Source: Candidatus Saccharimonadota bacterium
GTDB lineage: Bacteria > Patescibacteriota > Saccharimonadia > Saccharimonadales > Saccharimonadaceae
Assembly (NCBI GenBank): GCA_024697865.1
Contig: JAILSC010000009.1
Coordinates: 1-64,000 of the forward strand
Length of the DNA: 64,000 bases
Direction of reading: 5' to 3'
The notes below the pieces were generated by a model that was not told where the DNA came from, did not search any database, and saw only the letters and a program-made list of their open reading frames with translations. Shown here one piece after another: positions 1 through 64,000 of the stretch. A program made the translations under genes and the position numbers. The number at the start of each line of letters is the position of its first letter. Within the stretch, counting starts at the first letter, position 1.

Positions 1-129
1 AGCGGTTTGGGCGCCGGTAGTACCACTACTAAGAACTGCAGCTACGGCAATAGCAATCATAGAAAAAATACCAATAGCTAAGGTTACTTCGATCAGAGTA
101 TCACCTCGTCTGCCCACGCGTTTAAGCAT
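1..129 (-). CDS. Type IV pilin-like protein, N-terminal part (runs off the window edge)
   Basis: Reverse strand from 129 reads MLKRVGRRGDTLIEVTLAIGIFSMIAIAVAAVLSSG..., a prepilin-like basic leader, TLIEV motif and hydrophobic helix; no stop before position 1. Confidence 0.7.
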   Translation of the reverse strand, partial: MLKRVGRRGDTLIEVTLAIGIFSMIAIAVAAVLSSGTTGAQTA

Positions 130-136
130 AAGTATA

Positions 137-934
137 TTATAACATAGATTGGAGGAAATCAGCAAAGGTGGATGTGATCACGAATGACGCCACCAAGAAA
201 GGGCCAAGATGAATTTTTTTTGATTTTTTAAGCGTAGGGAGAGCGAAGAGGCAGGCTAAGAGATTGGCTACGAAAAGAGCTATTAGTGCAAGCCAAGGGC
301 TGCCAAGAGCCAAGCCGATCGCAATACCAAGCAGCCAATCGCCATCACCGACCCACTTCCCTTTGGAGATAAAATAGAGAGCAAAGTAAAGACCGCCCAA
401 AATCAGCACGGCAAGAAGTGGTTGATAAATTGATTCCGGTGTGAATCCCGTGGTCTGACTAAGAATAATCTGTTTAATTGCTGAGACTAAGACGGCCAGA
501 ATAATAGCAACTATCAGATAAAGAGTGGGCAGTTCACCATAAAGTCCGTCATAAATAGCTAAGAAGATTAGCACTAGCGACAGTAAGAGAATAAAAACAA
601 AAGCCAACCAATCAAGAGGTACGGCAGTAGCAAAAACAAACTGAGCCCCAAAAGCTAGAAAAGCTATACCAGCACTAAGCTCAGAGATGATCTCAGCAAC
701 ACCGATTTTTTGATGGCATTTGCGACACTTGCCACGCAAGAGAAGCCAAGAAATGATTGGAATATTATCATACCATTTGAGTTGATAGTAACAATGCAAA
801 CATACAGAACGTGAACCGAGTTTCTTACTTCCCTTTTTTGTAGATTTAAGACGGAGCCGGCGAGCTTGGCAACACAGAAAGGAGCCAAAGCAGCTACCGA
901 TAATGAACAACAGAATTAAGAAAGCAATTTCCAT
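137..934 (-). CDS. pilD: Prepilin peptidase (type IV leader peptidase, A24 family)
   Basis: N-terminal GSFLCCQARR..., two CxxC pairs (CLHC, CRKC), multiple TM helices, GDGDWLLGIAIGLALG catalytic region. Confidence 0.9.
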   Translation of the reverse strand: MEIAFLILLFIIGSCFGSFLCCQARRLRLKSTKKGSKKLGSRSVCLHCYYQLKWYDNIPIISWLLLRGKCRKCHQKIGVAEIISELSAGIAFLAFGAQFVFATAVPLDWLAFVFILLLSLVLIFLAIYDGLYGELPTLYLIVAIILAVLVSAIKQIILSQTTGFTPESIYQPLLAVLILGGLYFALYFISKGKWVGDGDWLLGIAIGLALGSPWLALIALFVANLLACLFALPTLKKSKKIHLGPFLVASFVITSTFADFLQSML

Positions 935-970
935 ATTGTTATTTTAGCATAAATAATTTATAATAGAGAT

Positions 971-1480
971 ATGAAAAAGGGTGATCTTGATTCTAAAGGG
1001 GCGGGGTTCACTATTATTGAAGTATCCTTGGTATTAGCAATTGCGGGACTAATCTTTCTTATGGTGTTCATAGCCTTGCCAGCATTACAAAGAAGTTCGC
1101 GCGATACCCAGCGGAAGGAAGATATTTCAGCGCTAGTGAGTGCCATAAAGAAATATCAGAGTAATAATCGCGGAGCATTACCGACTGGGGACTGGAAGGC
1201 TGCACTAACGGAGTATTTAAGTGACGATCTGGAAGATCCCAATGGCGAAGCATATACTCTAGTAGTAGAAAAGTGTGCAGGGACTTCGGCCGAGGCCGCT
1301 TGTGGCGATAAATATGGTATAAGTGAAATGGTCTTCCCTAACGGTTATCAATTATATATAGTAACCCAAGCAAAATGTTCGGGTGATGAAACTACTGGAG
1401 TGACGGCTAGTTCAAATCCACGAAAATACGCTGTATTATACAAGCTTGAAGGTGGTGGGTTATATTGCGAAAACGGTTAA
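971..1480 (+). CDS. Type IV pilin-like protein
   Basis: GAGFTIIEVSLVLAIAGLIFLMVFIALPAL N-methylation motif; about 170 aa. Confidence 0.8.
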   Translation: MKKGDLDSKGAGFTIIEVSLVLAIAGLIFLMVFIALPALQRSSRDTQRKEDISALVSAIKKYQSNNRGALPTGDWKAALTEYLSDDLEDPNGEAYTLVVEKCAGTSAEAACGDKYGISEMVFPNGYQLYIVTQAKCSGDETTGVTASSNPRKYAVLYKLEGGGLYCENG

Positions 1481-1544
1481 AAGAATAGTTCTTAAATAAA
1501 AATAAACTGGGTCTTAGGCCCAGTTTATTTTAATCAGCTAGGAA

Positions 1545-2045
1545 TTAGTTGTTAGTACAGTAAGTCCCGGCGCCTTCGAGCTTAATGGTGAAGGCTAGTT
1601 TACCATTACCCTGAGCGTATTTCGGGTTAGCACCATCGCAAGTGGCGTTGGTGTATGGCACGATAATACCCATTTCTGCGTTCTCTTCTTTAGTACTTGC
1701 ATTGTCGCAGCTGTCAGACGTACACGTTACGGTACCGGCAAAGACATAGTTGGAATTGGTTGATGGATCTTGGAAGGTATCGTCGTTAGTAGTGAGGTAG
1801 CCCGTATAAAAAGTACCGTCAGCAGCAAAGCTGGTAGGGACTTTGTTCTTATTGCCAGCTTGGTAATTCTGGACGGCAGTAATTAACCTAGCCATGTCGT
1901 TGCGGCGTTGAGTGTCCCGTTGCGAACGTTGAAGAGCCGGCAAAGCGACAAAGACCATGAGAAAGATCAAGCCGGCAATTGCTAGCACGAGCACGACTTC
2001 GATGATGGTGAAGCCTTCTTTAGAATTATTGTTTCTCTTTTTCAT
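1545..2045 (-). CDS. Type IV pilin (major-pilin-like), start moved to 2045
   Basis: MKKRNNNSKEGFTIIEVVLVLAIAGLIFLMVFVALPALQRSQRDTQRR; the ATG at 2045 gives a typical short leader. Confidence 0.85.
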   Translation of the reverse strand: MKKRNNNSKEGFTIIEVVLVLAIAGLIFLMVFVALPALQRSQRDTQRRNDMARLITAVQNYQAGNKNKVPTSFAADGTFYTGYLTTNDDTFQDPSTNSNYVFAGTVTCTSDSCDNASTKEENAEMGIIVPYTNATCDGANPKYAQGNGKLAFTIKLEGAGTYCTNN

Positions 2046-2164
2046 AAATATTCCTTTCTCGCTATTATTTGATGTCACCCAAGAGCTACTGGGGCGCCAT
2101 AATCCTTATTTTTATAATATCAGAAACTTTAAAAAAAGCAATAACTTTTTAGAAATTTAGAAAA

Positions 2165-3367
2165 TTAACCAATCGAGTTAACTAGCGAATAAATCGGAAG
2201 CAGAGTACCACCGATGACGATGCCAATTAGGCCGGCCATGGCGACCATGAGGATGGGCTCAATCATGGTAGAAATATTATTGATCTGTTCGTCAAGTTCG
2301 TTTTCGTAAACTTGAGCGGCTTTGCCGAGCATTTCGTCGATTTGGCCAGACTCCTCACCAATAGAGGCCATTTGTGGAACTAGAGGCAACATGTATTCCC
2401 TGTCTTTAATGGATTCGGAAAGAGGTTTACCGCCTTTAATGACCTCTAGAGCTTTAGAATATTCTGCCTCGATCACCACGTTGCTAGTGGACTCAATAGC
2501 AATTTTGACAGAATCCAGCATCGGAACACCGGTAGCCAGCATCATTTCGGCGGTACGAGCAAAACGTGAGACATAGAGTTTGCGAAAAAGACCGCCAAAT
2601 AGAGGAACGTGGAGCTTGAAGCCGTCTAAAACTTTGCGGCCTTCGGGGGTTTTCTTAACAGCATAGATCAGAAGGCCAACAATCGCCCCGGTGACAAGCA
2701 GCACTAGCCACCAGAAATTACCGAAGAAAGTAGAGACGCCCACGAGAAATTCAGTTAATGGAGGAAGTTCTTTGTTCATGTCGGTGTAAAGACCTTGAAC
2801 TTGGGGCACAACCATGATCATCATGAAGGCAAGCACAGCGATAATGACAACGAAGATAATTGCTGGATAGACCATGGCGCCTTTGATCTTAGACATCATA
2901 GCGGCATCCTTCTCTTCTTGGTCAGCTAGGCGTTTAAGGGCGAGATCAAGAGTACCGGAAGTTTCACCAGCTTTAATTAATGCGAGATATACGCCATCGA
3001 ATGTTTCAGGATATTTGGCAAAGGATTCGTGAAGAGTTTTACCAGATTCTACGCTGGCGAGAATTTCTTCGGCAACAACTTTCATAGCCTTGCTTTGAGT
3101 CTGTTCGGCAACAGTCCGAAGACTGGTTGCGAGCGGTAGACCGGCGCCAATTAATGTAGATAACTGGCGAGTAAAAGTGACTCGATCTTTACTAGTAATG
3201 CGCCCCTTGCCACCCAAAAGGCCATCCCCCTCTTCAGTAATAGTCTGGGGAATGTAGCCCTGGTCAATGAGCAGTTTGCCGGCGATTTGTTCGTTTTCGG
3301 CCTGAATATTGCCTTTGACGCTTCTGCCAGTCTCCTTCTCTTTAGCTTTATAATTAAACCGTCGCAT
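2165..3367 (-). CDS. pilC: Type IV pilus inner membrane platform protein PilC/GspF
   Basis: T2SF family: FTRQLSTLIGAGLPLATSLRTV, GxPLSxSI, VPQMASIGEESGQIDEML. Confidence 0.92.
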   Translation of the reverse strand: MRRFNYKAKEKETGRSVKGNIQAENEQIAGKLLIDQGYIPQTITEEGDGLLGGKGRITSKDRVTFTRQLSTLIGAGLPLATSLRTVAEQTQSKAMKVVAEEILASVESGKTLHESFAKYPETFDGVYLALIKAGETSGTLDLALKRLADQEEKDAAMMSKIKGAMVYPAIIFVVIIAVLAFMMIMVVPQVQGLYTDMNKELPPLTEFLVGVSTFFGNFWWLVLLVTGAIVGLLIYAVKKTPEGRKVLDGFKLHVPLFGGLFRKLYVSRFARTAEMMLATGVPMLDSVKIAIESTSNVVIEAEYSKALEVIKGGKPLSESIKDREYMLPLVPQMASIGEESGQIDEMLGKAAQVYENELDEQINNISTMIEPILMVAMAGLIGIVIGGTLLPIYSLVNSIG

Positions 3368-3369
3368 GC

Positions 3370-4455
3370 TTAGCCTCTAACCAACCTATTTAATTCATTA
3401 ATATCCACGGCATATTCTTGAGCAGCCTCGTAAGTAATAACGCCAGTTTGAATAAGCTTAGCTAGAGTGCGATCCATAGTCTGCATCCCTTGATCGGCGC
3501 CAGTTTGAATAGCGGTGTCGATCTGGTGAGTTTTGCCTTCACGGATGAGAGAACGGATAGCGGAGTTGCTAACCATGATTTCGGCGGCGACTACACGCCC
3601 ACCACCGATAGCCGGCACCAGACGCTGGGCACAAACTGCCATTAACATATTGGAGAGCTGAGTACGAACTTGAGGTTGCTGATGGGCTGGGAAAACATCC
3701 ACCATCCGGTCGATGGACTGGGCGGCGGAATTAGTGTGCAAAGTAGCGAAAACCAGGTGACCAGTTTCAGCGATAGTGATGGCAGCCTGGATAGTTTCAA
3801 GATCACGCATCTCGCCAATTAGAACCACGTCCGGATCTTCACGCAGAACACTGCGCAGAGCTGCGGCAAAACTAAAAGTATCATAGTGGACCTCACGCTG
3901 AGCAATTACAGAGCGCTGAGACTTATGAGTAAACTCAATTGGATCCTCAATCGTAATAATATGAGTAGATTTTTCTCGATTAATTTTGTCGATCAAGGCA
4001 GCTAGAGTAGTAGATTTACCAGAACCGGTTGGACCAGTAACGAGCACTAAACCACGAGGATAATTAGCAAAAGTTTCAACTACGGCCGGCATGCCGAGAT
4101 CATTGATACTTTTGATTTGATTAGGAATTAGGCGAAAGGCAGCAGCGAGTTTACCACGTTCATGGAAGGCATTAACTCGGAAGCGGGCGACATCACCGAA
4201 AGCAAAGGAATAATCAAATTCTTTATCTTTGATCAAAATTTTTTGTTGTTCCTCGTCGAGAGTAGCAAAAACAAGATTACGGATAGTCTCATCGTTCAGG
4301 TTAGCGATACCGGCGATAGGGGTAAGCGCGCCGTCGACGCGCAAAATTGGCGGTAGACCATATTGGATATGGAGATCAGAGGCGTTGCGGCGAATGCATT
4401 CCTCAAGTAAAGCTTCGATATTTGGTGTGTTTAATGTTTGCCCACTATTTTCCAT
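3370..4455 (-). CDS. pilT: Twitching motility ATPase PilT
   Basis: ASDLHIQYGLPPILRVDG, Walker A GPTGSGKSTT, ALREDPDVVLIGEMRD, TGHLVFATLHTNSA. Confidence 0.93.
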   Translation of the reverse strand: MENSGQTLNTPNIEALLEECIRRNASDLHIQYGLPPILRVDGALTPIAGIANLNDETIRNLVFATLDEEQQKILIKDKEFDYSFAFGDVARFRVNAFHERGKLAAAFRLIPNQIKSINDLGMPAVVETFANYPRGLVLVTGPTGSGKSTTLAALIDKINREKSTHIITIEDPIEFTHKSQRSVIAQREVHYDTFSFAAALRSVLREDPDVVLIGEMRDLETIQAAITIAETGHLVFATLHTNSAAQSIDRMVDVFPAHQQPQVRTQLSNMLMAVCAQRLVPAIGGGRVVAAEIMVSNSAIRSLIREGKTHQIDTAIQTGADQGMQTMDRTLAKLIQTGVITYEAAQEYAVDINELNRLVRG

Positions 4456-4476
4456 AATATTATTTTACCACAAGCC

Positions 4477-6240
4477 TTATGATAGATCACTAGCTACGCG
4501 GTTTACCTCCTCTAATGTTGTTATACCCGATAATACTTTCAACACGCCGTCTTGACGCATACTAATAGTGCCTTTAGCTCTAGCTAGACGCATAATTTCG
4601 TTGGTAGTAGCGTGAGAAATGATTAACTTCTGAATGTCCTCGTCGACATCAATAGCTTCGTAAAGTCCCGTACGGCCACTGTACCCGCCAGGAGTCTCTT
4701 TACTTTCCATCCCTTTGGCCAACATGTAATAGTCATCGTTTCTGATAGGTAGGCCTGGATAGCCGAGGTCTTGACTGATTTTGGCTACAGACGCTTTATC
4801 CTCAGGTAACAACTTGCCAACTATCTCATTAATACTGCCAGTCTCAATTTCGGAAGATTTATACATTTCCCTTTTCTCGGTGACTCGGCGCACTAGTCGC
4901 TGGCCAATAACCGTGTTCAAAGTTGAAGCCAATAGGAATGGCTCTACGCCCATATCCAAAAGACGCGGAAGGATGCCGGCTGCAGAATTAGTGTGTAAAG
5001 TACTAAACACTAAGTGACCAGTGAGGGCAGCCTGAACTGCAAGAGCGGCAGTTTCAGAATCACGAATTTCACCGACCATCACTACATCAGGGTCCTGACG
5101 CAAGATAGAGCGCAAACCACTAGCGAAAGTTAAACCAGCATCGACGTTGACCTGAATCTGATTGATGCCATCCATTTTGTATTCAACTGGATCTTCAAGC
5201 GTAACAATGTTGATTTCTTCGGATTTGATTTCCTGAATTAAAGCATAGAGCGTAGTAGACTTACCAGAACCAGTTGGGCCAGAAGTAAGAATCATGCCAT
5301 TAGGCTTCTTGACTGAGTTGAGAACGGAGCGCAAAGTGCGACCAGTCATACCCATTTTCCGAATATCCATGGTGACGCCGGTCTTGTCTAGTAAACGAAT
5401 GATGACTTGTTCGCCCCAAGTAACTGGCGAGGTAGCAATACGTAGGTCGATTTCTTGACCGTCCACCATAACGGTAAATTGGCCGTCTTGAGGAATGCGG
5501 TGCTCATCAATTTTGAGATTGGATAGAATTTTGATGCGAGAAACTAGCGCGGGGGCAACGGTTTTAGGAAGCTCCATGATTTTGCGCAGAACGCCATCGA
5601 TACGACAACGGATAATCAACGAGCTTTCAAGTGGCTCAATGTGGATATCTGAAGCTTTGGTCTTGGCGGCATAACTCAAGATTGTAGTAAGAGCTTTAGA
5701 TATTGGGGAGTCTTCGACGATGGTCTTAACATTGGAGCTGGAGGCTTCGGCAGCGGCCTCGTTAGTAGCATCAACGGCTTCTTTTACTCCGGAAAAATCA
5801 CCGTGATATTGTTCGAGCATTTGACGAATACCGCGTTCAGAAGACATCCAAACCCGAATCGGTCGACCGATCAAATTAGATAAATAATCCGTAGCCTGAA
5901 CGTTAGTAACGTCAACTAGGGCGACGTTAAGCATACCATCTTTTTCCCCAAGAGGGACGGCCAAAACGCGAGAAGAAGCGTCACCAGGGATCATCGAGAG
6001 AATGTCCTGGTCGATAGTGATATTTTTGAGCTCTACATAAGGAACACCAATGATAGCGGCAGTGGCACGAGCAACCATGTCATTATTGATAATATTATGG
6101 CTAATCAACTCGGTGAGAGCGGATTTATTTTCAACTTCAGCTTTTTCGCGGACTGTAGCTACTAGATTGGGGTCGGCTAGACCTTCGCTCAAAAGCAAGT
6201 CGATGATCCGACGCTCGGCGTCTTTAGTGAGCAAAGCCAT
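4477..6240 (-). CDS. pilB: Type IV pilus assembly ATPase PilB
   Basis: N-terminal T2SSE_N-like domain, TSGPTGSGKSTTLYALI, RQDPDVVMVGEIRDSETA, GHLVFSTLHTN. Confidence 0.93.
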   Translation of the reverse strand: MALLTKDAERRIIDLLLSEGLADPNLVATVREKAEVENKSALTELISHNIINNDMVARATAAIIGVPYVELKNITIDQDILSMIPGDASSRVLAVPLGEKDGMLNVALVDVTNVQATDYLSNLIGRPIRVWMSSERGIRQMLEQYHGDFSGVKEAVDATNEAAAEASSSNVKTIVEDSPISKALTTILSYAAKTKASDIHIEPLESSLIIRCRIDGVLRKIMELPKTVAPALVSRIKILSNLKIDEHRIPQDGQFTVMVDGQEIDLRIATSPVTWGEQVIIRLLDKTGVTMDIRKMGMTGRTLRSVLNSVKKPNGMILTSGPTGSGKSTTLYALIQEIKSEEINIVTLEDPVEYKMDGINQIQVNVDAGLTFASGLRSILRQDPDVVMVGEIRDSETAALAVQAALTGHLVFSTLHTNSAAGILPRLLDMGVEPFLLASTLNTVIGQRLVRRVTEKREMYKSSEIETGSINEIVGKLLPEDKASVAKISQDLGYPGLPIRNDDYYMLAKGMESKETPGGYSGRTGLYEAIDVDEDIQKLIISHATTNEIMRLARAKGTISMRQDGVLKVLSGITTLEEVNRVASDLS

Positions 6241-6635
6241 TATTGATTCCCTTGCTTAGTGCTTGCGTTCGGGTCAGTAGTAGAATCTTGATTTGTAGTA
6301 GAGTTTCCATCGGTGGTAGTTTTTTCAGATTCCTCAAGAGCCTGAACAAGATCTTGATCGATAATTTCGTTTAGTTCATCTTCAGTAACCTGATCGATAC
6401 ATTCACCAGCGTCATTATATTCAGCGCAACTACCCACATAAACTTCAACTGTAGGGTTGAGTGCTTTATAATTAAAAATTTCGGGGTTAGGATCAGTCAG
6501 ATTAGTACTGACGTTGGAATCGATGACCTTAACAGACACTGGTTTGATTTCACCGACAAAGATATTGCAAATAAAGAAGGCTACAAAAACCCCAAATACA
6601 GCTGCGATGATAGTGGTGACGAGTTCAGACCGCAT
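6240..6635 (-). CDS. Single-TM membrane protein in pilus operon
   Basis: ORF abutting pilB and the pilO-like gene; N-terminal TM helix, Ser/Thr/Asn-rich C-terminus. Confidence 0.6.
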   Translation of the reverse strand: MRSELVTTIIAAVFGVFVAFFICNIFVGEIKPVSVKVIDSNVSTNLTDPNPEIFNYKALNPTVEVYVGSCAEYNDAGECIDQVTEDELNEIIDQDLVQALEESEKTTTDGNSTTNQDSTTDPNASTKQGNQ

Positions 6636-6637
6636 AT

Positions 6638-7504
6638 TTATTTACCCTCCTTGGTGATAGTTTTAGTGCCTTCAGCAATATGAGATTCGTCCATGTAATA
6701 AGCGCTGGCTTGGGTCTGCAAAGTAAGACCGTCGTCGTTAGCCCATTCGATATTGATGCGCTTGATATCGAACTCACGAATCGAGCGTTCGATGCTGTCT
6801 AATACTTTTTTAGCCGTGCCAGTGTTAGCGTCAACGGTGAAGTTAACAGAGATGGCATTGAGATTCTGCCCAATTTCAGCATCTTCGATCGTGCCGCCAG
6901 GAGCGATAGATTCTGGTTCCCAATCGGAAATAATAAATAATTTGTTCAAGCTAGCGAGTAAGGCTTCTTCATTTTTGAAAGAGGGGAGAGCATCAGGAAT
7001 AATACGAAGAGCAGAACAGCTCTTGATCAAATTACTGGCAGCCTGGAGTTCAGAGGCTCCACGAGCATCTTGATATATCTTTAAGAGTTCTTTATAGGTA
7101 TAGCTTTTACCCGAAGGGTCGGTACAATCAGCGTTATCTTCCCTTGGCACAGAATTGAGCGCTTCGTTAGCAGCTAGATTTTCCAGAATGTTAGCACGAA
7201 GAGTGCCAGGAATTTGGGAAATCTCAATACTAGCTGGATCGCATTTAGTTAGTTCGTCATCTGAATAGACACTACCGTTGGGGCTTTTACAGACGCCGGT
7301 GGATTTAATAACATTAGAATAATTAGCGATAGATTCTTCGGCCGCCATAATAACTTTAGTATTGAAAGAAATTTGCTGAGCAAAATGCGAACCAAGTGAA
7401 ATAGCTGCACCGAGAAGAATCGAAGTACCAAGTACGGCAAGAAGCATATGCTGCTGGGCTTTAGAGATTTTAGCGCGTTTGCCGATAGCGATTTCTTTGG
7501 CCAT
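6638..7504 (-). CDS. PilO-like type IV pilus assembly protein
   Basis: Position in the pilM-N-O operon; one N-terminal TM and a coiled/extracytoplasmic region. Confidence 0.55.
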   Translation of the reverse strand: MAKEIAIGKRAKISKAQQHMLLAVLGTSILLGAAISLGSHFAQQISFNTKVIMAAEESIANYSNVIKSTGVCKSPNGSVYSDDELTKCDPASIEISQIPGTLRANILENLAANEALNSVPREDNADCTDPSGKSYTYKELLKIYQDARGASELQAASNLIKSCSALRIIPDALPSFKNEEALLASLNKLFIISDWEPESIAPGGTIEDAEIGQNLNAISVNFTVDANTGTAKKVLDSIERSIREFDIKRINIEWANDDGLTLQTQASAYYMDESHIAEGTKTITKEGK

Positions 7505-8745
7505 TAGTTATTCCCTCCGTTTGAATTGTTAGAGTTAGTCTGACAGGCATTGTCACCCGCTTCACAATCTGAAGCGCGCTGACCAAACATGGCTTGGATC
7601 TGAACATAAGAATCAGTCACGTTATGGTAACCAGACGGGGCTAGGGCTAGCATGTGATGGTTATTGAACTGAAAAGCATTCGAATCTAGGTAAATACTGG
7701 CCGAAAAACGCAAAACTAATTCATTCGAGGTGTCTCGACCGTTAGAAGATTCAATGATGTTAATACCTTCAGTGTCATTATAGTCGTCATGAACTAGGAG
7801 ACATTGGTTGTCAGAAGTCCATTTAGGGTTAGTGGAACTTTGGCTGGTATCACCAGAGTAAGTGATACAGGCACTTTCAAAATGAGCGACATTAGAGATC
7901 TTACCGTCTAAGCTCATATAGGGTTGGCCTGGAGTTTCTTTCTCTTTGTACCAATCTGTATATTGTGGGGTGCGCCAAATACGAACAACTTGTTCTCCTT
8001 CGTATTCTTCAAGGGTGTAATCGCTATTTTTAATATCGTCAGACGATTTACAGCCTTCCTTATCAATGGCCCAATAAGCGTAAATTCCTTTAGACGGGTC
8101 CGTGAGGGTAGCCCCATCGGCACCAGTTTCGATCATACAATAAGCCGGGATGGTATCGCCATTTTTATCTACGTAGTCACCATAATCATAGCGCAAATAC
8201 TGCATACTCTTTTTGAAAGAATCGAGAACGTTGTAATCGATATAAGGTTCAGCCCCAGCATTGGCCTGGGCTTCGAGTGTAAAAGTGGGCTGCTCTTCTT
8301 CTAGATTAACGTTAAGATTAGAAATGATGATACTATCAGCACCAGTAGGAATCATGGCAGAGAGAATATTGAAAGTGCGAGAAACAACTTGCTTATTCTC
8401 GGTTAAAGTTGAGATGTTGCCTAATTGGTCCTTAATGGTAAGAAAATCGCTAAGGTCTTCGTATGAGTTTAATTTATTAGAAAGATTATCAATAGTGTGC
8501 TGTTTGCTATCTATGGCTAGTTGTTGACCGCCAGCAATCACGCCGAGGATAGCAGTAATACCTGCACTAGCTGCGGCGACTACGATACAAAGGAAGAAAA
8601 CTAAATTGCGAAATTTCAAAGTTTTAATCATCTCGTTCTTGATGTCAGGGACGAGGTTGATTTCGCGATGATATTTACGCAGTGCGCTTCCCTTTTGAGG
8701 CATGATTTTTTCTAAAATTTCTGAGATGTTGATTTCTTTAGCCAT
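7504..8745 (-). CDS. PilN-like type IV pilus assembly protein
   Basis: Short cytoplasmic INLVP-like motif (REINLVPDI), TM helix, adjacent to pilM. Confidence 0.6.
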   Translation of the reverse strand: MAKEINISEILEKIMPQKGSALRKYHREINLVPDIKNEMIKTLKFRNLVFFLCIVVAAASAGITAILGVIAGGQQLAIDSKQHTIDNLSNKLNSYEDLSDFLTIKDQLGNISTLTENKQVVSRTFNILSAMIPTGADSIIISNLNVNLEEEQPTFTLEAQANAGAEPYIDYNVLDSFKKSMQYLRYDYGDYVDKNGDTIPAYCMIETGADGATLTDPSKGIYAYWAIDKEGCKSSDDIKNSDYTLEEYEGEQVVRIWRTPQYTDWYKEKETPGQPYMSLDGKISNVAHFESACITYSGDTSQSSTNPKWTSDNQCLLVHDDYNDTEGINIIESSNGRDTSNELVLRFSASIYLDSNAFQFNNHHMLALAPSGYHNVTDSYVQIQAMFGQRASDCEAGDNACQTNSNNSNGGNN

Positions 8746-9791
8746 TAGTCATTACTCCTTTCTGATAAGCCGATGACTACAGCAAACTCATTAGCAACAC
8801 TCATTAGAGCTTGTTGCTGAGCGGGAGTAGTGCGAACAAGTTGCCAAGGGTTGCCCTTAACTGTAGGGACGTTGGTTTTAGCTTCGATAAACTCAGCAAA
8901 GAGCGGAATGGTGCCAGCATATCCAGAAAGAACAATACCACCAACCTTGCCGCCGAGATACTTAGTTTGGAAGAAACGAACGGATTTAGTGAGTTCAGAA
9001 GCAAAAGTATCAAGATGAGCATTTAAAATTTTGAAAACTTGACCTTCGACTTGGTTCTGGTCAAGACCGAATTTGAGAATGAACTGGCGAGACTGGTCTT
9101 CGCGGACGTTAAGACCATTAGCTACAGCTTTAATCAAAACCTCAAGACCGCCAGGAATAGTACGAACAAGACGGGGTTGGTCTTTGAAATTAATTACGAT
9201 ATCAGTGGAATTTTCACCGAAATCTACTACTAGGCAGGCATCTATAGCTCCGGGGAGATTGAGGGCGCGAGCCATAGCCAGAGGTTCTGGCTCCATGGCG
9301 ACAATGTTAAGACCAGTTTTCTCGATCATTTCCATGGTGGATTCAGCATAATCTTTAGCGACGGAGCTAACTAAAACTTCGGTTTTGGCGGGGTCGTTAG
9401 GGCTGGGACCAAGAATGATGTAATCAGCCTTGGCATCGTTCAAAGACATTGGAACGTATTTATCGATCTCATATTTAAAGGCTTTACGCAGTTCTTTATC
9501 GGGGAGGGTTTCGGTTTCAACGATGGAAGTAAAGGTCTTACCGGCGGGGAGGCCAATTGCAACGTTTTTGGTTTTGATACCGGCTTGCTCTACGGCACCC
9601 ATAATCGCCTCGCCAAGTCGTTTCTTGCCGAGGTCAGAAGAATCTTTGGTCAATTTTTGATCGATGGGCACATATGCGAATTTTTGAAGTGTCCAACCGT
9701 GCTGGCTATTGCCAGATAGCTGAACGATTCGCATCGAGTTCGTCCCTATATCCAGCGAGAAGAAGTCGCCCACACCATGCAATAAGTTCAT
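8745..9791 (-). CDS. pilM: Type IV pilus assembly protein PilM (actin-like ATPase)
   Basis: FFSLDIGTNSMRIVQL, VDFGENSTDIVI, IVLSGYAGTIPLF. Confidence 0.88.
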   Translation of the reverse strand: MNLLHGVGDFFSLDIGTNSMRIVQLSGNSQHGWTLQKFAYVPIDQKLTKDSSDLGKKRLGEAIMGAVEQAGIKTKNVAIGLPAGKTFTSIVETETLPDKELRKAFKYEIDKYVPMSLNDAKADYIILGPSPNDPAKTEVLVSSVAKDYAESTMEMIEKTGLNIVAMEPEPLAMARALNLPGAIDACLVVDFGENSTDIVINFKDQPRLVRTIPGGLEVLIKAVANGLNVREDQSRQFILKFGLDQNQVEGQVFKILNAHLDTFASELTKSVRFFQTKYLGGKVGGIVLSGYAGTIPLFAEFIEAKTNVPTVKGNPWQLVRTTPAQQQALMSVANEFAVVIGLSERSND

Positions 9792-9816
9792 ACATACAAT
9801 TATAAGCGTTTATGCT

Positions 9817-10383
9817 TTATTTGGCAAGTCTTAAATAATAAAATCTTTCTTGATTACCAGTTTTGCCTTTTAAATCATTGTCGCGTTTTTTAATAATAAT
9901 AAATCCATTAACTTTAAGCCATTGTTCAAAATTTTTAATCACTTCTCGACGAATCTTTTCATTTTTGACGACGCCTTTATTTAGCTGATCGGGTCTGGCT
10001 TCAAATTGAGGTTTAAGCATGATGAGGTAATCAACGTCCTGGCCTTTAAAATTAGCTTTGAGATGGTTTAAGATTTTAGTCAAAGAGATAAACGATACAT
10101 CTGCCAATATGACATCGGGGACGGGTCTTAGACCAAAATCAAAGATGTCGGTTTTCTCGTGAAGTTCAACGCGGGGGTCGTGACGAAGTGGTTCGACCAT
10201 CTGATTGGTTCCCTTTTCAACAGCAATAACCTTTTTGGCGCCACGGTCAAGAGCGTATTGAGTAAAGCCGCCGGTAGAGGAGCCGACATCTAGAACAACT
10301 TTATTGCGAAAATCAAAATTGAAGGCGCGGGCAGCACCTTCAATTTTGAAATAACCTCTATTTCTTACGTTCTCGATAGGCAT
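9817..10383 (-). CDS. TlyA/FtsJ-like RNA methyltransferase lacking the S4 domain
   Basis: VVLDVGSSTGGFTQYALDRGAKKVIAVEKGTNQM...ILADVSFISLTKIL; protein starts directly at the methyltransferase domain. Confidence 0.75.
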   Translation of the reverse strand: MPIENVRNRGYFKIEGAARAFNFDFRNKVVLDVGSSTGGFTQYALDRGAKKVIAVEKGTNQMVEPLRHDPRVELHEKTDIFDFGLRPVPDVILADVSFISLTKILNHLKANFKGQDVDYLIMLKPQFEARPDQLNKGVVKNEKIRREVIKNFEQWLKVNGFIIIKKRDNDLKGKTGNQERFYYLRLAK

Positions 10384-10918
10384 AGTCTGCGGTATCCACT
10401 GAGACAATATCGCCTTCTTTAATAAACGCGGGGACTTTGATCACAACGCCAGTTTCCAAGGTAGCATCTTTCATAACCGAACTCGTGGTGTCGCCTTTGA
10501 CGGCATTTTCCGTGTAGGTGACTTTAAGCCAGAGATTCTTAGGAAGTTGTAGATTGATAGGAGTACCATTATAGAACTGGATCTCCATCTCATCGCCTTC
10601 CTTCATAAAATCAGACGAATCGCCCACTAAATCAGCGTTCAGTTCATATTGTTCAAAACTCTCAGGATCCATAAAGTAGAACTTAGCGTCGTCCTTGTAG
10701 AGATACTGAACCTTGCGAGTAGTGACTTCGGCGGGCTCAATCTTTTCTTGACCTTTGAAAGTCTTAGGCAAAAGTGCGCCAGTGATTAAGTTCTTAATTT
10801 TAACATTAACAATGGAACCACCACGGCCCATGACTTTTTGAGAATATTCTACCACCTTATACGGCTGACCGTCTAAAGTGATAAGGGTGTTTTTCTTTAG
10901 ATCTGTTGGTCCGTACAT
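10358..10918 (-). CDS. efp: Elongation factor P
   Basis: YGPTDLKKNTLITLDGQPYKVVEYSQKVMGRGGSIVNVKIKNLITGALLPKTF; three-domain EF-P length (186 aa). Confidence 0.9.
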   Translation of the reverse strand: MYGPTDLKKNTLITLDGQPYKVVEYSQKVMGRGGSIVNVKIKNLITGALLPKTFKGQEKIEPAEVTTRKVQYLYKDDAKFYFMDPESFEQYELNADLVGDSSDFMKEGDEMEIQFYNGTPINLQLPKNLWLKVTYTENAVKGDTTSSVMKDATLETGVVIKVPAFIKEGDIVSVDTADYAYRERKK

Positions 10919-10928
10919 TTAATTCTCC

Positions 10929-11123
10929 TTATTTAGTAACAAATGGCAAAAGTGCTAGGTGCCGAGCACGCTTAATAGCGACGGCCAGTTGGCGTTGTTG
11001 CTTGGCGGAAAGGCCGGTCTTAGAGATCGGCTCAATTCGGCCGTAAGCATCGATATAGCGCTGCAAGGTTTTAACATCGCGATAATCGAAATACAAATTA
11101 GGGTCACTTTTAATCTTTTTCAT
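10929..11123 (-). CDS. rpsR: 30S ribosomal protein S18
   Basis: [50 protein letters not shown]. Confidence 0.93.
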
Positions 11124-11150
11124 TATACTCTCTCTCCTTTTAATCGATGT

Positions 11151-11594
11151 TTAGAATGGAACATCACTTAAATCAATTTCTTCGTCGCTGGCAGAATCAA
11201 CATCGGCGGCATCGGCTACATCAGCAGCCCCGAAGCTAGCGCCGTTATTATCGCCGCGAGAAGCGTTGCCGGTAAAGTTGAAGTCTTCAACCACGATCTC
11301 AACGCGAGAACGCTTTTGACCGGTGGTTTTGTCTTCCCAGCTGCGTTGGTCTAGACGACCAGAAACTAGAACGCCACTGCCTTTTTTGGCGTATTGAGCA
11401 ATCATCTCGCCGAGTTTGCCCCATGCGGAACAATCGATGAAGGAAACGTCTTCTTTTTGCTCGCCATTAGAATCGCGATAAACCCGGTTAACGGCTACAG
11501 AAAAACTGCAGACATTAGCTCCGTTCGGAGTGGTGCGACTTTCAGGGTCACGAGTTAAGTTGCCAGTGATAATTGCTTTAGAAAAACCGCGCAT
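11151..11594 (-). CDS. ssb: Single-stranded DNA-binding protein
   Basis: OB fold: KAIITGNLTRDPESRTTPNGANVCSFSVAVNR...; acidic tail ending EIDLSDVPF. Confidence 0.95.
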   Translation of the reverse strand: MRGFSKAIITGNLTRDPESRTTPNGANVCSFSVAVNRVYRDSNGEQKEDVSFIDCSAWGKLGEMIAQYAKKGSGVLVSGRLDQRSWEDKTTGQKRSRVEIVVEDFNFTGNASRGDNNGASFGAADVADAADVDSASDEEIDLSDVPF

Positions 11595-11963
11595 TTAGGC
11601 CTCCTCTTTATTATTAGTTTCTTCCGCAGAATTGGATCTAGCAGTCTGCTCAGCACGCTTAGCAGCAAGCTTAGCTTTGCGCTCATCCGTTTTGCAGAGC
11701 AAGTAACGCAAGATTTCGTCGGCGATGTTGAAAGCGCTCGAAATCTTAGCTGGAGCTTCAGCAGGAAGCTCAAGATCGAAGTAATAGTAGAGACCAAATT
11801 GCTGCTTGGCAATTTCGTAGCTGAGGCGTTTTTTGCCATCTACTTCTTCGTTGATAATTTTGGCGTTGTTGGCCTCGAGGATCTTTTTGACCTTGTCGAG
11901 GGCCGGATCAATATTCATCTCGAGATCGGGATGAAATACGATCGTGAGTTCGTAGTTTTTCAT
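11595..11963 (-). CDS. rpsF: 30S ribosomal protein S6
   Basis: MKNYELTIVFHPDLE...KKRLSYEIAKQQFGLYYYFDLE; conserved order rpsF-ssb-rpsR. Confidence 0.92.
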   Translation of the reverse strand: MKNYELTIVFHPDLEMNIDPALDKVKKILEANNAKIINEEVDGKKRLSYEIAKQQFGLYYYFDLELPAEAPAKISSAFNIADEILRYLLCKTDERKAKLAAKRAEQTARSNSAEETNNKEEA

Positions 11964-12079
11964 AAAACTCCTTTGGTTAAAGCAAACACTGTTCTTCTTA
12001 GCCTTCAGCCAAGGGTTGGCATGTTTGCTGAGCTGATATTGGGTATATTATAGCACAGATTGATTTATTTGAAAAGGGG

Positions 12080-12847
12080 TTATCTGTATTCTTGAGGAAT
12101 TGTATAATCTAAATCGTCGAGACTTTGAACTTTATACTTGAAAATGTCTGGAGAAATGCCAAGAGAAGAGATGGCGTCTTTAGTTTCTTGAATATAGGAT
12201 TGCTTAGTATTATCATTAATATCAAAGCTGACAGGATTAATATAGACTGTAGATAAATCACTGTTTCTGAGGATTGGAGTAAATTGATTGAAGGTAAAGT
12301 ATTTAAGGAATTCTGCCGTTACAATATTCTGACCTTTTTGATTATACTTATCCTTGCAATTAAAATCTTGGTAAATAATTTGATCTTTCGATAGGCACAT
12401 AGCCATAGTGGCCATATTGAGCATATAGAATTGGTTTGTGGGGTTATCACTCCATTCATTAAAAATTTGATAAGATTGTTGGATGCTAGGAATGTCGATA
12501 ATAACATTAACATAGTGCATATTTTGCTTTTCGAAATAAAGGTTCACCAGGGTGCCTTCTCGAACTCGAGCGTCAGAGTCTTCAATACTGTTGAGTGTTC
12601 CCTGATTAGTCGCAACAGCATCGTAAAGCGCGGTCTGAATAGTTTCTACGGAATTTTCCGGGAGGTCTTGAAGGTCCTGCTTTAGATTAGAAACCGGAAG
12701 ATTCGACTCTTCGAAGGTGCTGGTGTTGAGATTTTTAATTACGAAAATTAGTAGAATGACAAAAATGATTTGAAGCAAGACAAAAATACTAACTAAAACT
12801 GGGTTTTGACGAATGTAGGCTTGAAGTTTACTGAGATTGTTATCCAT
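12080..12847 (-). CDS. Single-TM membrane protein of unknown function
   Basis: 255-aa ORF with N-terminal TM, directly downstream of the 1017-aa cell-wall protein. Confidence 0.6.
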   Translation of the reverse strand: MDNNLSKLQAYIRQNPVLVSIFVLLQIIFVILLIFVIKNLNTSTFEESNLPVSNLKQDLQDLPENSVETIQTALYDAVATNQGTLNSIEDSDARVREGTLVNLYFEKQNMHYVNVIIDIPSIQQSYQIFNEWSDNPTNQFYMLNMATMAMCLSKDQIIYQDFNCKDKYNQKGQNIVTAEFLKYFTFNQFTPILRNSDLSTVYINPVSFDINDNTKQSYIQETKDAISSLGISPDIFKYKVQSLDDLDYTIPQEYR

Positions 12848-12848
12848 T

Positions 12849-15800
12849 TTAAATTCCTTTCAAATATTTAGAGAAGTCGGCATACTGACATCCGGGACCA
12901 ACATGGTATGGATCGTTAGCATCGAGACTAATTTCACCAGCCAAAATACCAGCGGAGCCACTTCCATAGGCGGCTTGACCGTATATCATGGTATTTTTGG
13001 TGGCGTCTACACCGAGAACGATAAAGGTGTGAGAAGCACTGCCATCGCCAGCATAGTATTTGGCGCCACAACCAGCCACTGAGTAAGGCGTGGGCGTATC
13101 GCTGAGGGTGATTTCTGGATATTCGCCATGATAAATATTGTAAAATTCTTCTGCATAGCCACCACCGTCTACGCCTGGAACACCATAAAAATTAATCGAA
13201 GTATATTTAGTGATGAAATAGTTGGAGAATGAAAAACAGTTGTATGGCCCTTCGTCGGAAGTAAGATGATATTCTGCCCATTGGCTAGGATTATTAGCTA
13301 ACTCGCGGTAAGGGTTCATAATGGCTGACTCGGCTTCCTCAACGGAGGTAAAACCACCGGATTTGAGTCCGCCGCTATCATCTTCCGCGCAAATATCACT
13401 ATCACAACTCGTTCTATTACCACCGCCCTTAATAGCCGCAAAGGAGCCACCGTGATACCCAGCATTGATAATCTCACTCAAATCCATTTCGGTGCTGCAT
13501 TGGTCAAAGAAACCCGAATTGGCGATCTTGGCAGTGTCGCCATCGAGAGCAAAAATGCCTATATAGTGAGCACCTACTGGATAAGGACAACTGCTGCCTT
13601 CACCTGACAAGTGGATCATGTAACCATCATTGAGATATTGTCGCATCTTTGAAATAACGTCTCGCTTATCGCTTTCATTGACTGGGACATCGACTACTTC
13701 AAAACCATATTTATCGCCAACCATTTTGTCGAGAGCGGTCATACCAGAACCAATGGTATTTGCGTAAGATCGGCTATCACCCCCGGTGATTTTAATCACG
13801 TCGTCCTCGGTTACATCTTCACCGGCAGCAACTGTAGCGAGCATAGCCATGGAGGCCTGACCGCAAGTATAATCGGTCTGCTGAGCATACTGCGGATATT
13901 CACCTTCATAAGAAGTGCAGCTGCCTAGGCCTGAAAGAGTATCCGAGATGACCCCGACCCATTTTTCGTAGCCTGGATTGGTGATGGGATGAATCTTTTC
14001 TGGATCGCCATCGAAATAACTGGCATCGTAGGCTGAAGTCCAGTCGGCAAGATAGATATTGTCATTGGATTCGGCCATGGCTCTGAGACGATTATTGCTG
14101 TCCGCATAATCGTTAGATGGTATCTGGGAAGTAACGACTACGGCTTTGGTATCCTGACCGTCTAATAGTTCTTGGAATTTAGAGATATCATCATCACTCC
14201 AGCCACCATTATTGCCGCAAGCGAAAACCAAATATGGGCGTAATTCGCCATTGCCAATGACTTTTTCAAGGATTGAAAGGCAGGATGGATTACCACTATT
14301 ACCAGATGAAACGAACTTACTGCCCTGGATATACGAAGACGCAGTATTGTTCGCCCCTGGGCCAGTGTCTAAACCAGAGAAATATTCACTAAGCAACCCT
14401 TTGTTGTCGGCCTGAACAGAATAAGAGTCGCCAATCCAAGTTACATCGTCGCCAGTTACGGTAGTAGATGATGAGCTAGAGCTAGTGGATGCTGAGTCAC
14501 TTGATTTCGAAGTACTACCGGTGCAAACCATGCCGTTAAATTCATCGTAAGCTTTTTGGGCAGCGCCCCCTCGATCGTCCGGATTACGAGCGGCTGGCCT
14601 CTCCCATTCGTCCATCCACCAGACCGCCGCATCGTATGGACTGGAAAAACTTTGGCTAAAATAATCCTGAGTCCGGGGAGGATTAAAATCTTCTATGGCA
14701 TATTTGACCTCCGCTTCAACTAACTTGCCAAATTCTTCTTTGCCTATTTTTTCCAATAGTACGTCGCCATAAGAGGGATGAGAGTCATCTACTCCACTCC
14801 CGGGATGGATGTAGTTAAAATTATATTCTGGCCCATCTTGAAAATATTTTACTAAATCGGGGTAATTGTCATTGATGTAGTGCAAATATTCACTAAGGCC
14901 AGAGGTAATACCGAAGGCGCCGACACCTTTAGTTCCATCGAGAGCACCGCCATAAATGGAATCCCAACTGTTGGTGAGTGATCCATCAGAATTCGTAATC
15001 GTGCCTTCCCAAGCTACTGGGTTCATGCCACCCTCATTAGCTAGGTTCCCAACAACACCAGCCACCTTGACGGGGTCATCAATATATTTGCTTAGGGCGG
15101 ACCAATAAATTGCTGTGGCGGTGTCGCCACAAAGACCTGAAGATGGTTTTTCAGTGCATTCGTTTGGATTCCAGCCATAAATGTTGTTTTGAGAGAAAAT
15201 GCCGGCGTAATAATCTGAAAGCTTGGAGTCGGCATGACCGCCAGTGGAGCTGCCATTAGAGCCCCCTAGCCGAAAAACCTGGAAGGGATTGTCTACGCAT
15301 TGGAAGGCAGTGCTACCACCCCATTCGGAACACCATTCGTTAGATAAATTTCCGACACGACCGTAATGATAGCCTTGGTTAGCTGAAGCTACTTTACCAT
15401 CCCCTAAATAGATAAAGATATGATTATTACCAGAACCATCTACGGCTGACACTAAAATATCGCCCGGTTGAAGTTCTGCTTCATTGGTGGTGTTGATTTG
15501 GCCCCATTTGCCCGAATTATTCATATATTTTACTGTGGCCCACTCGTCTACTCCACCACCATGGCCATACTCGCCGATAGGAAAATTATCGTCGACGCCT
15601 GAAGCCCTGACGACTGTCTGAACGAAACGTAGACAGTCGTTGTCATCCGAAAGACCTAAAGAGTTGGCGGCGTCAGAAAAAGCAGACTTAGGCGAGCTAC
15701 TATCTTCACCTTCTCCCCAGGCTAACTCTGTGGCTTTACTAGCGATTTGTTGGCCGGAAACAGCTAGAGTATCATAGCGTTGAAATACGATACATAGTAG

Positions 15801-15902
15801 CAGGATTGCGATGCAGACAACCGCCACCATAGCAGACTTAACTAGCCGCTCATTGGCAACCCCGTTAAGGAGCTTGCTAATATATTTTGTATTTAATTTC
15901 AT
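12849..15902 (-). CDS. Large secreted multidomain cell-wall-active protein (NlpC/P60- or CHAP-like, lysozyme-like, SGNH-like, C39-like segments)
   Basis: 1017 aa with N-terminal TM. NDCLRFVQTVVRASG...LQPGDILVSAVDGSGNNHIFIYLGDGK; VAGVVGNLANEGGMNPVAWEG (phage-lysozyme-like); VTWIGDSYSVQ (SGNH-like); QQTDYTCGQASMAMLATVAAG (papain/C39-like Cys motif). Confidence 0.7.
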   Translation of the reverse strand: MKLNTKYISKLLNGVANERLVKSAMVAVVCIAILLLCIVFQRYDTLAVSGQQIASKATELAWGEGEDSSSPKSAFSDAANSLGLSDDNDCLRFVQTVVRASGVDDNFPIGEYGHGGGVDEWATVKYMNNSGKWGQINTTNEAELQPGDILVSAVDGSGNNHIFIYLGDGKVASANQGYHYGRVGNLSNEWCSEWGGSTAFQCVDNPFQVFRLGGSNGSSTGGHADSKLSDYYAGIFSQNNIYGWNPNECTEKPSSGLCGDTATAIYWSALSKYIDDPVKVAGVVGNLANEGGMNPVAWEGTITNSDGSLTNSWDSIYGGALDGTKGVGAFGITSGLSEYLHYINDNYPDLVKYFQDGPEYNFNYIHPGSGVDDSHPSYGDVLLEKIGKEEFGKLVEAEVKYAIEDFNPPRTQDYFSQSFSSPYDAAVWWMDEWERPAARNPDDRGGAAQKAYDEFNGMVCTGSTSKSSDSASTSSSSSSTTVTGDDVTWIGDSYSVQADNKGLLSEYFSGLDTGPGANNTASSYIQGSKFVSSGNSGNPSCLSILEKVIGNGELRPYLVFACGNNGGWSDDDISKFQELLDGQDTKAVVVTSQIPSNDYADSNNRLRAMAESNDNIYLADWTSAYDASYFDGDPEKIHPITNPGYEKWVGVISDTLSGLGSCTSYEGEYPQYAQQTDYTCGQASMAMLATVAAGEDVTEDDVIKITGGDSRSYANTIGSGMTALDKMVGDKYGFEVVDVPVNESDKRDVISKMRQYLNDGYMIHLSGEGSSCPYPVGAHYIGIFALDGDTAKIANSGFFDQCSTEMDLSEIINAGYHGGSFAAIKGGGNRTSCDSDICAEDDSGGLKSGGFTSVEEAESAIMNPYRELANNPSQWAEYHLTSDEGPYNCFSFSNYFITKYTSINFYGVPGVDGGGYAEEFYNIYHGEYPEITLSDTPTPYSVAGCGAKYYAGDGSASHTFIVLGVDATKNTMIYGQAAYGSGSAGILAGEISLDANDPYHVGPGCQYADFSKYLKGI

Positions 15903-16572
15903 ATTCCTCCACGTTGAATCCTTTTTCCTCTAGCAAAGAACTGATTAAATTCTTGTCTTCGGTTCCCCGCATAAGGGCTTCGATGCAAAGATAAAGAGTA
16001 CAATCATAACTAGCTCTGATGGTGACGTCCTTAACGAGATATCCGTATTCACCATGTACTGCGTATCTAATTGGAAGTTCGGATTGCCAGAGCGCATAGG
16101 CTTGTTGGAAATTTTGAATGAAAGATTCGGCGGAGGTGTCTTGGTCGGTAGTGGAGTTGTTGCCTTTGCCGGCGATTTGGGCGAGTTTTTGGAAGGAATC
16201 AAAATTGTCTTTGAGAGTGTAAAATTCAAGATTATTATTCTCGCCAGTAAGAAAGGCGGTGATAGTAGTGTCATAACCGGACTTTAACTCTAGATCAAAA
16301 GTCTTAGTGACGAGGCCATCATGACTGATGCTGACGGTGTAATTCCCTGGGTGAAGCTTGTAGGAGCCGTTATAATATTCACCCTGACCGTTGAGTTGGA
16401 TTTTGGCATCAATTGGGGCAACACTGAAATTAATGGTAGCGGTTTTAGTGGCATTCCAAATAATGATACCAATAACAGCAATCACGATGATACTGTCGAT
16501 GATTAAAATTAGCCGCACCCATTTATTGCGCAAGAAAGCTCGAGCTGGCGAAACACTCCCATCATTTTGCAT
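15877..16572 (-). CDS. Membrane protein with PEGA-like domain
   Basis: TM helix then INFSVAPIDAKIQLNGQGEYYNGSYKLHPGNYTVSISHDGLVTKTFDLEL. Confidence 0.65.
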   Translation of the reverse strand: MQNDGSVSPARAFLRNKWVRLILIIDSIIVIAVIGIIIWNATKTATINFSVAPIDAKIQLNGQGEYYNGSYKLHPGNYTVSISHDGLVTKTFDLELKSGYDTTITAFLTGENNNLEFYTLKDNFDSFQKLAQIAGKGNNSTTDQDTSAESFIQNFQQAYALWQSELPIRYAVHGEYGYLVKDVTIRASYDCTLYLCIEALMRGTEDKNLISSLLEEKGFNVEEYEIKYKIY

Positions 16573-16586
16573 ATGGTTATATTGTA

Positions 16587-18791
16587 CTACGCGTTCGCCA
16601 ATTGGTCAAACTCTTCCATAGAAGTAATGAGAAGATCGCGAGGTTTGGTGCCACGAGTAGGACCAACGACGCCGATATCCTCGAGCCAGTAGCCGAGACC
16701 AGAGACCCAACCGTGGCCTTTAGAAAGTCTGGTCTGAAGCATACCAGTGGAGAATTTGCCGCCAGCAAGAGAAATTTCAACAGCACGACGAACCAGAGGA
16801 TCGTTGGGATCGAAGGTGCGACCGAGGCCATCGCCGATACCACCACCACCGCCTTTTAGGGCGACCGCTTGAGCGACAACTTCGTCATTGTATTGTGGTG
16901 GACGCTGAGATTTTAAGAATTCGGTGACTTTTTCGATGTCTTCATCTGGGGTCCAGGCACCCTGAATACGCTCAGGGCCGTTCATGGTCTTCTCGGTGGA
17001 GAAGAGCATGTCACCCTGACCGAGGAGCTTTTCAGCGCCGGAGAGATCAAGGATAATGCGAGATTCCATAGAAGTAAGTACGCGGAAAGCGATTCTACTT
17101 GGAATATTGCCTTTAATGAGGCCGGTAATAACTTTAACCACAGGTTTCTGAGTGGCAAGGACGAGGTGCATACCAGCAGCGCGACCCAGCTGAGCAATAC
17201 GCACAATTAGGGGCTCAAGCTCTTTAGAAGCTTGCATCATGAGATCAGACATTTCGTCGATAACGATGACTATGTAAGGCATTTTGCCACCTTGATCTTC
17301 TTCCCCGTTAGCGGAATCCTTGGTGGACTTTTTCTCCATTTTTTTGTTGTAGTCGGAAATCTTTTTGACTTTTTCTTCGGCCATTAATTTATAACGACGG
17401 TCCATTTCACCAGCGGCCCATTTCATAGCTGAGAGGGCTTTTTCTGTGGAAGTAATAATAGGAGTAAGCAAGTGAGGGATGTCATTATAGGAAACCATTT
17501 CAACCTGCTTAGGATCAACGATAATCATTCGCATGTCGGAAGGCGAATTGCGGAAAAGCAGCGACATAATCAGCGAGTTAGTCATGACAGACTTACCTGA
17601 ACCAGTAGTACCAGCGATCAAAAGGTGAGGCATGCTGGCGAGATCGGCGATAATAGGTTTGCCAGAGATGTCTTTACCGACACAGAAAGCAAGAGGGTCG
17701 GAAGTTTTATTCCATTCGTCAGACTCAATGATGCCTCGAAGTGACACGCTGGCGGAGCGAGTGTTGGGAACTTCAACACCAATAAGTTGGGTGCCAGGAA
17801 TAGGAGCTTCGATTCGAACGGTCTGAGCTGAAAGTTTATAGGCAAGCTCTTTGTCACGGGCGGCGATTTTAGCAAGATTAATACCACCGGGCGCACGCAG
17901 AGTATATTGAGTCACGCGGGGACCGACATTGGCGCCTTCCATTTCGACGTCGATACCGAATTCAGCAAAGGTGTTTTTAATAATAAAGGCATTTTGTTGA
18001 ATATTGCCAGCATCGGCAGGAGACTGTTTCTTGGTAAGAAGGCTGGCTGAAGGCATTTTCCAATCCGGATCAGAAATAGCAGTAAGAGCGGTAGGTTCAA
18101 CTGGCTTAGCGACCTCCTTAGCGGGGACAGATTTTTTAAGTTTTGGCGTGGTCTCTACAGTGCCAACGCCAGAATTAACTTTGATTTCAAGTTGGCCGAG
18201 TTTTTTGGATTTTTTGTCGGTGATTTCTTCAGAATCAGTGGCTTTGGCTTTACGCTTGGTGGCGTTTTTAGTGCCCTTGAAGAGCGTGACTGGAGAAATT
18301 TGGAACAGAAAGAGAGCAGTAATAAAAATTAGTACAAGATAAATGAAAATAACAACGCCTTGGTTTAAAACATTGATCATGAGAGAGTTGAGCCAATTGC
18401 CGACAATTCCGCCATTTTGGAAAATAGCAGCAATGCCGGTGATCCAAAGTAGCATAAGCAAGCTAGCAATATAGACAGGGACAGCAACGCGATTATCCTC
18501 ACTGCGGAAGATTTTGACGGCGAGATAAACAAGGAGAGCTGGAATAAAATAAGTAGCGAAACCAATACCCTGAAGGATAGCATTATGAATAACGTTAGTG
18601 ACGGTACCACCTTGACCAAACCAAGTGATCACAAAGAAAAGAGCAAGAGCAATCATCAAAACTGCAACAATCTGACGCCAAAAACCACCGGGGAGCTCGT
18701 GTTCGACTGGAGCTTCCTTGGTACGCTTTTTAGTACTCTTGGCACTGGTTTTACGTTTCTTAGTTGAAGTTTTTCTCTTTGCTGCAGGCAT
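16587..18791 (-). CDS. ftsK: DNA translocase FtsK/SpoIIIE (start moved to 18791)
   Basis: Four TM helices, LLIAGTTGSGKSVMTNSLIMSLL, IVIDEMSDLMM, HLVLATQKP, C-terminal gamma/winged-helix domain. The longer ORF start (18893) overlaps tRNA-Gln. Confidence 0.93.
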   Translation of the reverse strand: MPAAKRKTSTKKRKTSAKSTKKRTKEAPVEHELPGGFWRQIVAVLMIALALFFVITWFGQGGTVTNVIHNAILQGIGFATYFIPALLVYLAVKIFRSEDNRVAVPVYIASLLMLLWITGIAAIFQNGGIVGNWLNSLMINVLNQGVVIFIYLVLIFITALFLFQISPVTLFKGTKNATKRKAKATDSEEITDKKSKKLGQLEIKVNSGVGTVETTPKLKKSVPAKEVAKPVEPTALTAISDPDWKMPSASLLTKKQSPADAGNIQQNAFIIKNTFAEFGIDVEMEGANVGPRVTQYTLRAPGGINLAKIAARDKELAYKLSAQTVRIEAPIPGTQLIGVEVPNTRSASVSLRGIIESDEWNKTSDPLAFCVGKDISGKPIIADLASMPHLLIAGTTGSGKSVMTNSLIMSLLFRNSPSDMRMIIVDPKQVEMVSYNDIPHLLTPIITSTEKALSAMKWAAGEMDRRYKLMAEEKVKKISDYNKKMEKKSTKDSANGEEDQGGKMPYIVIVIDEMSDLMMQASKELEPLIVRIAQLGRAAGMHLVLATQKPVVKVITGLIKGNIPSRIAFRVLTSMESRIILDLSGAEKLLGQGDMLFSTEKTMNGPERIQGAWTPDEDIEKVTEFLKSQRPPQYNDEVVAQAVALKGGGGGIGDGLGRTFDPNDPLVRRAVEISLAGGKFSTGMLQTRLSKGHGWVSGLGYWLEDIGVVGPTRGTKPRDLLITSMEEFDQLANA

Positions 18792-18879
18792 GTGTTTATT
18801 ATAGCACACTTCCCTGAAAAACACAAGCAATTTATGGGGTTGGTGATTTAGATGGTTTGTGGTAAAATAGGAGTTACGC

Positions 18880-18954
18880 TGGGATGTCGCCAAGTGGTAA
18901 GGCAGCGGGTTTTGGTCCCGTCATTCGCAGGTTCGAATCCTGCCATCCCAGCCA
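18880..18954 (+). tRNA. tRNA-Gln(TTG), CCA encoded
   Basis: Acceptor TGGGATG/CATCCCA, anticodon loop TTTTGGT with TTG anticodon, T-arm GCAGGTTCGAATCCTGC, 3' GCCA. Confidence 0.93.
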
Positions 18955-18965
18955 AACAAGTTCAT

Positions 18966-18986
18966 CGCCTCTAGAAGGCGTTTTTT
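18966..18986 (+). terminator. Terminator-like hairpin between tRNA-Gln and its duplicated 3' tail
   Basis: CGCCT-CTAGA-AGGCG followed by TTTTTT. Confidence 0.65.
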
Positions 18987-18992
18987 AATTGG

Positions 18993-19032
18993 GGATTCGG
19001 ACCTAACGGTGCGAATCCTGCCATCCCAGCCA
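18993..19032 (+). repeat. Duplicated tRNA-Gln 3' tail with hairpin
   Basis: GGATTCGGACC-TAAC-GGTGCGAATCC then TGCCATCCCAGCCA. The 21 nt CGAATCCTGCCATCCCAGCCA at 19012-19032 is identical to 18934-18954. Confidence 0.9.
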
Positions 19033-19052
19033 TTTTTTGTTATAATTAAGAT

Positions 19053-19484
19053 ATGATTAAGATAATTGCTGGGGGAAAGAAAAACACAGGTCCGCAAGCA
19101 GAGCTAATTGCCGAATACGAGAAACGTCTAAGAAAGCCATATGAGATAGAGTGGCGATTTATGGCGGAGGAAAAATTAGATGATTATTTAGCGGATTGGC
19201 CGTTCACAGGACGAGAATTTGTGATTTGCTGTGACGAACGAGGCCAGAATATATCATCAGATGAATATTCTGCCTGTTTGGAACGGGTGTTTACTGACGG
19301 ACGTGAGGTTATAATCTTGATTGGGGGAGCGTACGGGTTTACAGATACTGTGAGGGAGCGAGCGGATATGGTGTGGAGTTTCTCACGACTAGTATTTCCG
19401 CATCAATTATTTAGGGTAATGGTAACAGAACAAATATACCGAGCCCAAGAAATTGCCAAGGGAGGACATTATCATCATGCCTAA
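19053..19484 (+). CDS. rlmH: 23S rRNA pseudouridine-1915 N3-methyltransferase RlmH
   Basis: IILIGGAYGFTDTVRERAD...FPHQLFRVMVTEQIYRAQEIAKGGHYHHA. Confidence 0.9.
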   Translation: MIKIIAGGKKNTGPQAELIAEYEKRLRKPYEIEWRFMAEEKLDDYLADWPFTGREFVICCDERGQNISSDEYSACLERVFTDGREVIILIGGAYGFTDTVRERADMVWSFSRLVFPHQLFRVMVTEQIYRAQEIAKGGHYHHA

Positions 19485-19511
19485 ATATGCATGTTGTGAT
19501 ATAATATAGAT

Positions 19512-20561
19512 ATGAAAATCTTGGGAATTGAAACTAGTTGCGATGAAACCGCAGCAGCCGTGGTGGAAGATGGGGTTTCAATTTTGTCTAATGTAGTGGT
19601 GTCGCAAATTGATATTTTTGCGGAATATGGCGGGGTGATACCAGAGGTGGCGGCTAGATCACACCTGGAAGTAATAATGCCGGTGATAGACAAAGCTTTG
19701 GCTGACTCTGGATGTTCTTGGGATGAGATTGATGCGATTGCGGTGACGCATGCACCGGGGTTATTAGGGTCACTGCTGATTGGGACGTTAACGGCGAGAA
19801 CTTTAGCGATTTTACACGATAAGCCATTATATGCCGTGCATCATTTGAAATCACATGTGTATGCGAATTGGCTTGATACGGGACGAGACTCTATGCTTCG
19901 CTCGGGGGCGCGTCCTCCATTCCCTCTTCTCGCACTGGTGATTTCGGGAGGACATACACAGATACTGTATATGCCGGGGCATAATCAATTTGAAATTATT
20001 GGCACAACGAGAGATGATGCAGTGGGGGAATGTTTCGATAAGGTAGCCAAAATATTGGGGTTACCATACCCAGGAGGACCTTCAATTGCTAAGGCAGCCC
20101 TAAAGGGTGATCCTGATAAATATAAGTTGCCACATCCAAAAATCGAGGGATTGGATTTTTCGTTCTCGGGACTAAAAACAGCGGTACTCAGAGCCGTGCA
20201 AAAAGAGGTGGGAGTACCAATTTCGTACCCATCACACAAACTGAAAGAATTGTTAACAGAACAGCAAGTGGCTGATTTTGCAGCTTCATTCCAAAAAACA
20301 GCGGTAGAGATTTTGTGCGAGAAATTAGTAAAAGGCCTAGAAACTTACCCAGAAGCACAATCGGTAGTAGTGGCCGGTGGAGTTTCAGCAAATCAGGTCT
20401 TGCGCGAAGCGCTGACGGAAGCTTATTTTCCGGCCCCTTCCCTCTCGGGAGATAATGGAGCGATGGTGGCAGCAGCCTGTTATTTTGAAATTCAGAACGG
20501 GGTGAAGCCGATCGATCCCTATAAATTAAATATTTACCCACGAATATCGATTGAAAAATAG
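19512..20561 (+). CDS. tsaD: tRNA N6-adenosine threonylcarbamoyltransferase TsaD
   Basis: MKILGIETSCDETAAAVVEDG, VHHLKSHVYANW, ALVISGGHTQILYM, DDAVGECFDKVAKILGLPYPGGPSI, VVAGGVSANQVLR. Confidence 0.95.
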   Translation: MKILGIETSCDETAAAVVEDGVSILSNVVVSQIDIFAEYGGVIPEVAARSHLEVIMPVIDKALADSGCSWDEIDAIAVTHAPGLLGSLLIGTLTARTLAILHDKPLYAVHHLKSHVYANWLDTGRDSMLRSGARPPFPLLALVISGGHTQILYMPGHNQFEIIGTTRDDAVGECFDKVAKILGLPYPGGPSIAKAALKGDPDKYKLPHPKIEGLDFSFSGLKTAVLRAVQKEVGVPISYPSHKLKELLTEQQVADFAASFQKTAVEILCEKLVKGLETYPEAQSVVVAGGVSANQVLREALTEAYFPAPSLSGDNGAMVAAACYFEIQNGVKPIDPYKLNIYPRISIEK

Positions 20562-20570
20562 ACAAGAAAA

Positions 20571-20592
20571 AGCCCACCTATAAGCGTGGGCT
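20571..20592 (-). terminator. Rho-independent terminator
   Basis: AGCCCAC/GTGGGCT stem with T-run on the minus strand (TTTTTCTTG). Confidence 0.7.
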
Positions 20593-20743
20593 GTCTTGCC
20601 AAAAAGCGGGTGTACACCAGATTTTAGATACATTGAATTCTATTTAGCTGCATTGTCTGTAAACTAAAATTCTCATTTTCTCTCACCGGTATTCTCTTTC
20701 TCTCTCTTCTACCGGTGTACATCCCAACTCTTACCACAGACAG

Positions 20744-21163
20744 CTACGCTACCCAGTTTAGTGAATCTACGATTAAGACTTCGACGTCGTCATAGTAGAC
20801 CCCGCACCCGAGGTAATCCTCAGGCCCAGGTAAATCTAGGTTATCCCATTGCGCTAATAACTCATGGAAATATTGATCTAGGTCGTCTCTTTCTTTTATC
20901 TCACAGCTGCGATATTCACCATCTTTAGTGAAATACCCCAGGATAGTGGGATAGTGCGGCATCTCGCTAACATACTCTACGTAACGCAAATAGTCTTCTG
21001 GACTATTGCAGTACGCGGTGTTCTCGGCTTTCCACAAAAGATCGCAGAAGACGCCGCTATTGACGGTGCCATCCAAAATCTTTTTGAAGGTCTGAACATA
21101 GTCGATAGCCGTGAGTTCGGCTGGCTGATAGTGCCGAAGGATAGGGGTGCTTGAATTAGACAT
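20744..21163 (-). CDS. Hypothetical protein
   Basis: 139-aa ORF, no family recognised; own leader with hairpin GCTTAAAGC..GCTTTAAGC. Confidence 0.55.
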   Translation of the reverse strand: MSNSSTPILRHYQPAELTAIDYVQTFKKILDGTVNSGVFCDLLWKAENTAYCNSPEDYLRYVEYVSEMPHYPTILGYFTKDGEYRSCEIKERDDLDQYFHELLAQWDNLDLPGPEDYLGCGVYYDDVEVLIVDSLNWVA

Positions 21164-21269
21164 AATACACCTGCTTTCTGGTCTTGTAAAGGACCATCCT
21201 TGCTTAAAGCCTTATTGCTTTAAGCGACGAATACCATGCTTTTATTATAGCATACTTTAATATTTTTGT

Positions 21270-23618
21270 CTAGATGCGAAGGCGGGGATTTTTTAAGACT
21301 TTAGGGGTGAGGTGTTTCATTAGGGTACGCAAACCAATGAAAACAGCGTAGGCTGCAGCAATGAAAATAGCGGCCAGGAGGAGTTTATCGGGAGAAAGTA
21401 GGGTGAAATCGAGGAAATTGCGAGTGAAAGGAATGGCTAGAGCAAGCACGATAACAGAGGTAGAAAAGAGCAGAAGAATAGTGCGGAGAAGATTGAGCGG
21501 GCGAGCGATGCTGTAGATTAAGAGAAAGTCAATAGCAAAGGTGACGATAAGAGAGGTGGTAATGAGTTCAGGGCGAGTGTAGCCAAGATTTTGGGCGATA
21601 ATAGAGAAAATGAGCATAGTGATGGCTACAGTGATACCGGTAGGTACGGAATATTGGAGAATATTGGTGGTGAATTTGTTTTTGACGCGAGCGGTGTTTT
21701 TCTCAAGAGCAAGAATGACGCCAGGTAGGCCGATACAGGCGAAATTTAAGAGAGACATTTCTAGGGGTGCATAAGGATATTCGACGGGGATAATAATGAA
21801 AAGAACAGCGAGAATAGCGGCGTAGGTATTTTTAGAGAGGAAGAGAGTAGCAGAACGTTCGAGATTGTTGATGGACTGGCGGCCTTCGTCGATAACTTTG
21901 GGGACGCCAGCGAAATCGTTGTCTAGGAGGACGAGTTTGGCAGATTTTCTGGCAGCATCAGCGCCTTCACCGATAGCAATAGAGCAATCAGCCTCCTTCA
22001 TAGCCAGGATATCGTTAACGCCGTCACCGGTCATGGCAACGGTTTTATTTTGATTTTTAAGAGCGAGAACGAGAGACTTTTTCTGGGCGGGTTTGACCCG
22101 AGTGAAGAGGTTGTGATCTTGGACAAGTTTATCGTAGTTGATATCACCCTTGAGAGTGGAAAGATCGACTCCAGAGATGTCTCTGACCCCGACAGCGGCG
22201 GCGATATTTTCGACCGTGTGTAAATTGTCACCAGAGATAATTTTGACGTCCACATCGTTATCATAGAAGTAATTGATAATTTCTTTGGCATCGCTGCGGA
22301 GTTCGTCTTCCAATAAGGCAAAACCGAGAAGACGTTCATCTTTCATAACAGAGATAATGCGGTAATTCCCCTCGATTGCCTGTTCAAGTTTGAGGTGGTC
22401 TTTGTTATTAGTTATGAATTCGAGAGCGCCCATGAGATAGGTTGATTTCTTAGTTTTAATACCGGAATATTTACGGTCAGATGAAAAGGGGATGACCTCT
22501 GTAATGGGCTCTGAGAGCTCAAATTTGGCGATTCCTGGCAGTTTCGCTTTTAGGGCGCTAGATGTGGCGTTATCCGATTCTTGAGCGCCGAGAATAGCCA
22601 TAAGCGCGTTTAAGAGGGATTTTTCGGCGAGGGTTTGAGGGTGTTTGATATTGGCCGGAGAGAGTAACTGGCCGTCTTTGACGGGTAGAAAATCCTTGAC
22701 TTTCATTTTGCCAGTGGTGAGAGTACCGGTTTTATCAAGACAGATGGTGTCGACGCGAGCAAGAGTTTCAACGGAATAGAGGTCCTGGACTAAGACTTGG
22801 CGCCGAGAGAGCCGAATAGTGGCCAGCGCTAAGACGCTACTGGTCAAAAGAACGAGGCCTTCAGGAATCATACTGATAAGGCCGGCGACGGTGCTGGTGA
22901 CGGCGACTTCAGGGGTAGTATCGGGGACATTAAACCTGGCCCAGAGAAGAAGAGCGCCGATAGGAATGAGAGCAAAGGAAATATATTTAACAATGTTATT
23001 GATGACTTTGAAGAGCTTGGAATCGGCAGTCTTGATAGTGTGGGCGGATTGTTCGATTTTGGCGAGCTGACTTTCGGCGCCAACAGCGGTAGCGGTGGCT
23101 TTACAAGTGCCAGAGACAATAAAACTACCAGAGATGAGCTTATCGCCTTTTTTCTTAAGGACATTATCCTGCTCGCCGGTAATATAGGATTCGTTGACTT
23201 CGACTTGACCTTCTTCAACTTTAGCGTCTACGATGATCTGGTCGCCTAGCGAGAGGATGAGGAGGTCGCCGTCGACAATTTCTTGTTGAAGAATTTGACG
23301 AGGCTTCCCCTCCCTAATGACGGTGGGCTGCTGATCGCTTTTGAGACGCATTTGGTCGATAGTCCTCTTGGCGCGAATCCCGTTGATAATGCTAATTAGG
23401 GTGTTGGCGATGGCGATGAGAATAAAAAGGAGATTTTTGTAGGCGCCAACCGAGATGATCATAAGAGCGAGGATGAGATTGACGAGGTTAAAAATCGTGA
23501 GGGTGTTGGTCAAAATGATTTTACCGACGGAATTGGAAGATTTACTGAGGGTTCGGTTGACTTTGCCCTGTTTAACACGCTCTGCGACTTGTTTCTCAGT
23601 GAGGCCGTTTAAGTTCAT
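21270..23618 (-). CDS. Cation-translocating P-type ATPase
   Basis: DKTGTLTTGKM phosphorylation motif, MTGDGVNDILAMKEADCSIAIGEGADAARKSAKLVLLDNDF. Confidence 0.92.
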   Translation of the reverse strand: MNLNGLTEKQVAERVKQGKVNRTLSKSSNSVGKIILTNTLTIFNLVNLILALMIISVGAYKNLLFILIAIANTLISIINGIRAKRTIDQMRLKSDQQPTVIREGKPRQILQQEIVDGDLLILSLGDQIIVDAKVEEGQVEVNESYITGEQDNVLKKKGDKLISGSFIVSGTCKATATAVGAESQLAKIEQSAHTIKTADSKLFKVINNIVKYISFALIPIGALLLWARFNVPDTTPEVAVTSTVAGLISMIPEGLVLLTSSVLALATIRLSRRQVLVQDLYSVETLARVDTICLDKTGTLTTGKMKVKDFLPVKDGQLLSPANIKHPQTLAEKSLLNALMAILGAQESDNATSSALKAKLPGIAKFELSEPITEVIPFSSDRKYSGIKTKKSTYLMGALEFITNNKDHLKLEQAIEGNYRIISVMKDERLLGFALLEDELRSDAKEIINYFYDNDVDVKIISGDNLHTVENIAAAVGVRDISGVDLSTLKGDINYDKLVQDHNLFTRVKPAQKKSLVLALKNQNKTVAMTGDGVNDILAMKEADCSIAIGEGADAARKSAKLVLLDNDFAGVPKVIDEGRQSINNLERSATLFLSKNTYAAILAVLFIIIPVEYPYAPLEMSLLNFACIGLPGVILALEKNTARVKNKFTTNILQYSVPTGITVAITMLIFSIIAQNLGYTRPELITTSLIVTFAIDFLLIYSIARPLNLLRTILLLFSTSVIVLALAIPFTRNFLDFTLLSPDKLLLAAIFIAAAYAVFIGLRTLMKHLTPKVLKNPRLRI

Positions 23619-23683
23619 AGTTTGATTATAACACTTAATTAGTTCTGGTCCGAGAGAATAGGGCTAAGGCGCGTCCACTACCC

Positions 23684-23711
23684 ACGGATCCGACTCCCTG
23701 TACCCGCACCA
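23684..23711 (+). repeat. Orphan tRNA-3'-end-like sequence (T-arm/acceptor/CCA tail without a tRNA body)
   Basis: CGGATCCGACTCCCTGTACCCGCACCA looks like T-loop/T-stem 3' strand plus acceptor 3' strand and CCA; no matching 5' acceptor GCGGGTA found just upstream. Confidence 0.45.
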
Positions 23712-23817
23712 AAAAAAGTGAAACAGATTCTTTAAAGCTTAGACTCATAGATAGGAGTGTCGAAAGTTGAGCGTCTGAAAAGATGAATTTTCGCGAAACA
23801 GATAAATTATTGTTTTG

Positions 23818-25389
23818 TTATTTACGCACACATCTTATATAGGCTCCGCCGGTTTTTGAATAATAATTATCAAAAAATCTTTCACCCGTATAGCTTAGAT
23901 GACGTTGTTGATCGGCATCATATGAGGTAGACGACCACCAATAGCCAACTGTAGTAGGCGCTATAAGCTTACCGCTGGAAAAACGCCCGCCATAAACTGG
24001 GGAGAAGATAAGAGAGCCGAAAAGGCTAGAAATTGAGCCGGCTGAAGCGTTCGATTTATAATTTGGTAAATGCCAGCCAGCCGGGCAAATATCTTGAGTA
24101 GCATCTGTTTTAGTCTGACTGCAAATCTGCCCAGCGGTAGCAGCACAATAATTATACCAAGCACCCAATTGTTGTTTAGAGTATGGGCCACCGGTAGCAG
24201 TAGATGAGGCGACTACGTCGTCATCAGTAGGCAAATGTGACCTAGCCTCAGTATAAGAATTGCCAGAAGTCAAGTCATTTATTTTGGTGTTGAAATCGGC
24301 GCCAGAAAAATTAGAATCTGTAGCTGAAATAGTTCCAGTAATTCTTAGATTCTGGGTCATCCAACAGGCTCCATTGATATAGCGCACAGTATAGTCCGAC
24401 CCATCACGTCGATCATAAATTGTAATAGGCCCATCCGTGGTTCTTTCTTGACACTCAGTAGCCGTTAAATCTTGAGCATAATAGGCTAATGGTTTTTCTT
24501 TCCACACCGCATAAAGATTAACATTATTAGTAGCTGAAGTCTGGTCTATGGTGTAGGTAAGGTTAGAGCCATTACCGTCTGAGTTGTAGGTGGTGGTAGG
24601 ACAGATAGCACCATCAGCGACTTGGGAGGCACACCAGCCTTTGAAGTCATAGCCGGATCTAGTAGGAACAGTACTACTAATCTCAAAAGTTTCACCATTG
24701 GTTTCACCATCAGAGATATTGGCTGGCATATTGGAGACTGAGTCTGAAGTATTAGCGTTGTAGGTAAGAGTGTAAGGGGTAGGGTTTACTATAGCGGTGA
24801 AGACAAAGGTGTTAGAATAGACATCTTCAACAGTAGCTACAGTGACTCTAGTACCAATAGAAATAGGGTATGAGCTATCACCAGCAGTATGAGTGACGGC
24901 TAGAGTATCGCCAGCAGTGGAGGGTGAGGGGAGATAGTTGTCGTTAGCAGTATTTTCCTTAGTGTTGGAATTGTAGAGGACTGATGGTTTATAGCCCCAT
25001 TGTTCGTTATAAGTACTATCATTCCTGAAGGTATCTGTAGAAATAGGAGATGTAATGGAGGCGAGGAAACCTTCAGTAGTAGTACCATTGAGGCGGGTAG
25101 GGTTAGGGCCTTCAGCGGCTTTGATGCTGAAGGTATAGCCACTGGCATGAGTAGTAGTAATACCAACAGCAAATTCACCGCTGGCGAATTTACCTTCAGC
25201 GTTAGGCGTAACAGTGACTACGGGAGAGCCAGTGATGGAAACATTGATAGAGCTAGAAGTGGCATGAGTGGAGGGACTAGTGAGGAGGGCAGAGCCTAAA
25301 GATAAGAAACTAAATAGACTAAATAAAAGAACTAAAAACAAAGGACGTGGGAAACGATCTTGAAGAAGACGTTTGGGAGTGGGAGACAT
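23818..25389 (-). CDS. Secreted surface protein with InlB-like B-repeat and C-terminal FISUMP-type domain
   Basis: Signal peptide; YTLTYNANTSDSVSNMPANISDGETNGETFEISSTVPTRSGYDFKGWCAS..NVNLYAVW (Listeria-Bacteroides repeat); NGACWMTQNLRITG...CPAGWHLPNYKS...WWSSTSYDADQQRHL...YIRCVRK. Confidence 0.75.
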   Translation of the reverse strand: MSPTPKRLLQDRFPRPLFLVLLFSLFSFLSLGSALLTSPSTHATSSSINVSITGSPVVTVTPNAEGKFASGEFAVGITTTHASGYTFSIKAAEGPNPTRLNGTTTEGFLASITSPISTDTFRNDSTYNEQWGYKPSVLYNSNTKENTANDNYLPSPSTAGDTLAVTHTAGDSSYPISIGTRVTVATVEDVYSNTFVFTAIVNPTPYTLTYNANTSDSVSNMPANISDGETNGETFEISSTVPTRSGYDFKGWCASQVADGAICPTTTYNSDGNGSNLTYTIDQTSATNNVNLYAVWKEKPLAYYAQDLTATECQERTTDGPITIYDRRDGSDYTVRYINGACWMTQNLRITGTISATDSNFSGADFNTKINDLTSGNSYTEARSHLPTDDDVVASSTATGGPYSKQQLGAWYNYCAATAGQICSQTKTDATQDICPAGWHLPNYKSNASAGSISSLFGSLIFSPVYGGRFSSGKLIAPTTVGYWWSSTSYDADQQRHLSYTGERFFDNYYSKTGGAYIRCVRK

Positions 25390-25482
25390 GTTGTTATGAC
25401 CTTTTTGTTTTAGTTTTTGGTTTAAACTATTTATTTTGATCCAAAGTTCTAATCACAGAGTGATGACCTGGTTCTGGTTATG

Positions 25483-25511
25483 ATTATACTTGTGTTGGGG
25501 AGGATTGTCAA
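25483..25511 (-). promoter_or_regulatory. Consensus promoter for the 23818-25389 gene
   Basis: Minus strand TTGACA-N17-TATAAT. Confidence 0.8.
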
Positions 25512-25533
25512 GTACTTTAATACAAAATTAAAA

Positions 25534-25552
25534 CCCCCGCAATTAACGGGGG
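25534..25552 (-). terminator. Rho-independent terminator
   Basis: CCCCCG-N7-CGGGGG followed on the minus strand by TTTTAATTTT. Confidence 0.7.
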
Positions 25553-25567
25553 TGGGGTGTGGAAAAC

Positions 25568-25843
25568 TTAGGTTGGTTTGCATCTGGAGGCGTGTAGTCT
25601 GGGACACCAATCGGGAATGTCGGCATCTTTGCGAGGATCACTTTTACTAGAAGTGACAAGACGATAGGTGGTCCAACCATCCTCGGTCTGATGCCCATCG
25701 ATATTGGGGTCTTCAGTCCTGGTGCAGAACAATCCTAAAACACACTCGAAGGGGCCTGGAACGATAAGTTGCTTGACGGCGTGACAGCGGCAGAGCGAGC
25801 AATTATCAATCACATCGTTGATGGTGATAAAAATCTTAGGCAT
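25568..25843 (-). CDS. Small Cys-rich hypothetical protein
   Basis: 91-aa ORF with terminator downstream; NCSLCRCH cysteine cluster. Confidence 0.5.
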   Translation of the reverse strand: MPKIFITINDVIDNCSLCRCHAVKQLIVPGPFECVLGLFCTRTEDPNIDGHQTEDGWTTYRLVTSSKSDPRKDADIPDWCPRLHASRCKPT

Positions 25844-25941
25844 TTTAACTCCCTTCTCTAATAAAGTACACTGGAATTGGACTTACTCCTTAGACTAATT
25901 ATAACATAAGTCTAAGAAAAATTCCACCCTGACAACTGGGG

Positions 25942-27120
25942 CTAGTAGCCTAGTTTAGATTTAAGTTTATGAAGAGCCTGGTGCAGGGCGTAGAAAGTGG
26001 AGTTAACTGGAGCTTCATGAGCACCGATGAGTTCAGTGACGTGGCCTCGGTCATCAGAAGCAAAGCCTTTTTTGAAAGTGTAAATGCCATAGCCTTTTTT
26101 AGATTCATTAGGTAAAGCCTGAAGACCATAGAAGTTATAGCGCTTGAATTTATGCTCAGCAGCATATTTGATCATATACCATTGGATGAGATATTGGGCG
26201 TTGTATTCCTTCATGTATTTTGCTTCGCTGCCGGAAAAGAGATAGGTGACTTCGTTGCCATAAGTCATGAACATGGCGCAGCTCAAAGGGATGACAGCAG
26301 AACTATTATCGGCCTTCGGGCCGCGTCCGGCCGGCCCATCGCCATGGGCGGCCGGCGCTTGTTCTCGCGCTGCCGCGCTCCGAAATCCCTCAGGTCCGAT
26401 AATAGCTTCTGCTACTAGAAACTTGACTTCTCCGCGCCTATGGAAGAGGTCGTACATTTGTTCATAGTAGCTCAAAGGCTTGTCCTGGAAGTTGCGGCGA
26501 TCAGAGGTGGATTCGGTAATTTGTTTAAAAATGCCTAGTTCTTCTCTTTTTAGTTCGCGGACGGTGACGCCGTTTTTCTCAGCTCGGTGAATGAGGTTAC
26601 GGGTGTTTTGCTTGAACTGCTTGAAGAGCTCGTCAGGGGTGCGTTTATCGAGGTCGAGGACAAAGGCATATTTAGGCTCATCAGAGGTGGCACAAGGGGT
26701 AAGGCCAGCGGTGCGAAGATTGCGCTTGGCCCGTTCATGATTGAAGCCAGACTTAGCTACTTCCCCTTGACGATCGCGCTCGATTAACTCGTAATAGGGC
26801 TCGATATGAAGAAGATAACCATTGTGGGTTTTGGCGTAACGCTTGAGATTTTTGAAGAAAAAATTGGTCAGCTCGGCATCTTCAAAATCTAACAGGGGTC
26901 CGCCAGGGGTGTAGTAAATAGATTTACCTAAAAAAGTAGGTTTAGCTACCACCATGGAGGCGGCGACTAATTTATTATTACTGCGTACACCAAAATAATA
27001 AGCGGTCCAGCCGTTTTGCTCTCTTAATTTAGCGATTTCAGGAGTCTGGTAAAAGGATTTATAAGGACTTTTATCAGCAAATTTACGAAAGGTTTCCGGA
27101 TCTAATAACTCGAATTTCAT
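25942..27120 (-). CDS. FemX/FemAB-like peptidoglycan interpeptide bridge aminoacyltransferase
   Basis: YYTPGGPLLDFEDAEL, KQNTRNLIHRAEKNGVTVRE, YNAQYLIQWYMIKYAAEHKFKRYNFYGL, GIYTFKKGFASD. Confidence 0.85.
   Translation of the reverse strand: MKFELLDPETFRKFADKSPYKSFYQTPEIAKLREQNGWTAYYFGVRSNNKLVAASMVVAKPTFLGKSIYYTPGGPLLDFEDAELTNFFFKNLKRYAKTHNGYLLHIEPYYELIERDRQGEVAKSGFNHERAKRNLRTAGLTPCATSDEPKYAFVLDLDKRTPDELFKQFKQNTRNLIHRAEKNGVTVRELKREELGIFKQITESTSDRRNFQDKPLSYYEQMYDLFHRRGEVKFLVAEAIIGPEGFRSAAAREQAPAAHGDGPAGRGPKADNSSAVIPLSCAMFMTYGNEVTYLFSGSEAKYMKEYNAQYLIQWYMIKYAAEHKFKRYNFYGLQALPNESKKGYGIYTFKKGFASDDRGHVTELIGAHEAPVNSTFYALHQALHKLKSKLGY
26303..26405. repeat. GC-rich palindromic element embedded in the femX-like CDS
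   Basis: Terminal inverted repeats CTATTATCGG/CCGATAATAG enclosing CGGCC-TTCG-GGCCG, CCGGCCGGCCCA-N-TGGGCGGCCGG and GCGC-TGCC-GCGC hairpins. Confidence 0.8.
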
Positions 27121-28139
27121 TTGCTTCTCCTGAGAATACGATTAAGTTTGCGAAAAATTTTGTATAGACGATATTTAGTAGAGTCGTAGACGAGGTCGTA
27201 GGTGCCGGAATAAATTACTTCTTGACCGGCAAAGGTCTTTTTAAAAGCGGTAAAGCCGGCCCAGGGATGGTTCTTGGGGGCACCTTCAGGAGCAATGCCC
27301 CAGAAATCGAAAGTTTTGAGATTCTTAGCTTTGGCGTCTAGAATAAGCTGAATGGTGAGAATACCAGTGGCATGAAGTCGACGACCGAGGTCGCTTTGAG
27401 CGCCTTGAAGATTGTAACGGGTATGCTTGTCGTCGAATACGAGACCAGCGGCAATGACATTCTCAGCGGGTCCTGCCGGGCTTTTCCTCCCCGCAGCTCC
27501 TCCCTGACGGGAGCTCTGCGGGGTCCCCTCCAAGCCCGTTACCCGCTGATGTTGATCTGCTTCTGGACTCGAATATTTAACCAGATATAATGTGGCGAAG
27601 GGTTGTTTGAGTTCGGTTTCGAGATAGTTTTCAGAAAAAGTACTGATTCCCTTTTCTTTAGCGAGGGTTTTTTGTAGATCTAGGAGATAGTGGATATCAT
27701 CAGGGTTGTGAGAAGTTTCGATGGTGATACCTTTTTTGCTAGCAGACCTATAATAACGTAGCAAGCGAGAAGGGAGTTTAGCCTTTAGGTCCTCATCCTT
27801 CCCTGCTAAATCAAGCGTCCAAGTCTCAGCAGGGTTGAGATCGGTGGATTTTTGAGCACATCCTGGTAAATGATCGATAAATTCGCGCGATTGAGGCTCT
27901 ACCCGGGTAAAAATAACTTGCTCGCGTTTAGCTAAATTACGAAGAGACTTGAAGGAATTCTCTAAACCACTTTTGCCCTCAAATACAGGGCCATAAGGCA
28001 CATAAAGGTATTTTCCAACTGGAGTATCTTTTAAAATAGCCAGATAATGATAGCCGCTTCCCTGCTCGAGAAAGCTAGTTTCACCTAAATCTTGTTGTAG
28101 TTTTTGCCAAGCTTTGGATTGAGTAATCGGAATTTTCAT
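27117..28139 (-). CDS. FemX/FemAB-like peptidoglycan interpeptide bridge aminoacyltransferase (second copy)
   Basis: YLYVPYGPVFEG, LPSRLLRYYRSASKKGITIE, LQGAQSDLGRRLHATGILTIQLILDAKAKNLKTFDFWGIAPEG. Confidence 0.85.
   Translation of the reverse strand: MKIPITQSKAWQKLQQDLGETSFLEQGSGYHYLAILKDTPVGKYLYVPYGPVFEGKSGLENSFKSLRNLAKREQVIFTRVEPQSREFIDHLPGCAQKSTDLNPAETWTLDLAGKDEDLKAKLPSRLLRYYRSASKKGITIETSHNPDDIHYLLDLQKTLAKEKGISTFSENYLETELKQPFATLYLVKYSSPEADQHQRVTGLEGTPQSSRQGGAAGRKSPAGPAENVIAAGLVFDDKHTRYNLQGAQSDLGRRLHATGILTIQLILDAKAKNLKTFDFWGIAPEGAPKNHPWAGFTAFKKTFAGQEVIYSGTYDLVYDSTKYRLYKIFRKLNRILRRSK
27464..27548. repeat. GC-rich palindromic element embedded in the second femX-like CDS
   Basis: CAGCGGGT...ACCCGCTG, GGGCTT...AAGCCC, CCCCGCAGCTCC...GGAGCTCTGCGGGG nested inverted repeats over 85 bp. 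Confidence 0.8.
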
Positions 28140-28179
28140 TGTTCTTATTATATCACATTTTAAACCATGTGCTTTTTGT

Positions 28180-28356
28180 TGACAGCTTATGTTTTTTATT
28201 GCATAAGCAGAATGTCCGGCTCTGGGGTGCTTCCCTGGTCGGTAAGTGATCTGATTTGTAAGTTTTAGCTTGATGCGCCGATCTCAACTTCTAAATTCGC
28301 GGTTGCTAAAACTTAGGTCTCGTTCTCCCAACTGTAGCTTAAAAGCGGCAGTTGTT
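28180..28356 (-). ncRNA. Candidate structured leader/ncRNA upstream of the femX-like genes
   Basis: Downstream of a strong promoter; contains AAGTTTTAGC/GCTAAAACTT (10 bp), CAACTG..CAGTTG and GCTTATG..CATAAGC stems; no ORF supported. Confidence 0.5.
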
Positions 28357-28362
28357 ACTTTG

Positions 28363-28391
28363 ATTTTAGCGCAAGCGAGATGGAATGTCAA
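28363..28391 (-). promoter_or_regulatory. Promoter for structured leader/femX operon
   Basis: Minus strand TTGACA-N17-TAAAAT. Confidence 0.75.
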
Positions 28392-28507
28392 GCACGGATG
28401 CTAAGCGTCATGGTTGCCAGAACATCAGGGAATTAGCTTTCAAAAAGCTTGAGGTTTCTGTGGAAAAAGATGAGGATTTAGTGTGCAAATCGTGATAAAA
28501 TCAAAGT

Positions 28508-28714
28508 ATGGCTTTTATCAGAAAATATAAGACAACTTCGGGAGCAACTGGAGTGCAAGTGTGTTATAAGAACGGGGAAAAAGTAGTCAAAACGGTGCAC
28601 GTGGGATCGGCAACAACTGAAAAACAATTATTGAAATTAATGCGCGAAGCGCAGGGAATTATTGACGGAGATAAAACTCCGCTGTTTAATTTAGACAAAT
28701 ACAATAAAAAATAA
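28508..28714 (+). CDS. Small protein resembling only the N-terminal segment of IS1634-like transposases
   Basis: MAFIRKYKTTSGATGVQVCYKNGEKVVKTVHVGSATTEKQLLKLMREAQ; recalled resemblance to transposase N-termini; ends after 68 aa. Confidence 0.5.
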   Translation: MAFIRKYKTTSGATGVQVCYKNGEKVVKTVHVGSATTEKQLLKLMREAQGIIDGDKTPLFNLDKYNKK

Positions 28715-28727
28715 CTGAAGTTGGAAA

Positions 28728-28752
28728 AAGCCCGCGCATAAAGCGCGGGCTT
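28728..28752. terminator. Bidirectional-type terminator
   Basis: AAGCCCGCGC-N5-GCGCGGGCTT. Confidence 0.7.
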
Positions 28753-28806
28753 GGCGTTTATCAGATGTACTCCTAATCTGCTCTAGCCTCGCGAGGAGGC
28801 TTAAGA

Positions 28807-30042
28807 CTAACTGGCCTGAGCGGCTACGCTGGTTGCACGCCAGCGCTGGATCCAGCACTTGGTATAGCTCAAACAAGAATCCGGGTTTCGCTCTTGACGC
28901 CCATATTCTCCCATAGGTAAATGAACGCGAGCATTAGCACGCGACAGGGGACGAAGCTGATCTAGCTCCTCGCCATTAGCATACCTCATAGCAGTTTGGG
29001 CATCCAATTTTAGAAGCTTGGCATCAGGCAATTTCCCCTTAGGGGGGTTGCTGAGACCCAACTCCTGTCCTTGATAGAGACAGATGCCTTCAGCCGAAGA
29101 ACCGAACATATCCAAGACCATATCCTTAGGTTTGACCCCACGAGAGGGAAGACGTGGACTGTCGTGCGACTCGAGCTCCAACATGAAATGCGAGTTATAG
29201 GCCTCGGCATCAATGATTTGGAGAAGATGTCCCTCGCCCCAACGAATTTCGTCTTTCAAGAGAATGTTGCAGACAAAATCTACAGGGGTGTTACTGGTAT
29301 AGTATTTGACTAGGTCGCCCATAGTAGGGTCAAAGCACTCCACCATCAGGAAAGCGTCCTCATATCCCTCGAAAACAGCGTTGATGACATCGATAGATTT
29401 ATCTCCAAAGAGCAAATCTTCAAGCTCGAGAGTCATACTCGAGAAGTCTTTGTTGATGCCCTGAGGAAAATCGATCCGGAAGCCATCTACTCCTTGGTCG
29501 AGCCAATACTTAACAATCTCGCGAAACTCGTGGACCAAGGCCCAGTTAAGCTGACTGTCGTGATTGGCCGCAACCCCGACTTCCTGATAGGTAAACCACT
29601 GGAGATCCGCCTGAGTAGGATGAAAGAGGTGCAAATAATATTTACCCTCTTTCTCCAGACAATGCCAGGCCGGGCCATCATCGAATAGATTGTGCCATCC
29701 ATGATGATCTTGCTGAGACCAGCAATAGTACTCCGGATGAGACTTAAACCAATGATGACTGGTGGAAGTATGATTGATGGGCAAATCCATCACTACACCC
29801 AGACCGAGAGCGTGAGCCTGTTCCACAAATTCGCGAAAACGGTTGTGGTGTTCAAAGCGCCGAGAGACTTGTTTGTAATTAGTCACATCGTAGCCGCCGT
29901 CCTTAAAAGGAGAGTCGTAGATGGGACTGAGCCAAACATAATCGGCACTTAACGCAGCGATGCGTGGCAAGTGCTCGATCATCCCCTTGAAGCCAGTCTT
30001 CCAAGCCAAAGGATACAACTGATAAACTAAAGTTTTTGCCAT
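28807..30042 (-). CDS. GH13 alpha-amylase-family glycoside hydrolase
   Basis: DYVWLSPIYDSPFKDGGYDVTNY, GLGVVMDLPINHTS, GVDGFRIDFP, VECFDP, ESHDSPR. Confidence 0.85.
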   Translation of the reverse strand: MAKTLVYQLYPLAWKTGFKGMIEHLPRIAALSADYVWLSPIYDSPFKDGGYDVTNYKQVSRRFEHHNRFREFVEQAHALGLGVVMDLPINHTSTSHHWFKSHPEYYCWSQQDHHGWHNLFDDGPAWHCLEKEGKYYLHLFHPTQADLQWFTYQEVGVAANHDSQLNWALVHEFREIVKYWLDQGVDGFRIDFPQGINKDFSSMTLELEDLLFGDKSIDVINAVFEGYEDAFLMVECFDPTMGDLVKYYTSNTPVDFVCNILLKDEIRWGEGHLLQIIDAEAYNSHFMLELESHDSPRLPSRGVKPKDMVLDMFGSSAEGICLYQGQELGLSNPPKGKLPDAKLLKLDAQTAMRYANGEELDQLRPLSRANARVHLPMGEYGRQERNPDSCLSYTKCWIQRWRATSVAAQAS

Positions 30043-30075
30043 GAGATCACCTCTTTCTACGTTTGTGGCAAAAAA

Positions 30076-30810
30076 CTAAAAGGTGCTAGGTGGTACGTGA
30101 TCGGGTTGAGGTTCAGCAGCTTCTAGATCAGGAAGCATCTCCACTGGAGCGAATTCTTTTACCTCTAGAGCCACATCCGACTCAGCCTCCTCTGCCGGGA
30201 AGGCGAGCGAATTGGGATCAGAGATAGAATCCGGAACCATAGCTGGAGCAACGTCCAAGCTTTCCAAAGCGTCTTCAAGCTCAGTAGTAGAGATATTGGA
30301 TGTAAGCAAAGTGAGGCGCTTACGCGCGCTCTTGACTCGCTTTTCGGCGACTTTCTCTTGAGCGTAGAGGCGGTGCAGCACCTCTTTTTGGTGCTTATAC
30401 GGCCCCTGAGCTTGAATATGAGCTTTACCGATCGCCTCCTTCTGCGCCTTCAAAATCTCTTGGCGGATGTTGTCCAAACCTTGCTCGGCGGATAAAACAG
30501 CGTCTTCTGTTTTCTTGAGAGCTAAGAGATAAGCACGCTGCTCGGTCTCCGTAGCTATCTTGGTGAGATCTATTTTGTCTGCCTTGAGAATTTTGTCGAC
30601 CCATTTAGCAAGACGACGTTCCTCGGTGTACATCTTGGCGATCTTACGCTCTTCGCGCTTGAAAGCCTTTTCAATACTTTTGTCGATGACAATCTCTAGA
30701 GCTTCTTCATTTCGCTTGCTTTTGCTGTAGAGAGCGGCTGCAATCGCCACTAGAACAACAATGATAATAAGCAGAGCAACAACAATAACACTCAAAATGA
30801 CAAGTTCCAC
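30076..30810 (-). CDS. Membrane-anchored coiled-coil hypothetical protein
   Basis: N-terminal TM followed by Lys/Glu/Ala-rich coiled coil. Confidence 0.55.
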   Translation of the reverse strand: MELVILSVIVVALLIIIVVLVAIAAALYSKSKRNEEALEIVIDKSIEKAFKREERKIAKMYTEERRLAKWVDKILKADKIDLTKIATETEQRAYLLALKKTEDAVLSAEQGLDNIRQEILKAQKEAIGKAHIQAQGPYKHQKEVLHRLYAQEKVAEKRVKSARKRLTLLTSNISTTELEDALESLDVAPAMVPDSISDPNSLAFPAEEAESDVALEVKEFAPVEMLPDLEAAEPQPDHVPPSTF

Positions 30811-30959
30811 GATAATCCTCCCTTTCTGTGTCTGTAATCCGTGTTTTTGTCAACCCAATACTTAAGGTGCTTATTATTATTGTAGCATATTTTAATGTTT
30901 TGTCAATTTTATTCTGCGTGAGAACTTCTGAGTTTTAGATGTTATGGTATAATTGAAAT

Positions 30960-33566
30960 ATGAAATTTGCGAGTAGTTATGAACCGGGGGAATATGAGTC
31001 AGATATTTATGCCGCTTGGGAGGCGAGTGGGGTTTTTAATCCATCAGTGCCGACCTATCCGGTGGATAATAATGAAGACGGGATAGATGATCGGGAAGAA
31101 GAGTTTTCCGAACGTAATACTTACTCTATCGTAATGCCACCACCGAATGCAAACGGGAATTTACATATTGGGCACGGATTGACTGTGGCACTGGAAGATT
31201 CTTTGGTTCGTTATTATCGGCTAAAAGGTAAGTCTGCCTGGTATGTACCGGGAGCAGATCACGCCGGATTTGAGACCTGGGTGGTCTATGAAAAAGAGCT
31301 GGAAAAACACGGGCACACACGGTTTGAGTACTCGCGAGATGAACTATACGCAAAAGTCTGGGATTTCGTGGCCAAACAGCGAGGCAATATGGAGCTACAA
31401 CTGCGGGCCCTAGGGGCGTCTTGCGCTTGGGATGATTTGACTTTTACCCTAGACGAAAATGTAGTCGACCGAGTTTATACCACTTTTGAAAAAATGTGGA
31501 ATGACGGGATGATTTATAGAGGCGAAAAGTTGGTAAACTTTTGCCCAAAGCACCAGACAGCATTTGCAGATATCGAGGTTGAGCATAAGGATGAAAAGGG
31601 GACGCTATGGGAGATTGCTTACGACGATATCGTGGTCTCAACTACTCGACCAGAGACTTTGTTCGGAGATACGGCGGTAGCAGTAAATCCTGAGGATGCT
31701 CGATATAAGGAGCGGATTGGCAAAACGGTGCATTTACCACTGACAGATCGAGAAATTCCGATCATCGCAGATGAACACGCGGACCCAGAATATGGCACAG
31801 GCGCGGTGAAAATTACGCCAGCGCACGATTTTGACGATTTCGAAGTAGGAGAACGACATAATTTGGAGCGAATTCAGGTAATTGCCGAAAACGGAACCAT
31901 GATTAACGTGCCAGAAAAATATAACGGTTTAACTACCGAGGAATGCCGAAAACAAGTATTAAAAGATCTGAAAGAACAAGGGCTGCTCAAGGGCGAGAAA
32001 AAGATTGTACACTCAGTGGCGCATTGTTATAAGTGCGGTACAGTGCTAGAACCAATGCTAAAAGAGCAGTGGTTTATCGATGTACAAAAGTTGGCGAAAG
32101 TAGCAATTGAACACTTGGAGGCGGGAGAAATTAAATTCCACCCGGCGAACAAGCAAAAGGTGCTCGTGGATTATTTGAAAAACTTGAAAGACTGGAATAT
32201 CTCGCGGCAAATTCCTTGGGGAATTGCGATCCCAATGTTTAGAAAAGTCACCCCTGAGGCGACAGATGAGCCAGACTGGATTTTCGACCGACGGACCAAT
32301 TTAACAGAGATCGAAAAAGCGGGGGTCAAATACATACGGGATGAAGACACTTTTGACACGTGGTTTTCGTCGTCACACTGGCCAATTGTATGTACAGACT
32401 GGGAAGAAGGGAATTATAACCCCTACTATCCGCTAAACGTGATGGAAACAGGAGCGGATATTCTATTTGCCTGGGTAGCACGAATGATCATGATGGGCCT
32501 ATATGTAACAGGAGAAGTGCCATTTAAGGAAGTGTATTTGCACGGATTGGTGCTAGATGCCCATGGCAAAAAGATGAGCAAATCAAAGGGGAACGTAATT
32601 AATCCGATGGACTTAGTGGCGAAGTTTGGCTCGGATGCGTTTAGGCTAGGAATTTTGCGCGGGCGATCCGCCGGAATGAACCAGGCGTTTTCGGAAAATA
32701 GCGTAATAGCAGGAAGAAATCTTTGCAATAAATTATGGAATATATCTAGATTAGTGCAAAGCATTGTAGACGAGGGCGAAGATGGGGATGTCACAACCGA
32801 CAATATGGGGGAGGACTGGATCTGCCGGGAGATTAATGGGTGCTTAGAAGCGGTAGAACAAGACATGCGAAACTACAGATTTGCAGAAGCAGTGGAGACG
32901 CTATACCAAACAATTTGGGATAAATACGCAGATTGGTTCCTGGAGAGTCAAAAGTTATATCAGAACGTTCCTTTATTAAAACGGACTCTAGAGATCCTAC
33001 TGATTGCCTTACATCCGTTTGCACCGTTTGTAACAGAGGCAATTTGGCAAAACCTTGCTTGGACGGACGGATTTATTGCTACGGCTAAATGGCCCGCCAG
33101 ACTTGAATTTGACCCGATTACAGCCGAGGAATTTGAAAACATAAGAATTATCGTGGGAGAGGTGAGAGGCACCTTACAGGCCCTGCCAGGCACTAATAAC
33201 GCGAAAAAATATGCGCTATTGTATGGCAACGACAGCCTGATTCAGGAAAATGAGCTCTTGATTAAGAATTTGACTAGGGTACCGACAATTAACTCAGTCG
33301 AAGGGACGCCGAGAGGACTAAGGCTGGCGTTAGCCAACCACGAACTTTATTTAGATGTGCCTGAGAAGATAGTAACCGAATATAAAGATGCCTTGACTGA
33401 GAGGATTTTAGCAGTGGGACGAGAATTGGACGCTTTGAACGCGAGAATGATGAACCCGAATTATGTAGCTAAAGCTCCTGAGCACTTAGTGCAAGAAACC
33501 AAAGAACAAATAGATGAGAAACAGGCACTAATTAAGCGATTAAAGCAAGAGTTAGAATTTATCTAA
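30960..33566 (+). CDS. valS: Valyl-tRNA synthetase
   Basis: MPPPNANGNLHIGHGLTVALEDSLVRYYRLKG, VPGADHAGFETW, GKKMSKSKGNVINP, STTRPETLFGDTAVAVNP. Confidence 0.93.
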   Translation: MKFASSYEPGEYESDIYAAWEASGVFNPSVPTYPVDNNEDGIDDREEEFSERNTYSIVMPPPNANGNLHIGHGLTVALEDSLVRYYRLKGKSAWYVPGADHAGFETWVVYEKELEKHGHTRFEYSRDELYAKVWDFVAKQRGNMELQLRALGASCAWDDLTFTLDENVVDRVYTTFEKMWNDGMIYRGEKLVNFCPKHQTAFADIEVEHKDEKGTLWEIAYDDIVVSTTRPETLFGDTAVAVNPEDARYKERIGKTVHLPLTDREIPIIADEHADPEYGTGAVKITPAHDFDDFEVGERHNLERIQVIAENGTMINVPEKYNGLTTEECRKQVLKDLKEQGLLKGEKKIVHSVAHCYKCGTVLEPMLKEQWFIDVQKLAKVAIEHLEAGEIKFHPANKQKVLVDYLKNLKDWNISRQIPWGIAIPMFRKVTPEATDEPDWIFDRRTNLTEIEKAGVKYIRDEDTFDTWFSSSHWPIVCTDWEEGNYNPYYPLNVMETGADILFAWVARMIMMGLYVTGEVPFKEVYLHGLVLDAHGKKMSKSKGNVINPMDLVAKFGSDAFRLGILRGRSAGMNQAFSENSVIAGRNLCNKLWNISRLVQSIVDEGEDGDVTTDNMGEDWICREINGCLEAVEQDMRNYRFAEAVETLYQTIWDKYADWFLESQKLYQNVPLLKRTLEILLIALHPFAPFVTEAIWQNLAWTDGFIATAKWPARLEFDPITAEEFENIRIIVGEVRGTLQALPGTNNAKKYALLYGNDSLIQENELLIKNLTRVPTINSVEGTPRGLRLALANHELYLDVPEKIVTEYKDALTERILAVGRELDALNARMMNPNYVAKAPEHLVQETKEQIDEKQALIKRLKQELEFI

Positions 33567-33657
33567 AGAGCTTCGCTATTTAGGCTAAGTGTGATAAAAT
33601 AAGTTGAAGGTTGCTTAGGCTAGTCGCGATTATGGGCTTCTAGTGAAGGGGGAGGAT

Positions 33658-33903
33658 ATGATTAGCACTTGGACTACAGCAGGGGAAAACGGACACGAAC
33701 AAATCAAAAAAATGGCCGAAAGGCTGAAGAGCAAGGGATACAAAATCATTGAGACAAAAGAAGACTTGATACAGCAAGGAACGAACGCCAAAGGGGACCC
33801 GATCATGATGCCGGGGTGGCGAATCACCTTCAACGATCACAGGCCAGGGCCGGCTCGGAATGTAGATGAGGGCGGAACGCGTTGGCTGTGGGATAGCGAC
33901 TAA
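33658..33903 (+). CDS. Small hypothetical protein
   Basis: ATG at 33658 preceded by GGGGGAGG; 81 aa; terminator downstream. Confidence 0.55.
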   Translation: MISTWTTAGENGHEQIKKMAERLKSKGYKIIETKEDLIQQGTNAKGDPIMMPGWRITFNDHRPGPARNVDEGGTRWLWDSD

Positions 33904-33924
33904 GCCCAACCTAGTATCTTAGAT

Positions 33925-33953
33925 AAAGCTCACCTTGTTTGGTGAGCTTTTTC
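33925..33953. terminator. Terminator
   Basis: AAAGCTCACC-N6-GGTGAGCTTTTT. Confidence 0.75.
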
Positions 33954-33969
33954 TTGGACGAGCATTAGA

Positions 33970-34350
33970 TTAATCTGTAAGTCTTAATTTAGCTTGAATT
34001 TCTTTAAAATCAGCTTCGGTCATAGGGATTTCCCGTCCATGGTGCCAGGTGTCGTCAAAAGGGGTGAGATGGACATGAGCGTGAGGCACGTCGGTGCCGA
34101 TGACTTTCCAGAGGGTGCGTTGACCGAGTTGTTTCTCCAGGTGTTGGCTGAGTTTTTTAACAGTAGCCATGAGGGCTTGGTAATCTTCGTCAGGGAGATC
34201 ATAAATTTTGTCGACTTCTAATTTAGGGATGACGAGAGTATGGCCTAGGGTCTCGGGGTGGATATCAAGAAAGGCAAAAGTCTTGTCGTCTTCGTAAATT
34301 TTGTAGCAAGGAATTTCTCCTTTGATAATTTGAGTAAAAATACTTGGCAT
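33970..34350 (-). CDS. HIT family protein
   Basis: SIFTQIIKGEIPCYKIYEDDKTFAFLDIHPETLGHTLVIPK...PHAHVHLTP. Confidence 0.92.
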   Translation of the reverse strand: MPSIFTQIIKGEIPCYKIYEDDKTFAFLDIHPETLGHTLVIPKLEVDKIYDLPDEDYQALMATVKKLSQHLEKQLGQRTLWKVIGTDVPHAHVHLTPFDDTWHHGREIPMTEADFKEIQAKLRLTD

Positions 34351-34351
34351 T

Positions 34352-34846
34352 TTAGACTCCTTTGGTTTTAGGTTTGACTAATTTTTTGATGATAATAAGA
34401 TAGATAGCGATAAAAATAGCAGTAAAAACAAGGGCGCCGATAACGTCGGAAACCCAGTGCATATTGGCGAAAACCCGGCCAACGGCTACCAGGATAGTAA
34501 GTACGAGCATAAGGCAATCAAGGAAAATGACCGTAGCTTTAGATTTGATATATTTGGGCAAAACAACGGCCGTAATAGCAAAGAGAGTAGCCACAAACAT
34601 TACATGACTAGAAGGGAAGGAAGGCTCGCCAGAGCCATTAGGGCGAGTGTTCCAAATAAAAATATGGTCAAAGACAAAATAGACGATAGTCATTAAAATT
34701 AAAGGGATCGTAGCCCAACGAAGTTCAGGGTCAATTTTAGTGAAAGACTTGCGAGAGATCCATTGAAAGAAGCCAAGGCAGATGAAGAGGACAAAAACAG
34801 CGAAGGCTGATATTAGAATAATGTTAGTGATTGAATCCCAATCCAT
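34352..34846 (-). CDS. PAP2-family membrane phosphatase
   Basis: PSFPSSHVMFVATLFA...RVFANMHWVSDVIGALV. Confidence 0.85.
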   Translation of the reverse strand: MDWDSITNIILISAFAVFVLFICLGFFQWISRKSFTKIDPELRWATIPLILMTIVYFVFDHIFIWNTRPNGSGEPSFPSSHVMFVATLFAITAVVLPKYIKSKATVIFLDCLMLVLTILVAVGRVFANMHWVSDVIGALVFTAIFIAIYLIIIKKLVKPKTKGV

Positions 34847-34892
34847 ACTTTAATTATACAACAAAAAAAGACCGTGCGGCCTTCTTTTTATT

Positions 34893-34934
34893 TGATATGC
34901 CCGGTAGGATTGGGATCCCGCCCGACTCTACCTA
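34893..34934 (-). repeat. Degenerate duplicated tRNA-Arg 3' tail
   Basis: TATGCCCGGTAGGATT (plus strand) at 34896-34911 is identical to 34978-34993; minus strand GGAT-CCCA-ATCC hairpin then TACCGGGCATATCA. Confidence 0.85.
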
Positions 34935-34941
34935 CGAACAA

Positions 34942-34967
34942 AAAATTAAGAGTAAACTCTTAATTTT
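34942..34967 (-). terminator. Terminator between tRNA-Arg and its tail
   Basis: AAAATTAAGAG-TAAA/TTTA-CTCTTAATTTT with T-run on minus strand. Confidence 0.7.
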
Positions 34968-34974
34968 CTATTCT

Positions 34975-35051
34975 TGGTATGCCCGGTAGGATTCGAACCT
35001 GCGACCTTTGGCTCCGCAAGCCAACGCTCTATCCAGCTGAGCTACGGGCAC
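34975..35051 (-). tRNA. tRNA-Arg(GCG), CCA encoded
   Basis: GTGCCCG/CGGGCAT acceptor, D-arm GCTCAGCTGGATAGAGC, anticodon loop TTGCGGA, GGTTCGAATCC, ACCA. Confidence 0.88.
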
Positions 35052-35197
35052 GAATGTGGATGTTTTGAATAATCTCAACATCCACCTAGAAATGTAATGA
35101 ACATCACCTCGTAAGGCGACGATTATTATTATAACATATTTTTAGGAAATGTGGGAGAAAAATCAATGAATAATTAGAAATATGCTACAATGAAAAC

Positions 35198-35758
35198 ATG
35201 CCTTGGGTGGGAATAAAAACTAAAAATAGGCGATACCAAAAGACCGAGATCGCTATTTTAGAAGTCTTAATGAGATCAAAAGAGTTGCCTTCGGCTAGAG
35301 TACTAGTAAGGCAGGCTAAAATTTCACGATCAACACTATATCGCCATCATAAAACTATCCCAGGAATAATACCGGATTACGAGAGAGAAATTTTAATTAA
35401 ATATACAGAGGTAATCCAAAAATTAACTCGACGAAAAAATATCCAGGTCCGAACAATTTGTCTTCGGACCTTAATTTTTATCATGATGAACCGGCGAACT
35501 TTTAAAATTTTATTAAAATACGATAGCGGAGTGGTGATTGAAAAAATGATTCTGAAATTAAGGCATAAACTGAAAAGTGCCTGTTATCTACCAAATAATC
35601 CAGAAAGAATGCTACGAATCTATGCCAAAGAAGTAGCAGGAGTAATAGAAGAATGGGGTAAAAATGGGTTTAAAGAAGGGGAGTTAGAGATGGTGCTGGG
35701 TAAAGTTATGTACTTGACTGAGAGTATGCGACAAAGATTAGGGCCTCTTAACCGTTAA
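35198..35758 (+). CDS. TetR-like DNA-binding protein
   Basis: ILEVLMRSKELPSARVLVRQAKISRSTLYRHHKTI helix-turn-helix. Confidence 0.65.
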   Translation: MPWVGIKTKNRRYQKTEIAILEVLMRSKELPSARVLVRQAKISRSTLYRHHKTIPGIIPDYEREILIKYTEVIQKLTRRKNIQVRTICLRTLIFIMMNRRTFKILLKYDSGVVIEKMILKLRHKLKSACYLPNNPERMLRIYAKEVAGVIEEWGKNGFKEGELEMVLGKVMYLTESMRQRLGPLNR

Positions 35759-35789
35759 TTCTTAGAGGATTTATGGTATAATAAAGAGT

Positions 35790-35880
35790 GGAAGCGTGGC
35801 CGAGTGGTTGAAGGCGCACGACTCGAAATCGTGTGGGCGGGTTAACCGTCTCGGAGGTTCGAATCCTCTCGCTTCCGCCA
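35790..35880 (+). tRNA. tRNA-Ser(CGA), CCA encoded
   Basis: GGAAGCG/CGCTTCC acceptor, anticodon stem CACGA-CTCGAAA-TCGTG, long variable arm, GCCA. Confidence 0.93.
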
Positions 35881-35905
35881 TTGGATCGAGCAAGATACTG
35901 TGTTC

Positions 35906-35946
35906 GGATTCGGACCTTCGGTGCGAATCCTCTCGCTTCCGCCATT
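35906..35946 (+). repeat. Duplicated tRNA-Ser(CGA) 3' tail with hairpin
   Basis: GGATTCGGACC-TTC-GGTGCGAATCC then TCTCGCTTCCGCCATT; 23 nt at 35924-35946 identical to 35860-35882. Confidence 0.9.
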
Positions 35947-35992
35947 AGGAGTGAATTTTAACAAAAAACTAGACCCTGTAGAATTAAGCTGG

Positions 35993-36020
35993 GGCCCCGC
36001 TAAATTGGCGGGGCCTTTTT
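35993..36020 (+). terminator. Rho-independent terminator downstream of tRNA-Ser(CGA) and its tail
   Basis: GGCCCCGC-N7-GCGGGGCC-TTTTT. Confidence 0.85.
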
Positions 36021-36054
36021 GTGATATAATAGAGACAACTAGAAGAGGTCCAAA

Positions 36055-37068
36055 ATGACTGAGGATAACCCAGAGAAACGAATTGAAATTTATAAGGGGC
36101 TGGCGGGTGAGGTGATTTTTGATGTAGATACGGAAGGGGAAACAATCTGGGCGACACAGGCCCAGATGGCGCAAGTTTTTGATACGGGCCTACCAACTAT
36201 CAATTATCATTTGAAGAGTATTTTTGAAAGTGGCGAACTGGACGAATCACGAACTATTCGAAAAAATCGAATAGTTCGAACAGAAGGGAAACGACAAGTA
36301 CAGCGTGAAGTGAAAGTCTATAATCTAGACGCAATCATTTCGGTGGGTTATCGAGTAAATTCAAAAAAAGCAACGCAGTTTAGGATCTGGGCCACAAATG
36401 TATTGAAGCGATTCGTGACGGACGGGGTGGCGATCAACGAACGACGACTTGAAGATTTACGAGCAAAAGAGGATGTTAAACGACTGCGTGACGTAGAAAA
36501 AATGATGGGGTTGGTGAGAAGACTGACCGCTACAAAGCTTTTAGATGCCGGGGAAGCAAACGGGGTGCTAGAAGTAATCTCACGTTATGCCGGGAGTTTT
36601 AAAACTTTAGAAGAATACGACGAAGGGCATATTGATCTAAAATTTTTAAACAAAAAACGTAGACAAAAAGAATTAACGGTAGAAATGTGCAATTCGGCAG
36701 TGGAGCAACTACGCAAAAACGTAAAAGGCGGAGATTTGTTTGGTAAAATGCGCGGAAAGATGTTTGAAGGAAGCCTGTCGACTATTTTCCAGAGTTTTGA
36801 TGGGAAAGAACTGTACCCGAGCGTGCCGGAAAAAGCGGCAAACTTATTGTATTTCGTAATTAAAGATCACCCGTTTTACGATGGCAACAAACGAATTGGG
36901 GCGCTATTATTTATTTTATTCTTAACATTAAATGATTGCCATTTGACGGCAAATGGCGAAACTAAAATATCCGATCGGGCGCTGACGGCAATTGCACTTT
37001 TGATTGCCGAATCAGAACCAAAAGAGAAAGAACTAATCGTCAGTCTGGTCTGTAAGTTGCTAGAATAG
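36055..37068 (+). CDS. RhuM-like N-terminal domain fused to Fic/DOC domain
   Basis: VYNLDAIISVGYRVNSKKATQFRIWATNVLKRFV (RhuM) and HPFYDGNKRIGALLFILFL (Fic/DOC HPFxDGNKR). Confidence 0.88.
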   Translation: MTEDNPEKRIEIYKGLAGEVIFDVDTEGETIWATQAQMAQVFDTGLPTINYHLKSIFESGELDESRTIRKNRIVRTEGKRQVQREVKVYNLDAIISVGYRVNSKKATQFRIWATNVLKRFVTDGVAINERRLEDLRAKEDVKRLRDVEKMMGLVRRLTATKLLDAGEANGVLEVISRYAGSFKTLEEYDEGHIDLKFLNKKRRQKELTVEMCNSAVEQLRKNVKGGDLFGKMRGKMFEGSLSTIFQSFDGKELYPSVPEKAANLLYFVIKDHPFYDGNKRIGALLFILFLTLNDCHLTANGETKISDRALTAIALLIAESEPKEKELIVSLVCKLLE

Positions 37069-37094
37069 AACAGATATGATATAATGTGAATATT

Positions 37095-37847
37095 ATGGCG
37101 AATCGGGAAAAATCTAACCAAGGCAAAAATAAAAACGGTGGATTAAAGGCTGGTCGACAAAAATTGAAAGCTAAGATGCTAAAATCTTACTACGGTAATC
37201 CGATGAAGGATATGAAATTGATCGCGATTACTGGAACGACAGGGAAGGTAGCGGTAGCTCATTATGTACACGAAATTCTAAGAGCTACGGGCGAACAAGT
37301 GGCGGTGCTAGCCAGCGACCAACCATTTAAAATAGGGATGCTACATAAATTCTTATCTGATGCCTGGAAAGCGGGGGCGAACTACGTAGTAGTCACAGTG
37401 CCAGCGGAAGCTTTGCGAGATAACGTATTCTACGGCTTGCCGGTAACCGTGGCAGCGATGACTGACTTTGCGACAGCTGGATTAAATGACATGGAGCCGG
37501 AAGAATACCTAGCGAATGAGAAAACCTTATTTGATATGAAGCCAGGAATCGTGATCTTGAACCATGATGATTTAAATTATGACACCTTTGCAGAATTCAA
37601 AGGTAAAGATAAGACTATCACCTTCGGACAAAGCAGCACGGATGTGAAAATCCTAAATTCTAAACTATACGCCAAAGGAACGGAAGCAACAGTTTCTTTG
37701 AACTCTGAAATCGTGACTTTAGCAACTTTCTTAGCCGGCGAAACAGCGGTTTCGTATATGGCCTGTGCGGCGGCAATTGCTTATGGATTAGGGATAAGCA
37801 CTAATCAAATTATAGATGGTATCGCCGAATATAATCCCGCAGGGTAA
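37095..37847 (+). CDS. Truncated Mur-ligase-like protein (central domain only)
   Basis: IAITGTTGKVAVAHYVHEILRATG, AMTDFATAGLNDMEPEEYLANEKTLF, VILNHDD; no C-terminal ligase domain. Confidence 0.65.
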   Translation: MANREKSNQGKNKNGGLKAGRQKLKAKMLKSYYGNPMKDMKLIAITGTTGKVAVAHYVHEILRATGEQVAVLASDQPFKIGMLHKFLSDAWKAGANYVVVTVPAEALRDNVFYGLPVTVAAMTDFATAGLNDMEPEEYLANEKTLFDMKPGIVILNHDDLNYDTFAEFKGKDKTITFGQSSTDVKILNSKLYAKGTEATVSLNSEIVTLATFLAGETAVSYMACAAAIAYGLGISTNQIIDGIAEYNPAG

Positions 37848-37850
37848 AAA

Positions 37851-37877
37851 AGAACCTCCCGAAGGAGGCTCTTTTTT
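37851..37877 (+). terminator. Terminator
   Basis: AGAACCTCC-CGAA-GGAGGCTCTTTTTT. Confidence 0.75.
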
Positions 37878-39168
37878 ATTGGAAGATTTGAATGGCCTGC
37901 AAACCTTGGTAGACTTCTTCTACTACATCCATCACTGGGCGAGAATCGGTTGGAGCAGTAATAGTAACATTGTCAGGGTAGGTAAATTTAAGGTCGGAAG
38001 TAAGTATATACAAATCGTTTTGTCCGGTTATTTTGAGCTCAGTAAGATGGTGATCGAAAAAGCCGTCAAATTTAGCAGAGAATTGTGGGAAATATCCTAG
38101 AGCAGCTTCTATGTTTTCGGCGGAAATAGCGACAGAATCATCTGCGATATTGGTACCATAACAAGTAGCAAGATCCTTGGCAAGTTTAGTGCTCGGTGCA
38201 GCGTTGAGGTAATTCGCAAATTTGGCCGCATCAAAACTGATATTATAGAATGAATCAGCGCCAGCGGTCATATTAATGAAAGGATTCTGGCTATAAAGCT
38301 CAGAAAATTCGCCCGAATAATTAGCTGGTTGACTTAGTACGTTGGCGGTACATTTGTAGGTCCCAGAGATATTATTGCGAGTGTCGGCTGGAATAGTTGC
38401 AAGCATTTCACTATCCAAAATATCATCAATAGAAATTTCGATCCATTGACCATCGATAGAGCTAATAATCTTGCCGATTTGTTCAAGGATTTCATCGACA
38501 GCCTGGCTGGTAGCAGTTTCAATGGCAGGGTCCACCGGAGCAATAGTCTGATCACCAGGCAAGAATTGATTCATAAGGGTAGCTTTAAGATTGTCGCGGA
38601 AAGCTCCGTCATAGAAATCTGATAAACCACTGGCCTCAAGATAAAGAACGCCATCATTGAGCATAACTTCGCCAAAGTCAATGGCGGGAGCGCTGGTGCC
38701 ATCGGCGAAATTAACATTGAGTGTAGCCGTAGTATTGTTGCTAAGACCAGAATATTTATCATCAAAATTAAGACTAATAGATTCTACGCCAAATTCTTCG
38801 CTATTTTGAAGAGCAAGATTAATTGAGCCGCTTACTTCTGTTTGTTTGGCATTGAGGAGATTATTGAAGGCACTGGCAAGAATGTTAGCGGGTTGATTAT
38901 TGATGAAATAGGCCGCAGCAAAGGCACCACCGCCGATAAGCAGCGCAACTAAGACACAAATAATAGCAAGCAGAGGTCCCTTTTTGCGTTTTTTCTTGAC
39001 GGGTTCGAAGACTACATTATCAGTAGCCGGAAGGCCAGTGGGCGGCGTAGGCACTGCATTGACTGACTCTTGAGCATTCGGTCCTAGATTAGGGTTAATA
39101 TTTGGGCCAGAGTTGGCCGAAGGCTGGCTAGCATTAATGCCTCCAGGCTGCGTTGGTTGATTGTCCAT
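37876..39168 (-). CDS. Membrane-anchored extracytoplasmic protein, unknown function
   Basis: Pro/Asn/Gln-rich cytoplasmic N-terminus, basic KKKRKKG, TM, long extracytoplasmic domain. Confidence 0.6.
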   Translation of the reverse strand: MDNQPTQPGGINASQPSANSGPNINPNLGPNAQESVNAVPTPPTGLPATDNVVFEPVKKKRKKGPLLAIICVLVALLIGGGAFAAAYFINNQPANILASAFNNLLNAKQTEVSGSINLALQNSEEFGVESISLNFDDKYSGLSNNTTATLNVNFADGTSAPAIDFGEVMLNDGVLYLEASGLSDFYDGAFRDNLKATLMNQFLPGDQTIAPVDPAIETATSQAVDEILEQIGKIISSIDGQWIEISIDDILDSEMLATIPADTRNNISGTYKCTANVLSQPANYSGEFSELYSQNPFINMTAGADSFYNISFDAAKFANYLNAAPSTKLAKDLATCYGTNIADDSVAISAENIEAALGYFPQFSAKFDGFFDHHLTELKITGQNDLYILTSDLKFTYPDNVTITAPTDSRPVMDVVEEVYQGLQAIQIFQ

Positions 39169-39209
39169 ATATAACTCCGCTTATGTTTACTTAGCTTGAT
39201 TATAACATA

Positions 39210-40454
39210 CTATTTAGACTGCTTTAATAATTTTTCAGCGACCTTAATGTCTTCAAAATCGTGAGGACCATCGGCGCGAAGAATGGTTTTTTCGTGGCCT
39301 TTACCTAAGATAAGCACGAGGTCACCCTTTTTAGCTTTTTTGAAAGCGAGTTTAATAGCCTGCTCACGGTCTAGCTCTTTGAAAAGATCTTTATTCATAA
39401 TTTTGCCATGTTTTTCAGCACCCTGGATAAAGGCGGCGGCGATTTTTTCGGGGTCTTCGTCGCGAGAATCATCTTCGGTAATGATAACGATATCAGAATT
39501 TTGAGCGAGAATAGCTCCGCGGATAGATCTAGTAGAAGGGTCCCGCCGACCTGCACCGCCGTGAATGGAAATAATCTTACCTTGGTGTCCGCGTACGGAA
39601 TCAAAAACTTCTTCTAAAGCATCTGGGGCATGAGCATAATCGACGATTACGGTAAAGGGTTGACCCATGTCAACAATATTCATACGTCCTTCAACACTGG
39701 CTAAGGTCTTAATGCCGACCTCGATTTGTTGATTGGTAAGACCAAGTTTTTGACCGACTAAAGCGGCGGCAAGAGAATTATAGACATTGAATTCGCCTGG
39801 AATCTGAGTTTCAATATTAAGGTCGTCGACCAAATATTTCACACCATTGACGCCGAGGTCGAGTTGCTTGGCGCGGTGTTCACCGTGCTTAATGCCATAG
39901 GTAGTATATTTTCGGGCGAGAGTTTTATAGTAACTAGTATTAGGATCGTCGGCATTTAAAATACTGAATTTAGCACGTTTGATCAGTTTACCCTTGGCGG
40001 CACGATAACGGGCAAAGGTTTTATGATAATCTAAATGTTCGTGGGTAAGGTTGGTGAAAACTGCTACTTCAATCGGAATACCTAGAGTACGAAATTCGGC
40101 CAAGGCATGAGAAGTGACTTCTAGTACAAGGAATTCGGCACCCTGATCAGCGATTTGACGAATACGTTGGTTGAGAGTAAAGGCATCAACGGTGGTCATA
40201 TGGCCAAGTTCGGGCTTTAAGGTTTTTACACCCCAGGCCACTGTAGTCATTAGACCGGTTTTATGGCCAGCATGATTTAACATATGCCAAATCATAAAAC
40301 TAGTAGTAGTTTTACCGTTGGTACCAGTAACCCCAATGACGCGAAGATTTTTACCGGGCCAATGATATTTGAGACCGGCAGCAACGGCTTGAGCGTAGTG
40401 GTAAGGTAAAACAGCCTCATTATAGAACGGTAGTTTTTCTAATAATTGCTTCAT
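39210..40454 (-). CDS. murE: UDP-N-acetylmuramyl-tripeptide synthetase-like Mur ligase
   Basis: VIGVTGTNGKTTTSFMIWHML, EVTSHALAEFR, FTNLTHEHLDYHKTF, DYAHAPDALEEVF, GKGHEKTI. Confidence 0.88.
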   Translation of the reverse strand: MKQLLEKLPFYNEAVLPYHYAQAVAAGLKYHWPGKNLRVIGVTGTNGKTTTSFMIWHMLNHAGHKTGLMTTVAWGVKTLKPELGHMTTVDAFTLNQRIRQIADQGAEFLVLEVTSHALAEFRTLGIPIEVAVFTNLTHEHLDYHKTFARYRAAKGKLIKRAKFSILNADDPNTSYYKTLARKYTTYGIKHGEHRAKQLDLGVNGVKYLVDDLNIETQIPGEFNVYNSLAAALVGQKLGLTNQQIEVGIKTLASVEGRMNIVDMGQPFTVIVDYAHAPDALEEVFDSVRGHQGKIISIHGGAGRRDPSTRSIRGAILAQNSDIVIITEDDSRDEDPEKIAAAFIQGAEKHGKIMNKDLFKELDREQAIKLAFKKAKKGDLVLILGKGHEKTILRADGPHDFEDIKVAEKLLKQSK

Positions 40455-40463
40455 AAGACTATT

Positions 40464-41696
40464 TTATCGATAATGTTTGAGGGAGTCAATTGGGTTCTTG
40501 GTAGCAGCTTTCAGGGCTGGATAAATGCCAAAAAGAATTCCAACAATTAATGTGGTAAGAAAAGTAATAAGTAAGATTTCCCAACTGATATATGGGGCAA
40601 ACGGAGTAATGGTTGAGATGATGAAGGCCAAGAAATAACCTAGAGCTAACCCTAAAATACCACCAAGCAAAGAAAGAATCAAAGCCTCGAAAATAAACTG
40701 CATCAAGATATTGCGACTTGAGGCTCCAACAGCCTTACGCACACCAATTTCATGATTACGCTCTGAAACTGAGACCAACATAATATTCATGACACCGATG
40801 CCACCAACGATTAGCGAGATCGCTGCAACTAAAGTAAGCATTCCGGAAACAATCATAAAGAGCGAACTGGCGGGGTGAGTAATTTGATCGCCATAGGCGA
40901 CGGAAAAGTTTTGGTCGCCAAGATTTTGATTAATGAGTGCCTTTTCAACATCGCTGGAAATTTGAGGAAGGGAATCGGTATTAGTGGCTTTAATATTAAT
41001 TTGCTGAATTTGAGTGGAACCAGTGATTTTGTCTAAAGCTTCAGCATCCATAATTAAAGTGTTATCAAAATCAATGTTGTCAAAATTGATAGATTTGTTG
41101 ACTTCGTCAAGTACTCCAACAACCATGAATTTCTCACCCATAATGGTAACCATCTGACCAACAGTGCTATTAATCGTATTAAATAAAGCTAAAGAAAGAG
41201 TGTGACCAAGAACCACAGAATGATCTTTATTCTGATCGTTCATGAAAGACCCATGACGAAGAGTAAATGGCTCAACTTTCAGAAAATCCGAATTAGTGCC
41301 AAGAACTGGGACGGAAGAGAAAGTATTTTTATCAGAGGTAACGGTGTTGGTGGAAATAGCGACAGGAGCCACAGCGGAGACACCCTCGACTTGGGAAATT
41401 ACTTTTACATCACCTAGAGATAGGCTGGATTTCTGAAAAGAATTAGCAGAAGTGAGCTCTTCGATAATACCGGTCATAGCGTCCTTAGAAGTACTAGGGC
41501 GAACAACAATGAGGTCGGCGCCAATTTCGTTAACTTCGTTTTTAACTAAAGTAGAGATACTACCCATAAGAGAAAGAATCAAAATAATACTAGCCACACC
41601 AATAGCAATACCGAGACAGGTAAGGAAAGAGCGGGTGCGATTTTCCTTGATGGCGGTTCTAGCTAATTTGTAATGAGTTCTAAGTAGTAAGGGCAT
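40464..41696 (-). CDS. MacB-type ABC transporter permease
   Basis: TAIKENRTRSFLTCLGIAIGVASII; GGIGVMNIMLVSVSERNHEIGVRKAVGAS. Confidence 0.9.
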   Translation of the reverse strand: MPLLLRTHYKLARTAIKENRTRSFLTCLGIAIGVASIILILSLMGSISTLVKNEVNEIGADLIVVRPSTSKDAMTGIIEELTSANSFQKSSLSLGDVKVISQVEGVSAVAPVAISTNTVTSDKNTFSSVPVLGTNSDFLKVEPFTLRHGSFMNDQNKDHSVVLGHTLSLALFNTINSTVGQMVTIMGEKFMVVGVLDEVNKSINFDNIDFDNTLIMDAEALDKITGSTQIQQINIKATNTDSLPQISSDVEKALINQNLGDQNFSVAYGDQITHPASSLFMIVSGMLTLVAAISLIVGGIGVMNIMLVSVSERNHEIGVRKAVGASSRNILMQFIFEALILSLLGGILGLALGYFLAFIISTITPFAPYISWEILLITFLTTLIVGILFGIYPALKAATKNPIDSLKHYR

Positions 41697-42592
41697 TATT
41701 TTTTCCTCCGAGAATTTTGAGTTTTGGATTTAGTAGCTTTGGTGGATTTAGCCTTAGTCTTAGATTTAGTATTCTTAGACTTTGGGGAATTTTTAGGTTT
41801 AGGAAGCTCGATAGTGGCCTCAACTTCGGCCTTTTCGGCGACTTTTTTCTCTTTACGTTTTTTGAAGCGAACACTGATAGGCTGAGGCAGGTTAGCGTCG
41901 GCAACCGTCTTAATGTCGGTATCGATTTGACCGTCTAACATATTAATGACACGAGTAGCGTAAGCTGTAAGGGCCGGATTATGGGTAACCATAATGATCG
42001 TGTTGCCTTCTTCATGAATAGCTTTAAGCTCTTCCATCACGACATGAGAACTACGAGAATCAAGATTACCAGTGGGTTCATCAGCAAGGATGATTTCAGG
42101 GCTACCGACAATAGCTCTGGCGATAGCTACACGTTGTTGTTGGCCACCAGAAAGTTGGTGAGGATAATAGTATTCACGTTCCTGAAGATGGAATCTAGCG
42201 AGCGCCCGAGAAGCCTGTTTTAGGCGAGAAGTCTTAGAGTAACCGGTGTAGACAAGAGGTAGGGCAACGTTTTCGATAATGGGTAAATCTTCGATAAGGT
42301 TAAAATTTTGAAAAACAAAACCTATTTTCTTGGCGCGAAGTTTAGCTTGACGATTAGCAGAAATACTAGCCACATCTTCGCCATTTAAAATATAATTCCC
42401 CCTAGTAGCGCGATCTAGGAGGCCGATAATGTCGAGTAAAGTGGTTTTACCGCAGCCAGAAGGACCCATAATCATAATAAATTCGCCGCGCTTGATTTCG
42501 AGGTCGAAATCTTTAAGGGCGAGAGTTTCGGTATCACCATAGCCGTAACGCTTAGTGAGGCCTTTTAGTTCGATCAAGGTATTTTCGCTCAT
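41696..42592 (-). CDS. MacB/LolD-type ABC transporter ATP-binding protein with Lys-rich C-terminal tail
   Basis: [48 protein letters not shown]-terminal [28 protein letters not shown]. Confidence 0.92.
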
Positions 42593-42702
42593 TTTTTTAA
42601 TTACTCTTATGATTATTAGTCCTAATAAAGTAGCCTAGCGGGTGGCTGGCTACTTAGTTGATTATATTATATCATATTATTTAGAATCGCGAGAAGGAAA
42701 AT

Positions 42703-42729
42703 GGCGGAAAGGACAGGATATTAATCCTA
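42703..42729 (-). repeat. Duplicated tRNA-Ser(GGA) 3' tail with hairpin
   Basis: TGGCGGAAAGGACAGGAT at 42703-42720 identical to 42875-42892; AGGAT-N4-ATCCT hairpin at 42716-42729. Confidence 0.9.
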
Positions 42730-42738
42730 GAGCTTTAA

Positions 42739-42860
42739 GACCGATAAACAAGAAACAGCAGAAACTTCGTTTCTGCACATCCCTCAAAGTTAATAAAAAT
42801 ATGAGAGCAAGCTCTCAATTTTTATATCTTTTCGGTCTGCCAGAAAGGCTACGCCTTTCT
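42739..42860 (-). repeat. Cluster of palindromes between tRNA-Ser(GGA) and its tail
   Basis: GCAGAAAC-TTC-GTTTCTGC (42759-42777), TGAGAGC-AA-GCTCTCA (42803-42818), AGAAAGGC-TAC-GCCTTTCT (42842-42860); the first two enclosed by AGACCGA (42739-42745)/TCGGTCT (42833-42839). Confidence 0.85.
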
Positions 42861-42874
42861 GCTACTTCTTTGCT

Positions 42875-42964
42875 TGGCGGAAAGGACAGGATTCGAACCT
42901 GCGAAGGGCGTGAACCCTTACACGCTTTCCAAGCGTGCGCCTTAAACCACTCGGCCACCTTTCC
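42875..42964 (-). tRNA. tRNA-Ser(GGA), CCA encoded
   Basis: GGAAAGG/CCTTTCC acceptor, anticodon stem CACGC-TTGGAAA-GCGTG, long variable arm, GCCA. Confidence 0.93.
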
Positions 42965-43014
42965 GCGTTGTTAATATCTTAGCACGAAATAGCGAAAAAT
43001 AGAAGGGGTGACAA

Positions 43015-44166
43015 CTAAGACAGAACTACAAGATTTTCAATATGAGGAGTATGAGGAAAGAAATTAAAGGTCTTGACCGTATCAATTTGGTATTTAGATA
43101 ATAATAATTTTACGTCTCTGGCCTGAGTGGCGGGGTTACAAGAAAGATAGATAATTTTTGAGGGCCTAGTTTTTAATAATTTCTCGATTAATTTAGCGTC
43201 ACAACCAGCGCGAGGGGGGTCCAAAATAACCGTTTGTTCGGGGTTGATGTAGTCTAATACTTCTTCAGATTTGGACAGAATCGGTGAAAAAGTTCCATTT
43301 ATTCTTTTACAATTTTCAGTCATCTCTTTAAAAGCGGATTTATCTACTTCGACAAGAGTGAGGTGTTGGTCACGGGCAACGGAAAGACCAATAGTGCCGA
43401 CACCGGCATAAAGATCAAGAACTTCCTTAGTAGTAATGTGTTTTTTAATTTCCTGAAGGGCAAATTCGTAAACCGGGAGATTGATCTGAAAAAAGCCGTT
43501 GGGTGAATAAGAATATTCGTGTCCCAAAATAACATCGGTAAGAGGCTTAAATTCGGGATGAGGTTTATGATTTTCATAAAGTCCGCCAGAGACTTGACCT
43601 TGCTTGTTGCAGCGAAGAAGTAGGGATTGATATTTGCGAGCTTGTTCACCACGAGCATTAAGATCGGCGATAATTTCTTGGGCACGAACAAAAAGCTCTG
43701 GGCGCTCAATACTAGATTTTTTAATGGGGATTTTACGATGAGAACCACGTTGGTGAAAAGCGAGATCAATTTGATTAGTGGTGTGATTCCAATAGAGAGC
43801 ATATTCCATTTTATTACGATAGTGATATTCTTGATGATCAGTGAAGATCTCAGGTATTTCAATATCGATGCCGTGTTCACGAAAAATTTCAACTACCAGA
43901 GCTTGCTTTTGTTGCAATTCATACTCATAATTCATAATTTGCCAAGGAGAAGTCGAAAGGAAACATGGGTCATGCGGAGTCACGCGATGAGGAGAAGGAT
44001 TCTCTATCTTAGTGGCGATAGCTTCAGAATAATGAGATTTTTGTTTAGTGATTTCATATTCAATTACTAATTCTCCTGGGAGAACATTCCAGAAAAAAAG
44101 CTTACGACCATCATAGTCAGTACCAAGCCCCATACCGCCAGGAATGATTTTATCCACTCTAATCAT
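43015..44166 (-). CDS. 23S rRNA (uracil-5-)-methyltransferase, RlmD/TrmA family
   Basis: VLDLYAGVGTIGLSVA, VILDPPRAGCDAKLIEKLL, IIYLSCNPATQARD. Confidence 0.9.
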   Translation of the reverse strand: MIRVDKIIPGGMGLGTDYDGRKLFFWNVLPGELVIEYEITKQKSHYSEAIATKIENPSPHRVTPHDPCFLSTSPWQIMNYEYELQQKQALVVEIFREHGIDIEIPEIFTDHQEYHYRNKMEYALYWNHTTNQIDLAFHQRGSHRKIPIKKSSIERPELFVRAQEIIADLNARGEQARKYQSLLLRCNKQGQVSGGLYENHKPHPEFKPLTDVILGHEYSYSPNGFFQINLPVYEFALQEIKKHITTKEVLDLYAGVGTIGLSVARDQHLTLVEVDKSAFKEMTENCKRINGTFSPILSKSEEVLDYINPEQTVILDPPRAGCDAKLIEKLLKTRPSKIIYLSCNPATQARDVKLLLSKYQIDTVKTFNFFPHTPHIENLVVLS

Positions 44167-44205
44167 ATTGGTATTATACCAAAAATATGTTATAATTTAA
44201 ATAAG

Positions 44206-46380
44206 ATGACAGCAGAGGAAATACTGAGGTCTAGTGAAAGGTCTGCATTAAACGAAAACCAGATTATTTCGCGCGTGACAGGGAAGGATATAACGATTCG
44301 GAAGAAGGGAAAATTCAAAACCTTCGGAGCGATGGGATTAATTACGCTAGCCTTAATAGTAGCAGCGGTATTATTTAGTTCTGGAAATTTAATTCCATCA
44401 GCTATTTCAGAGAGATTAATTGAAGAAACCGATGTGCAATATGCTGATGCAGTGGAAAGTAAAAAACTCGTATTTCAACAAGCTCTAAAAAATGGAGATT
44501 TGCCAGAAAACACAATAGCGATTCTGAAGCAAAACGGAGTGGAAGTTGAAAAAACTGAAAATGGCGAAATGCTACTTAAAATTAAAGATAAAACCGTAAC
44601 AGCGGATAATTTTATTGATGAGGTAGGAGCGAATGTAGATTTGTACAATGCCTTTAACAAGGCAACTTATCAGAGAGCGGCATATTATTATGATGATGCT
44701 GCAAAAAAGGTGTTTCAAAAAATTGGCACCACACGAAACAACTATACGAGTGAGTCGGATTTCGATCAAGTAATGGATGCTTTAGTAGGAAATGGAAGTA
44801 ATGTAGATGTAAACAATGTTGCAACAGTAGAAGATGGCGAAGATACCAGCTATAAAAAGTTGGGTACAGCGGCAAAATCCAGTAATGGAGCGACTGGTTT
44901 TATTAGTGAAGTAGCGAGCCAAAACACGGCTACTTCTGGTATAGAAGCGACTTTAAACTCGGCCGATGCCTTAAAAGTAGCAGATACAATTTCAAAAGAA
45001 CAAAGGTCAGAATTATTCTTCTTAACTTTTATGGAAAATATTAGTAAGATGAAGGCGGGAGAAGGAAATGAGTCAAAAATTCATGAAGCGATGAATTATT
45101 TATACGAAAGTCAGGAATCTGAAGTAGTAGACGTGAAGACTGGGAAAACGATAATCACGAAAGGCACAGCACTGGAATCCCCAAGCCTTTACGCAATATT
45201 ATCTGGAAATAAAGTAGATATGGAGGCGGTAGGAAATTATTCTTCGGATAGAATTTTAAAAACCACAGAAAACCAGTTAGGAGTAACTAGTGGAGCCAAC
45301 GCGATTACTGGGACTATAGCTTCAGCTAGTGAGGGAATAAAAGGTATGATCGGGCGACTTTTAGGCCTAGAGGGCGAGGCGGCCTCAGCGGATACCCTAA
45401 GTGTAGTAAACAAAACTGTGGATAGCTCACTAGTAAACAATTCCTACGAAACAATCAAAGGGGTAAATGCGGGTGAATTTTTAGTAGAAGGGGCAGTAAA
45501 TGTGGGCAAGGAACTAGCCAAAGCAAGTGGGGCTACGGCGGGAGATGCGGCAGCAGTAGCCAAATATGCTAGATTAAATTCAGCAGTATTAGCGATGGAC
45601 GCGGCGGCAGATAGAGTTAATAGGAGCCCATTTGATGCAACCTCTAAAAATACTTTTCTAGGGTCAATTATTTACAAATTAGCAGTAACAAGCGCCAAAA
45701 CAGCTAAGAGTCCTTTACTTTCCGGAATAAAAACTGTAGCTAGTACTATAAGCAACGCAGTGGGGGGAGGATTAGTAAATAGTTACGCAGATGGAGCGGA
45801 GGGGTATTTAACAGAGTTTGGAGACTGTGAAACTTATGGAACGATCGGGGCAGTGGGTTCAGCTCAATGTGCAGAAGTGGCAACCTTTGATCCTTCCACT
45901 CTTGATAATACTTTTGATGATCCTGGATTTATTGAATTTGTTAATAATAACACAACTCTTAGCGCTTCCGGCAAACGAACAGTTAATCAGAATTCAATAT
46001 TAGCGAATTTTATCCTGTATAATAATGAGCGAATAACACCATTAGGGGTGACTGATGGTGGAATTTTGAATTCCTTATCACTGGGTTCTTCCTCAGTATC
46101 GTTCGTATCAAATATCTTAGGAATGATCGAAAACTTCTTGGGGGCATCAGAAATTAATAAAAATATTGCAACTGGAGAAGAATATGTGAATTCTACGGCA
46201 AATCCAAGCTGGGATAACTATAAATATGCTCAAAGGTATGTTTCGCTAGCTAGGGCGACGGATTCATTACGGCAATACGCTGGTGGATCTACGGCTTATA
46301 ATGATATTTTTGGGTTTGAAGGTGATGAAAATCCGGTAATCGCCTTCATTGAAAAACATAGCTCTATAGCAAATAAGTAA
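44206..46380 (+). CDS. Large single-TM protein of unknown function
   Basis: 724 aa; TM helix near residue 50, then Ala/Ser/Asn-rich extracytoplasmic region. Confidence 0.65.
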   Translation: MTAEEILRSSERSALNENQIISRVTGKDITIRKKGKFKTFGAMGLITLALIVAAVLFSSGNLIPSAISERLIEETDVQYADAVESKKLVFQQALKNGDLPENTIAILKQNGVEVEKTENGEMLLKIKDKTVTADNFIDEVGANVDLYNAFNKATYQRAAYYYDDAAKKVFQKIGTTRNNYTSESDFDQVMDALVGNGSNVDVNNVATVEDGEDTSYKKLGTAAKSSNGATGFISEVASQNTATSGIEATLNSADALKVADTISKEQRSELFFLTFMENISKMKAGEGNESKIHEAMNYLYESQESEVVDVKTGKTIITKGTALESPSLYAILSGNKVDMEAVGNYSSDRILKTTENQLGVTSGANAITGTIASASEGIKGMIGRLLGLEGEAASADTLSVVNKTVDSSLVNNSYETIKGVNAGEFLVEGAVNVGKELAKASGATAGDAAAVAKYARLNSAVLAMDAAADRVNRSPFDATSKNTFLGSIIYKLAVTSAKTAKSPLLSGIKTVASTISNAVGGGLVNSYADGAEGYLTEFGDCETYGTIGAVGSAQCAEVATFDPSTLDNTFDDPGFIEFVNNNTTLSASGKRTVNQNSILANFILYNNERITPLGVTDGGILNSLSLGSSSVSFVSNILGMIENFLGASEINKNIATGEEYVNSTANPSWDNYKYAQRYVSLARATDSLRQYAGGSTAYNDIFGFEGDENPVIAFIEKHSSIANK

Positions 46381-46391
46381 AGTAGACCACT

Positions 46392-47387
46392 TTATATTTC
46401 CTCTACACTAGTGATGATCACCTGGTTATCCTTGAAATTATCAACTAGGCATTGGCGACGGGTGGTGTCGAGTTCAGAAAAAACATCATCAAGAAGAATC
46501 AGGGGCTTAAGCCTTAAATTTGTTTCAATGAGTTTAGCTTCGATAAATTTTAGAGCTAAAATAATAGAACGAGTTTCGCCACGCGAAGCAGAACCATCGG
46601 CTAGTTTACCATTAAATTCAAAAATATAATCATCACGATGAATACCAAAACTAGTGTGGCCAAGAATTTGATCACGAGCGAAATTTTGTTCGAGAGTGGC
46701 GAGATATTTCTGTTCAGACTGTTCAAGAGAATCACTCTGGTAAATAATTTCTATTTGATCAGAATTTTTAGCGATGGAATAATAAGTAGGGGTAAGTTCA
46801 AGATTAATTTTTCGAATTAATTGTTGACGAGTCTGACAGAGTAGAGTACCGTATTTAGCTAAGAGTAAATTCCAAGAGAATACCGAGTCGGAACTATTAT
46901 GATCTTGTTTTAGAATTTCGTTACGTTGCTTTAAAGCCTTTTTATACTTACTAAGGTTTACGGAGTAATTTTCGTCCAATTCAGAGAAAATACGATCAAA
47001 ATAGTCACGTCGGCGACTGGGTGCATGGCTAATTAAATTAAGGTCGGAAGGGAGAAAGAGGACTACCGGATATTTACTTTTAAGGGGAAGGCGTTTAGTT
47101 TTTTTATCTAGAATGTGAAAAGTTTTAGTTTTGCCATCATAAGTAGCGGCAGCAGATTCACCGTTTTCGTAAACTAATTCAATACGATAAAATTCGGTAC
47201 CATGCTTAAGGATCTCTGGATCAGTAGCACGAAAACTTTTGCCACGAGTAAGGATGTAAATGGCCTCTAAAACTGAAGTTTTACCGCAGCCATTTTCACC
47301 TAGAATAAGCGAGGTTTTATCCTGGCATTCAAGAAAATACTGGGCATGATTACGAAAATTAGTTAATTTAATAGATTTAATAATCAT
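46392..47387 (-). CDS. recF: DNA replication and repair protein RecF
   Basis: LTNFRNHAQYFLE, LGENGCGKTSVLEAIYILTRGKSFR, PSRRRDYFDRI, LILLDDVFSELD. Confidence 0.93.
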   Translation of the reverse strand: MIIKSIKLTNFRNHAQYFLECQDKTSLILGENGCGKTSVLEAIYILTRGKSFRATDPEILKHGTEFYRIELVYENGESAAATYDGKTKTFHILDKKTKRLPLKSKYPVVLFLPSDLNLISHAPSRRRDYFDRIFSELDENYSVNLSKYKKALKQRNEILKQDHNSSDSVFSWNLLLAKYGTLLCQTRQQLIRKINLELTPTYYSIAKNSDQIEIIYQSDSLEQSEQKYLATLEQNFARDQILGHTSFGIHRDDYIFEFNGKLADGSASRGETRSIILALKFIEAKLIETNLRLKPLILLDDVFSELDTTRRQCLVDNFKDNQVIITSVEEI

Positions 47388-48488
47388 TTAAGAATTTAAA
47401 GGCATTATGATATGAGTATATTTATCACTCTTTTTATTCTTGAGAAGAATAGGAGCGACACGATCAGAAAAACAGAAATCAATTTCTGATTCCTCTAAGG
47501 AATTGAGCGCATCTAGAAGGAAGCGGGAATTAAGATTAATTTTACCTTCTTCTTTGACTTTAGTTTCAATTTGGGAATCGTTTTCGCCAAATTCATTAGC
47601 GATTGATTTAACTGAAAAGATGTCAGGGGCTTTAGTTTCACAGATAATAGAACCACCAACTGAGCGAGCAAAAAGTGCAGCAAGCTTAGTAACACGAGTC
47701 AGCTCCTCACGATTAAGAGTGGCTTTAATATTGCAATCCTTAGGAATAAGCTTTTGATAATCTGGGAAACTAGCGTCAATTAATTTAGAGATGATTTCAA
47801 CTTCGCCTAAACGAAAACGAACTAAATCTTGGTTAAAAGTAATTTCAACCTCCTCAACGTCATCAGTAATAGAGCGGAGTACTTCTTGTAGGGAATTAGC
47901 CGGAACAATCGCTTTGACTTCACTCTCAACTTTATCGATAAGCTTCTTTTCGGCGAGACGATAACCATCGGTGGCGGCAATAGCTAGACAATTATTATCC
48001 GTATTAAAGTAAACACCAGTAAGAGCGGGGCGAGTAAGATCATTACTACTAGCAATAATAACCTGACCAACACTAGCCTTAAATTCGTCGATACCGATCT
48101 TATAAGTGACAGCTTGTTTTTCGTCAATTTCAGGGAGTTCTGGAAAATCGTCGGCTAGAGCACCATTGATGGTGGACGAATATTTGCCGGCGGCGATAGT
48201 AACTTTGGTATCCTTAGTGGAAATTTCAATAGTTTCACCTTTAGGGAGGTTAGAAACGAATTCAGCTAAGAGTTTGGCAGGAACCGTCACTACGCCATCC
48301 TCAGAGTTGGAAACGGGAAGAAAATCAACTACTGCCATATCTAAATTGGTGGTAACTAAAGAAACTTTTTTATTATCTACTCGGATTAAAACATTATTAA
48401 GGATAGGTAAGGTAACTTTGCCGATAGCTATCCGACTGACACTATTTAAGGCACGGCTGAGTTTTTCTTGAGTAACTTTGATTTTCAT
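47388..48488 (-). CDS. dnaN: DNA polymerase III beta subunit
   Basis: MKIKVTQEKLSRALNSVSRIAIGKVTLPILNNVLI; RPALTGVYF; ATDGYRLAEK; IIMPLNS C-terminus. Confidence 0.95.
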   Translation of the reverse strand: MKIKVTQEKLSRALNSVSRIAIGKVTLPILNNVLIRVDNKKVSLVTTNLDMAVVDFLPVSNSEDGVVTVPAKLLAEFVSNLPKGETIEISTKDTKVTIAAGKYSSTINGALADDFPELPEIDEKQAVTYKIGIDEFKASVGQVIIASSNDLTRPALTGVYFNTDNNCLAIAATDGYRLAEKKLIDKVESEVKAIVPANSLQEVLRSITDDVEEVEITFNQDLVRFRLGEVEIISKLIDASFPDYQKLIPKDCNIKATLNREELTRVTKLAALFARSVGGSIICETKAPDIFSVKSIANEFGENDSQIETKVKEEGKINLNSRFLLDALNSLEESEIDFCFSDRVAPILLKNKKSDKYTHIIMPLNS

Positions 48489-48636
48489 TTAATTTGATTC
48501 CTTTCTATTAAAAATAATTTTGTAGCTGTAATAGTAGGTGCGGTGGAATAGTGGAAAAAATAGTTGAAAAACAGGGGTATAAAGACAGTGGGAAAGTTGG
48601 TGAGAAAGTCGGGAAAAGTGGGTGGGAAAGTAGAGT

Positions 48637-48732
48637 TTTACACGATTGATATATAATGATTGAAAGAATCCACAAAGTTTTACGTGTGATTTACACGGGA
48701 ATATCCACGTAGATTTACACTGAGTTTTACAC
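48637..48732. repeat. Four TTTACAC direct repeats in the dnaA-dnaN gap
   Basis: TTTACAC at 48637, 48690, 48714 and 48726. Confidence 0.7.
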
Positions 48733-48735
48733 ATT

Positions 48736-50094
48736 TTAGCCATAGAGTTTTTCCTTAATCTCTTCGATTTGATCACGGAGGACAAAGTTGAGTTTGAGGT
48801 CGCTTTCGATTTTTTTAATACCGTGCATAACGGTAGTATGATCCTTAACGCCAACCTCAGCTGCAACTTTATTGGTGCTAAGCCCTAATTCTTTTGAAAT
48901 AATAAACATAGCGACCTGGCGAGCGTTTTTAATATTGGCAACGCGAGATTTACTGCGAAGTTCGGTGGGGGTAATCTGGTAATATTTAGCGACTTTTTCG
49001 ACGATTTGTTTAGAAGAAACAGGACGAATCTTGGAAGACTTATTAACAGAAACGGAGCCATTTTCGATCAACTCTAGGGGAGTAAGGCCGCGAACTTCAG
49101 ACATTAAGAGAATGGTAGAAAATTCACCTTCGAGATCACGAATGTTGGTATTAACATGTTCGGCGATATATTCAATCGCTTCGGGCTCAATATCGGCACC
49201 CATGAGTTCGGCTTTAGCTCTTAAAATAGCACACTTATCTTCGAATTTAGGGAGTTGAAGATCGAAAGCTCCGGCCCAAGTTAAGCGAGAAGCGAGGCGT
49301 TCATCGACGGATTTGATTTGAGAAGGAAGGCGATCCGAAGTAACAATGATTTGTTTATTGAGTTGATAGAGGTTGTTAAAAATATTAAAGAATTCTTCTT
49401 GAGATTTTTCCTTATTCATAATGAATTGGAAATCGTCAATAATCAAACAGTCTAGATCTTGGAATTTACGATTAAATTCTTTACCTTTGCCATTGCGAAC
49501 CGCGTCAACGAAATCGGAATAAAAGTCGGAAATAGGAGTATAAAGAATTTTGTAATCCGGATTATTGGCTAATAATTCATTGCCAATGGCTTGAACGAGG
49601 TGAGTTTTACCGAGGCCGGGACCACCATAAAGAAAGAAAGGGTTATAGCGAGTTCCAGGAGCATCAATAATGCTTTTAGCGGCGGCAACAGCAACATCAT
49701 TATTGGAACCAACGATGAAATTATCGAGGGAGTATTTTTGATTTAGACCGTTATGTTTTATAGAATCTGGTTTAAAACTACGGTTAGAATTGATTGGTTT
49801 TTTAGTAATAACAGTATTTTTGATGACTTCACGAGAGCGAATCTTAGATTTATTAGAAGACTTAACTTCAAAGGTAATAGTATCAACGGTGACACGATTG
49901 TTTTGAAGGGCAGTGGAAATAAGGTCATAGTAACGATTACGAAGTTGCTTGACATAGAAGGTGTTTTTGACGCCGATTTTAATATTACCATCTTTAGTAG
50001 AAATTAAAGAGGTATCCTGAAACCAAGTGGAAAAATTAGCTGGGGATATTTGCTGTTCAATTTCAGCTAGCGCATTCTTCCAAACATCATACAT
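48736..50094 (-). CDS. dnaA: Chromosomal replication initiator DnaA
   Basis: NPFFLYGGPGLGKTHLVQAIGNE, LIIDDFQFI, DHTTVMHGIKKIE. Confidence 0.96.
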   Translation of the reverse strand: MYDVWKNALAEIEQQISPANFSTWFQDTSLISTKDGNIKIGVKNTFYVKQLRNRYYDLISTALQNNRVTVDTITFEVKSSNKSKIRSREVIKNTVITKKPINSNRSFKPDSIKHNGLNQKYSLDNFIVGSNNDVAVAAAKSIIDAPGTRYNPFFLYGGPGLGKTHLVQAIGNELLANNPDYKILYTPISDFYSDFVDAVRNGKGKEFNRKFQDLDCLIIDDFQFIMNKEKSQEEFFNIFNNLYQLNKQIIVTSDRLPSQIKSVDERLASRLTWAGAFDLQLPKFEDKCAILRAKAELMGADIEPEAIEYIAEHVNTNIRDLEGEFSTILLMSEVRGLTPLELIENGSVSVNKSSKIRPVSSKQIVEKVAKYYQITPTELRSKSRVANIKNARQVAMFIISKELGLSTNKVAAEVGVKDHTTVMHGIKKIESDLKLNFVLRDQIEEIKEKLYG

Positions 50095-50145
50095 TTTGTG
50101 TATTTACCTCCTCTTTGTAGGACTATTATAGCACGAAAGTGAGAG

Positions 50146-50275
50146 TTTTCCACAAGTTTGCGAAAGAAAATTTTTGTGGTGTAATGCTAGAATAAGTTAA
50201 TAGAGGTGAGATTTTCCACAGGAACAAAAGAACCCCATAAAATAGTGTGGAAAACTTCTTGAAAAATGTGGAAAA
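50146..50275. promoter_or_regulatory. Probable oriC: DnaA-box cluster
   Basis: TTTTCCACA at 50146-50154 and 50212-50220, TGTGGAAAA at 50246-50254 and 50267-50275, in the dnaA-rpmH gap. Confidence 0.75.
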
Positions 50276-50327
50276 ATGCGGTATACTATATAAAGAATTT
50301 GAAAATAATAAAAGTTTAAGGAATAAT

Positions 50328-50465
50328 ATGCCAAAGCGAACATATCAGCCACATAAGAAGCAACGCAAAGCTGAACATGGATTCATGAAAAGAAATAGCA
50401 GTAAGTCAGGACGAAAGGTATTGAAACTACGTCGACTTAAGGGACGGGCAAGATTATCAGCTTAA
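50328..50465 (+). CDS. rpmH: 50S ribosomal protein L34
   Basis: [45 protein letters not shown]. Confidence 0.95.
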
Positions 50466-50470
50466 TGAAT

Positions 50471-50486
50471 AAGCCCCTCGGGGCTT
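50471..50486. terminator. Terminator-like hairpin after rpmH
   Basis: AAGCCCC-TC-GGGGCTT. Confidence 0.5.
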
Positions 50487-50504
50487 ATTTGATATAATAA
50501 TAAT

Positions 50505-50864
50505 ATGTTAAATAAGAAATACCGGTTTCATTCACGCGGGGGAGTGAAATATGTGTATCAAAAGGGAAAGACGATTCGGCGACCCGGAATGTCTTTGGTG
50601 TTTTGTGAAAATACTAAAGGCTTTACACGAGTAGCGGTAGTGGTGTCTAAGAAAGTTGAAAAGACTGCTGTAAAACGAAATCGGATTCGACGACGTATAT
50701 ATGAGGCTCTAAGGATAAATATGGATTTGATCCCGAAGGAGCATGATTATATTTTTGTAGTTTACGATAAAAAAATGGGAACAATAGCCTTTACTGAGTT
50801 GGAGAAATTATTAGGGGAATTAGTGGCCGAGAGTAAAGTGTGCTATAATAAGAAGAATGGATAA
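50505..50864 (+). CDS. rnpA: Ribonuclease P protein component
   Basis: VAVVVSKKVEKTAVKRNRIRRRIYEALR. Confidence 0.93.
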   Translation: MLNKKYRFHSRGGVKYVYQKGKTIRRPGMSLVFCENTKGFTRVAVVVSKKVEKTAVKRNRIRRRIYEALRINMDLIPKEHDYIFVVYDKKMGTIAFTELEKLLGELVAESKVCYNKKNG

Positions 50865-51966
50865 AAAGAGTGTAAAAAAATACATCTATGGGGGGCTCTT
50901 TGTTCTTTTTGTGATTGGTTCGATTGCCACCGGAAGTCCGTTTAACTTTATCGATATGATCGTGGTGAGGCCAATCGTCAATATTTTGTTTGTGATCTTT
51001 AATTTGGTACACGATTTTGGTTTAGCGATTATTATTTTAACAATCATCGTGAAGCTTTGTATGTGGCCAATAATGAAAAAACAATTGAATCAATCTAAAT
51101 TGATTCGGAAGTTGCAGCCAGAATTAACGAAGATTAAGAAGAATTGTAAAGGTAATAAACAATTAGAATCTTTGCAAACGATGGATTTATATAAGCGATA
51201 CAATGTAAAACCATTTGCATCGATGTTGACGTTATTGATTCAGTTACCAATCTTTATTGCGATTTTCTCGGCGATTCGAGTAGTAGCTACGCCAATGCCG
51301 ACGGATAATCTAATGAACCGAGCTTATAGTATTGTGGCTTATGAAGGTTCAGAGATAAAAACACTGGAGGAAAAACAAGAAGTATATTTGGCCAGCTTAA
51401 CAGATGAATCGGTGCCGGTAGAAGAAAAATTGGCTTATGATTTTCACCCGCAACTATTTGGGGTGATTAATTTAGACGTAAAGGCGAGCGACGTGTTGAT
51501 GGGAAATTTTTCCTGGAGCGCATTGTTTATCTTGATTTGTACGATTGCGGCCTCAGTGATTCAATATTGGGCCACAAAACAACAGATGCCTTCCGGTAAA
51601 TCGGAGAAAAAGAAGAAGTTCCGCGATCTAATTAAAGAAGCTAAAGACGGAAAAGAGATTGATGAGTCTGAAATTAGTACAATAGCAACTGGTTCAATGG
51701 CTGGGATGATGCCAATCATGATGTTTGTCATTATGTTTAACTTGAATGGGGCGTTGGCATTCTATTACTTCCTTAGTAATATTATTACGGTAACACAGCA
51801 AAGAATAGTGTTAAGAAAAGTAGATGACGAAATTGATGCAGTAACAGATAAAGCTGTACTAAAAGAACTTAGGGGGATTAAAGAAGCCGAAGTGGTGGAA
51901 AATAAAAAAACAGGAACAAAAGTAACAAGAATCTCCGCGAAAGATATTAAAAAGAAAAGGAGATAA
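50857..51966 (+). CDS. yidC: Membrane protein insertase YidC/Oxa1
   Basis: DFGLAIIILTIIVKLCMWPIMKKQLNQSKLIRKLQPEL; MPIMMFVIMFNLNGALAFYYFLSNIITVTQQ. Confidence 0.93.
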   Translation: MDKKSVKKYIYGGLFVLFVIGSIATGSPFNFIDMIVVRPIVNILFVIFNLVHDFGLAIIILTIIVKLCMWPIMKKQLNQSKLIRKLQPELTKIKKNCKGNKQLESLQTMDLYKRYNVKPFASMLTLLIQLPIFIAIFSAIRVVATPMPTDNLMNRAYSIVAYEGSEIKTLEEKQEVYLASLTDESVPVEEKLAYDFHPQLFGVINLDVKASDVLMGNFSWSALFILICTIAASVIQYWATKQQMPSGKSEKKKKFRDLIKEAKDGKEIDESEISTIATGSMAGMMPIMMFVIMFNLNGALAFYYFLSNIITVTQQRIVLRKVDDEIDAVTDKAVLKELRGIKEAEVVENKKTGTKVTRISAKDIKKKRR

Positions 51967-51968
51967 AT

Positions 51969-52430
51969 ATGAATAAAGATGAATCAATTAGATTTGCTGC
52001 CAGATATCTGGAAGATTTACTGAGCTTTTTTGGAATTAATGTAGCAGTAAGTTCAACAATTGACGATGAGGTAATTCAGTTATCGGTGCCCTCCACGTCG
52101 CTTAACTCGCTATTGATTGGCCGAAATGCGGATAATTTGCGAGCCTTACAGCATATAGTATCGATGGCTTTAGTATCTAAAGAGGCGGAAGTAACTAGAG
52201 TGAATGTAGATGTAGCTAATTACAAAAGACAGAGGGCAGATAGAATCGCTAGTAAAGCTGAGGGATGGATCGCAAAAGTACGTGAAAGTGGACAGCCATT
52301 TATCGTAGATTTAAATGCGGCAGACCGAAGAGTGGTGCATAAGGTAGCACAGGATTATTCGGATATTGAGACGCATTCGGAAGGGGAGGGAAGAGAACGA
52401 AAGCTAATCATTTCTAAAATTGGCGAATAA
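51969..52430 (+). CDS. jag: KH-R3H RNA-binding protein Jag/KhpB
   Basis: LIGRNADNLRALQHIVSMAL (KH), R3H-like RVVHKVAQDYSDIETHSEGEGRERKLII; gene order. Confidence 0.88.
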   Translation: MNKDESIRFAARYLEDLLSFFGINVAVSSTIDDEVIQLSVPSTSLNSLLIGRNADNLRALQHIVSMALVSKEAEVTRVNVDVANYKRQRADRIASKAEGWIAKVRESGQPFIVDLNAADRRVVHKVAQDYSDIETHSEGEGRERKLIISKIGE

Positions 52431-52440
52431 ATAACAATAA

Positions 52441-52472
52441 AAAAATAGCCACTTTAAAAGTGGCTATTTTTT
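52441..52472. terminator. Bidirectional terminator
   Basis: AAAAATAGCCACTTT-TAA-AAGTGGCTATTTTTT. Confidence 0.85.
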
Positions 52473-54099
52473 ACTCAGTTTCAGTTGAGTGATTGCCGCC
52501 AAGGATGAGGACGAAGTCATAGTCGGTAGAAACACCGGCAGGGAGATCTTCGGCGGATTTAGCTTCAACGTTATATTTCTGCTCTAAGAATTTTAGACTA
52601 TCTGGTTTAGCATCAGTGAGAGCATAAAGGGTGTAATTATCAGTATATTCGCCAGCAGGAGCGTCGTCGGTGGTAACACCGTCGTAAAGATCGGTGGTGA
52701 GCTCGGCCGCTTCAGTGGCGGCAAGGCCTGGAGTTTCGGCACCATTCAGGATAAGAATAGCAGTGTCTTCGTAGGCGAGAGGCTCGTTAGAGAACATTTT
52801 GGCAACATAATTCTGGATGGCAGTGTAATAGCCGACGCCGCCAACTGGCAAGACATAAGAAATGCCGTTGATAGTACCAGTAGTCATGTAATTTTCTGGC
52901 TCGATTAAGGAGACTTGTCGCATGTGATCAAAATCGAATTCGGAAAGGAGATGAGCAAGAGTTTTTAACTCATTGACGGAAAAACTAGAGCTAAAATTAT
53001 CTCCTAGGGTGTTGGCTAGATCAAGAAGTTCAGAGATAGAGAGGTTCTTTTCGAAGACTTTGTCTTTAATACCAATAAGAATTTTTTGCTGAGAAGCCCC
53101 ACGAGAGAAGTCGCCACTAGTAGTACCGTGACGAGCGCGAGCGAGACCAAGAGCTTCTTCACCGTCTAAAGTATAAGGAATGCCAGCCTGGTAGACGGCT
53201 TTAGTATATTCATAGTCCGCGATGTCTTCATCTAAGGTAACAGTGACTCCGTCAAGAATATTTACGATAGAAACCAAAGAACCCCAGTTGAGGTGGGCGT
53301 AATATTGAAGGTCTAGACCCAGAATACTACTAACTTCTGTCATCAAGGCTTCGGCGCCAGCCCGGTCATTGCTACCGTCCATATTGTTACACCAATAAAC
53401 CTCATTAATTTTGCCGGTAGCGGTGCAGGTGTTAGAGACTTTAAGGTCGCGAGGGAGAGAGAGCATGGCTAGGTCGCCGGTTTCTTGATTAAGACTGATT
53501 ACCATAATGGAATCGGTTAGTTGAGCACCGTCATGAACGTAATTTCCCTCAGTTCCTTCCATGTCATAGCCGCTAGTGCCAAAAGCGAGGATATTAGTGC
53601 GACCGTTTTCATCGGTCTTTAAGGGGTCGTAGGTTTCTGAGAAAAAGTCAAAAATGTTGCCGTCATTAGTCATATTGCTAAGTTTATTATTAAGCCAGAT
53701 AATAACACCTACGCCAATGATAAGCAGGATCAAGATAATAATAATGATAGTAGTAATAACTTTACGTTTCTTACTTTTAGGCTTCTTTTCTTTTTTCATT
53801 TTTTTGGCTTTCTTTATGGGTTCATTAGCGGCAACTAGTTGGCCGGATTGTTCATCAAAATCAAAAGCTTGAACTGGTTTAAGAAAATCTTCAGTGGTGC
53901 CAGATGAAACAACAGGAGTAGACTGAGGTTTCTGGCTGATGGTTTTCTTAGAGGTAGCTTTTTTAGTAGCTGTTTTCTTAACAACAGGTTTTTTAGTAGT
54001 TGATTTTTTAGAGGTAGTTTTTTTAGTGGCAGTAGTAGCAGCGGTCGTTTTTTTGGGACGACGCGGAGCTAGGCCATCAATTGATTTATTTTTGTCCAT
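52471..54099 (-). CDS. LytR-CpsA-Psr (LCP) family protein
   Basis: DSIMVISLNQETGDLAMLSLPRDLKV, INEVYW, YAHLNWGSLVSIVNILDGVTVTL, LGLARARHG; Lys/Thr-rich N-terminus; LytR_C-like domain. Confidence 0.88.
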   Translation of the reverse strand: MDKNKSIDGLAPRRPKKTTAATTATKKTTSKKSTTKKPVVKKTATKKATSKKTISQKPQSTPVVSSGTTEDFLKPVQAFDFDEQSGQLVAANEPIKKAKKMKKEKKPKSKKRKVITTIIIIILILLIIGVGVIIWLNNKLSNMTNDGNIFDFFSETYDPLKTDENGRTNILAFGTSGYDMEGTEGNYVHDGAQLTDSIMVISLNQETGDLAMLSLPRDLKVSNTCTATGKINEVYWCNNMDGSNDRAGAEALMTEVSSILGLDLQYYAHLNWGSLVSIVNILDGVTVTLDEDIADYEYTKAVYQAGIPYTLDGEEALGLARARHGTTSGDFSRGASQQKILIGIKDKVFEKNLSISELLDLANTLGDNFSSSFSVNELKTLAHLLSEFDFDHMRQVSLIEPENYMTTGTINGISYVLPVGGVGYYTAIQNYVAKMFSNEPLAYEDTAILILNGAETPGLAATEAAELTTDLYDGVTTDDAPAGEYTDNYTLYALTDAKPDSLKFLEQKYNVEAKSAEDLPAGVSTDYDFVLILGGNHSTETE

Positions 54100-54118
54100 T
54101 GTTTATAATTATAGCATA

Positions 54119-54445
54119 ATGAGCGTGAAATTAACGAAAAAACAATTAGCGGTATTAACCTACATAGAGGATTTTACAGAGGCTCAAGGATATTCTCCTT
54201 CTTATCGGGAAATTATGGCGGGATTAGGGTTGTCGTCGGTGTCGGCGGTGGCGGAACACGTAGATAATTTAGTCGAAAAGGGAGCTTTGAAAAAAGTTCC
54301 AGGGGCGGCGAGATCATTAGAAATATTAGATTATAAACACGAAGAAACAGTAAAATTATTTAAAGAAAAAGTGTTAATTGCCTCGGACGATGACAAAAAG
54401 ATACTGGTCAAGGCCGCGGAAATACTGGGATTAGATTTAGAATAA
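54119..54445 (+). CDS. LexA-like DNA-binding protein without a peptidase domain
   Basis: MSVKLTKKQLAVLTYIEDFTEAQGYSPSYREIMAGLGLSSVSAVAEHVDNLVEKGALKKVPGAARSLEI; ends at 108 aa. Confidence 0.8.
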   Translation: MSVKLTKKQLAVLTYIEDFTEAQGYSPSYREIMAGLGLSSVSAVAEHVDNLVEKGALKKVPGAARSLEILDYKHEETVKLFKEKVLIASDDDKKILVKAAEILGLDLE

Positions 54446-56128
54446 TTATTTCAAATCAAAGACATTGCCGGTTTCAATGATGGTGGAATCATCCCAGGCA
54501 GGGCCGGTTTGGATTTCTTCTACCATATGGTCTTCCTCATTCCAGACATAGTAAATGATAGTGCGATCTCTAGGTGCTTTGATGCCTTGGAATAACTCAG
54601 TGCTGGACTTACCTTTGTGTAGATCATCGAAAGCGTTGCCGAGGTCTTCGAAGGAAATAGGTTGGTCGGAGCGAAGCATCTTAGAGTGGTTCTCATTAAC
54701 ACCTTTAATGTAGAGAATCGGATTGAAACGACTATTAATGTAATCATATTCCCAAACACCGTCACGATAGCCGTGATCGGCCATAATAACTATGGAAGCA
54801 TTGTCATAAGCATTGGCTGATTTAAGACGATCAAGATAAGCTTTGATTACTTTGAAGGTAGCGGTTTGTTTTTGGGAATAAGTACCGACGGTTTTATCGA
54901 CAGGGTTGAGGTTTTCGTCGAGATTAAACCAGATATGAGCACCTTCGAGGTGAATAAAGTGGAAGACTTTTTGGTCAACAACCTCTAGCTCTTCGTTGTT
55001 ATAAATATCGTAATTGGCCTTATCACGCCAATCGAAATCAACTTTATTGTCTTCGAGATCGGATTTTTGGAAACTTAAGTTTTCGATATGAGCCTTACCT
55101 TTAAGGGGGTAAGGGAGATATTTGTAAAAATCATATCTGGCAATTTCGCTGAAGAAATTACTGCGGTTGATTTTAGTACGACTAGATATATTTTTGAAAA
55201 TGGCAGCGGATCCAGGATCCATGATAACGTCGTTGTCGTAGAAATACATATTATAGTGATCATCATTCAAAGTTTTAATGATGCTTGAATTGGCGAAAGC
55301 TGACTGAGAATATTTATCGAAGCTGGTTTCGTTATGGTTGGGAATTTGGGAAAAGATATAAGGGATAGAATCTCTAGTATACGGATAATAGGAGACGGTA
55401 TCTTGATAATAAGTAAAATCTTTAAAGGTGTTTTGATAATCTGAATCGTCTTGCAAAAGGTTGTCGAAGGATTTAGAATCAACGGCGTCTACGAGGAAAA
55501 TGAAGAAATTACGATCATTAGAGACCTGATTGTAGTAATCAAAGGTGGCTTTAGTGATGAATTTATCCTTAAGGGCGTCAGTGGTGACGAGGGAAGAGAC
55601 TAGAGAAACTGTGAGCATGGCAAATACTATGCCGGTGATGGGGGCGATAAAAGAAACCACCTTAGGAAGTTTAAATTTTTTGATAGCAAAGAAGAGACCG
55701 GCAAAAGCGATAAGCCAAAGAATAACAGAAATGGCGGATTCAACTTTATATTGGCGCCATTTAAATACCTCTCCATTAATACCGGGAAGAGTATTAGCAA
55801 GGAAGTTACCCTGGATATAAGTGATCAGAAAAACACAGAAGACGACGGAAGTAATAATATAGTAAACATTGATTTTTTTGAAAAGCTTGATAGCGCAAAA
55901 GTAAACTAAGGCGAAGAAGGCGAGGAGGATGACGGTAAAGATAAAGAAAGCGGGGACGAGCTGGGGAAGCATATCGTAAAGGTCGAACCAGAAATCATTA
56001 ATATTGCCAGAATATAGGGAAATAGGTTCAAAAATTAAGAACATAAAGCTGATAGCAAAAGACAAAACTATAGCTGGTAAAAAGTTTTTAAAAAATTGGT
56101 GTTTTGTTTCGATTTGATCCTTCTTCAT
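54446..56128 (-). CDS. Membrane sulfatase/phosphoethanolamine-transferase-like protein
   Basis: Five TM helices, NFFIFLVDAVDSKSFDNLL, HFIHLEGAHIWFN, IVIMADHGYRDG. Confidence 0.75.
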   Translation of the reverse strand: MKKDQIETKHQFFKNFLPAIVLSFAISFMFLIFEPISLYSGNINDFWFDLYDMLPQLVPAFFIFTVILLAFFALVYFCAIKLFKKINVYYIITSVVFCVFLITYIQGNFLANTLPGINGEVFKWRQYKVESAISVILWLIAFAGLFFAIKKFKLPKVVSFIAPITGIVFAMLTVSLVSSLVTTDALKDKFITKATFDYYNQVSNDRNFFIFLVDAVDSKSFDNLLQDDSDYQNTFKDFTYYQDTVSYYPYTRDSIPYIFSQIPNHNETSFDKYSQSAFANSSIIKTLNDDHYNMYFYDNDVIMDPGSAAIFKNISSRTKINRSNFFSEIARYDFYKYLPYPLKGKAHIENLSFQKSDLEDNKVDFDWRDKANYDIYNNEELEVVDQKVFHFIHLEGAHIWFNLDENLNPVDKTVGTYSQKQTATFKVIKAYLDRLKSANAYDNASIVIMADHGYRDGVWEYDYINSRFNPILYIKGVNENHSKMLRSDQPISFEDLGNAFDDLHKGKSSTELFQGIKAPRDRTIIYYVWNEEDHMVEEIQTGPAWDDSTIIETGNVFDLK

Positions 56129-56202
56129 CTTAGTAGATATTATACTATAATTTGGTGAAAAAAGAATGAAAATGTTATAATGTTATTAGGAGAATTATCG
56201 TT

Positions 56203-56754
56203 ATGGCTAAGAGACGAAACTATCGAAAAATAATCTGGTGGACGGTTGGAGTAATTTTGGTGGCCGGAATAGTGATAGCTGGTATAGTAATTGGAATCAA
56301 TAATACTGGAAGAACTAACAATGACGAAATGACAAAGACCGAGGAGCAACCAAAAGTTGAACAAAAGGACGATAACGATAACAAAAACACAGAAGAAGAG
56401 AACACAGAAGAGATTGATGATTATAAAAAAATAACGCAATATGAAGGAGCAGATCCAAACAAAGCAGAAGAGCTATCTGGGGTAGTGACTTACGCAAGCG
56501 TAAATGGCGGTACGTTAGTGATTCGGACAAGTATTGACCAATATCTAACAGAGGGGACTTGTGATTTGACTTTAGAACGGGATGGGCATATAATATATAG
56601 TGATACGACTAATATAGTGGGTGAGGCGTCGACTGCGACTTGTCAGGGATTTGATGTGACAACAGCAGGACTTGGGGAAGGAAAAATAGATATCATTATA
56701 AATTTGAATGCGAATAGTAAGAGCGGGGTGATTCGCGGAGGAGTCGATATTTGA
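56203..56754 (+). CDS. Single-TM extracytoplasmic hypothetical protein
   Basis: TM helix, Glu/Asp/Asn linker, short beta-rich domain; overlaps the next gene start (ATGA-type). Confidence 0.6.
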   Translation: MAKRRNYRKIIWWTVGVILVAGIVIAGIVIGINNTGRTNNDEMTKTEEQPKVEQKDDNDNKNTEEENTEEIDDYKKITQYEGADPNKAEELSGVVTYASVNGGTLVIRTSIDQYLTEGTCDLTLERDGHIIYSDTTNIVGEASTATCQGFDVTTAGLGEGKIDIIINLNANSKSGVIRGGVDI

Positions 56755-58895
56755 TGGTGAGACGTAGGGATAAAAGAATTTGGTGGATGCTGTTAGGGGC
56801 GTTTATTCTGGTATTTGGAATAACGTTTGTCTCGCAGAAGATTAATGATAGGGATACGGAAGCAGCGAATATGGGGGCTTTTGATCCAGGTTATATAATT
56901 TCAGACTACCAAATGACAAATTACGCCTCGATGAGTGAATCAGATATCCAGAATTTCTTGAAATCGAAAAATAGTTGTAATGACCGAGATCTTAATAAGT
57001 ATACTTATGGCAATAAGGTAGGGTATTTTTCAGAGAGCACACCATACACTTGGCATGTGAAGGATGGTCATTTTGTCTGTATGGCAGAAGAGAATTTTAA
57101 CGGAGAAAGTGCGGCGCATATTATTTGGCAGGCGGCACAAGACTTTAAGATTAATCCAAAAGTAATCCTCGTGATACTGCAAAAAGAACAAGGCTTAGTA
57201 ACAGATACTTTCCCTCACAGTATCCAATACCGGTCGGCGATGGGTTATGGCTGTCCGGATACTGCACCATGTTCACCAAAATACGCAGGGTTTAAAAACC
57301 AAGTACGCAGTGCGGCGGAGATGCTGAGAGAGGTAATGGACGGGGGATGGTCTAACTACCCAGTGGGTGAAAACTATATAAAATATAGTCCAAATTGCAG
57401 TAGTGGTTCTTGGGTAAATGTACGGAATAGGGCGACTTCGGCTTTGTATCGCTATACATCTTATCAGCCAAATAGAGCAGTGCTAAATGGTGGTAGTGAT
57501 AGTTGTTCGGCATATGGAAATAGTAATTTTTATAGGTATTTCGAAGATTGGTTTGGAGGAATTACAGCCATCCAGAAGAACGCGAGAATCGCTGACGGAA
57601 CATATTATATATTATCATCAGCCGCAAAAACTATGGCGATAGATGTAGATAGTGGAATGTCGAAAAATGGAACCAACATTCAATTATATAGGCGAAATAA
57701 TTCAAATGCACAACAGTGGGTAATATCTTATAATTCGAGCACGGATGATTATAATATTATCAACGCCGCTTCTAAAAAGGCGTTAGACGTGGATGGCGCC
57801 AATATCAAGAGAGGGACTAATATCCAGCTTTGGGATTCAAACAAGACTTGTGCACAGAGGTGGAAAATTGTAGAAACTTCTGGTGAGGTGGTGAAATTCA
57901 TCTCGGCTTGTTCGAATGCGGCGTTAGATGTATCGAGTGGGAATTTAGTAAATGGCGGTAATATTCAAACGTGGGATGATAATAACACTAAAGCCCAAAA
58001 ATGGATTTTAGTGCCAGTGGAAACAGTGCCAGATGGACTATATAATATTACATCAGCAAAGAGCGATAAAACGGCGATAGATATTAGCGGTGGATCTCAT
58101 AATGCTAGAAACGGATCAAATGTTCAAATTTATCGTAATAATTATACGGCGGCACAACGTTGGTATATCGAAAAAGATAATAATGATTATTATACTATCA
58201 AAAATAAACAGAGTGGAAAAGTTCTAGATGTAGAAGGAGCAAGCGTTAAAAGTACGGCAAACGTACGTGTTTATACTGGAAACAATACTTGTGCCCAAAA
58301 ATGGCGGATTTTGAAGAGTGGCGATAACTATACCTTTATCTCGGCCTGTTCACACAAGGTCTTGGATTTGGCGGGTGGAAGCATAGATAACGGTACTAAT
58401 ATTCGAATTTACACTCCTAATAATACGGTTGCCCAAAAATGGAATTTTTCAGAAGTACCGATCGTAGAGTCGGGGACATATAGTGTCGTTTCGGGGCTAA
58501 ACGAAAATAAAGCCGTTGATATTGCGAACGGAAGTAAATATAACGGAGCGAATATTCAATTATATAACGATAATGGCACAGACGCGCAGAAGTGGGAAAT
58601 TAGTTACGACGATAAGACTGACACATATAAGTTATTTAATAAAACAGCAAATAAGGCAATCGATGTGGATTCCGCTAGTAGAGAGAGCGGGGCAAACGTG
58701 CAGATATATTCCAGTAATAACACTTGTGCTCAAAAATGGTCAATTATAAAAACCGGTGACAAATATAAGATTTATTCCACTTGTTCTGGACTAGCTTTGG
58801 ATGTGTATGGAGCCTCCACTAAGAACGGAGCAAATATTTGGCTCTATAGAGATAATGGCACAGACGCGCAGAAATGGATGCTCAAGCAGCTTTAG
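56754..58895 (+). CDS. Surface protein: lysozyme-like domain plus multiple ricin-B-like (RICIN) repeats
   Basis: N-terminal TM; INPKVILVILQKEQGLVTD...; repeated GTNIQLYRRNNSNAQQWVI / GANVQIYSSNNTCAQKWSI QxW motifs. Confidence 0.85.
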   Translation: MVRRRDKRIWWMLLGAFILVFGITFVSQKINDRDTEAANMGAFDPGYIISDYQMTNYASMSESDIQNFLKSKNSCNDRDLNKYTYGNKVGYFSESTPYTWHVKDGHFVCMAEENFNGESAAHIIWQAAQDFKINPKVILVILQKEQGLVTDTFPHSIQYRSAMGYGCPDTAPCSPKYAGFKNQVRSAAEMLREVMDGGWSNYPVGENYIKYSPNCSSGSWVNVRNRATSALYRYTSYQPNRAVLNGGSDSCSAYGNSNFYRYFEDWFGGITAIQKNARIADGTYYILSSAAKTMAIDVDSGMSKNGTNIQLYRRNNSNAQQWVISYNSSTDDYNIINAASKKALDVDGANIKRGTNIQLWDSNKTCAQRWKIVETSGEVVKFISACSNAALDVSSGNLVNGGNIQTWDDNNTKAQKWILVPVETVPDGLYNITSAKSDKTAIDISGGSHNARNGSNVQIYRNNYTAAQRWYIEKDNNDYYTIKNKQSGKVLDVEGASVKSTANVRVYTGNNTCAQKWRILKSGDNYTFISACSHKVLDLAGGSIDNGTNIRIYTPNNTVAQKWNFSEVPIVESGTYSVVSGLNENKAVDIANGSKYNGANIQLYNDNGTDAQKWEISYDDKTDTYKLFNKTANKAIDVDSASRESGANVQIYSSNNTCAQKWSIIKTGDKYKIYSTCSGLALDVYGASTKNGANIWLYRDNGTDAQKWMLKQL

Positions 58896-60696
58896 ATTGA
58901 TTACGCTTAGCGATAATAATAAAGCAAATAAAGATAGGCAACAATAACGCTAAGGGGAAGGCGTATCTGAAAATGGCTACAGGGGCTACTAATAGAGTAG
59001 TAAATAGGCCAATTACGGGGGCGAGGACAACGAGCAATTTATGAGCCTTTTCCTTAATTAAAAGACCGAGTGTGTATAGGAATAGGATAGCGTAAAGGCC
59101 AATGGAGCTGAGTTGGGCTACGACTGGAATGTTTTGCCAGCCATTACTGAAAATAATATCGTCTAATTTATCCGTGATATTATTGTCTGGTAATAATCTC
59201 TCAACTGGTTTCATATTACGGACTGCGGTGGTCATAGCGAAACCAGTATAATTCATGAACCCGAGTTTAATGCGTGGATCGTCATAATTTTTCATTGGAT
59301 ACCAGAAGCCGATAGAATTTAAGAGAAAGGCTTCAATATAATTGCCGGGGTTCTTGATACCTAATTTAGCCCAGAAGCCTAGATATTCAGGTAGATTTTC
59401 GTTAACGTAATCAAGATATAGAGAGCCTTTAGTAAAGTCAGAAATCAATGGGTATTTTTGATAATCATAGAAGAGAGATTTTTCGTCAAGTCTGTAAAAC
59501 TTGTTAAGCTCTTCTCGATCTGATTCGTCAAAACTGGTGGGGTTTTCGAAATAGGACCGGGCGACTTGTTGAGAAGGAACACCGAGGATTTCTCGGACGG
59601 CAGTGGTGTTTTTCTCTACGTTCATTAAGTGAAAGATTGGCCCAGTGTAAACAAAATTGAGCGCTAAAATAGCGAGCAGGGAGAAAAGTAGGGATTTTTT
59701 GTTGGGGATTTTAACGAAGACAATGAAGGCAACAAGGAATAAGAGGCAGATGATGCCGTTATTGCGAAGAGTTAACATAATGAAACCAATGAGGATGAAT
59801 TTAGCGATGTGCCACTTGTTTTTAAAATAGTCTGGATCACGGATGATGGAATAAAGCTCCAGGATTAATAAAGCAAAGAGTCCTCCGAAAACTGTATCTT
59901 GGGCGTCGGTGATTGACATGACGGCGATGAAGGGAGTAAGAACGAAAAACAAAAGAGAAAGAAAATACGCAGTTTTATTTTTAGTCTGAGAGGCTACGAA
60001 GATGATGATCTTGTAAATAACATAGCAAATAAAGAGCATCTGGATAAACATAGCGATAGCAAACCCAGCTTCGTAATTATTAAAGAGCGCAAAGCTGGAA
60101 TCTAGGAAGAATTTAAGGAAATAGCCGTAAGTGATTGACCAATGCGAAGTGAGAATGCCAGAGGAGAGCTCTGCGTCCCAAGCGGCCATATCGTAAGTGT
60201 AAACACCTGGGAAGAAAATAATCCAGATAATTGAACAAACTAAAAGCGGAACGAAGAAAGCAAGAAGCTTGGTTTTTCTGGTGATAGTAAAATTGGGGCG
60301 GAAAATTTTATCTGACATAAAGGAATAAAAAATTTCTAATAAGGGAAAGACGGCAAAAGAGCCTAAGAGTATTTTGACAATACTAGCAGAGCTCCAAATG
60401 ATTTGACTATAAAGGTTGAGTTGTCCTCCCACAATAAGGATACAAGATAGAAAGAGAGAAAAAATAGCATGGAAAATTATTCTGGGGCGAGAATTAAGTT
60501 TAGCAATCTTAACCCAATAATAGGATAGAGCAATGAAGCTCGGGATAAAGAAAAGATTAGCTAGAAGTTGAGAGTCTGAGAGAGATGATTTGATAATAAA
60601 GTAAACGCCTAAAGTGCCTAGCAGCGCATAAGCGAATTTTGCTGGGAGAGAGTTAAAGCTTTGAAGGTTAAGGAATTTAGCTTTATTTTTTTTCAT
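58882..60696 (-). CDS. Polytopic membrane protein, glycosyltransferase-C-like
   Basis: About 12 hydrophobic segments; YTYDMAAWDAELSSG...; gene neighbourhood of glycan assembly. Confidence 0.6.
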   Translation of the reverse strand: MKKNKAKFLNLQSFNSLPAKFAYALLGTLGVYFIIKSSLSDSQLLANLFFIPSFIALSYYWVKIAKLNSRPRIIFHAIFSLFLSCILIVGGQLNLYSQIIWSSASIVKILLGSFAVFPLLEIFYSFMSDKIFRPNFTITRKTKLLAFFVPLLVCSIIWIIFFPGVYTYDMAAWDAELSSGILTSHWSITYGYFLKFFLDSSFALFNNYEAGFAIAMFIQMLFICYVIYKIIIFVASQTKNKTAYFLSLLFFVLTPFIAVMSITDAQDTVFGGLFALLILELYSIIRDPDYFKNKWHIAKFILIGFIMLTLRNNGIICLLFLVAFIVFVKIPNKKSLLFSLLAILALNFVYTGPIFHLMNVEKNTTAVREILGVPSQQVARSYFENPTSFDESDREELNKFYRLDEKSLFYDYQKYPLISDFTKGSLYLDYVNENLPEYLGFWAKLGIKNPGNYIEAFLLNSIGFWYPMKNYDDPRIKLGFMNYTGFAMTTAVRNMKPVERLLPDNNITDKLDDIIFSNGWQNIPVVAQLSSIGLYAILFLYTLGLLIKEKAHKLLVVLAPVIGLFTTLLVAPVAIFRYAFPLALLLPIFICFIIIAKRNQSKAA

Positions 60697-61633
60697 GCTT
60701 TTTTAACTGTTTAAATTGATATTCAGCTTGATTCAAGAAAAATTCAAATTGTTGGCGAGATTTTTCGGTAGTGTTTTGCAGAATTAAGCCGCCAAAGAAA
60801 GACTGAGTGGCACAAAGATAGAAGAAGATGCTAGCCAAAAAAGTGGGTAATTTAGGGACAAGGCCAGTTGAGCCGAACTCAACTAGGACAGGAATAAGGA
60901 AAATAGTGCCGATAACAATGAAGAGTAGAGTCAGAAGACTGAAAAAGTGAAACGGTTTATAGTTTTTGTAGAAATTAATGATGGTTTTAATAACGCGAGT
61001 CCCATCGCTAATGGTATTGAGTTTAGAAACGCTGTTTTCGGGGCGGTCTTTAAAATCGATGATTTCGTTTTTGATATTAAGGTTTTTATCAAGAGCGTGG
61101 ATGGTCATTTCGGTTTCGATTTCAAAACCTTTGGTAATAATAGGGAAAGTTTTAACGAATCTATAGCTTAGAGCGCGATATCCAGTCATAACATCTCTAA
61201 TATCGCTGTGGTAAATCAAATTAATGAGCTTGCGAACTAAGATGTTACCAAAGCCGTGAAATTTGCGTTTGTTTTCAGTGAAATAGCTAGAAGAAAGGCG
61301 ATCACCAATCACCATATCAATATTGTTTTCTAGAACGTTGGCGCAAAGCTGGGGGGCAAATTTAGCAGAATAAGTATCGTCGCCGTCTACGAGAAGATAA
61401 CATTCGGCATCTATACCATGAAAAGCAGAACGGACAACGTTGCCTTTGCCTTGTTTAGGCTCATGAATGACGATGGCGCCGGCTTTTTGAGCAGTTTCAG
61501 CGGTGTGATCGGTAGAATTATTATCAAAAACGTAGATTTTAGCTGCAGGTAGCTGCTTTTTAAAATCTTTAACTACCTTACTAATGGTAGTAGCCTCGTT
61601 ATAACACGGGATGATGACAGCAATTTTATCCAT
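60683..61633 (-). CDS. Glycosyltransferase family 2 (DPM/GtrB-like), start moved to 61633
   Basis: MDKIAVIIPCYNEATTISKVV, YVFDNNSTDHTAE, LLVDGDDTYSA, VMTGYRALSYRFVK. Confidence 0.88.
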   Translation of the reverse strand: MDKIAVIIPCYNEATTISKVVKDFKKQLPAAKIYVFDNNSTDHTAETAQKAGAIVIHEPKQGKGNVVRSAFHGIDAECYLLVDGDDTYSAKFAPQLCANVLENNIDMVIGDRLSSSYFTENKRKFHGFGNILVRKLINLIYHSDIRDVMTGYRALSYRFVKTFPIITKGFEIETEMTIHALDKNLNIKNEIIDFKDRPENSVSKLNTISDGTRVIKTIINFYKNYKPFHFFSLLTLLFIVIGTIFLIPVLVEFGSTGLVPKLPTFLASIFFYLCATQSFFGGLILQNTTEKSRQQFEFFLNQAEYQFKQLKKHEKK

Positions 61634-61700
61634 ATCTATATTATAACACGTGATATAATGTAATAAATAAATAGTTTCGGGTGGGCAAAAAGGATTGCCA

Positions 61701-62846
61701 ATGAAACTTAAACTGCGAAAAAGAGACATATCGATTGAATTAATGAGAATTATCGCGTGTTTTTTCGTGATTTGTATTCATATTAGTGTTGGTTTTTCTT
61801 TGAATGGTTCTTTTAGTAAAGCGTCGACTCTTTTCGTGTCTTTATTTGCTGACGCAGTGGCCATGTTTTGGTTTATCACGGGCGCGTTCTTGCTTAAAAG
61901 AGATGATTACAAGAAGGTGCTAAAGGGAACTTTTAAGAAGGTGATTTTGCCGACACTAGCTTTAATCGCCTTTATCTTTTTCTTTAATGGGTGGATGTTT
62001 GAAGGGCAGGGGATAATTGAAAGTGTGAAAAATTCTGCCGCACGGATTCCTTCGGCATTGGAGACGATATTTTTATGGTGGAGGACACCAGTGCCACATA
62101 CAGGACAGCTATGGTATATATTTGTCTATATATTTGTGATGATTTGTTTTCCGGTAATTAAAGCTTTTGTGGAACGAATCGAAAAAAATCATAAAGAAAA
62201 ACTTTTCTTGGTAGTTTCGTTTGGGATTCTTCTGTTGAACGATATCTCGAATAACCATTTTGCAAACTTTAATCACACAGTAATTGGGGCTCTAGTGCCG
62301 GCGGTAATTTTAATCATTTGGGGGCACATTATCTATAAAAACAAGGACAAAATTTTAGCAAAAATCAAAAGCAAGTTTTTTATTATACCTTTGGTAGTAC
62401 TGATTTTCTTAAGGGCGTCGGTGCTAATTTATGCGCATGGCTGCGGGGACGGAGATTTAGATAGGAGCATAGTTTATTGGTATAGTTGCTTGAGTCCGTT
62501 AATTGTGACTTCGATTTTTCTATTCTTGGAGGGCGGTTTAAAGAAAATAACTGAAGGTAAAATAATTAATTGGCTGATATTGAAAATCGGGTCCTATACG
62601 TTCATGATTTATCTATTGCATGAATTGGTGATCGATTGCTTAAAGAAATTTGGAATTTTTGCAGATGTAAGAGGATATTTCTTGGCCAATGGAAATGTAG
62701 TGAAGTTGATATTATATTATCTGGCTCTAGGCGGAATAATTTTCTTGATTAGTTTACTAGCTAGTGTTGTGCTAAGGCTGATTGCTAACTTAGCCAAAAG
62801 AGGCCAGAGGATGTATATAGCGAAAAAGGAGAAGCCAAAAAAATAG
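61701..62846 (+). CDS. Acyltransferase 3 family membrane protein
   Basis: RDISIELMRIIACFFVICIHIS, TGAFLLKR, QLWYIFVYIFVMICFPVI. Confidence 0.85.
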   Translation: MKLKLRKRDISIELMRIIACFFVICIHISVGFSLNGSFSKASTLFVSLFADAVAMFWFITGAFLLKRDDYKKVLKGTFKKVILPTLALIAFIFFFNGWMFEGQGIIESVKNSAARIPSALETIFLWWRTPVPHTGQLWYIFVYIFVMICFPVIKAFVERIEKNHKEKLFLVVSFGILLLNDISNNHFANFNHTVIGALVPAVILIIWGHIIYKNKDKILAKIKSKFFIIPLVVLIFLRASVLIYAHGCGDGDLDRSIVYWYSCLSPLIVTSIFLFLEGGLKKITEGKIINWLILKIGSYTFMIYLLHELVIDCLKKFGIFADVRGYFLANGNVVKLILYYLALGGIIFLISLLASVVLRLIANLAKRGQRMYIAKKEKPKK

Positions 62847-62872
62847 AAATATTTATGGTATAATGTATTAGT

Positions 62873-64000
62873 ATGATAAAGGTGTCAATTCTAGTTCCAA
62901 TTTACAATGTAGAGCAGTTCCTACCGGAATGCTTAGATAGTCTGGTGAATCAGACTCTGAAAGAAATCGAAATCATTTGTATTAACGATGGTTCAAAGGA
63001 CGATTCTTTGAAAATCATCAAAGAATACGCGAAAAAAGATAAAAGAATCAAAATAATTGATAAGAAAAACTCTGGTTATGGGGACTCGATGAATCAGGGG
63101 TTAAAGAAGGCGACTGGTGAGTATATAGGGATTGTGGAGTCTGATGATTTTATTGATACGGACGCCTTTGAGAAATTGTATACAATCGCCAAAAAGCAAA
63201 GAGTGGAGGTGGTGAAGAGCAATTTTTATGAATATTATGGTGACACTAAGAAAAACAAGGGGACGAGCGATATGTTCCCAGCTGATGAAATTGGCAGGGT
63301 GATTGATCCAAGAGAAGAGCGACAGATCTTCTATCAACCACCGTGTATTTGGGCAGCGATTTATGATCGAGAGTTTCTAGAGAAAAATGAAATAGCTTTT
63401 TTGCCGACGCCGGGAGCTTCTTACCAGGATACTGGTTTTAACTTCAAAGTATGGGCTTCGGCGCGGAGAGCGTATTTTGTGAAGCGAGCATTTTTGCACT
63501 ATCGACAAGATAATTCTAACTCATCAGTGAAGGATGCAGGAAAGATCTATTGTGTGCAAGAAGAGTATAATGACATCAAGAGATTTTTGGAAGAAAAAGG
63601 CTTGATGGAGGAGCTCGGCCCGTTGATGTATACTTGCCAGTTTGGTGGGTATATTTGGAATTTGCATAGATTAAAATTCAAACCAGCGATGGAGTTTGCA
63701 GAGGTAGTAAAGAAAGACTACAAAGAAGCCAAGGCGGCAGGATATTTAAATTCGGATCGATTAGACGAGGTCGGAAAATATAATTCGCGAATCATTGCGA
63801 TTAGACACCCTAAAGTATATGTCTTCTTAAGGCCACTACACGATTTTAGAAACTGGATAAAACCAGCAATTTCTAAAACAGCGAAGACTATTTCTCCGCG
63901 CTACAAGCAACGATTGCATACGATTGAACTGATTAGCAAATTAAGCGAGGCGCAGAGCGACATTTCGACGAAAGTGTCCGAATTAGAATCTAAAGTAGAG
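62873..64000 (+). CDS. Glycosyltransferase family 2 (partial, open at window edge)
   Basis: My translation from 62873: MIKVSILVPIYNVEQFLPECLDSLVNQTLKEIEIICINDGSKDDSL...GYIGIVESDDFID; no stop to 64000. Confidence 0.85.
   Translation, partial: MIKVSILVPIYNVEQFLPECLDSLVNQTLKEIEIICINDGSKDDSLKIIKEYAKKDKRIKIIDKKNSGYGDSMNQGLKKATGEYIGIVESDDFIDTDAFEKLYTIAKKQRVEVVKSNFYEYYGDTKKNKGTSDMFPADEIGRVIDPREERQIFYQPPCIWAAIYDREFLEKNEIAFLPTPGASYQDTGFNFKVWASARRAYFVKRAFLHYRQDNSNSSVKDAGKIYCVQEEYNDIKRFLEEKGLMEELGPLMYTCQFGGYIWNLHRLKFKPAMEFAEVVKKDYKEAKAAGYLNSDRLDEVGKYNSRIIAIRHPKVYVFLRPLHDFRNWIKPAISKTAKTISPRYKQRLHTIELISKLSEAQSDISTKVSELESKVE

Follow-up and report, generated by a model that had tools for sequence, protein, structure and literature searches.

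Why should a tRNA gene be followed by a second copy of its own 3' end, set on a hairpin? The question is raised by the tRNA-Gln gene of a Saccharibacterium (GCA_024697865.1), in the window of 64,000 nt from contig JAILSC010000009.1 that was analyzed here. The last 21 nt of this tRNA (CGAATCCTGCCATCCCAGCCA) are repeated exactly 57 nt past its CCA, with a period of 78 nt. The hairpin that precedes the copy, GGATTCGGACC-TAAC-GGTGCGAATCC, forms 10 of 11 pairs with a single G.G mismatch (fold z = -2.2), as an earlier note on this DNA had described. That note also ascribed one common architecture to all four tRNAs of the window. All four do have their own cognate copy (Table 1), but only the Gln and Ser(CGA) units are built alike, the copy of Arg(GCG) standing after a hairpin unlike that of either. 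The terminator-like hairpin reported between tRNA-Gln and its tail is present as well (CGCCTCTAGAAGGCG-T6). It had been taken as an argument for integration scars, which is weak since most units open with the terminator of the tRNA or with a T-run. The ORF downstream of the tRNA-Gln unit is presumably rlmH, judging from its protein family. A -35/-10-like pair for this gene is seen at 19018-19046 on the forward strand, with the -35 inside the tail copy.

Table 1. tRNA genes of the window, their downstream units and the neighbouring gene (positions in the window).
Feature	Position	Strand	Basis
tRNA-Gln(UUG), host of a class A unit	18880..18954	+	ARAGORN, Rfam
Terminator-like hairpin between tRNA-Gln and tail	18966..18980	+	consensus match only
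Class A hairpin of Gln: left arm GGATTCG, G.G mismatch, ACC-TAAC-GGT; base-paired to the first letters of the copy; same hairpin plan in 37 distinct relatives	18993..19011	+	
Exact 21-nt copy of tRNA-Gln 3' end (positions 56-76, including CCA)	19012..19032	+	
rlmH, conserved downstream neighbour of the tRNA-Gln unit	19053..19484	+	name from protein family
tRNA-Arg(GCG)	34975..35051	-	ARAGORN
19-nt copy of tRNA-Arg 3' end, 1 mismatch (TCA for CCA), class C-short type	34893..34911	-	
tRNA-Ser(CGA)	35790..35880	+	ARAGORN
Class A hairpin of Ser(CGA), GGATTCGGACC-TTC-GGTG	35906..35923	+	
Exact 21-nt copy of tRNA-Ser(CGA) 3' end	35924..35944	+	
tRNA-Ser(GGA)	42875..42964	-	ARAGORN
RtT-like unit (class C-long) of Ser(GGA), ending exactly on the tail	42702..42800	-	weak model match, E 0.53
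Exact 18-nt copy of tRNA-Ser(GGA) 3' end (positions 59-76), 155 nt downstream	42702..42719	-	

The source genome (G000) belongs to a Ca. Nanosyncoccus-type Saccharibacterium of 709,535 bases, of which about 671 kb were read, with 46 tRNAs. Following a proposal of the earlier note, the 300 nt downstream of every tRNA were scanned for cognate 3' ends and compared with shuffled sequences. Copies with at least 17 of 18 nt and CCA were found behind 13 tRNAs, 12 of them matching 18/18 and one 17/18, and the remaining 33 have no near tail. For the same 46 tRNAs, the controls reached at most 15/18 upstream (once), 12 on the reverse strand, and 14 in 2,300 shuffles. The cognate copies are real and beyond chance. 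Non-cognate tRNA ends do not exceed 15/18 in the same downstream stretches, except in 8 of 1918 comparisons at 18/18, which are probably due to neighbouring tRNA genes or to shared ends. Tails occur on 12 of 24 tRNAs with the T-loop TTCGA versus 1 of 22 others (p = 8e-4). Exact copies away from any nearby tRNA are limited to two in about 671 kb, from Gly(CCC) and Glu(UUC), the latter at C26:12008. The Gly(CCC) copy (GGATCCGACTCCCTGTACCCGCACCA) lies in the window at 23686-23711 on the forward strand, with the exact match at 23694-23711, far from its tRNA on C21, and may be a decayed tRNA or an old unit.

The units of Gln and Ser(CGA) define what we call class A. Its plan is arm-CG-G-ACC-loop-GGT-G-CG-arm, followed by a 21-nt copy that starts at tRNA position 56. 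The terminal loops vary from 3 to 16 nt, and 33 of the 37 distinct cases have the G.G mismatch. For tRNAs whose T-loop lacks CG (Gly-GCC, Met), the copy begins at a CG farther upstream and is 29 nt long. The outer arm co-varies with the T-stem of the cognate tRNA: position 59 is paired in 0.81 of own tails and in 0.26 when other tails are used, and the observed sum was not reached in any of 5000 permutations, a comparison that ignores shared ancestry of the loci. We scanned for this pattern in one genome per species from 85,462 species. Saccharibacteria have it at 53 places. At 45 of these a tRNA lies no more than 200 nt upstream, and most of the other places are truncated where a contig or stretch ends. 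In other phyla the same scan gave 20 places, none behind a tRNA, and the viral contigs searched gave no match. One apparent class A match in G037 (CGGACC..GGTGCGA) was rejected, being the T-arm of the tmRNA itself.

The other units fall into a short and a long form of class C. In class C-short, a terminator is followed by a minihelix resembling an acceptor/T-arm and then by a copy of 18 nt that starts at position 59. Folding is better with own than with swapped tails (p = 3e-4, shared ancestry of the loci being ignored). Class C-long has inserts of 94-175 nt with a branched structure, and over the last 34 nt own tails have no fold advantage over swapped ones. Unit lengths keep to two tight ranges, about 40-64 and 94-175 nt.

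The long class led to a comparison with the RtT repeats of Escherichia coli. In E. coli K-12, exact 19-nt 3' ends of tRNA-Tyr are found at +159, +337 and +515 downstream of tyrV and at +156 downstream of tyrT. RtT (RF00391) is present in each tyrT/tyrV insert, where the copy closes each unit, and the annotated rttR RNA has its 3' end exactly on the CCA of the tRNA-end copy. With the Rfam model of RtT we obtained 25 matches at E <= 1 in 17 of 100 genomes of the genus (best 8.1e-6), and none in 14 control genomes except E. coli. A same-strand tRNA is located upstream of 18 of the 25, and 9 end on a cognate copy with 15-18 of 18 letters. The best score in the genus, 35.9 bits, is under the Rfam gathering cut-off of 45 bits, as are all others, and we therefore name these units RtT-like rather than RtT. 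Three weak model matches at tRNA-free sites (L360, L366 and L368) are long palindromes with GAGACCGTGTCCCGCGAG..CGAGCGAAGCGAG-type sequence and represent another repeat family.

We use X for the tRNA-end copy and anti-X for the strand that pairs with it. The alignment with E. coli has GGATGAGAACC..GGTTCGA..CGAGCGAAGCGAG in common, and 10 of its 20 pairs show compensatory changes, mostly in the anti-X:X stem, the E. coli RtT being among the rows. None of 2000 permutations equals the fit of the true anti-X to its own tRNA (16 rows, one of them E. coli tyrT, with kinship ignored). Some units, such as L355, combine a perfect X with a poor anti-X. A covariance model built here (R1), with E. coli in its training set, matches loci outside the training set behind tRNAs with E down to 6.5e-9. 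Its top ranks in the source genome are the units behind tRNA-Glu(CUC), tRNA-Tyr and, weakly, tRNA-Ser(GGA). By covariance model, the long class is related to RtT.

Like the 178-bp repeats of E. coli tyrT, the units stand in tandem behind a tRNA gene, end in an exact tRNA 3' end with CCA, and have the anti-X:X outer stem with GAGAACC..GGTTCG and CGAGCGAAGCGAG hairpins. On the other hand, they occur in another phylum, on Ser, Gln, Arg, Glu, Tyr, Val, Asn, Gly, Lys, Trp and other tRNAs, each with its cognate end, and classes A and C-short have no branched core. The outer stem and the two conserved inner hairpins of RtT are present in the long class, whereas there is one hairpin in class A, which is a new form. 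No model assigned class A to RtT, and its place in the family is suggested by the common plan and by common arrays, as in L145, where an RtT-like unit comes first and a class A unit second.

Tails recur across this genus of tiny, host-dependent bacteria, behind roughly one in four tRNA genes, 0 to 3 per tRNA, always cognate and in three architectures. They were found behind about 1/4 of the tRNAs fetched in G010 and about 1/6 in G003, on tRNAs that largely differ from those tailed in the source genome. Among 215 tRNA contexts, 70 were flagged for tails, a few falsely (proline tRNA clusters, a coding repeat); the hairpin pattern had served to collect part of this set, which is therefore enriched in tails. 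In G028, from another family of the order, tails are few and decayed, and R1 at E <= 1 found no unit in the loci searched. Between tRNA-Gln and rlmH, where synteny is maintained, there is no unit in G015, one in the source genome, and two in G064 and RGIG5746, and in N. alces the hairpin is kept and the tail copy is gone. In 20 arrays, decay is stronger in the most distal copy (1.75 vs 0.6 mismatches, p = 0.015). Perfect tandem repeats exist in L158 and L178. Our literature search found no description of tRNA-end copies in Saccharibacteria.

We suggest, at about even confidence, that the tails are units of a tRNA-linked family of structured repeats of the RtT kind, which multiply locally by duplication and, as RNA, fold up with a CCA end like that of a tRNA. 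Each unit consists of a short spacer, often with a terminator, the anti-X strand, a hairpin or small branched structure, and X, which repeats the final 18-21 nt (rarely 29 nt) of the tRNA it follows, including the terminal CCA. Upon read-through of the terminator, X would close on anti-X and form a stem with a free CCA, resembling the 3' end of a tRNA, and the stretch between both CCA ends could be released as a small RNA, as with the annotated rttR. New units would be generated at the 3' end of the tRNA, by duplication or insertion, so X would be cognate from birth, and old units would decay. Classes A and C-short may be reduced or parallel versions that retain only anti-X and X. Transcription, processing and any benefit to the cell are inferred. 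Many tails are preceded by a terminator-like hairpin, which speaks against steady co-transcription, and the co-variation of the arms could stem from the mode of unit formation and not from selection.

The stronger proposal, that RtT-like units are a wide functional class of RNAs, each yielding a small RNA that carries the CCA end of the cognate tRNA, seems to us somewhat unlikely. The maintained RNA element proposed in the earlier note is borne out as far as the arms co-vary with the cognate tRNA in classes A, C-short and RtT-like, and the long class matches RtT. Maintenance at each locus fails, since many tRNAs have no near tail, tails vary at the same synteny and distal units decay. The units are not conserved site by site.

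The same note offered att-type scars as the alternative. Serine or tyrosine recombinases would integrate in the T-loop of a tRNA, restore its 3' end and leave the displaced end as a tail, most elements being reduced afterwards to short ends. This we find unlikely for the whole family, although large serine recombinase genes are located directly downstream of many tRNAs in relatives, partial tRNA copies are seen (L118; G028 Leu), and the preference of tails for TTCGA T-loops would fit. One case is in the source genome, where a large serine recombinase gene adjoins tRNA-Glu(UUC). A Glu tail of 18 nt, exact and with a class C arm, is found near the end of another contig, so that one integrase element apparently ends in a class C tail, across two contigs. 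There, the serine recombinase frame runs into the antisense of tRNA-Glu(UUC) (L013, C12), and the Glu tail (L298) is beside small ORFs, one of which, read by eye, is presumably a hexapeptide acetyltransferase. However, the recombinase-adjoining tRNAs of relatives have no far tail within the tens of kb examined. The tight unit lengths are unlike random deletions, and the loops and spacers vary in length with pairing retained, which does not fit a DNA att site of fixed spacing. In addition, one class spans many different tRNAs, with the cognate copy every time, the viral contigs gave no class A match, and kinship with RtT is unexpected for att scars. Integrase scars explain some loci but not the whole family.

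In G012 (C33; L109-L111), about 31.7 kb with two serine recombinases separate tRNA-Ser(GGA) from its tails. Once joined, the flanks of this stretch make up a palindrome that is nearly perfect. The recombinase pair was rejected as the source of the tails, because it fits an element inserted in a palindromic site between tRNA and tail, and the tails are therefore older than the element. The recombinase of the source genome gave no match in viral contigs.

A comparable tRNA anchor, with the 3' part of the tRNA repeated downstream, is shared by tRNA-targeting integrases, attR remnants and tycheposons. Recurring 20-bp ends of tRNA-Lys in a flexible island, and tycheposons at tRNA-Met, have been reported (PMC10872708). 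The units here differ from them in having usually no cargo or integrase, a constant short length, and arms fitted to the tRNA.

Neutral slippage, by which template switching and unequal recombination would duplicate tRNA 3' ends into functionless units, we judge quite improbable. It agrees with the perfect tandem repeats (L158, L178), with the distal decay and with the loss of X in N. alces. Nevertheless, random switching is not expected to produce a constant G.G mismatch together with a conserved core, ACC/GGT, over many tRNAs, and the RtT core common with E. coli also speaks against it.

Folded attC sites of integrons have a conserved mismatch and a variable terminal loop. The hairpins here likewise retain their mismatch and tolerate variable loops, occur in arrays, and include a single ORFan cassette, which suggested integron-like cassettes on tRNA genes, mostly empty, with the tRNA 3' end as insertion site and the folded single-stranded hairpin plus X as cassette site. 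Ordered insertion would fit the better-preserved copies nearest the tRNA. In G010, one array (L085) reads tRNA-Gln, two tails, a 101-aa ORF and two tails. The ORF (C16:79529-79831) is present in 1 of 100 genomes of the genus, its own, and has no Pfam match over the cut-off. However, this is the one gene-bearing array in total and nearly all units are empty, the site contains a tRNA 3' end, unlike attC, and no integron integrase was seen. No dedicated recombinase is evident either: G010 has a single Xer-type PF00589 gene and the source genome one more. PF00589 genes of any type are present in nearly all genomes examined, and none was seen beside tails. We regard the cassette reading as very improbable.

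Reverse transcriptases (open frames of about 370-560 aa) are present in 10 of 15 genomes of the genus and in none of 9 from other families of the order. As maker of the tails this enzyme was rejected, being absent from the tail-bearing G000, G003 and G010, and it is therefore not needed now. A stop at modified A58 was considered as the origin of the 18-nt copy, and was dropped because class A begins at CG wherever CG sits.

Similarity to REP and Rickettsia palindromic elements is seen in a class B core, GCGTCCCAAGGGGC. With or without target repeats, this core follows tRNA-His, Asp, Thr and Leu and also lies within long palindromes (L201, L218, L208, L213, L203 and L214). In a serine recombinase gene it is a 33-nt in-frame insert (G000:C4:87079-87095 among the core sites). 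Unlike those elements, class A in Saccharibacteria was found only after a tRNA or at a cut end, apart from a few remaining cases, and a Y1 transposase had no match in the 15 genus genomes searched, the source genome included.

To our knowledge, RtT has so far been an isolated peculiarity of a single enterobacterial operon, its role being unclear. There are now dozens of natural variants, on a wide set of tRNAs and each with co-varying cognate ends, which reveal the parts that are kept: X, anti-X, CCA and one mismatch. The RtT-like set turns the E. coli oddity into a large family and makes the function of the element testable by comparison. In Saccharibacteria, structured repeats are gained and lost rapidly at tRNA 3' ends. 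If the units were indeed a wide functional class, their small RNAs would be mimics or decoys that report on or tune the tRNA, and rttR would be the one case noticed.

What the first reader, a model, noticed from the sequence alone, without database searches (positions are those of the whole stretch)
35790..35946. tRNA-Ser(CGA) carries the same tail with an almost identical hairpin
23 nt CGAATCCTCTCGCTTCCGCCATT is repeated at a 64-nt offset. The preceding hairpin GGATTCGGACC-TTC-GGTGCGAATCC matches the tRNA-Gln tail hairpin in both arms, including the same G.G mismatch, though the acceptor parts differ. The left arm is nearly the reverse complement of the consensus T-arm GGTTCGAATCC (one base changed), suggesting an inverted T-arm copy. 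Here the strong terminator lies after the tail (35993-36020), so the tail should be co-transcribed.
Basis: partly seen in the sequence, partly recalled or inferred. Interest (0 to 1): 0.88.

Follow-up and report, generated by a model that had tools for sequence, protein, structure and literature searches.

The report
tRNA genes trailed by end copies
In a group of tiny gut bacteria (Saccharibacteria), more than a quarter of the tRNA genes sampled are followed by a hairpin and then an exact copy of that same tRNA's own 3' end, an arrangement previously described, as far as I know, at one E. coli tRNA operon, so an old E. coli oddity looks like one case of a widespread kind of tRNA-linked element.

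Summary
tRNA-Ser(CGA) (35790-35880) is followed by a hairpin (35906-35930) and an exact copy of its own 3' end (35924-35944, ending at CCA). In this Nanosyncoccus genome 16 of 46 tRNA genes have such tails, and in the genus sample 100 of 356 do (permuted control in the first sample: 0 of 1552). Copies start at fixed tRNA positions: 56 (always T^CG), 59 (just after A58), 66, and 48-51. The stretch before the copy contains a reverse complement of the start of the copy, so both close a hairpin. Cores come in several types, tails occur in tandem arrays, and they come and go between species. The long core type (118-position model) covaries, lies after tRNAs across many Saccharibacteria families, and matches E. 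coli rtT: my model hits the tyrT-tyrV spacer (E 0.0014), and E. coli rtT carries an exact 19-nt tRNA end copy behind the same GGATGAGAA...GGTTCGA motif. Best reading: an RtT-like tail unit, born by duplicating the tRNA end around an inverted-arm hairpin, that later decays. A host-serving 3'-trailer RNA is the main rival. Co-transcription here is plausible (no terminator between tRNA and tail) but untested.

The parts
35790..35880 (+). tRNA-Ser(CGA) gene, CCA encoded
35860..35880 (+). first copy of the 3' end (tRNA positions 56-76, starting at T^CG)
35906..35916 (+). left hairpin arm GGATTCGGACC = reverse complement of the T-arm with one change
   Evidence: same core at other tRNAs
35920..35930 (+). 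right hairpin arm GGTGCGAATCC, overlapping the start of the copy; G.G mismatch 35913/35923
35924..35944 (+). second copy of the tRNA-Ser 3' end (21 nt, ends at CCA)
35991..36017 (+). terminator-like hairpin after the tail
18880..18954 (+). tRNA-Gln(TTG)
19012..19032 (+). copy of the tRNA-Gln 3' end behind the same type-A hairpin
34975..35051 (-). tRNA-Arg(GCG)
34893..34911 (-). copy of the tRNA-Arg 3' end (19 nt, one mismatch)
42875..42964 (-). tRNA-Ser(GGA)
42702..42719 (-). copy of the tRNA-Ser(GGA) 3' end (18 nt, positions 59-76)

Best explanation
The tail is an RtT-like tRNA tail unit. Its grammar is: tRNA-CCA, spacer (often a terminator), reverse complement of the T-arm (sometimes also of the acceptor), a hairpin core, then an exact copy of the tRNA's own 3' end from a fixed T-arm or acceptor position to CCA. 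Shown: the grammar, the fixed boundaries, the tRNA-specific ends around shared cores, tandem arrays, presence/absence between orthologues, decayed copies, and the link of the long core to E. coli rtT. Inferred: units are born by duplicating the tRNA end (like a target-site duplication) around an inverted-arm hairpin, are kept similar to the tRNA by being young or by recombination between the direct repeats, and then decay. The unit therefore behaves mainly as a small self-propagating or mutation-driven hairpin element. Where no terminator intervenes, as here, it is probably carried along as part of the tRNA 3' trailer.
For: Tails: 16/46 tRNAs here; 100/356 in the genus sample; control 0/1552 for the 365-gene sample. 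Boundaries: 37/37 class A, 6/6 class C and 8/9 acceptor-class copies start with CG preceded by T in the tRNA; class B starts after position 58. The class A core was found downstream of tRNAs with tRNA-specific ends in 12 genomes; class A copies: 0 of 90 A57 tRNAs against 30 of 255 G57 tRNAs (isotypes unevenly sampled). Tandem arrays: Trp x3, Ser x3, Ser-gga x3. Orthologues with and without the second tail (31 bp + 11-bp duplication), L180/L251. In L326 the copy tracks a changed tRNA end while the inverted arm keeps the usual Ser form. Mutations pile up toward CCA (26 at positions 73-76, 8 at 61-65). Long core: 33 two-sided against 4 one-sided pair changes; model R1 hits the E. coli tyrT-tyrV spacer at E 0.0014 and L388 at 4e-4; RtT hits L388 at E 0.016 and L320 at 0.62; 39/198 genomes of the order.
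Against: No mobilising enzyme was identified: Y1 transposase is absent, reverse transcriptase is not needed, and the tailed genomes G010 and G025 have a single tyrosine recombinase. The direction of the presence/absence event (gain or loss) is not resolved. The long core is structured and covarying in a way a functional RNA would also be, and one copy lies just upstream of 23S rRNA. The short core of this window is too small to be tied to rtT by sequence. The arms show no strand preference for wobble pairs (71 against 94). The mechanism categories were set after looking at the data.
Confidence: 0.48

Rival explanations
1. Host-serving structured 3' trailer: the tail is transcribed with the tRNA and acts as an RNA, for instance a processing signal, a switch in which the tRNA 5' acceptor strand can pair with either copy, or a regulatory RNA such as rtT is thought to be.
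For: Long core covaries, keeps a GAG...GAG motif like the tandem GA reported for RtT, lies in sense orientation about 45-60 nt after many tRNAs and once upstream of 23S rRNA. The minimum-energy fold of the window precursor pairs the tRNA 5' acceptor strand with the distal copy. No terminator before the tail here.
Against: Tails are patchy between close species, core types differ at the same tRNA, the CCA end decays first, and most class-B tails lie behind a terminator-like hairpin.
Confidence: 0.3
2. Pure mutational by-product: foldback template switching during DNA replication at two neighbouring palindromes (T-arm and terminator) makes a sense-antisense-sense copy, and later switches keep the stems perfect.
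For: Order P, x, x', TGG P', P in G042/G036; inverted arms always derive from the local tRNA; two-sided changes far outnumber one-sided ones; template switching is known to create and repair hairpins (PMC8794818).
Against: The same cores (GGACC..GGTGC, GGCTTCGCCAA, GCGTCCCAAGGGGC, the long core) recur at different tRNAs and species and in E. coli, which local switching alone does not provide. The sampled relatives G054 and other Patescibacteria families show almost none.
Confidence: 0.15
3. Attachment-site scars of integrative elements that use the tRNA 3' end.
For: Exact duplication of the tRNA 3' end with a break in the T-loop.
Against: No element or integrase between the repeats; the unit carries a tRNA-specific inverted arm; G010 and G025 have only one tyrosine recombinase; tails occur on many different tRNAs.
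Confidence: 0.05
4. RNA-mediated (reverse-transcribed) origin of the copy, with the 18-nt class ending at A58 like a retroviral primer copy.
For: Exact 59-76 copies ending at the mature CCA; RVT_1 common in the genus and rare in the other families sampled.
Against: G000, G010 and G025 have many tails but no RVT_1 hit; G042 and G036 have tails without RVT_1. The T^CG classes are not explained.
Confidence: 0.02

Closest known systems
E. coli rtT / RtT RNA (Rfam RF00391), tyrT-tyrV-tpr operon
   Same: Exact 19-nt copies of the tRNA-Tyr 3' end ending at CCA (three in tandem after tyrV, one in the tyrT-tyrV spacer), each preceded by an antisense T-arm and the motif GGATGAGAA...GGTTCGA; the outer helix of the Rfam structure pairs the antisense arm with the copy.
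   Different: Here many different tRNAs are tailed, with copy classes of 11, 18-19, 21-22 and 26-29 nt and several unrelated short cores. The tail in this window has only a small hairpin core and no RtT match.
Template-switch (quasi-palindrome) hairpins
   Same: Inverted copies of neighbouring sequence; paired changes on both arms.
   Different: Shared cores across tRNAs, species and phyla.
tRNA 3'-end attachment sites of integrative elements
   Same: Direct repeat of the tRNA 3' end with a break in the T-arm.
   Different: No integrase or cargo; 40-230 bp units; tRNA-specific inverted arm.
REP/RAYT hairpin elements and integron attC sites (from memory)
   Same: Small hairpins with a conserved mismatch and a variable terminal loop.
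   Different: Y1 transposase absent from all genus genomes searched but one; ends are copied from the neighbouring tRNA; integron integrase not tested separately.

Membership tests
RtT RNA (RF00391) | covariance-model match at or above gathering score (45 bits) | tested here: not met
   No RtT match in the window at gathering; long Nanosyncoccus tail L320 16.6 bits, E 0.62; L388 24.1 bits, E 0.016
RtT RNA (RF00391) | exact copy of the tRNA 3' end ending at CCA | tested here: met
   E. coli 19 nt; window 21 nt
RtT RNA (RF00391) | antisense T-arm before the copy, closing the outer helix | tested here: met
RtT RNA (RF00391) | multi-helix core with tandem GA | tested here: not met
   absent in the window tail (short type-A core); the long tails of the genus have GAG...GAG around a covarying helix
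RtT RNA (RF00391) | tandem array after the tRNA | tested here: inconclusive
   single unit here; x3 arrays in G010 and G108
RtT RNA (RF00391) | released as a stable RNA | not testable with these tools
   no expression data
REP/RAYT | Y1 transposase in the genome | tested here: not met
tRNA attachment-site scar | integrase or element remnant between the repeats | tested here: not met
template-switch hairpin | arms are local reverse complements | tested here: met
template-switch hairpin | all inserted sequence explained by local templates | tested here: not met
   shared cores at different tRNAs and genomes

The most novel reading that the evidence does not exclude
A previously unrecognised, cross-phylum family of tRNA-linked elements, with E. 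coli rtT as its only described case, spreads among tRNA genes by copying each target tRNA's own 3' end at fixed T-arm break points, using a sequence-specific (T^CG or post-A58) cut-and-copy machinery that remains to be found.
Probability: 0.3. Interest if true: 0.88.

Novelty: new variant of a known kind. Interest (0 to 1): 0.72.

Why it matters
The rtT repeats of E. coli have, to my knowledge, been treated as a peculiarity of one operon. Finding the same arrangement on more than a quarter of sampled Nanosyncoccus tRNA genes, with rules that can be written down (break points, inverted arm, core types), turns it into a testable class. Either tRNA genes host a family of tiny hairpin elements with target-copied ends, or bacteria use a structured tRNA trailer that nobody has characterised. 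The long form is absent from Rfam as a Saccharibacteria family, and a covariance model for it now exists.

Tried and rejected
(1) Chance repeat: rejected by shuffles and by swapped-isotype controls. (2) REP/RAYT transposase: no Y1_Tnp in the genus except G024. (3) Reverse transcriptase requirement: no RVT_1 in G000, G010, G025. (4) Integrase scars: one Xer-like recombinase only in G010 and G025. (5) Strand of action from wobble pairs in the arms: no bias. A first automatic fold of the long core suggested top-strand wobble (22 GU, 4 AC), but the curated alignment of one subtype gave only 4 GU and 1 AC, so I do not rely on it. (6) Foreign inverted arms as proof of jumping between tRNAs: best cases were explainable by TGG plus the own arm. 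(7) Stable DNA loops on the minus strand (GNA/GNNA) noticed, but both orientations occur. (8) Viral contigs: 18 pattern hits, mostly chance in coding sequence; L388, and possibly L390 and L396, look like real tails. (10) Literature searches found no paper on such tails in Saccharibacteria; subscription papers are not held.

Full report
1. Observation. The two 23-mers are at 35860-35882 and 35924-35946, and no shuffle contains even one near match. The first is the end of tRNA-Ser(CGA). The copy proper is 21 nt, 35924-35944, and ends at CCA. In front of it lies GGATTCGGACC-TTC-GGTGCGAATCC (35906-35930), folded with a G.G mismatch by RNAfold. A terminator-like hairpin lies at 35991-36017 and none between tRNA and tail. 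All four tRNAs of the window have such copies.

2. Extent. In this genome (709,535 bp, 46 tRNAs) 16 tRNA genes have a tail. In the genus sample without tail-selected loci, 100 of 356 tRNA genes do. Swapping in the end of a tRNA of another isotype gives 0 of 1552 in the earlier 365-gene sample. The genus is Candidatus Nanosyncoccus: one relative's contig G001:C2 has the same length (114,544) as NZ_PRLM01000002.1, Ca. Nanosyncoccus alces. Two other families of the order (G042, G036) have tails with other cores, while G054 shows none. Fifty-three tRNAs drawn phylum-wide, mostly from other Patescibacteria families, gave one ambiguous case.

3. Grammar. The copy begins at fixed places: position 56 (class A), 59 or 58 (class B), 66 (acceptor), or 48-51 (class C). 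In classes A, C and acceptor it starts with CG preceded by T in the tRNA in 51 of 52 cases. Class A was found on 30 of 255 G57 tRNAs and 0 of 90 A57 tRNAs (isotypes were unevenly sampled). The stretch before the copy ends in a core whose left arm is the reverse complement of the start of the copy. In G042 and G036 the reverse complement is long: after the terminator comes TGG and then an antisense T-arm. Class A cores vary in a paired way (GGACC..GGTGC, AATC..GATGC).

4. Dynamics. Tails differ between orthologous tRNAs (238 of 492 syntenic pairs differ in status). L251 carries an extra unit of 31 bp plus an 11-bp duplication that L180 lacks. Tandem arrays of identical or near-identical units exist. 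In L326 a changed tRNA end (GGAGATG...CATCTCC) is tracked exactly by the copy but not by the inverted arm. Copy mutations concentrate at positions 71-76, including CCA. I read this as birth by exact duplication followed by decay, with possible homogenisation between the direct repeats. Gain and loss are not separable with these data.

5. The long core and rtT. A class-B core of about 120 nt, GGATGAGAACC-GTA-GGTTCG followed by a GAG..GAG helix, an AT hairpin and a last hairpin, covaries strongly: 98.3% of cells paired and 33 two-sided against 4 one-sided changes; the wider set gives 96.6% and 64 two-sided changes. It is not at gathering in Rfam. The E. coli tyrT-tyrV-tpr region shows exact 19-nt copies of the tRNA-Tyr end, each behind GGATGAGAAGCTTCGACCAAGGTTCGA or, in the spacer, GGGTGAGAACCTTCGACTAAGGTTCGA. 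Model R1, built only from Nanosyncoccus, hits the tyrT-tyrV spacer full length at E 0.0014 and a metagenome contig L388 at 4e-4. Rfam RtT in turn hits L388 at E 0.016 and L320 at 0.62, full length and ending at CCA. Published covariation work reports a tandem GA in RtT (PMC8250186, PMC7657543), in line with the GAG..GAG here. R1 finds matches in 39 of 198 genomes of the order, and 46 of 57 examined elements lie within 450 nt after a tRNA on the same strand, mostly at +45 to +60. So the class is not confined to one operon, although the homology of the long form to rtT rests on modest scores plus shared motif and architecture.

6. What the window's tail is. It shares the architecture (antisense T-arm, hairpin, exact 3'-end copy to CCA) with rtT but has only a short type-A core; I therefore do not file it as an RtT member. 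I think it most likely works as a small hairpin unit with tRNA-copied ends, carried along in the tRNA trailer (0.48). The host-serving trailer RNA is the main rival (0.30), then pure template switching (0.15; PMC8794818).

7. Limits. Genomes are mostly metagenome assemblies; expression is unknown; the class definitions were made on the same data that they describe; sampling over-represents Ser and Arg tRNAs next to valS; R1 calibration is short, so its E-values are rough.

Noticed in passing
L440 525-640: The long core (47.7 bits, E 8e-13 with model R1) lies just upstream of 23S rRNA in genome G080, with no tRNA: the core may be a general feature of stable-RNA leaders and trailers.
   Followed up: partly
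L438 579-699: A tRNA-Gln 5' part (to about TTCG of the T-loop) runs directly into the core, followed by an intact tRNA-Gln(ctg): looks like an insertion into a tRNA T-loop.
   Followed up: partly
L463, L467, L421, L425: Sub-class in which the core follows CCA directly, without spacer or inverted arm.
   Followed up: no
G042 and G036 loci such as L286, L287, L296, L310: tRNA terminators are near-perfect palindromes closed by CCA...TGG and continue as antisense tRNA sequence.
   Followed up: partly
genus-wide: Reverse transcriptases (RVT_1, about 380-400 aa, 1-4 per genome) are common in Nanosyncoccus (23 genomes) and rare in the other families sampled (1 of 24); probably diversity-generating retroelements, not checked.
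   Followed up: no
L217 against L251: Orthologous locus (93% identical flank) where the tails and terminator are gone and a T-run follows CCA directly, as at many untailed tRNAs.
   Followed up: partly
35748-35945 and 35842-36174, minus strand: Open frames antisense to the tRNA and its tail (GGSERIRT-like translations) are likely spurious gene calls.
   Followed up: no
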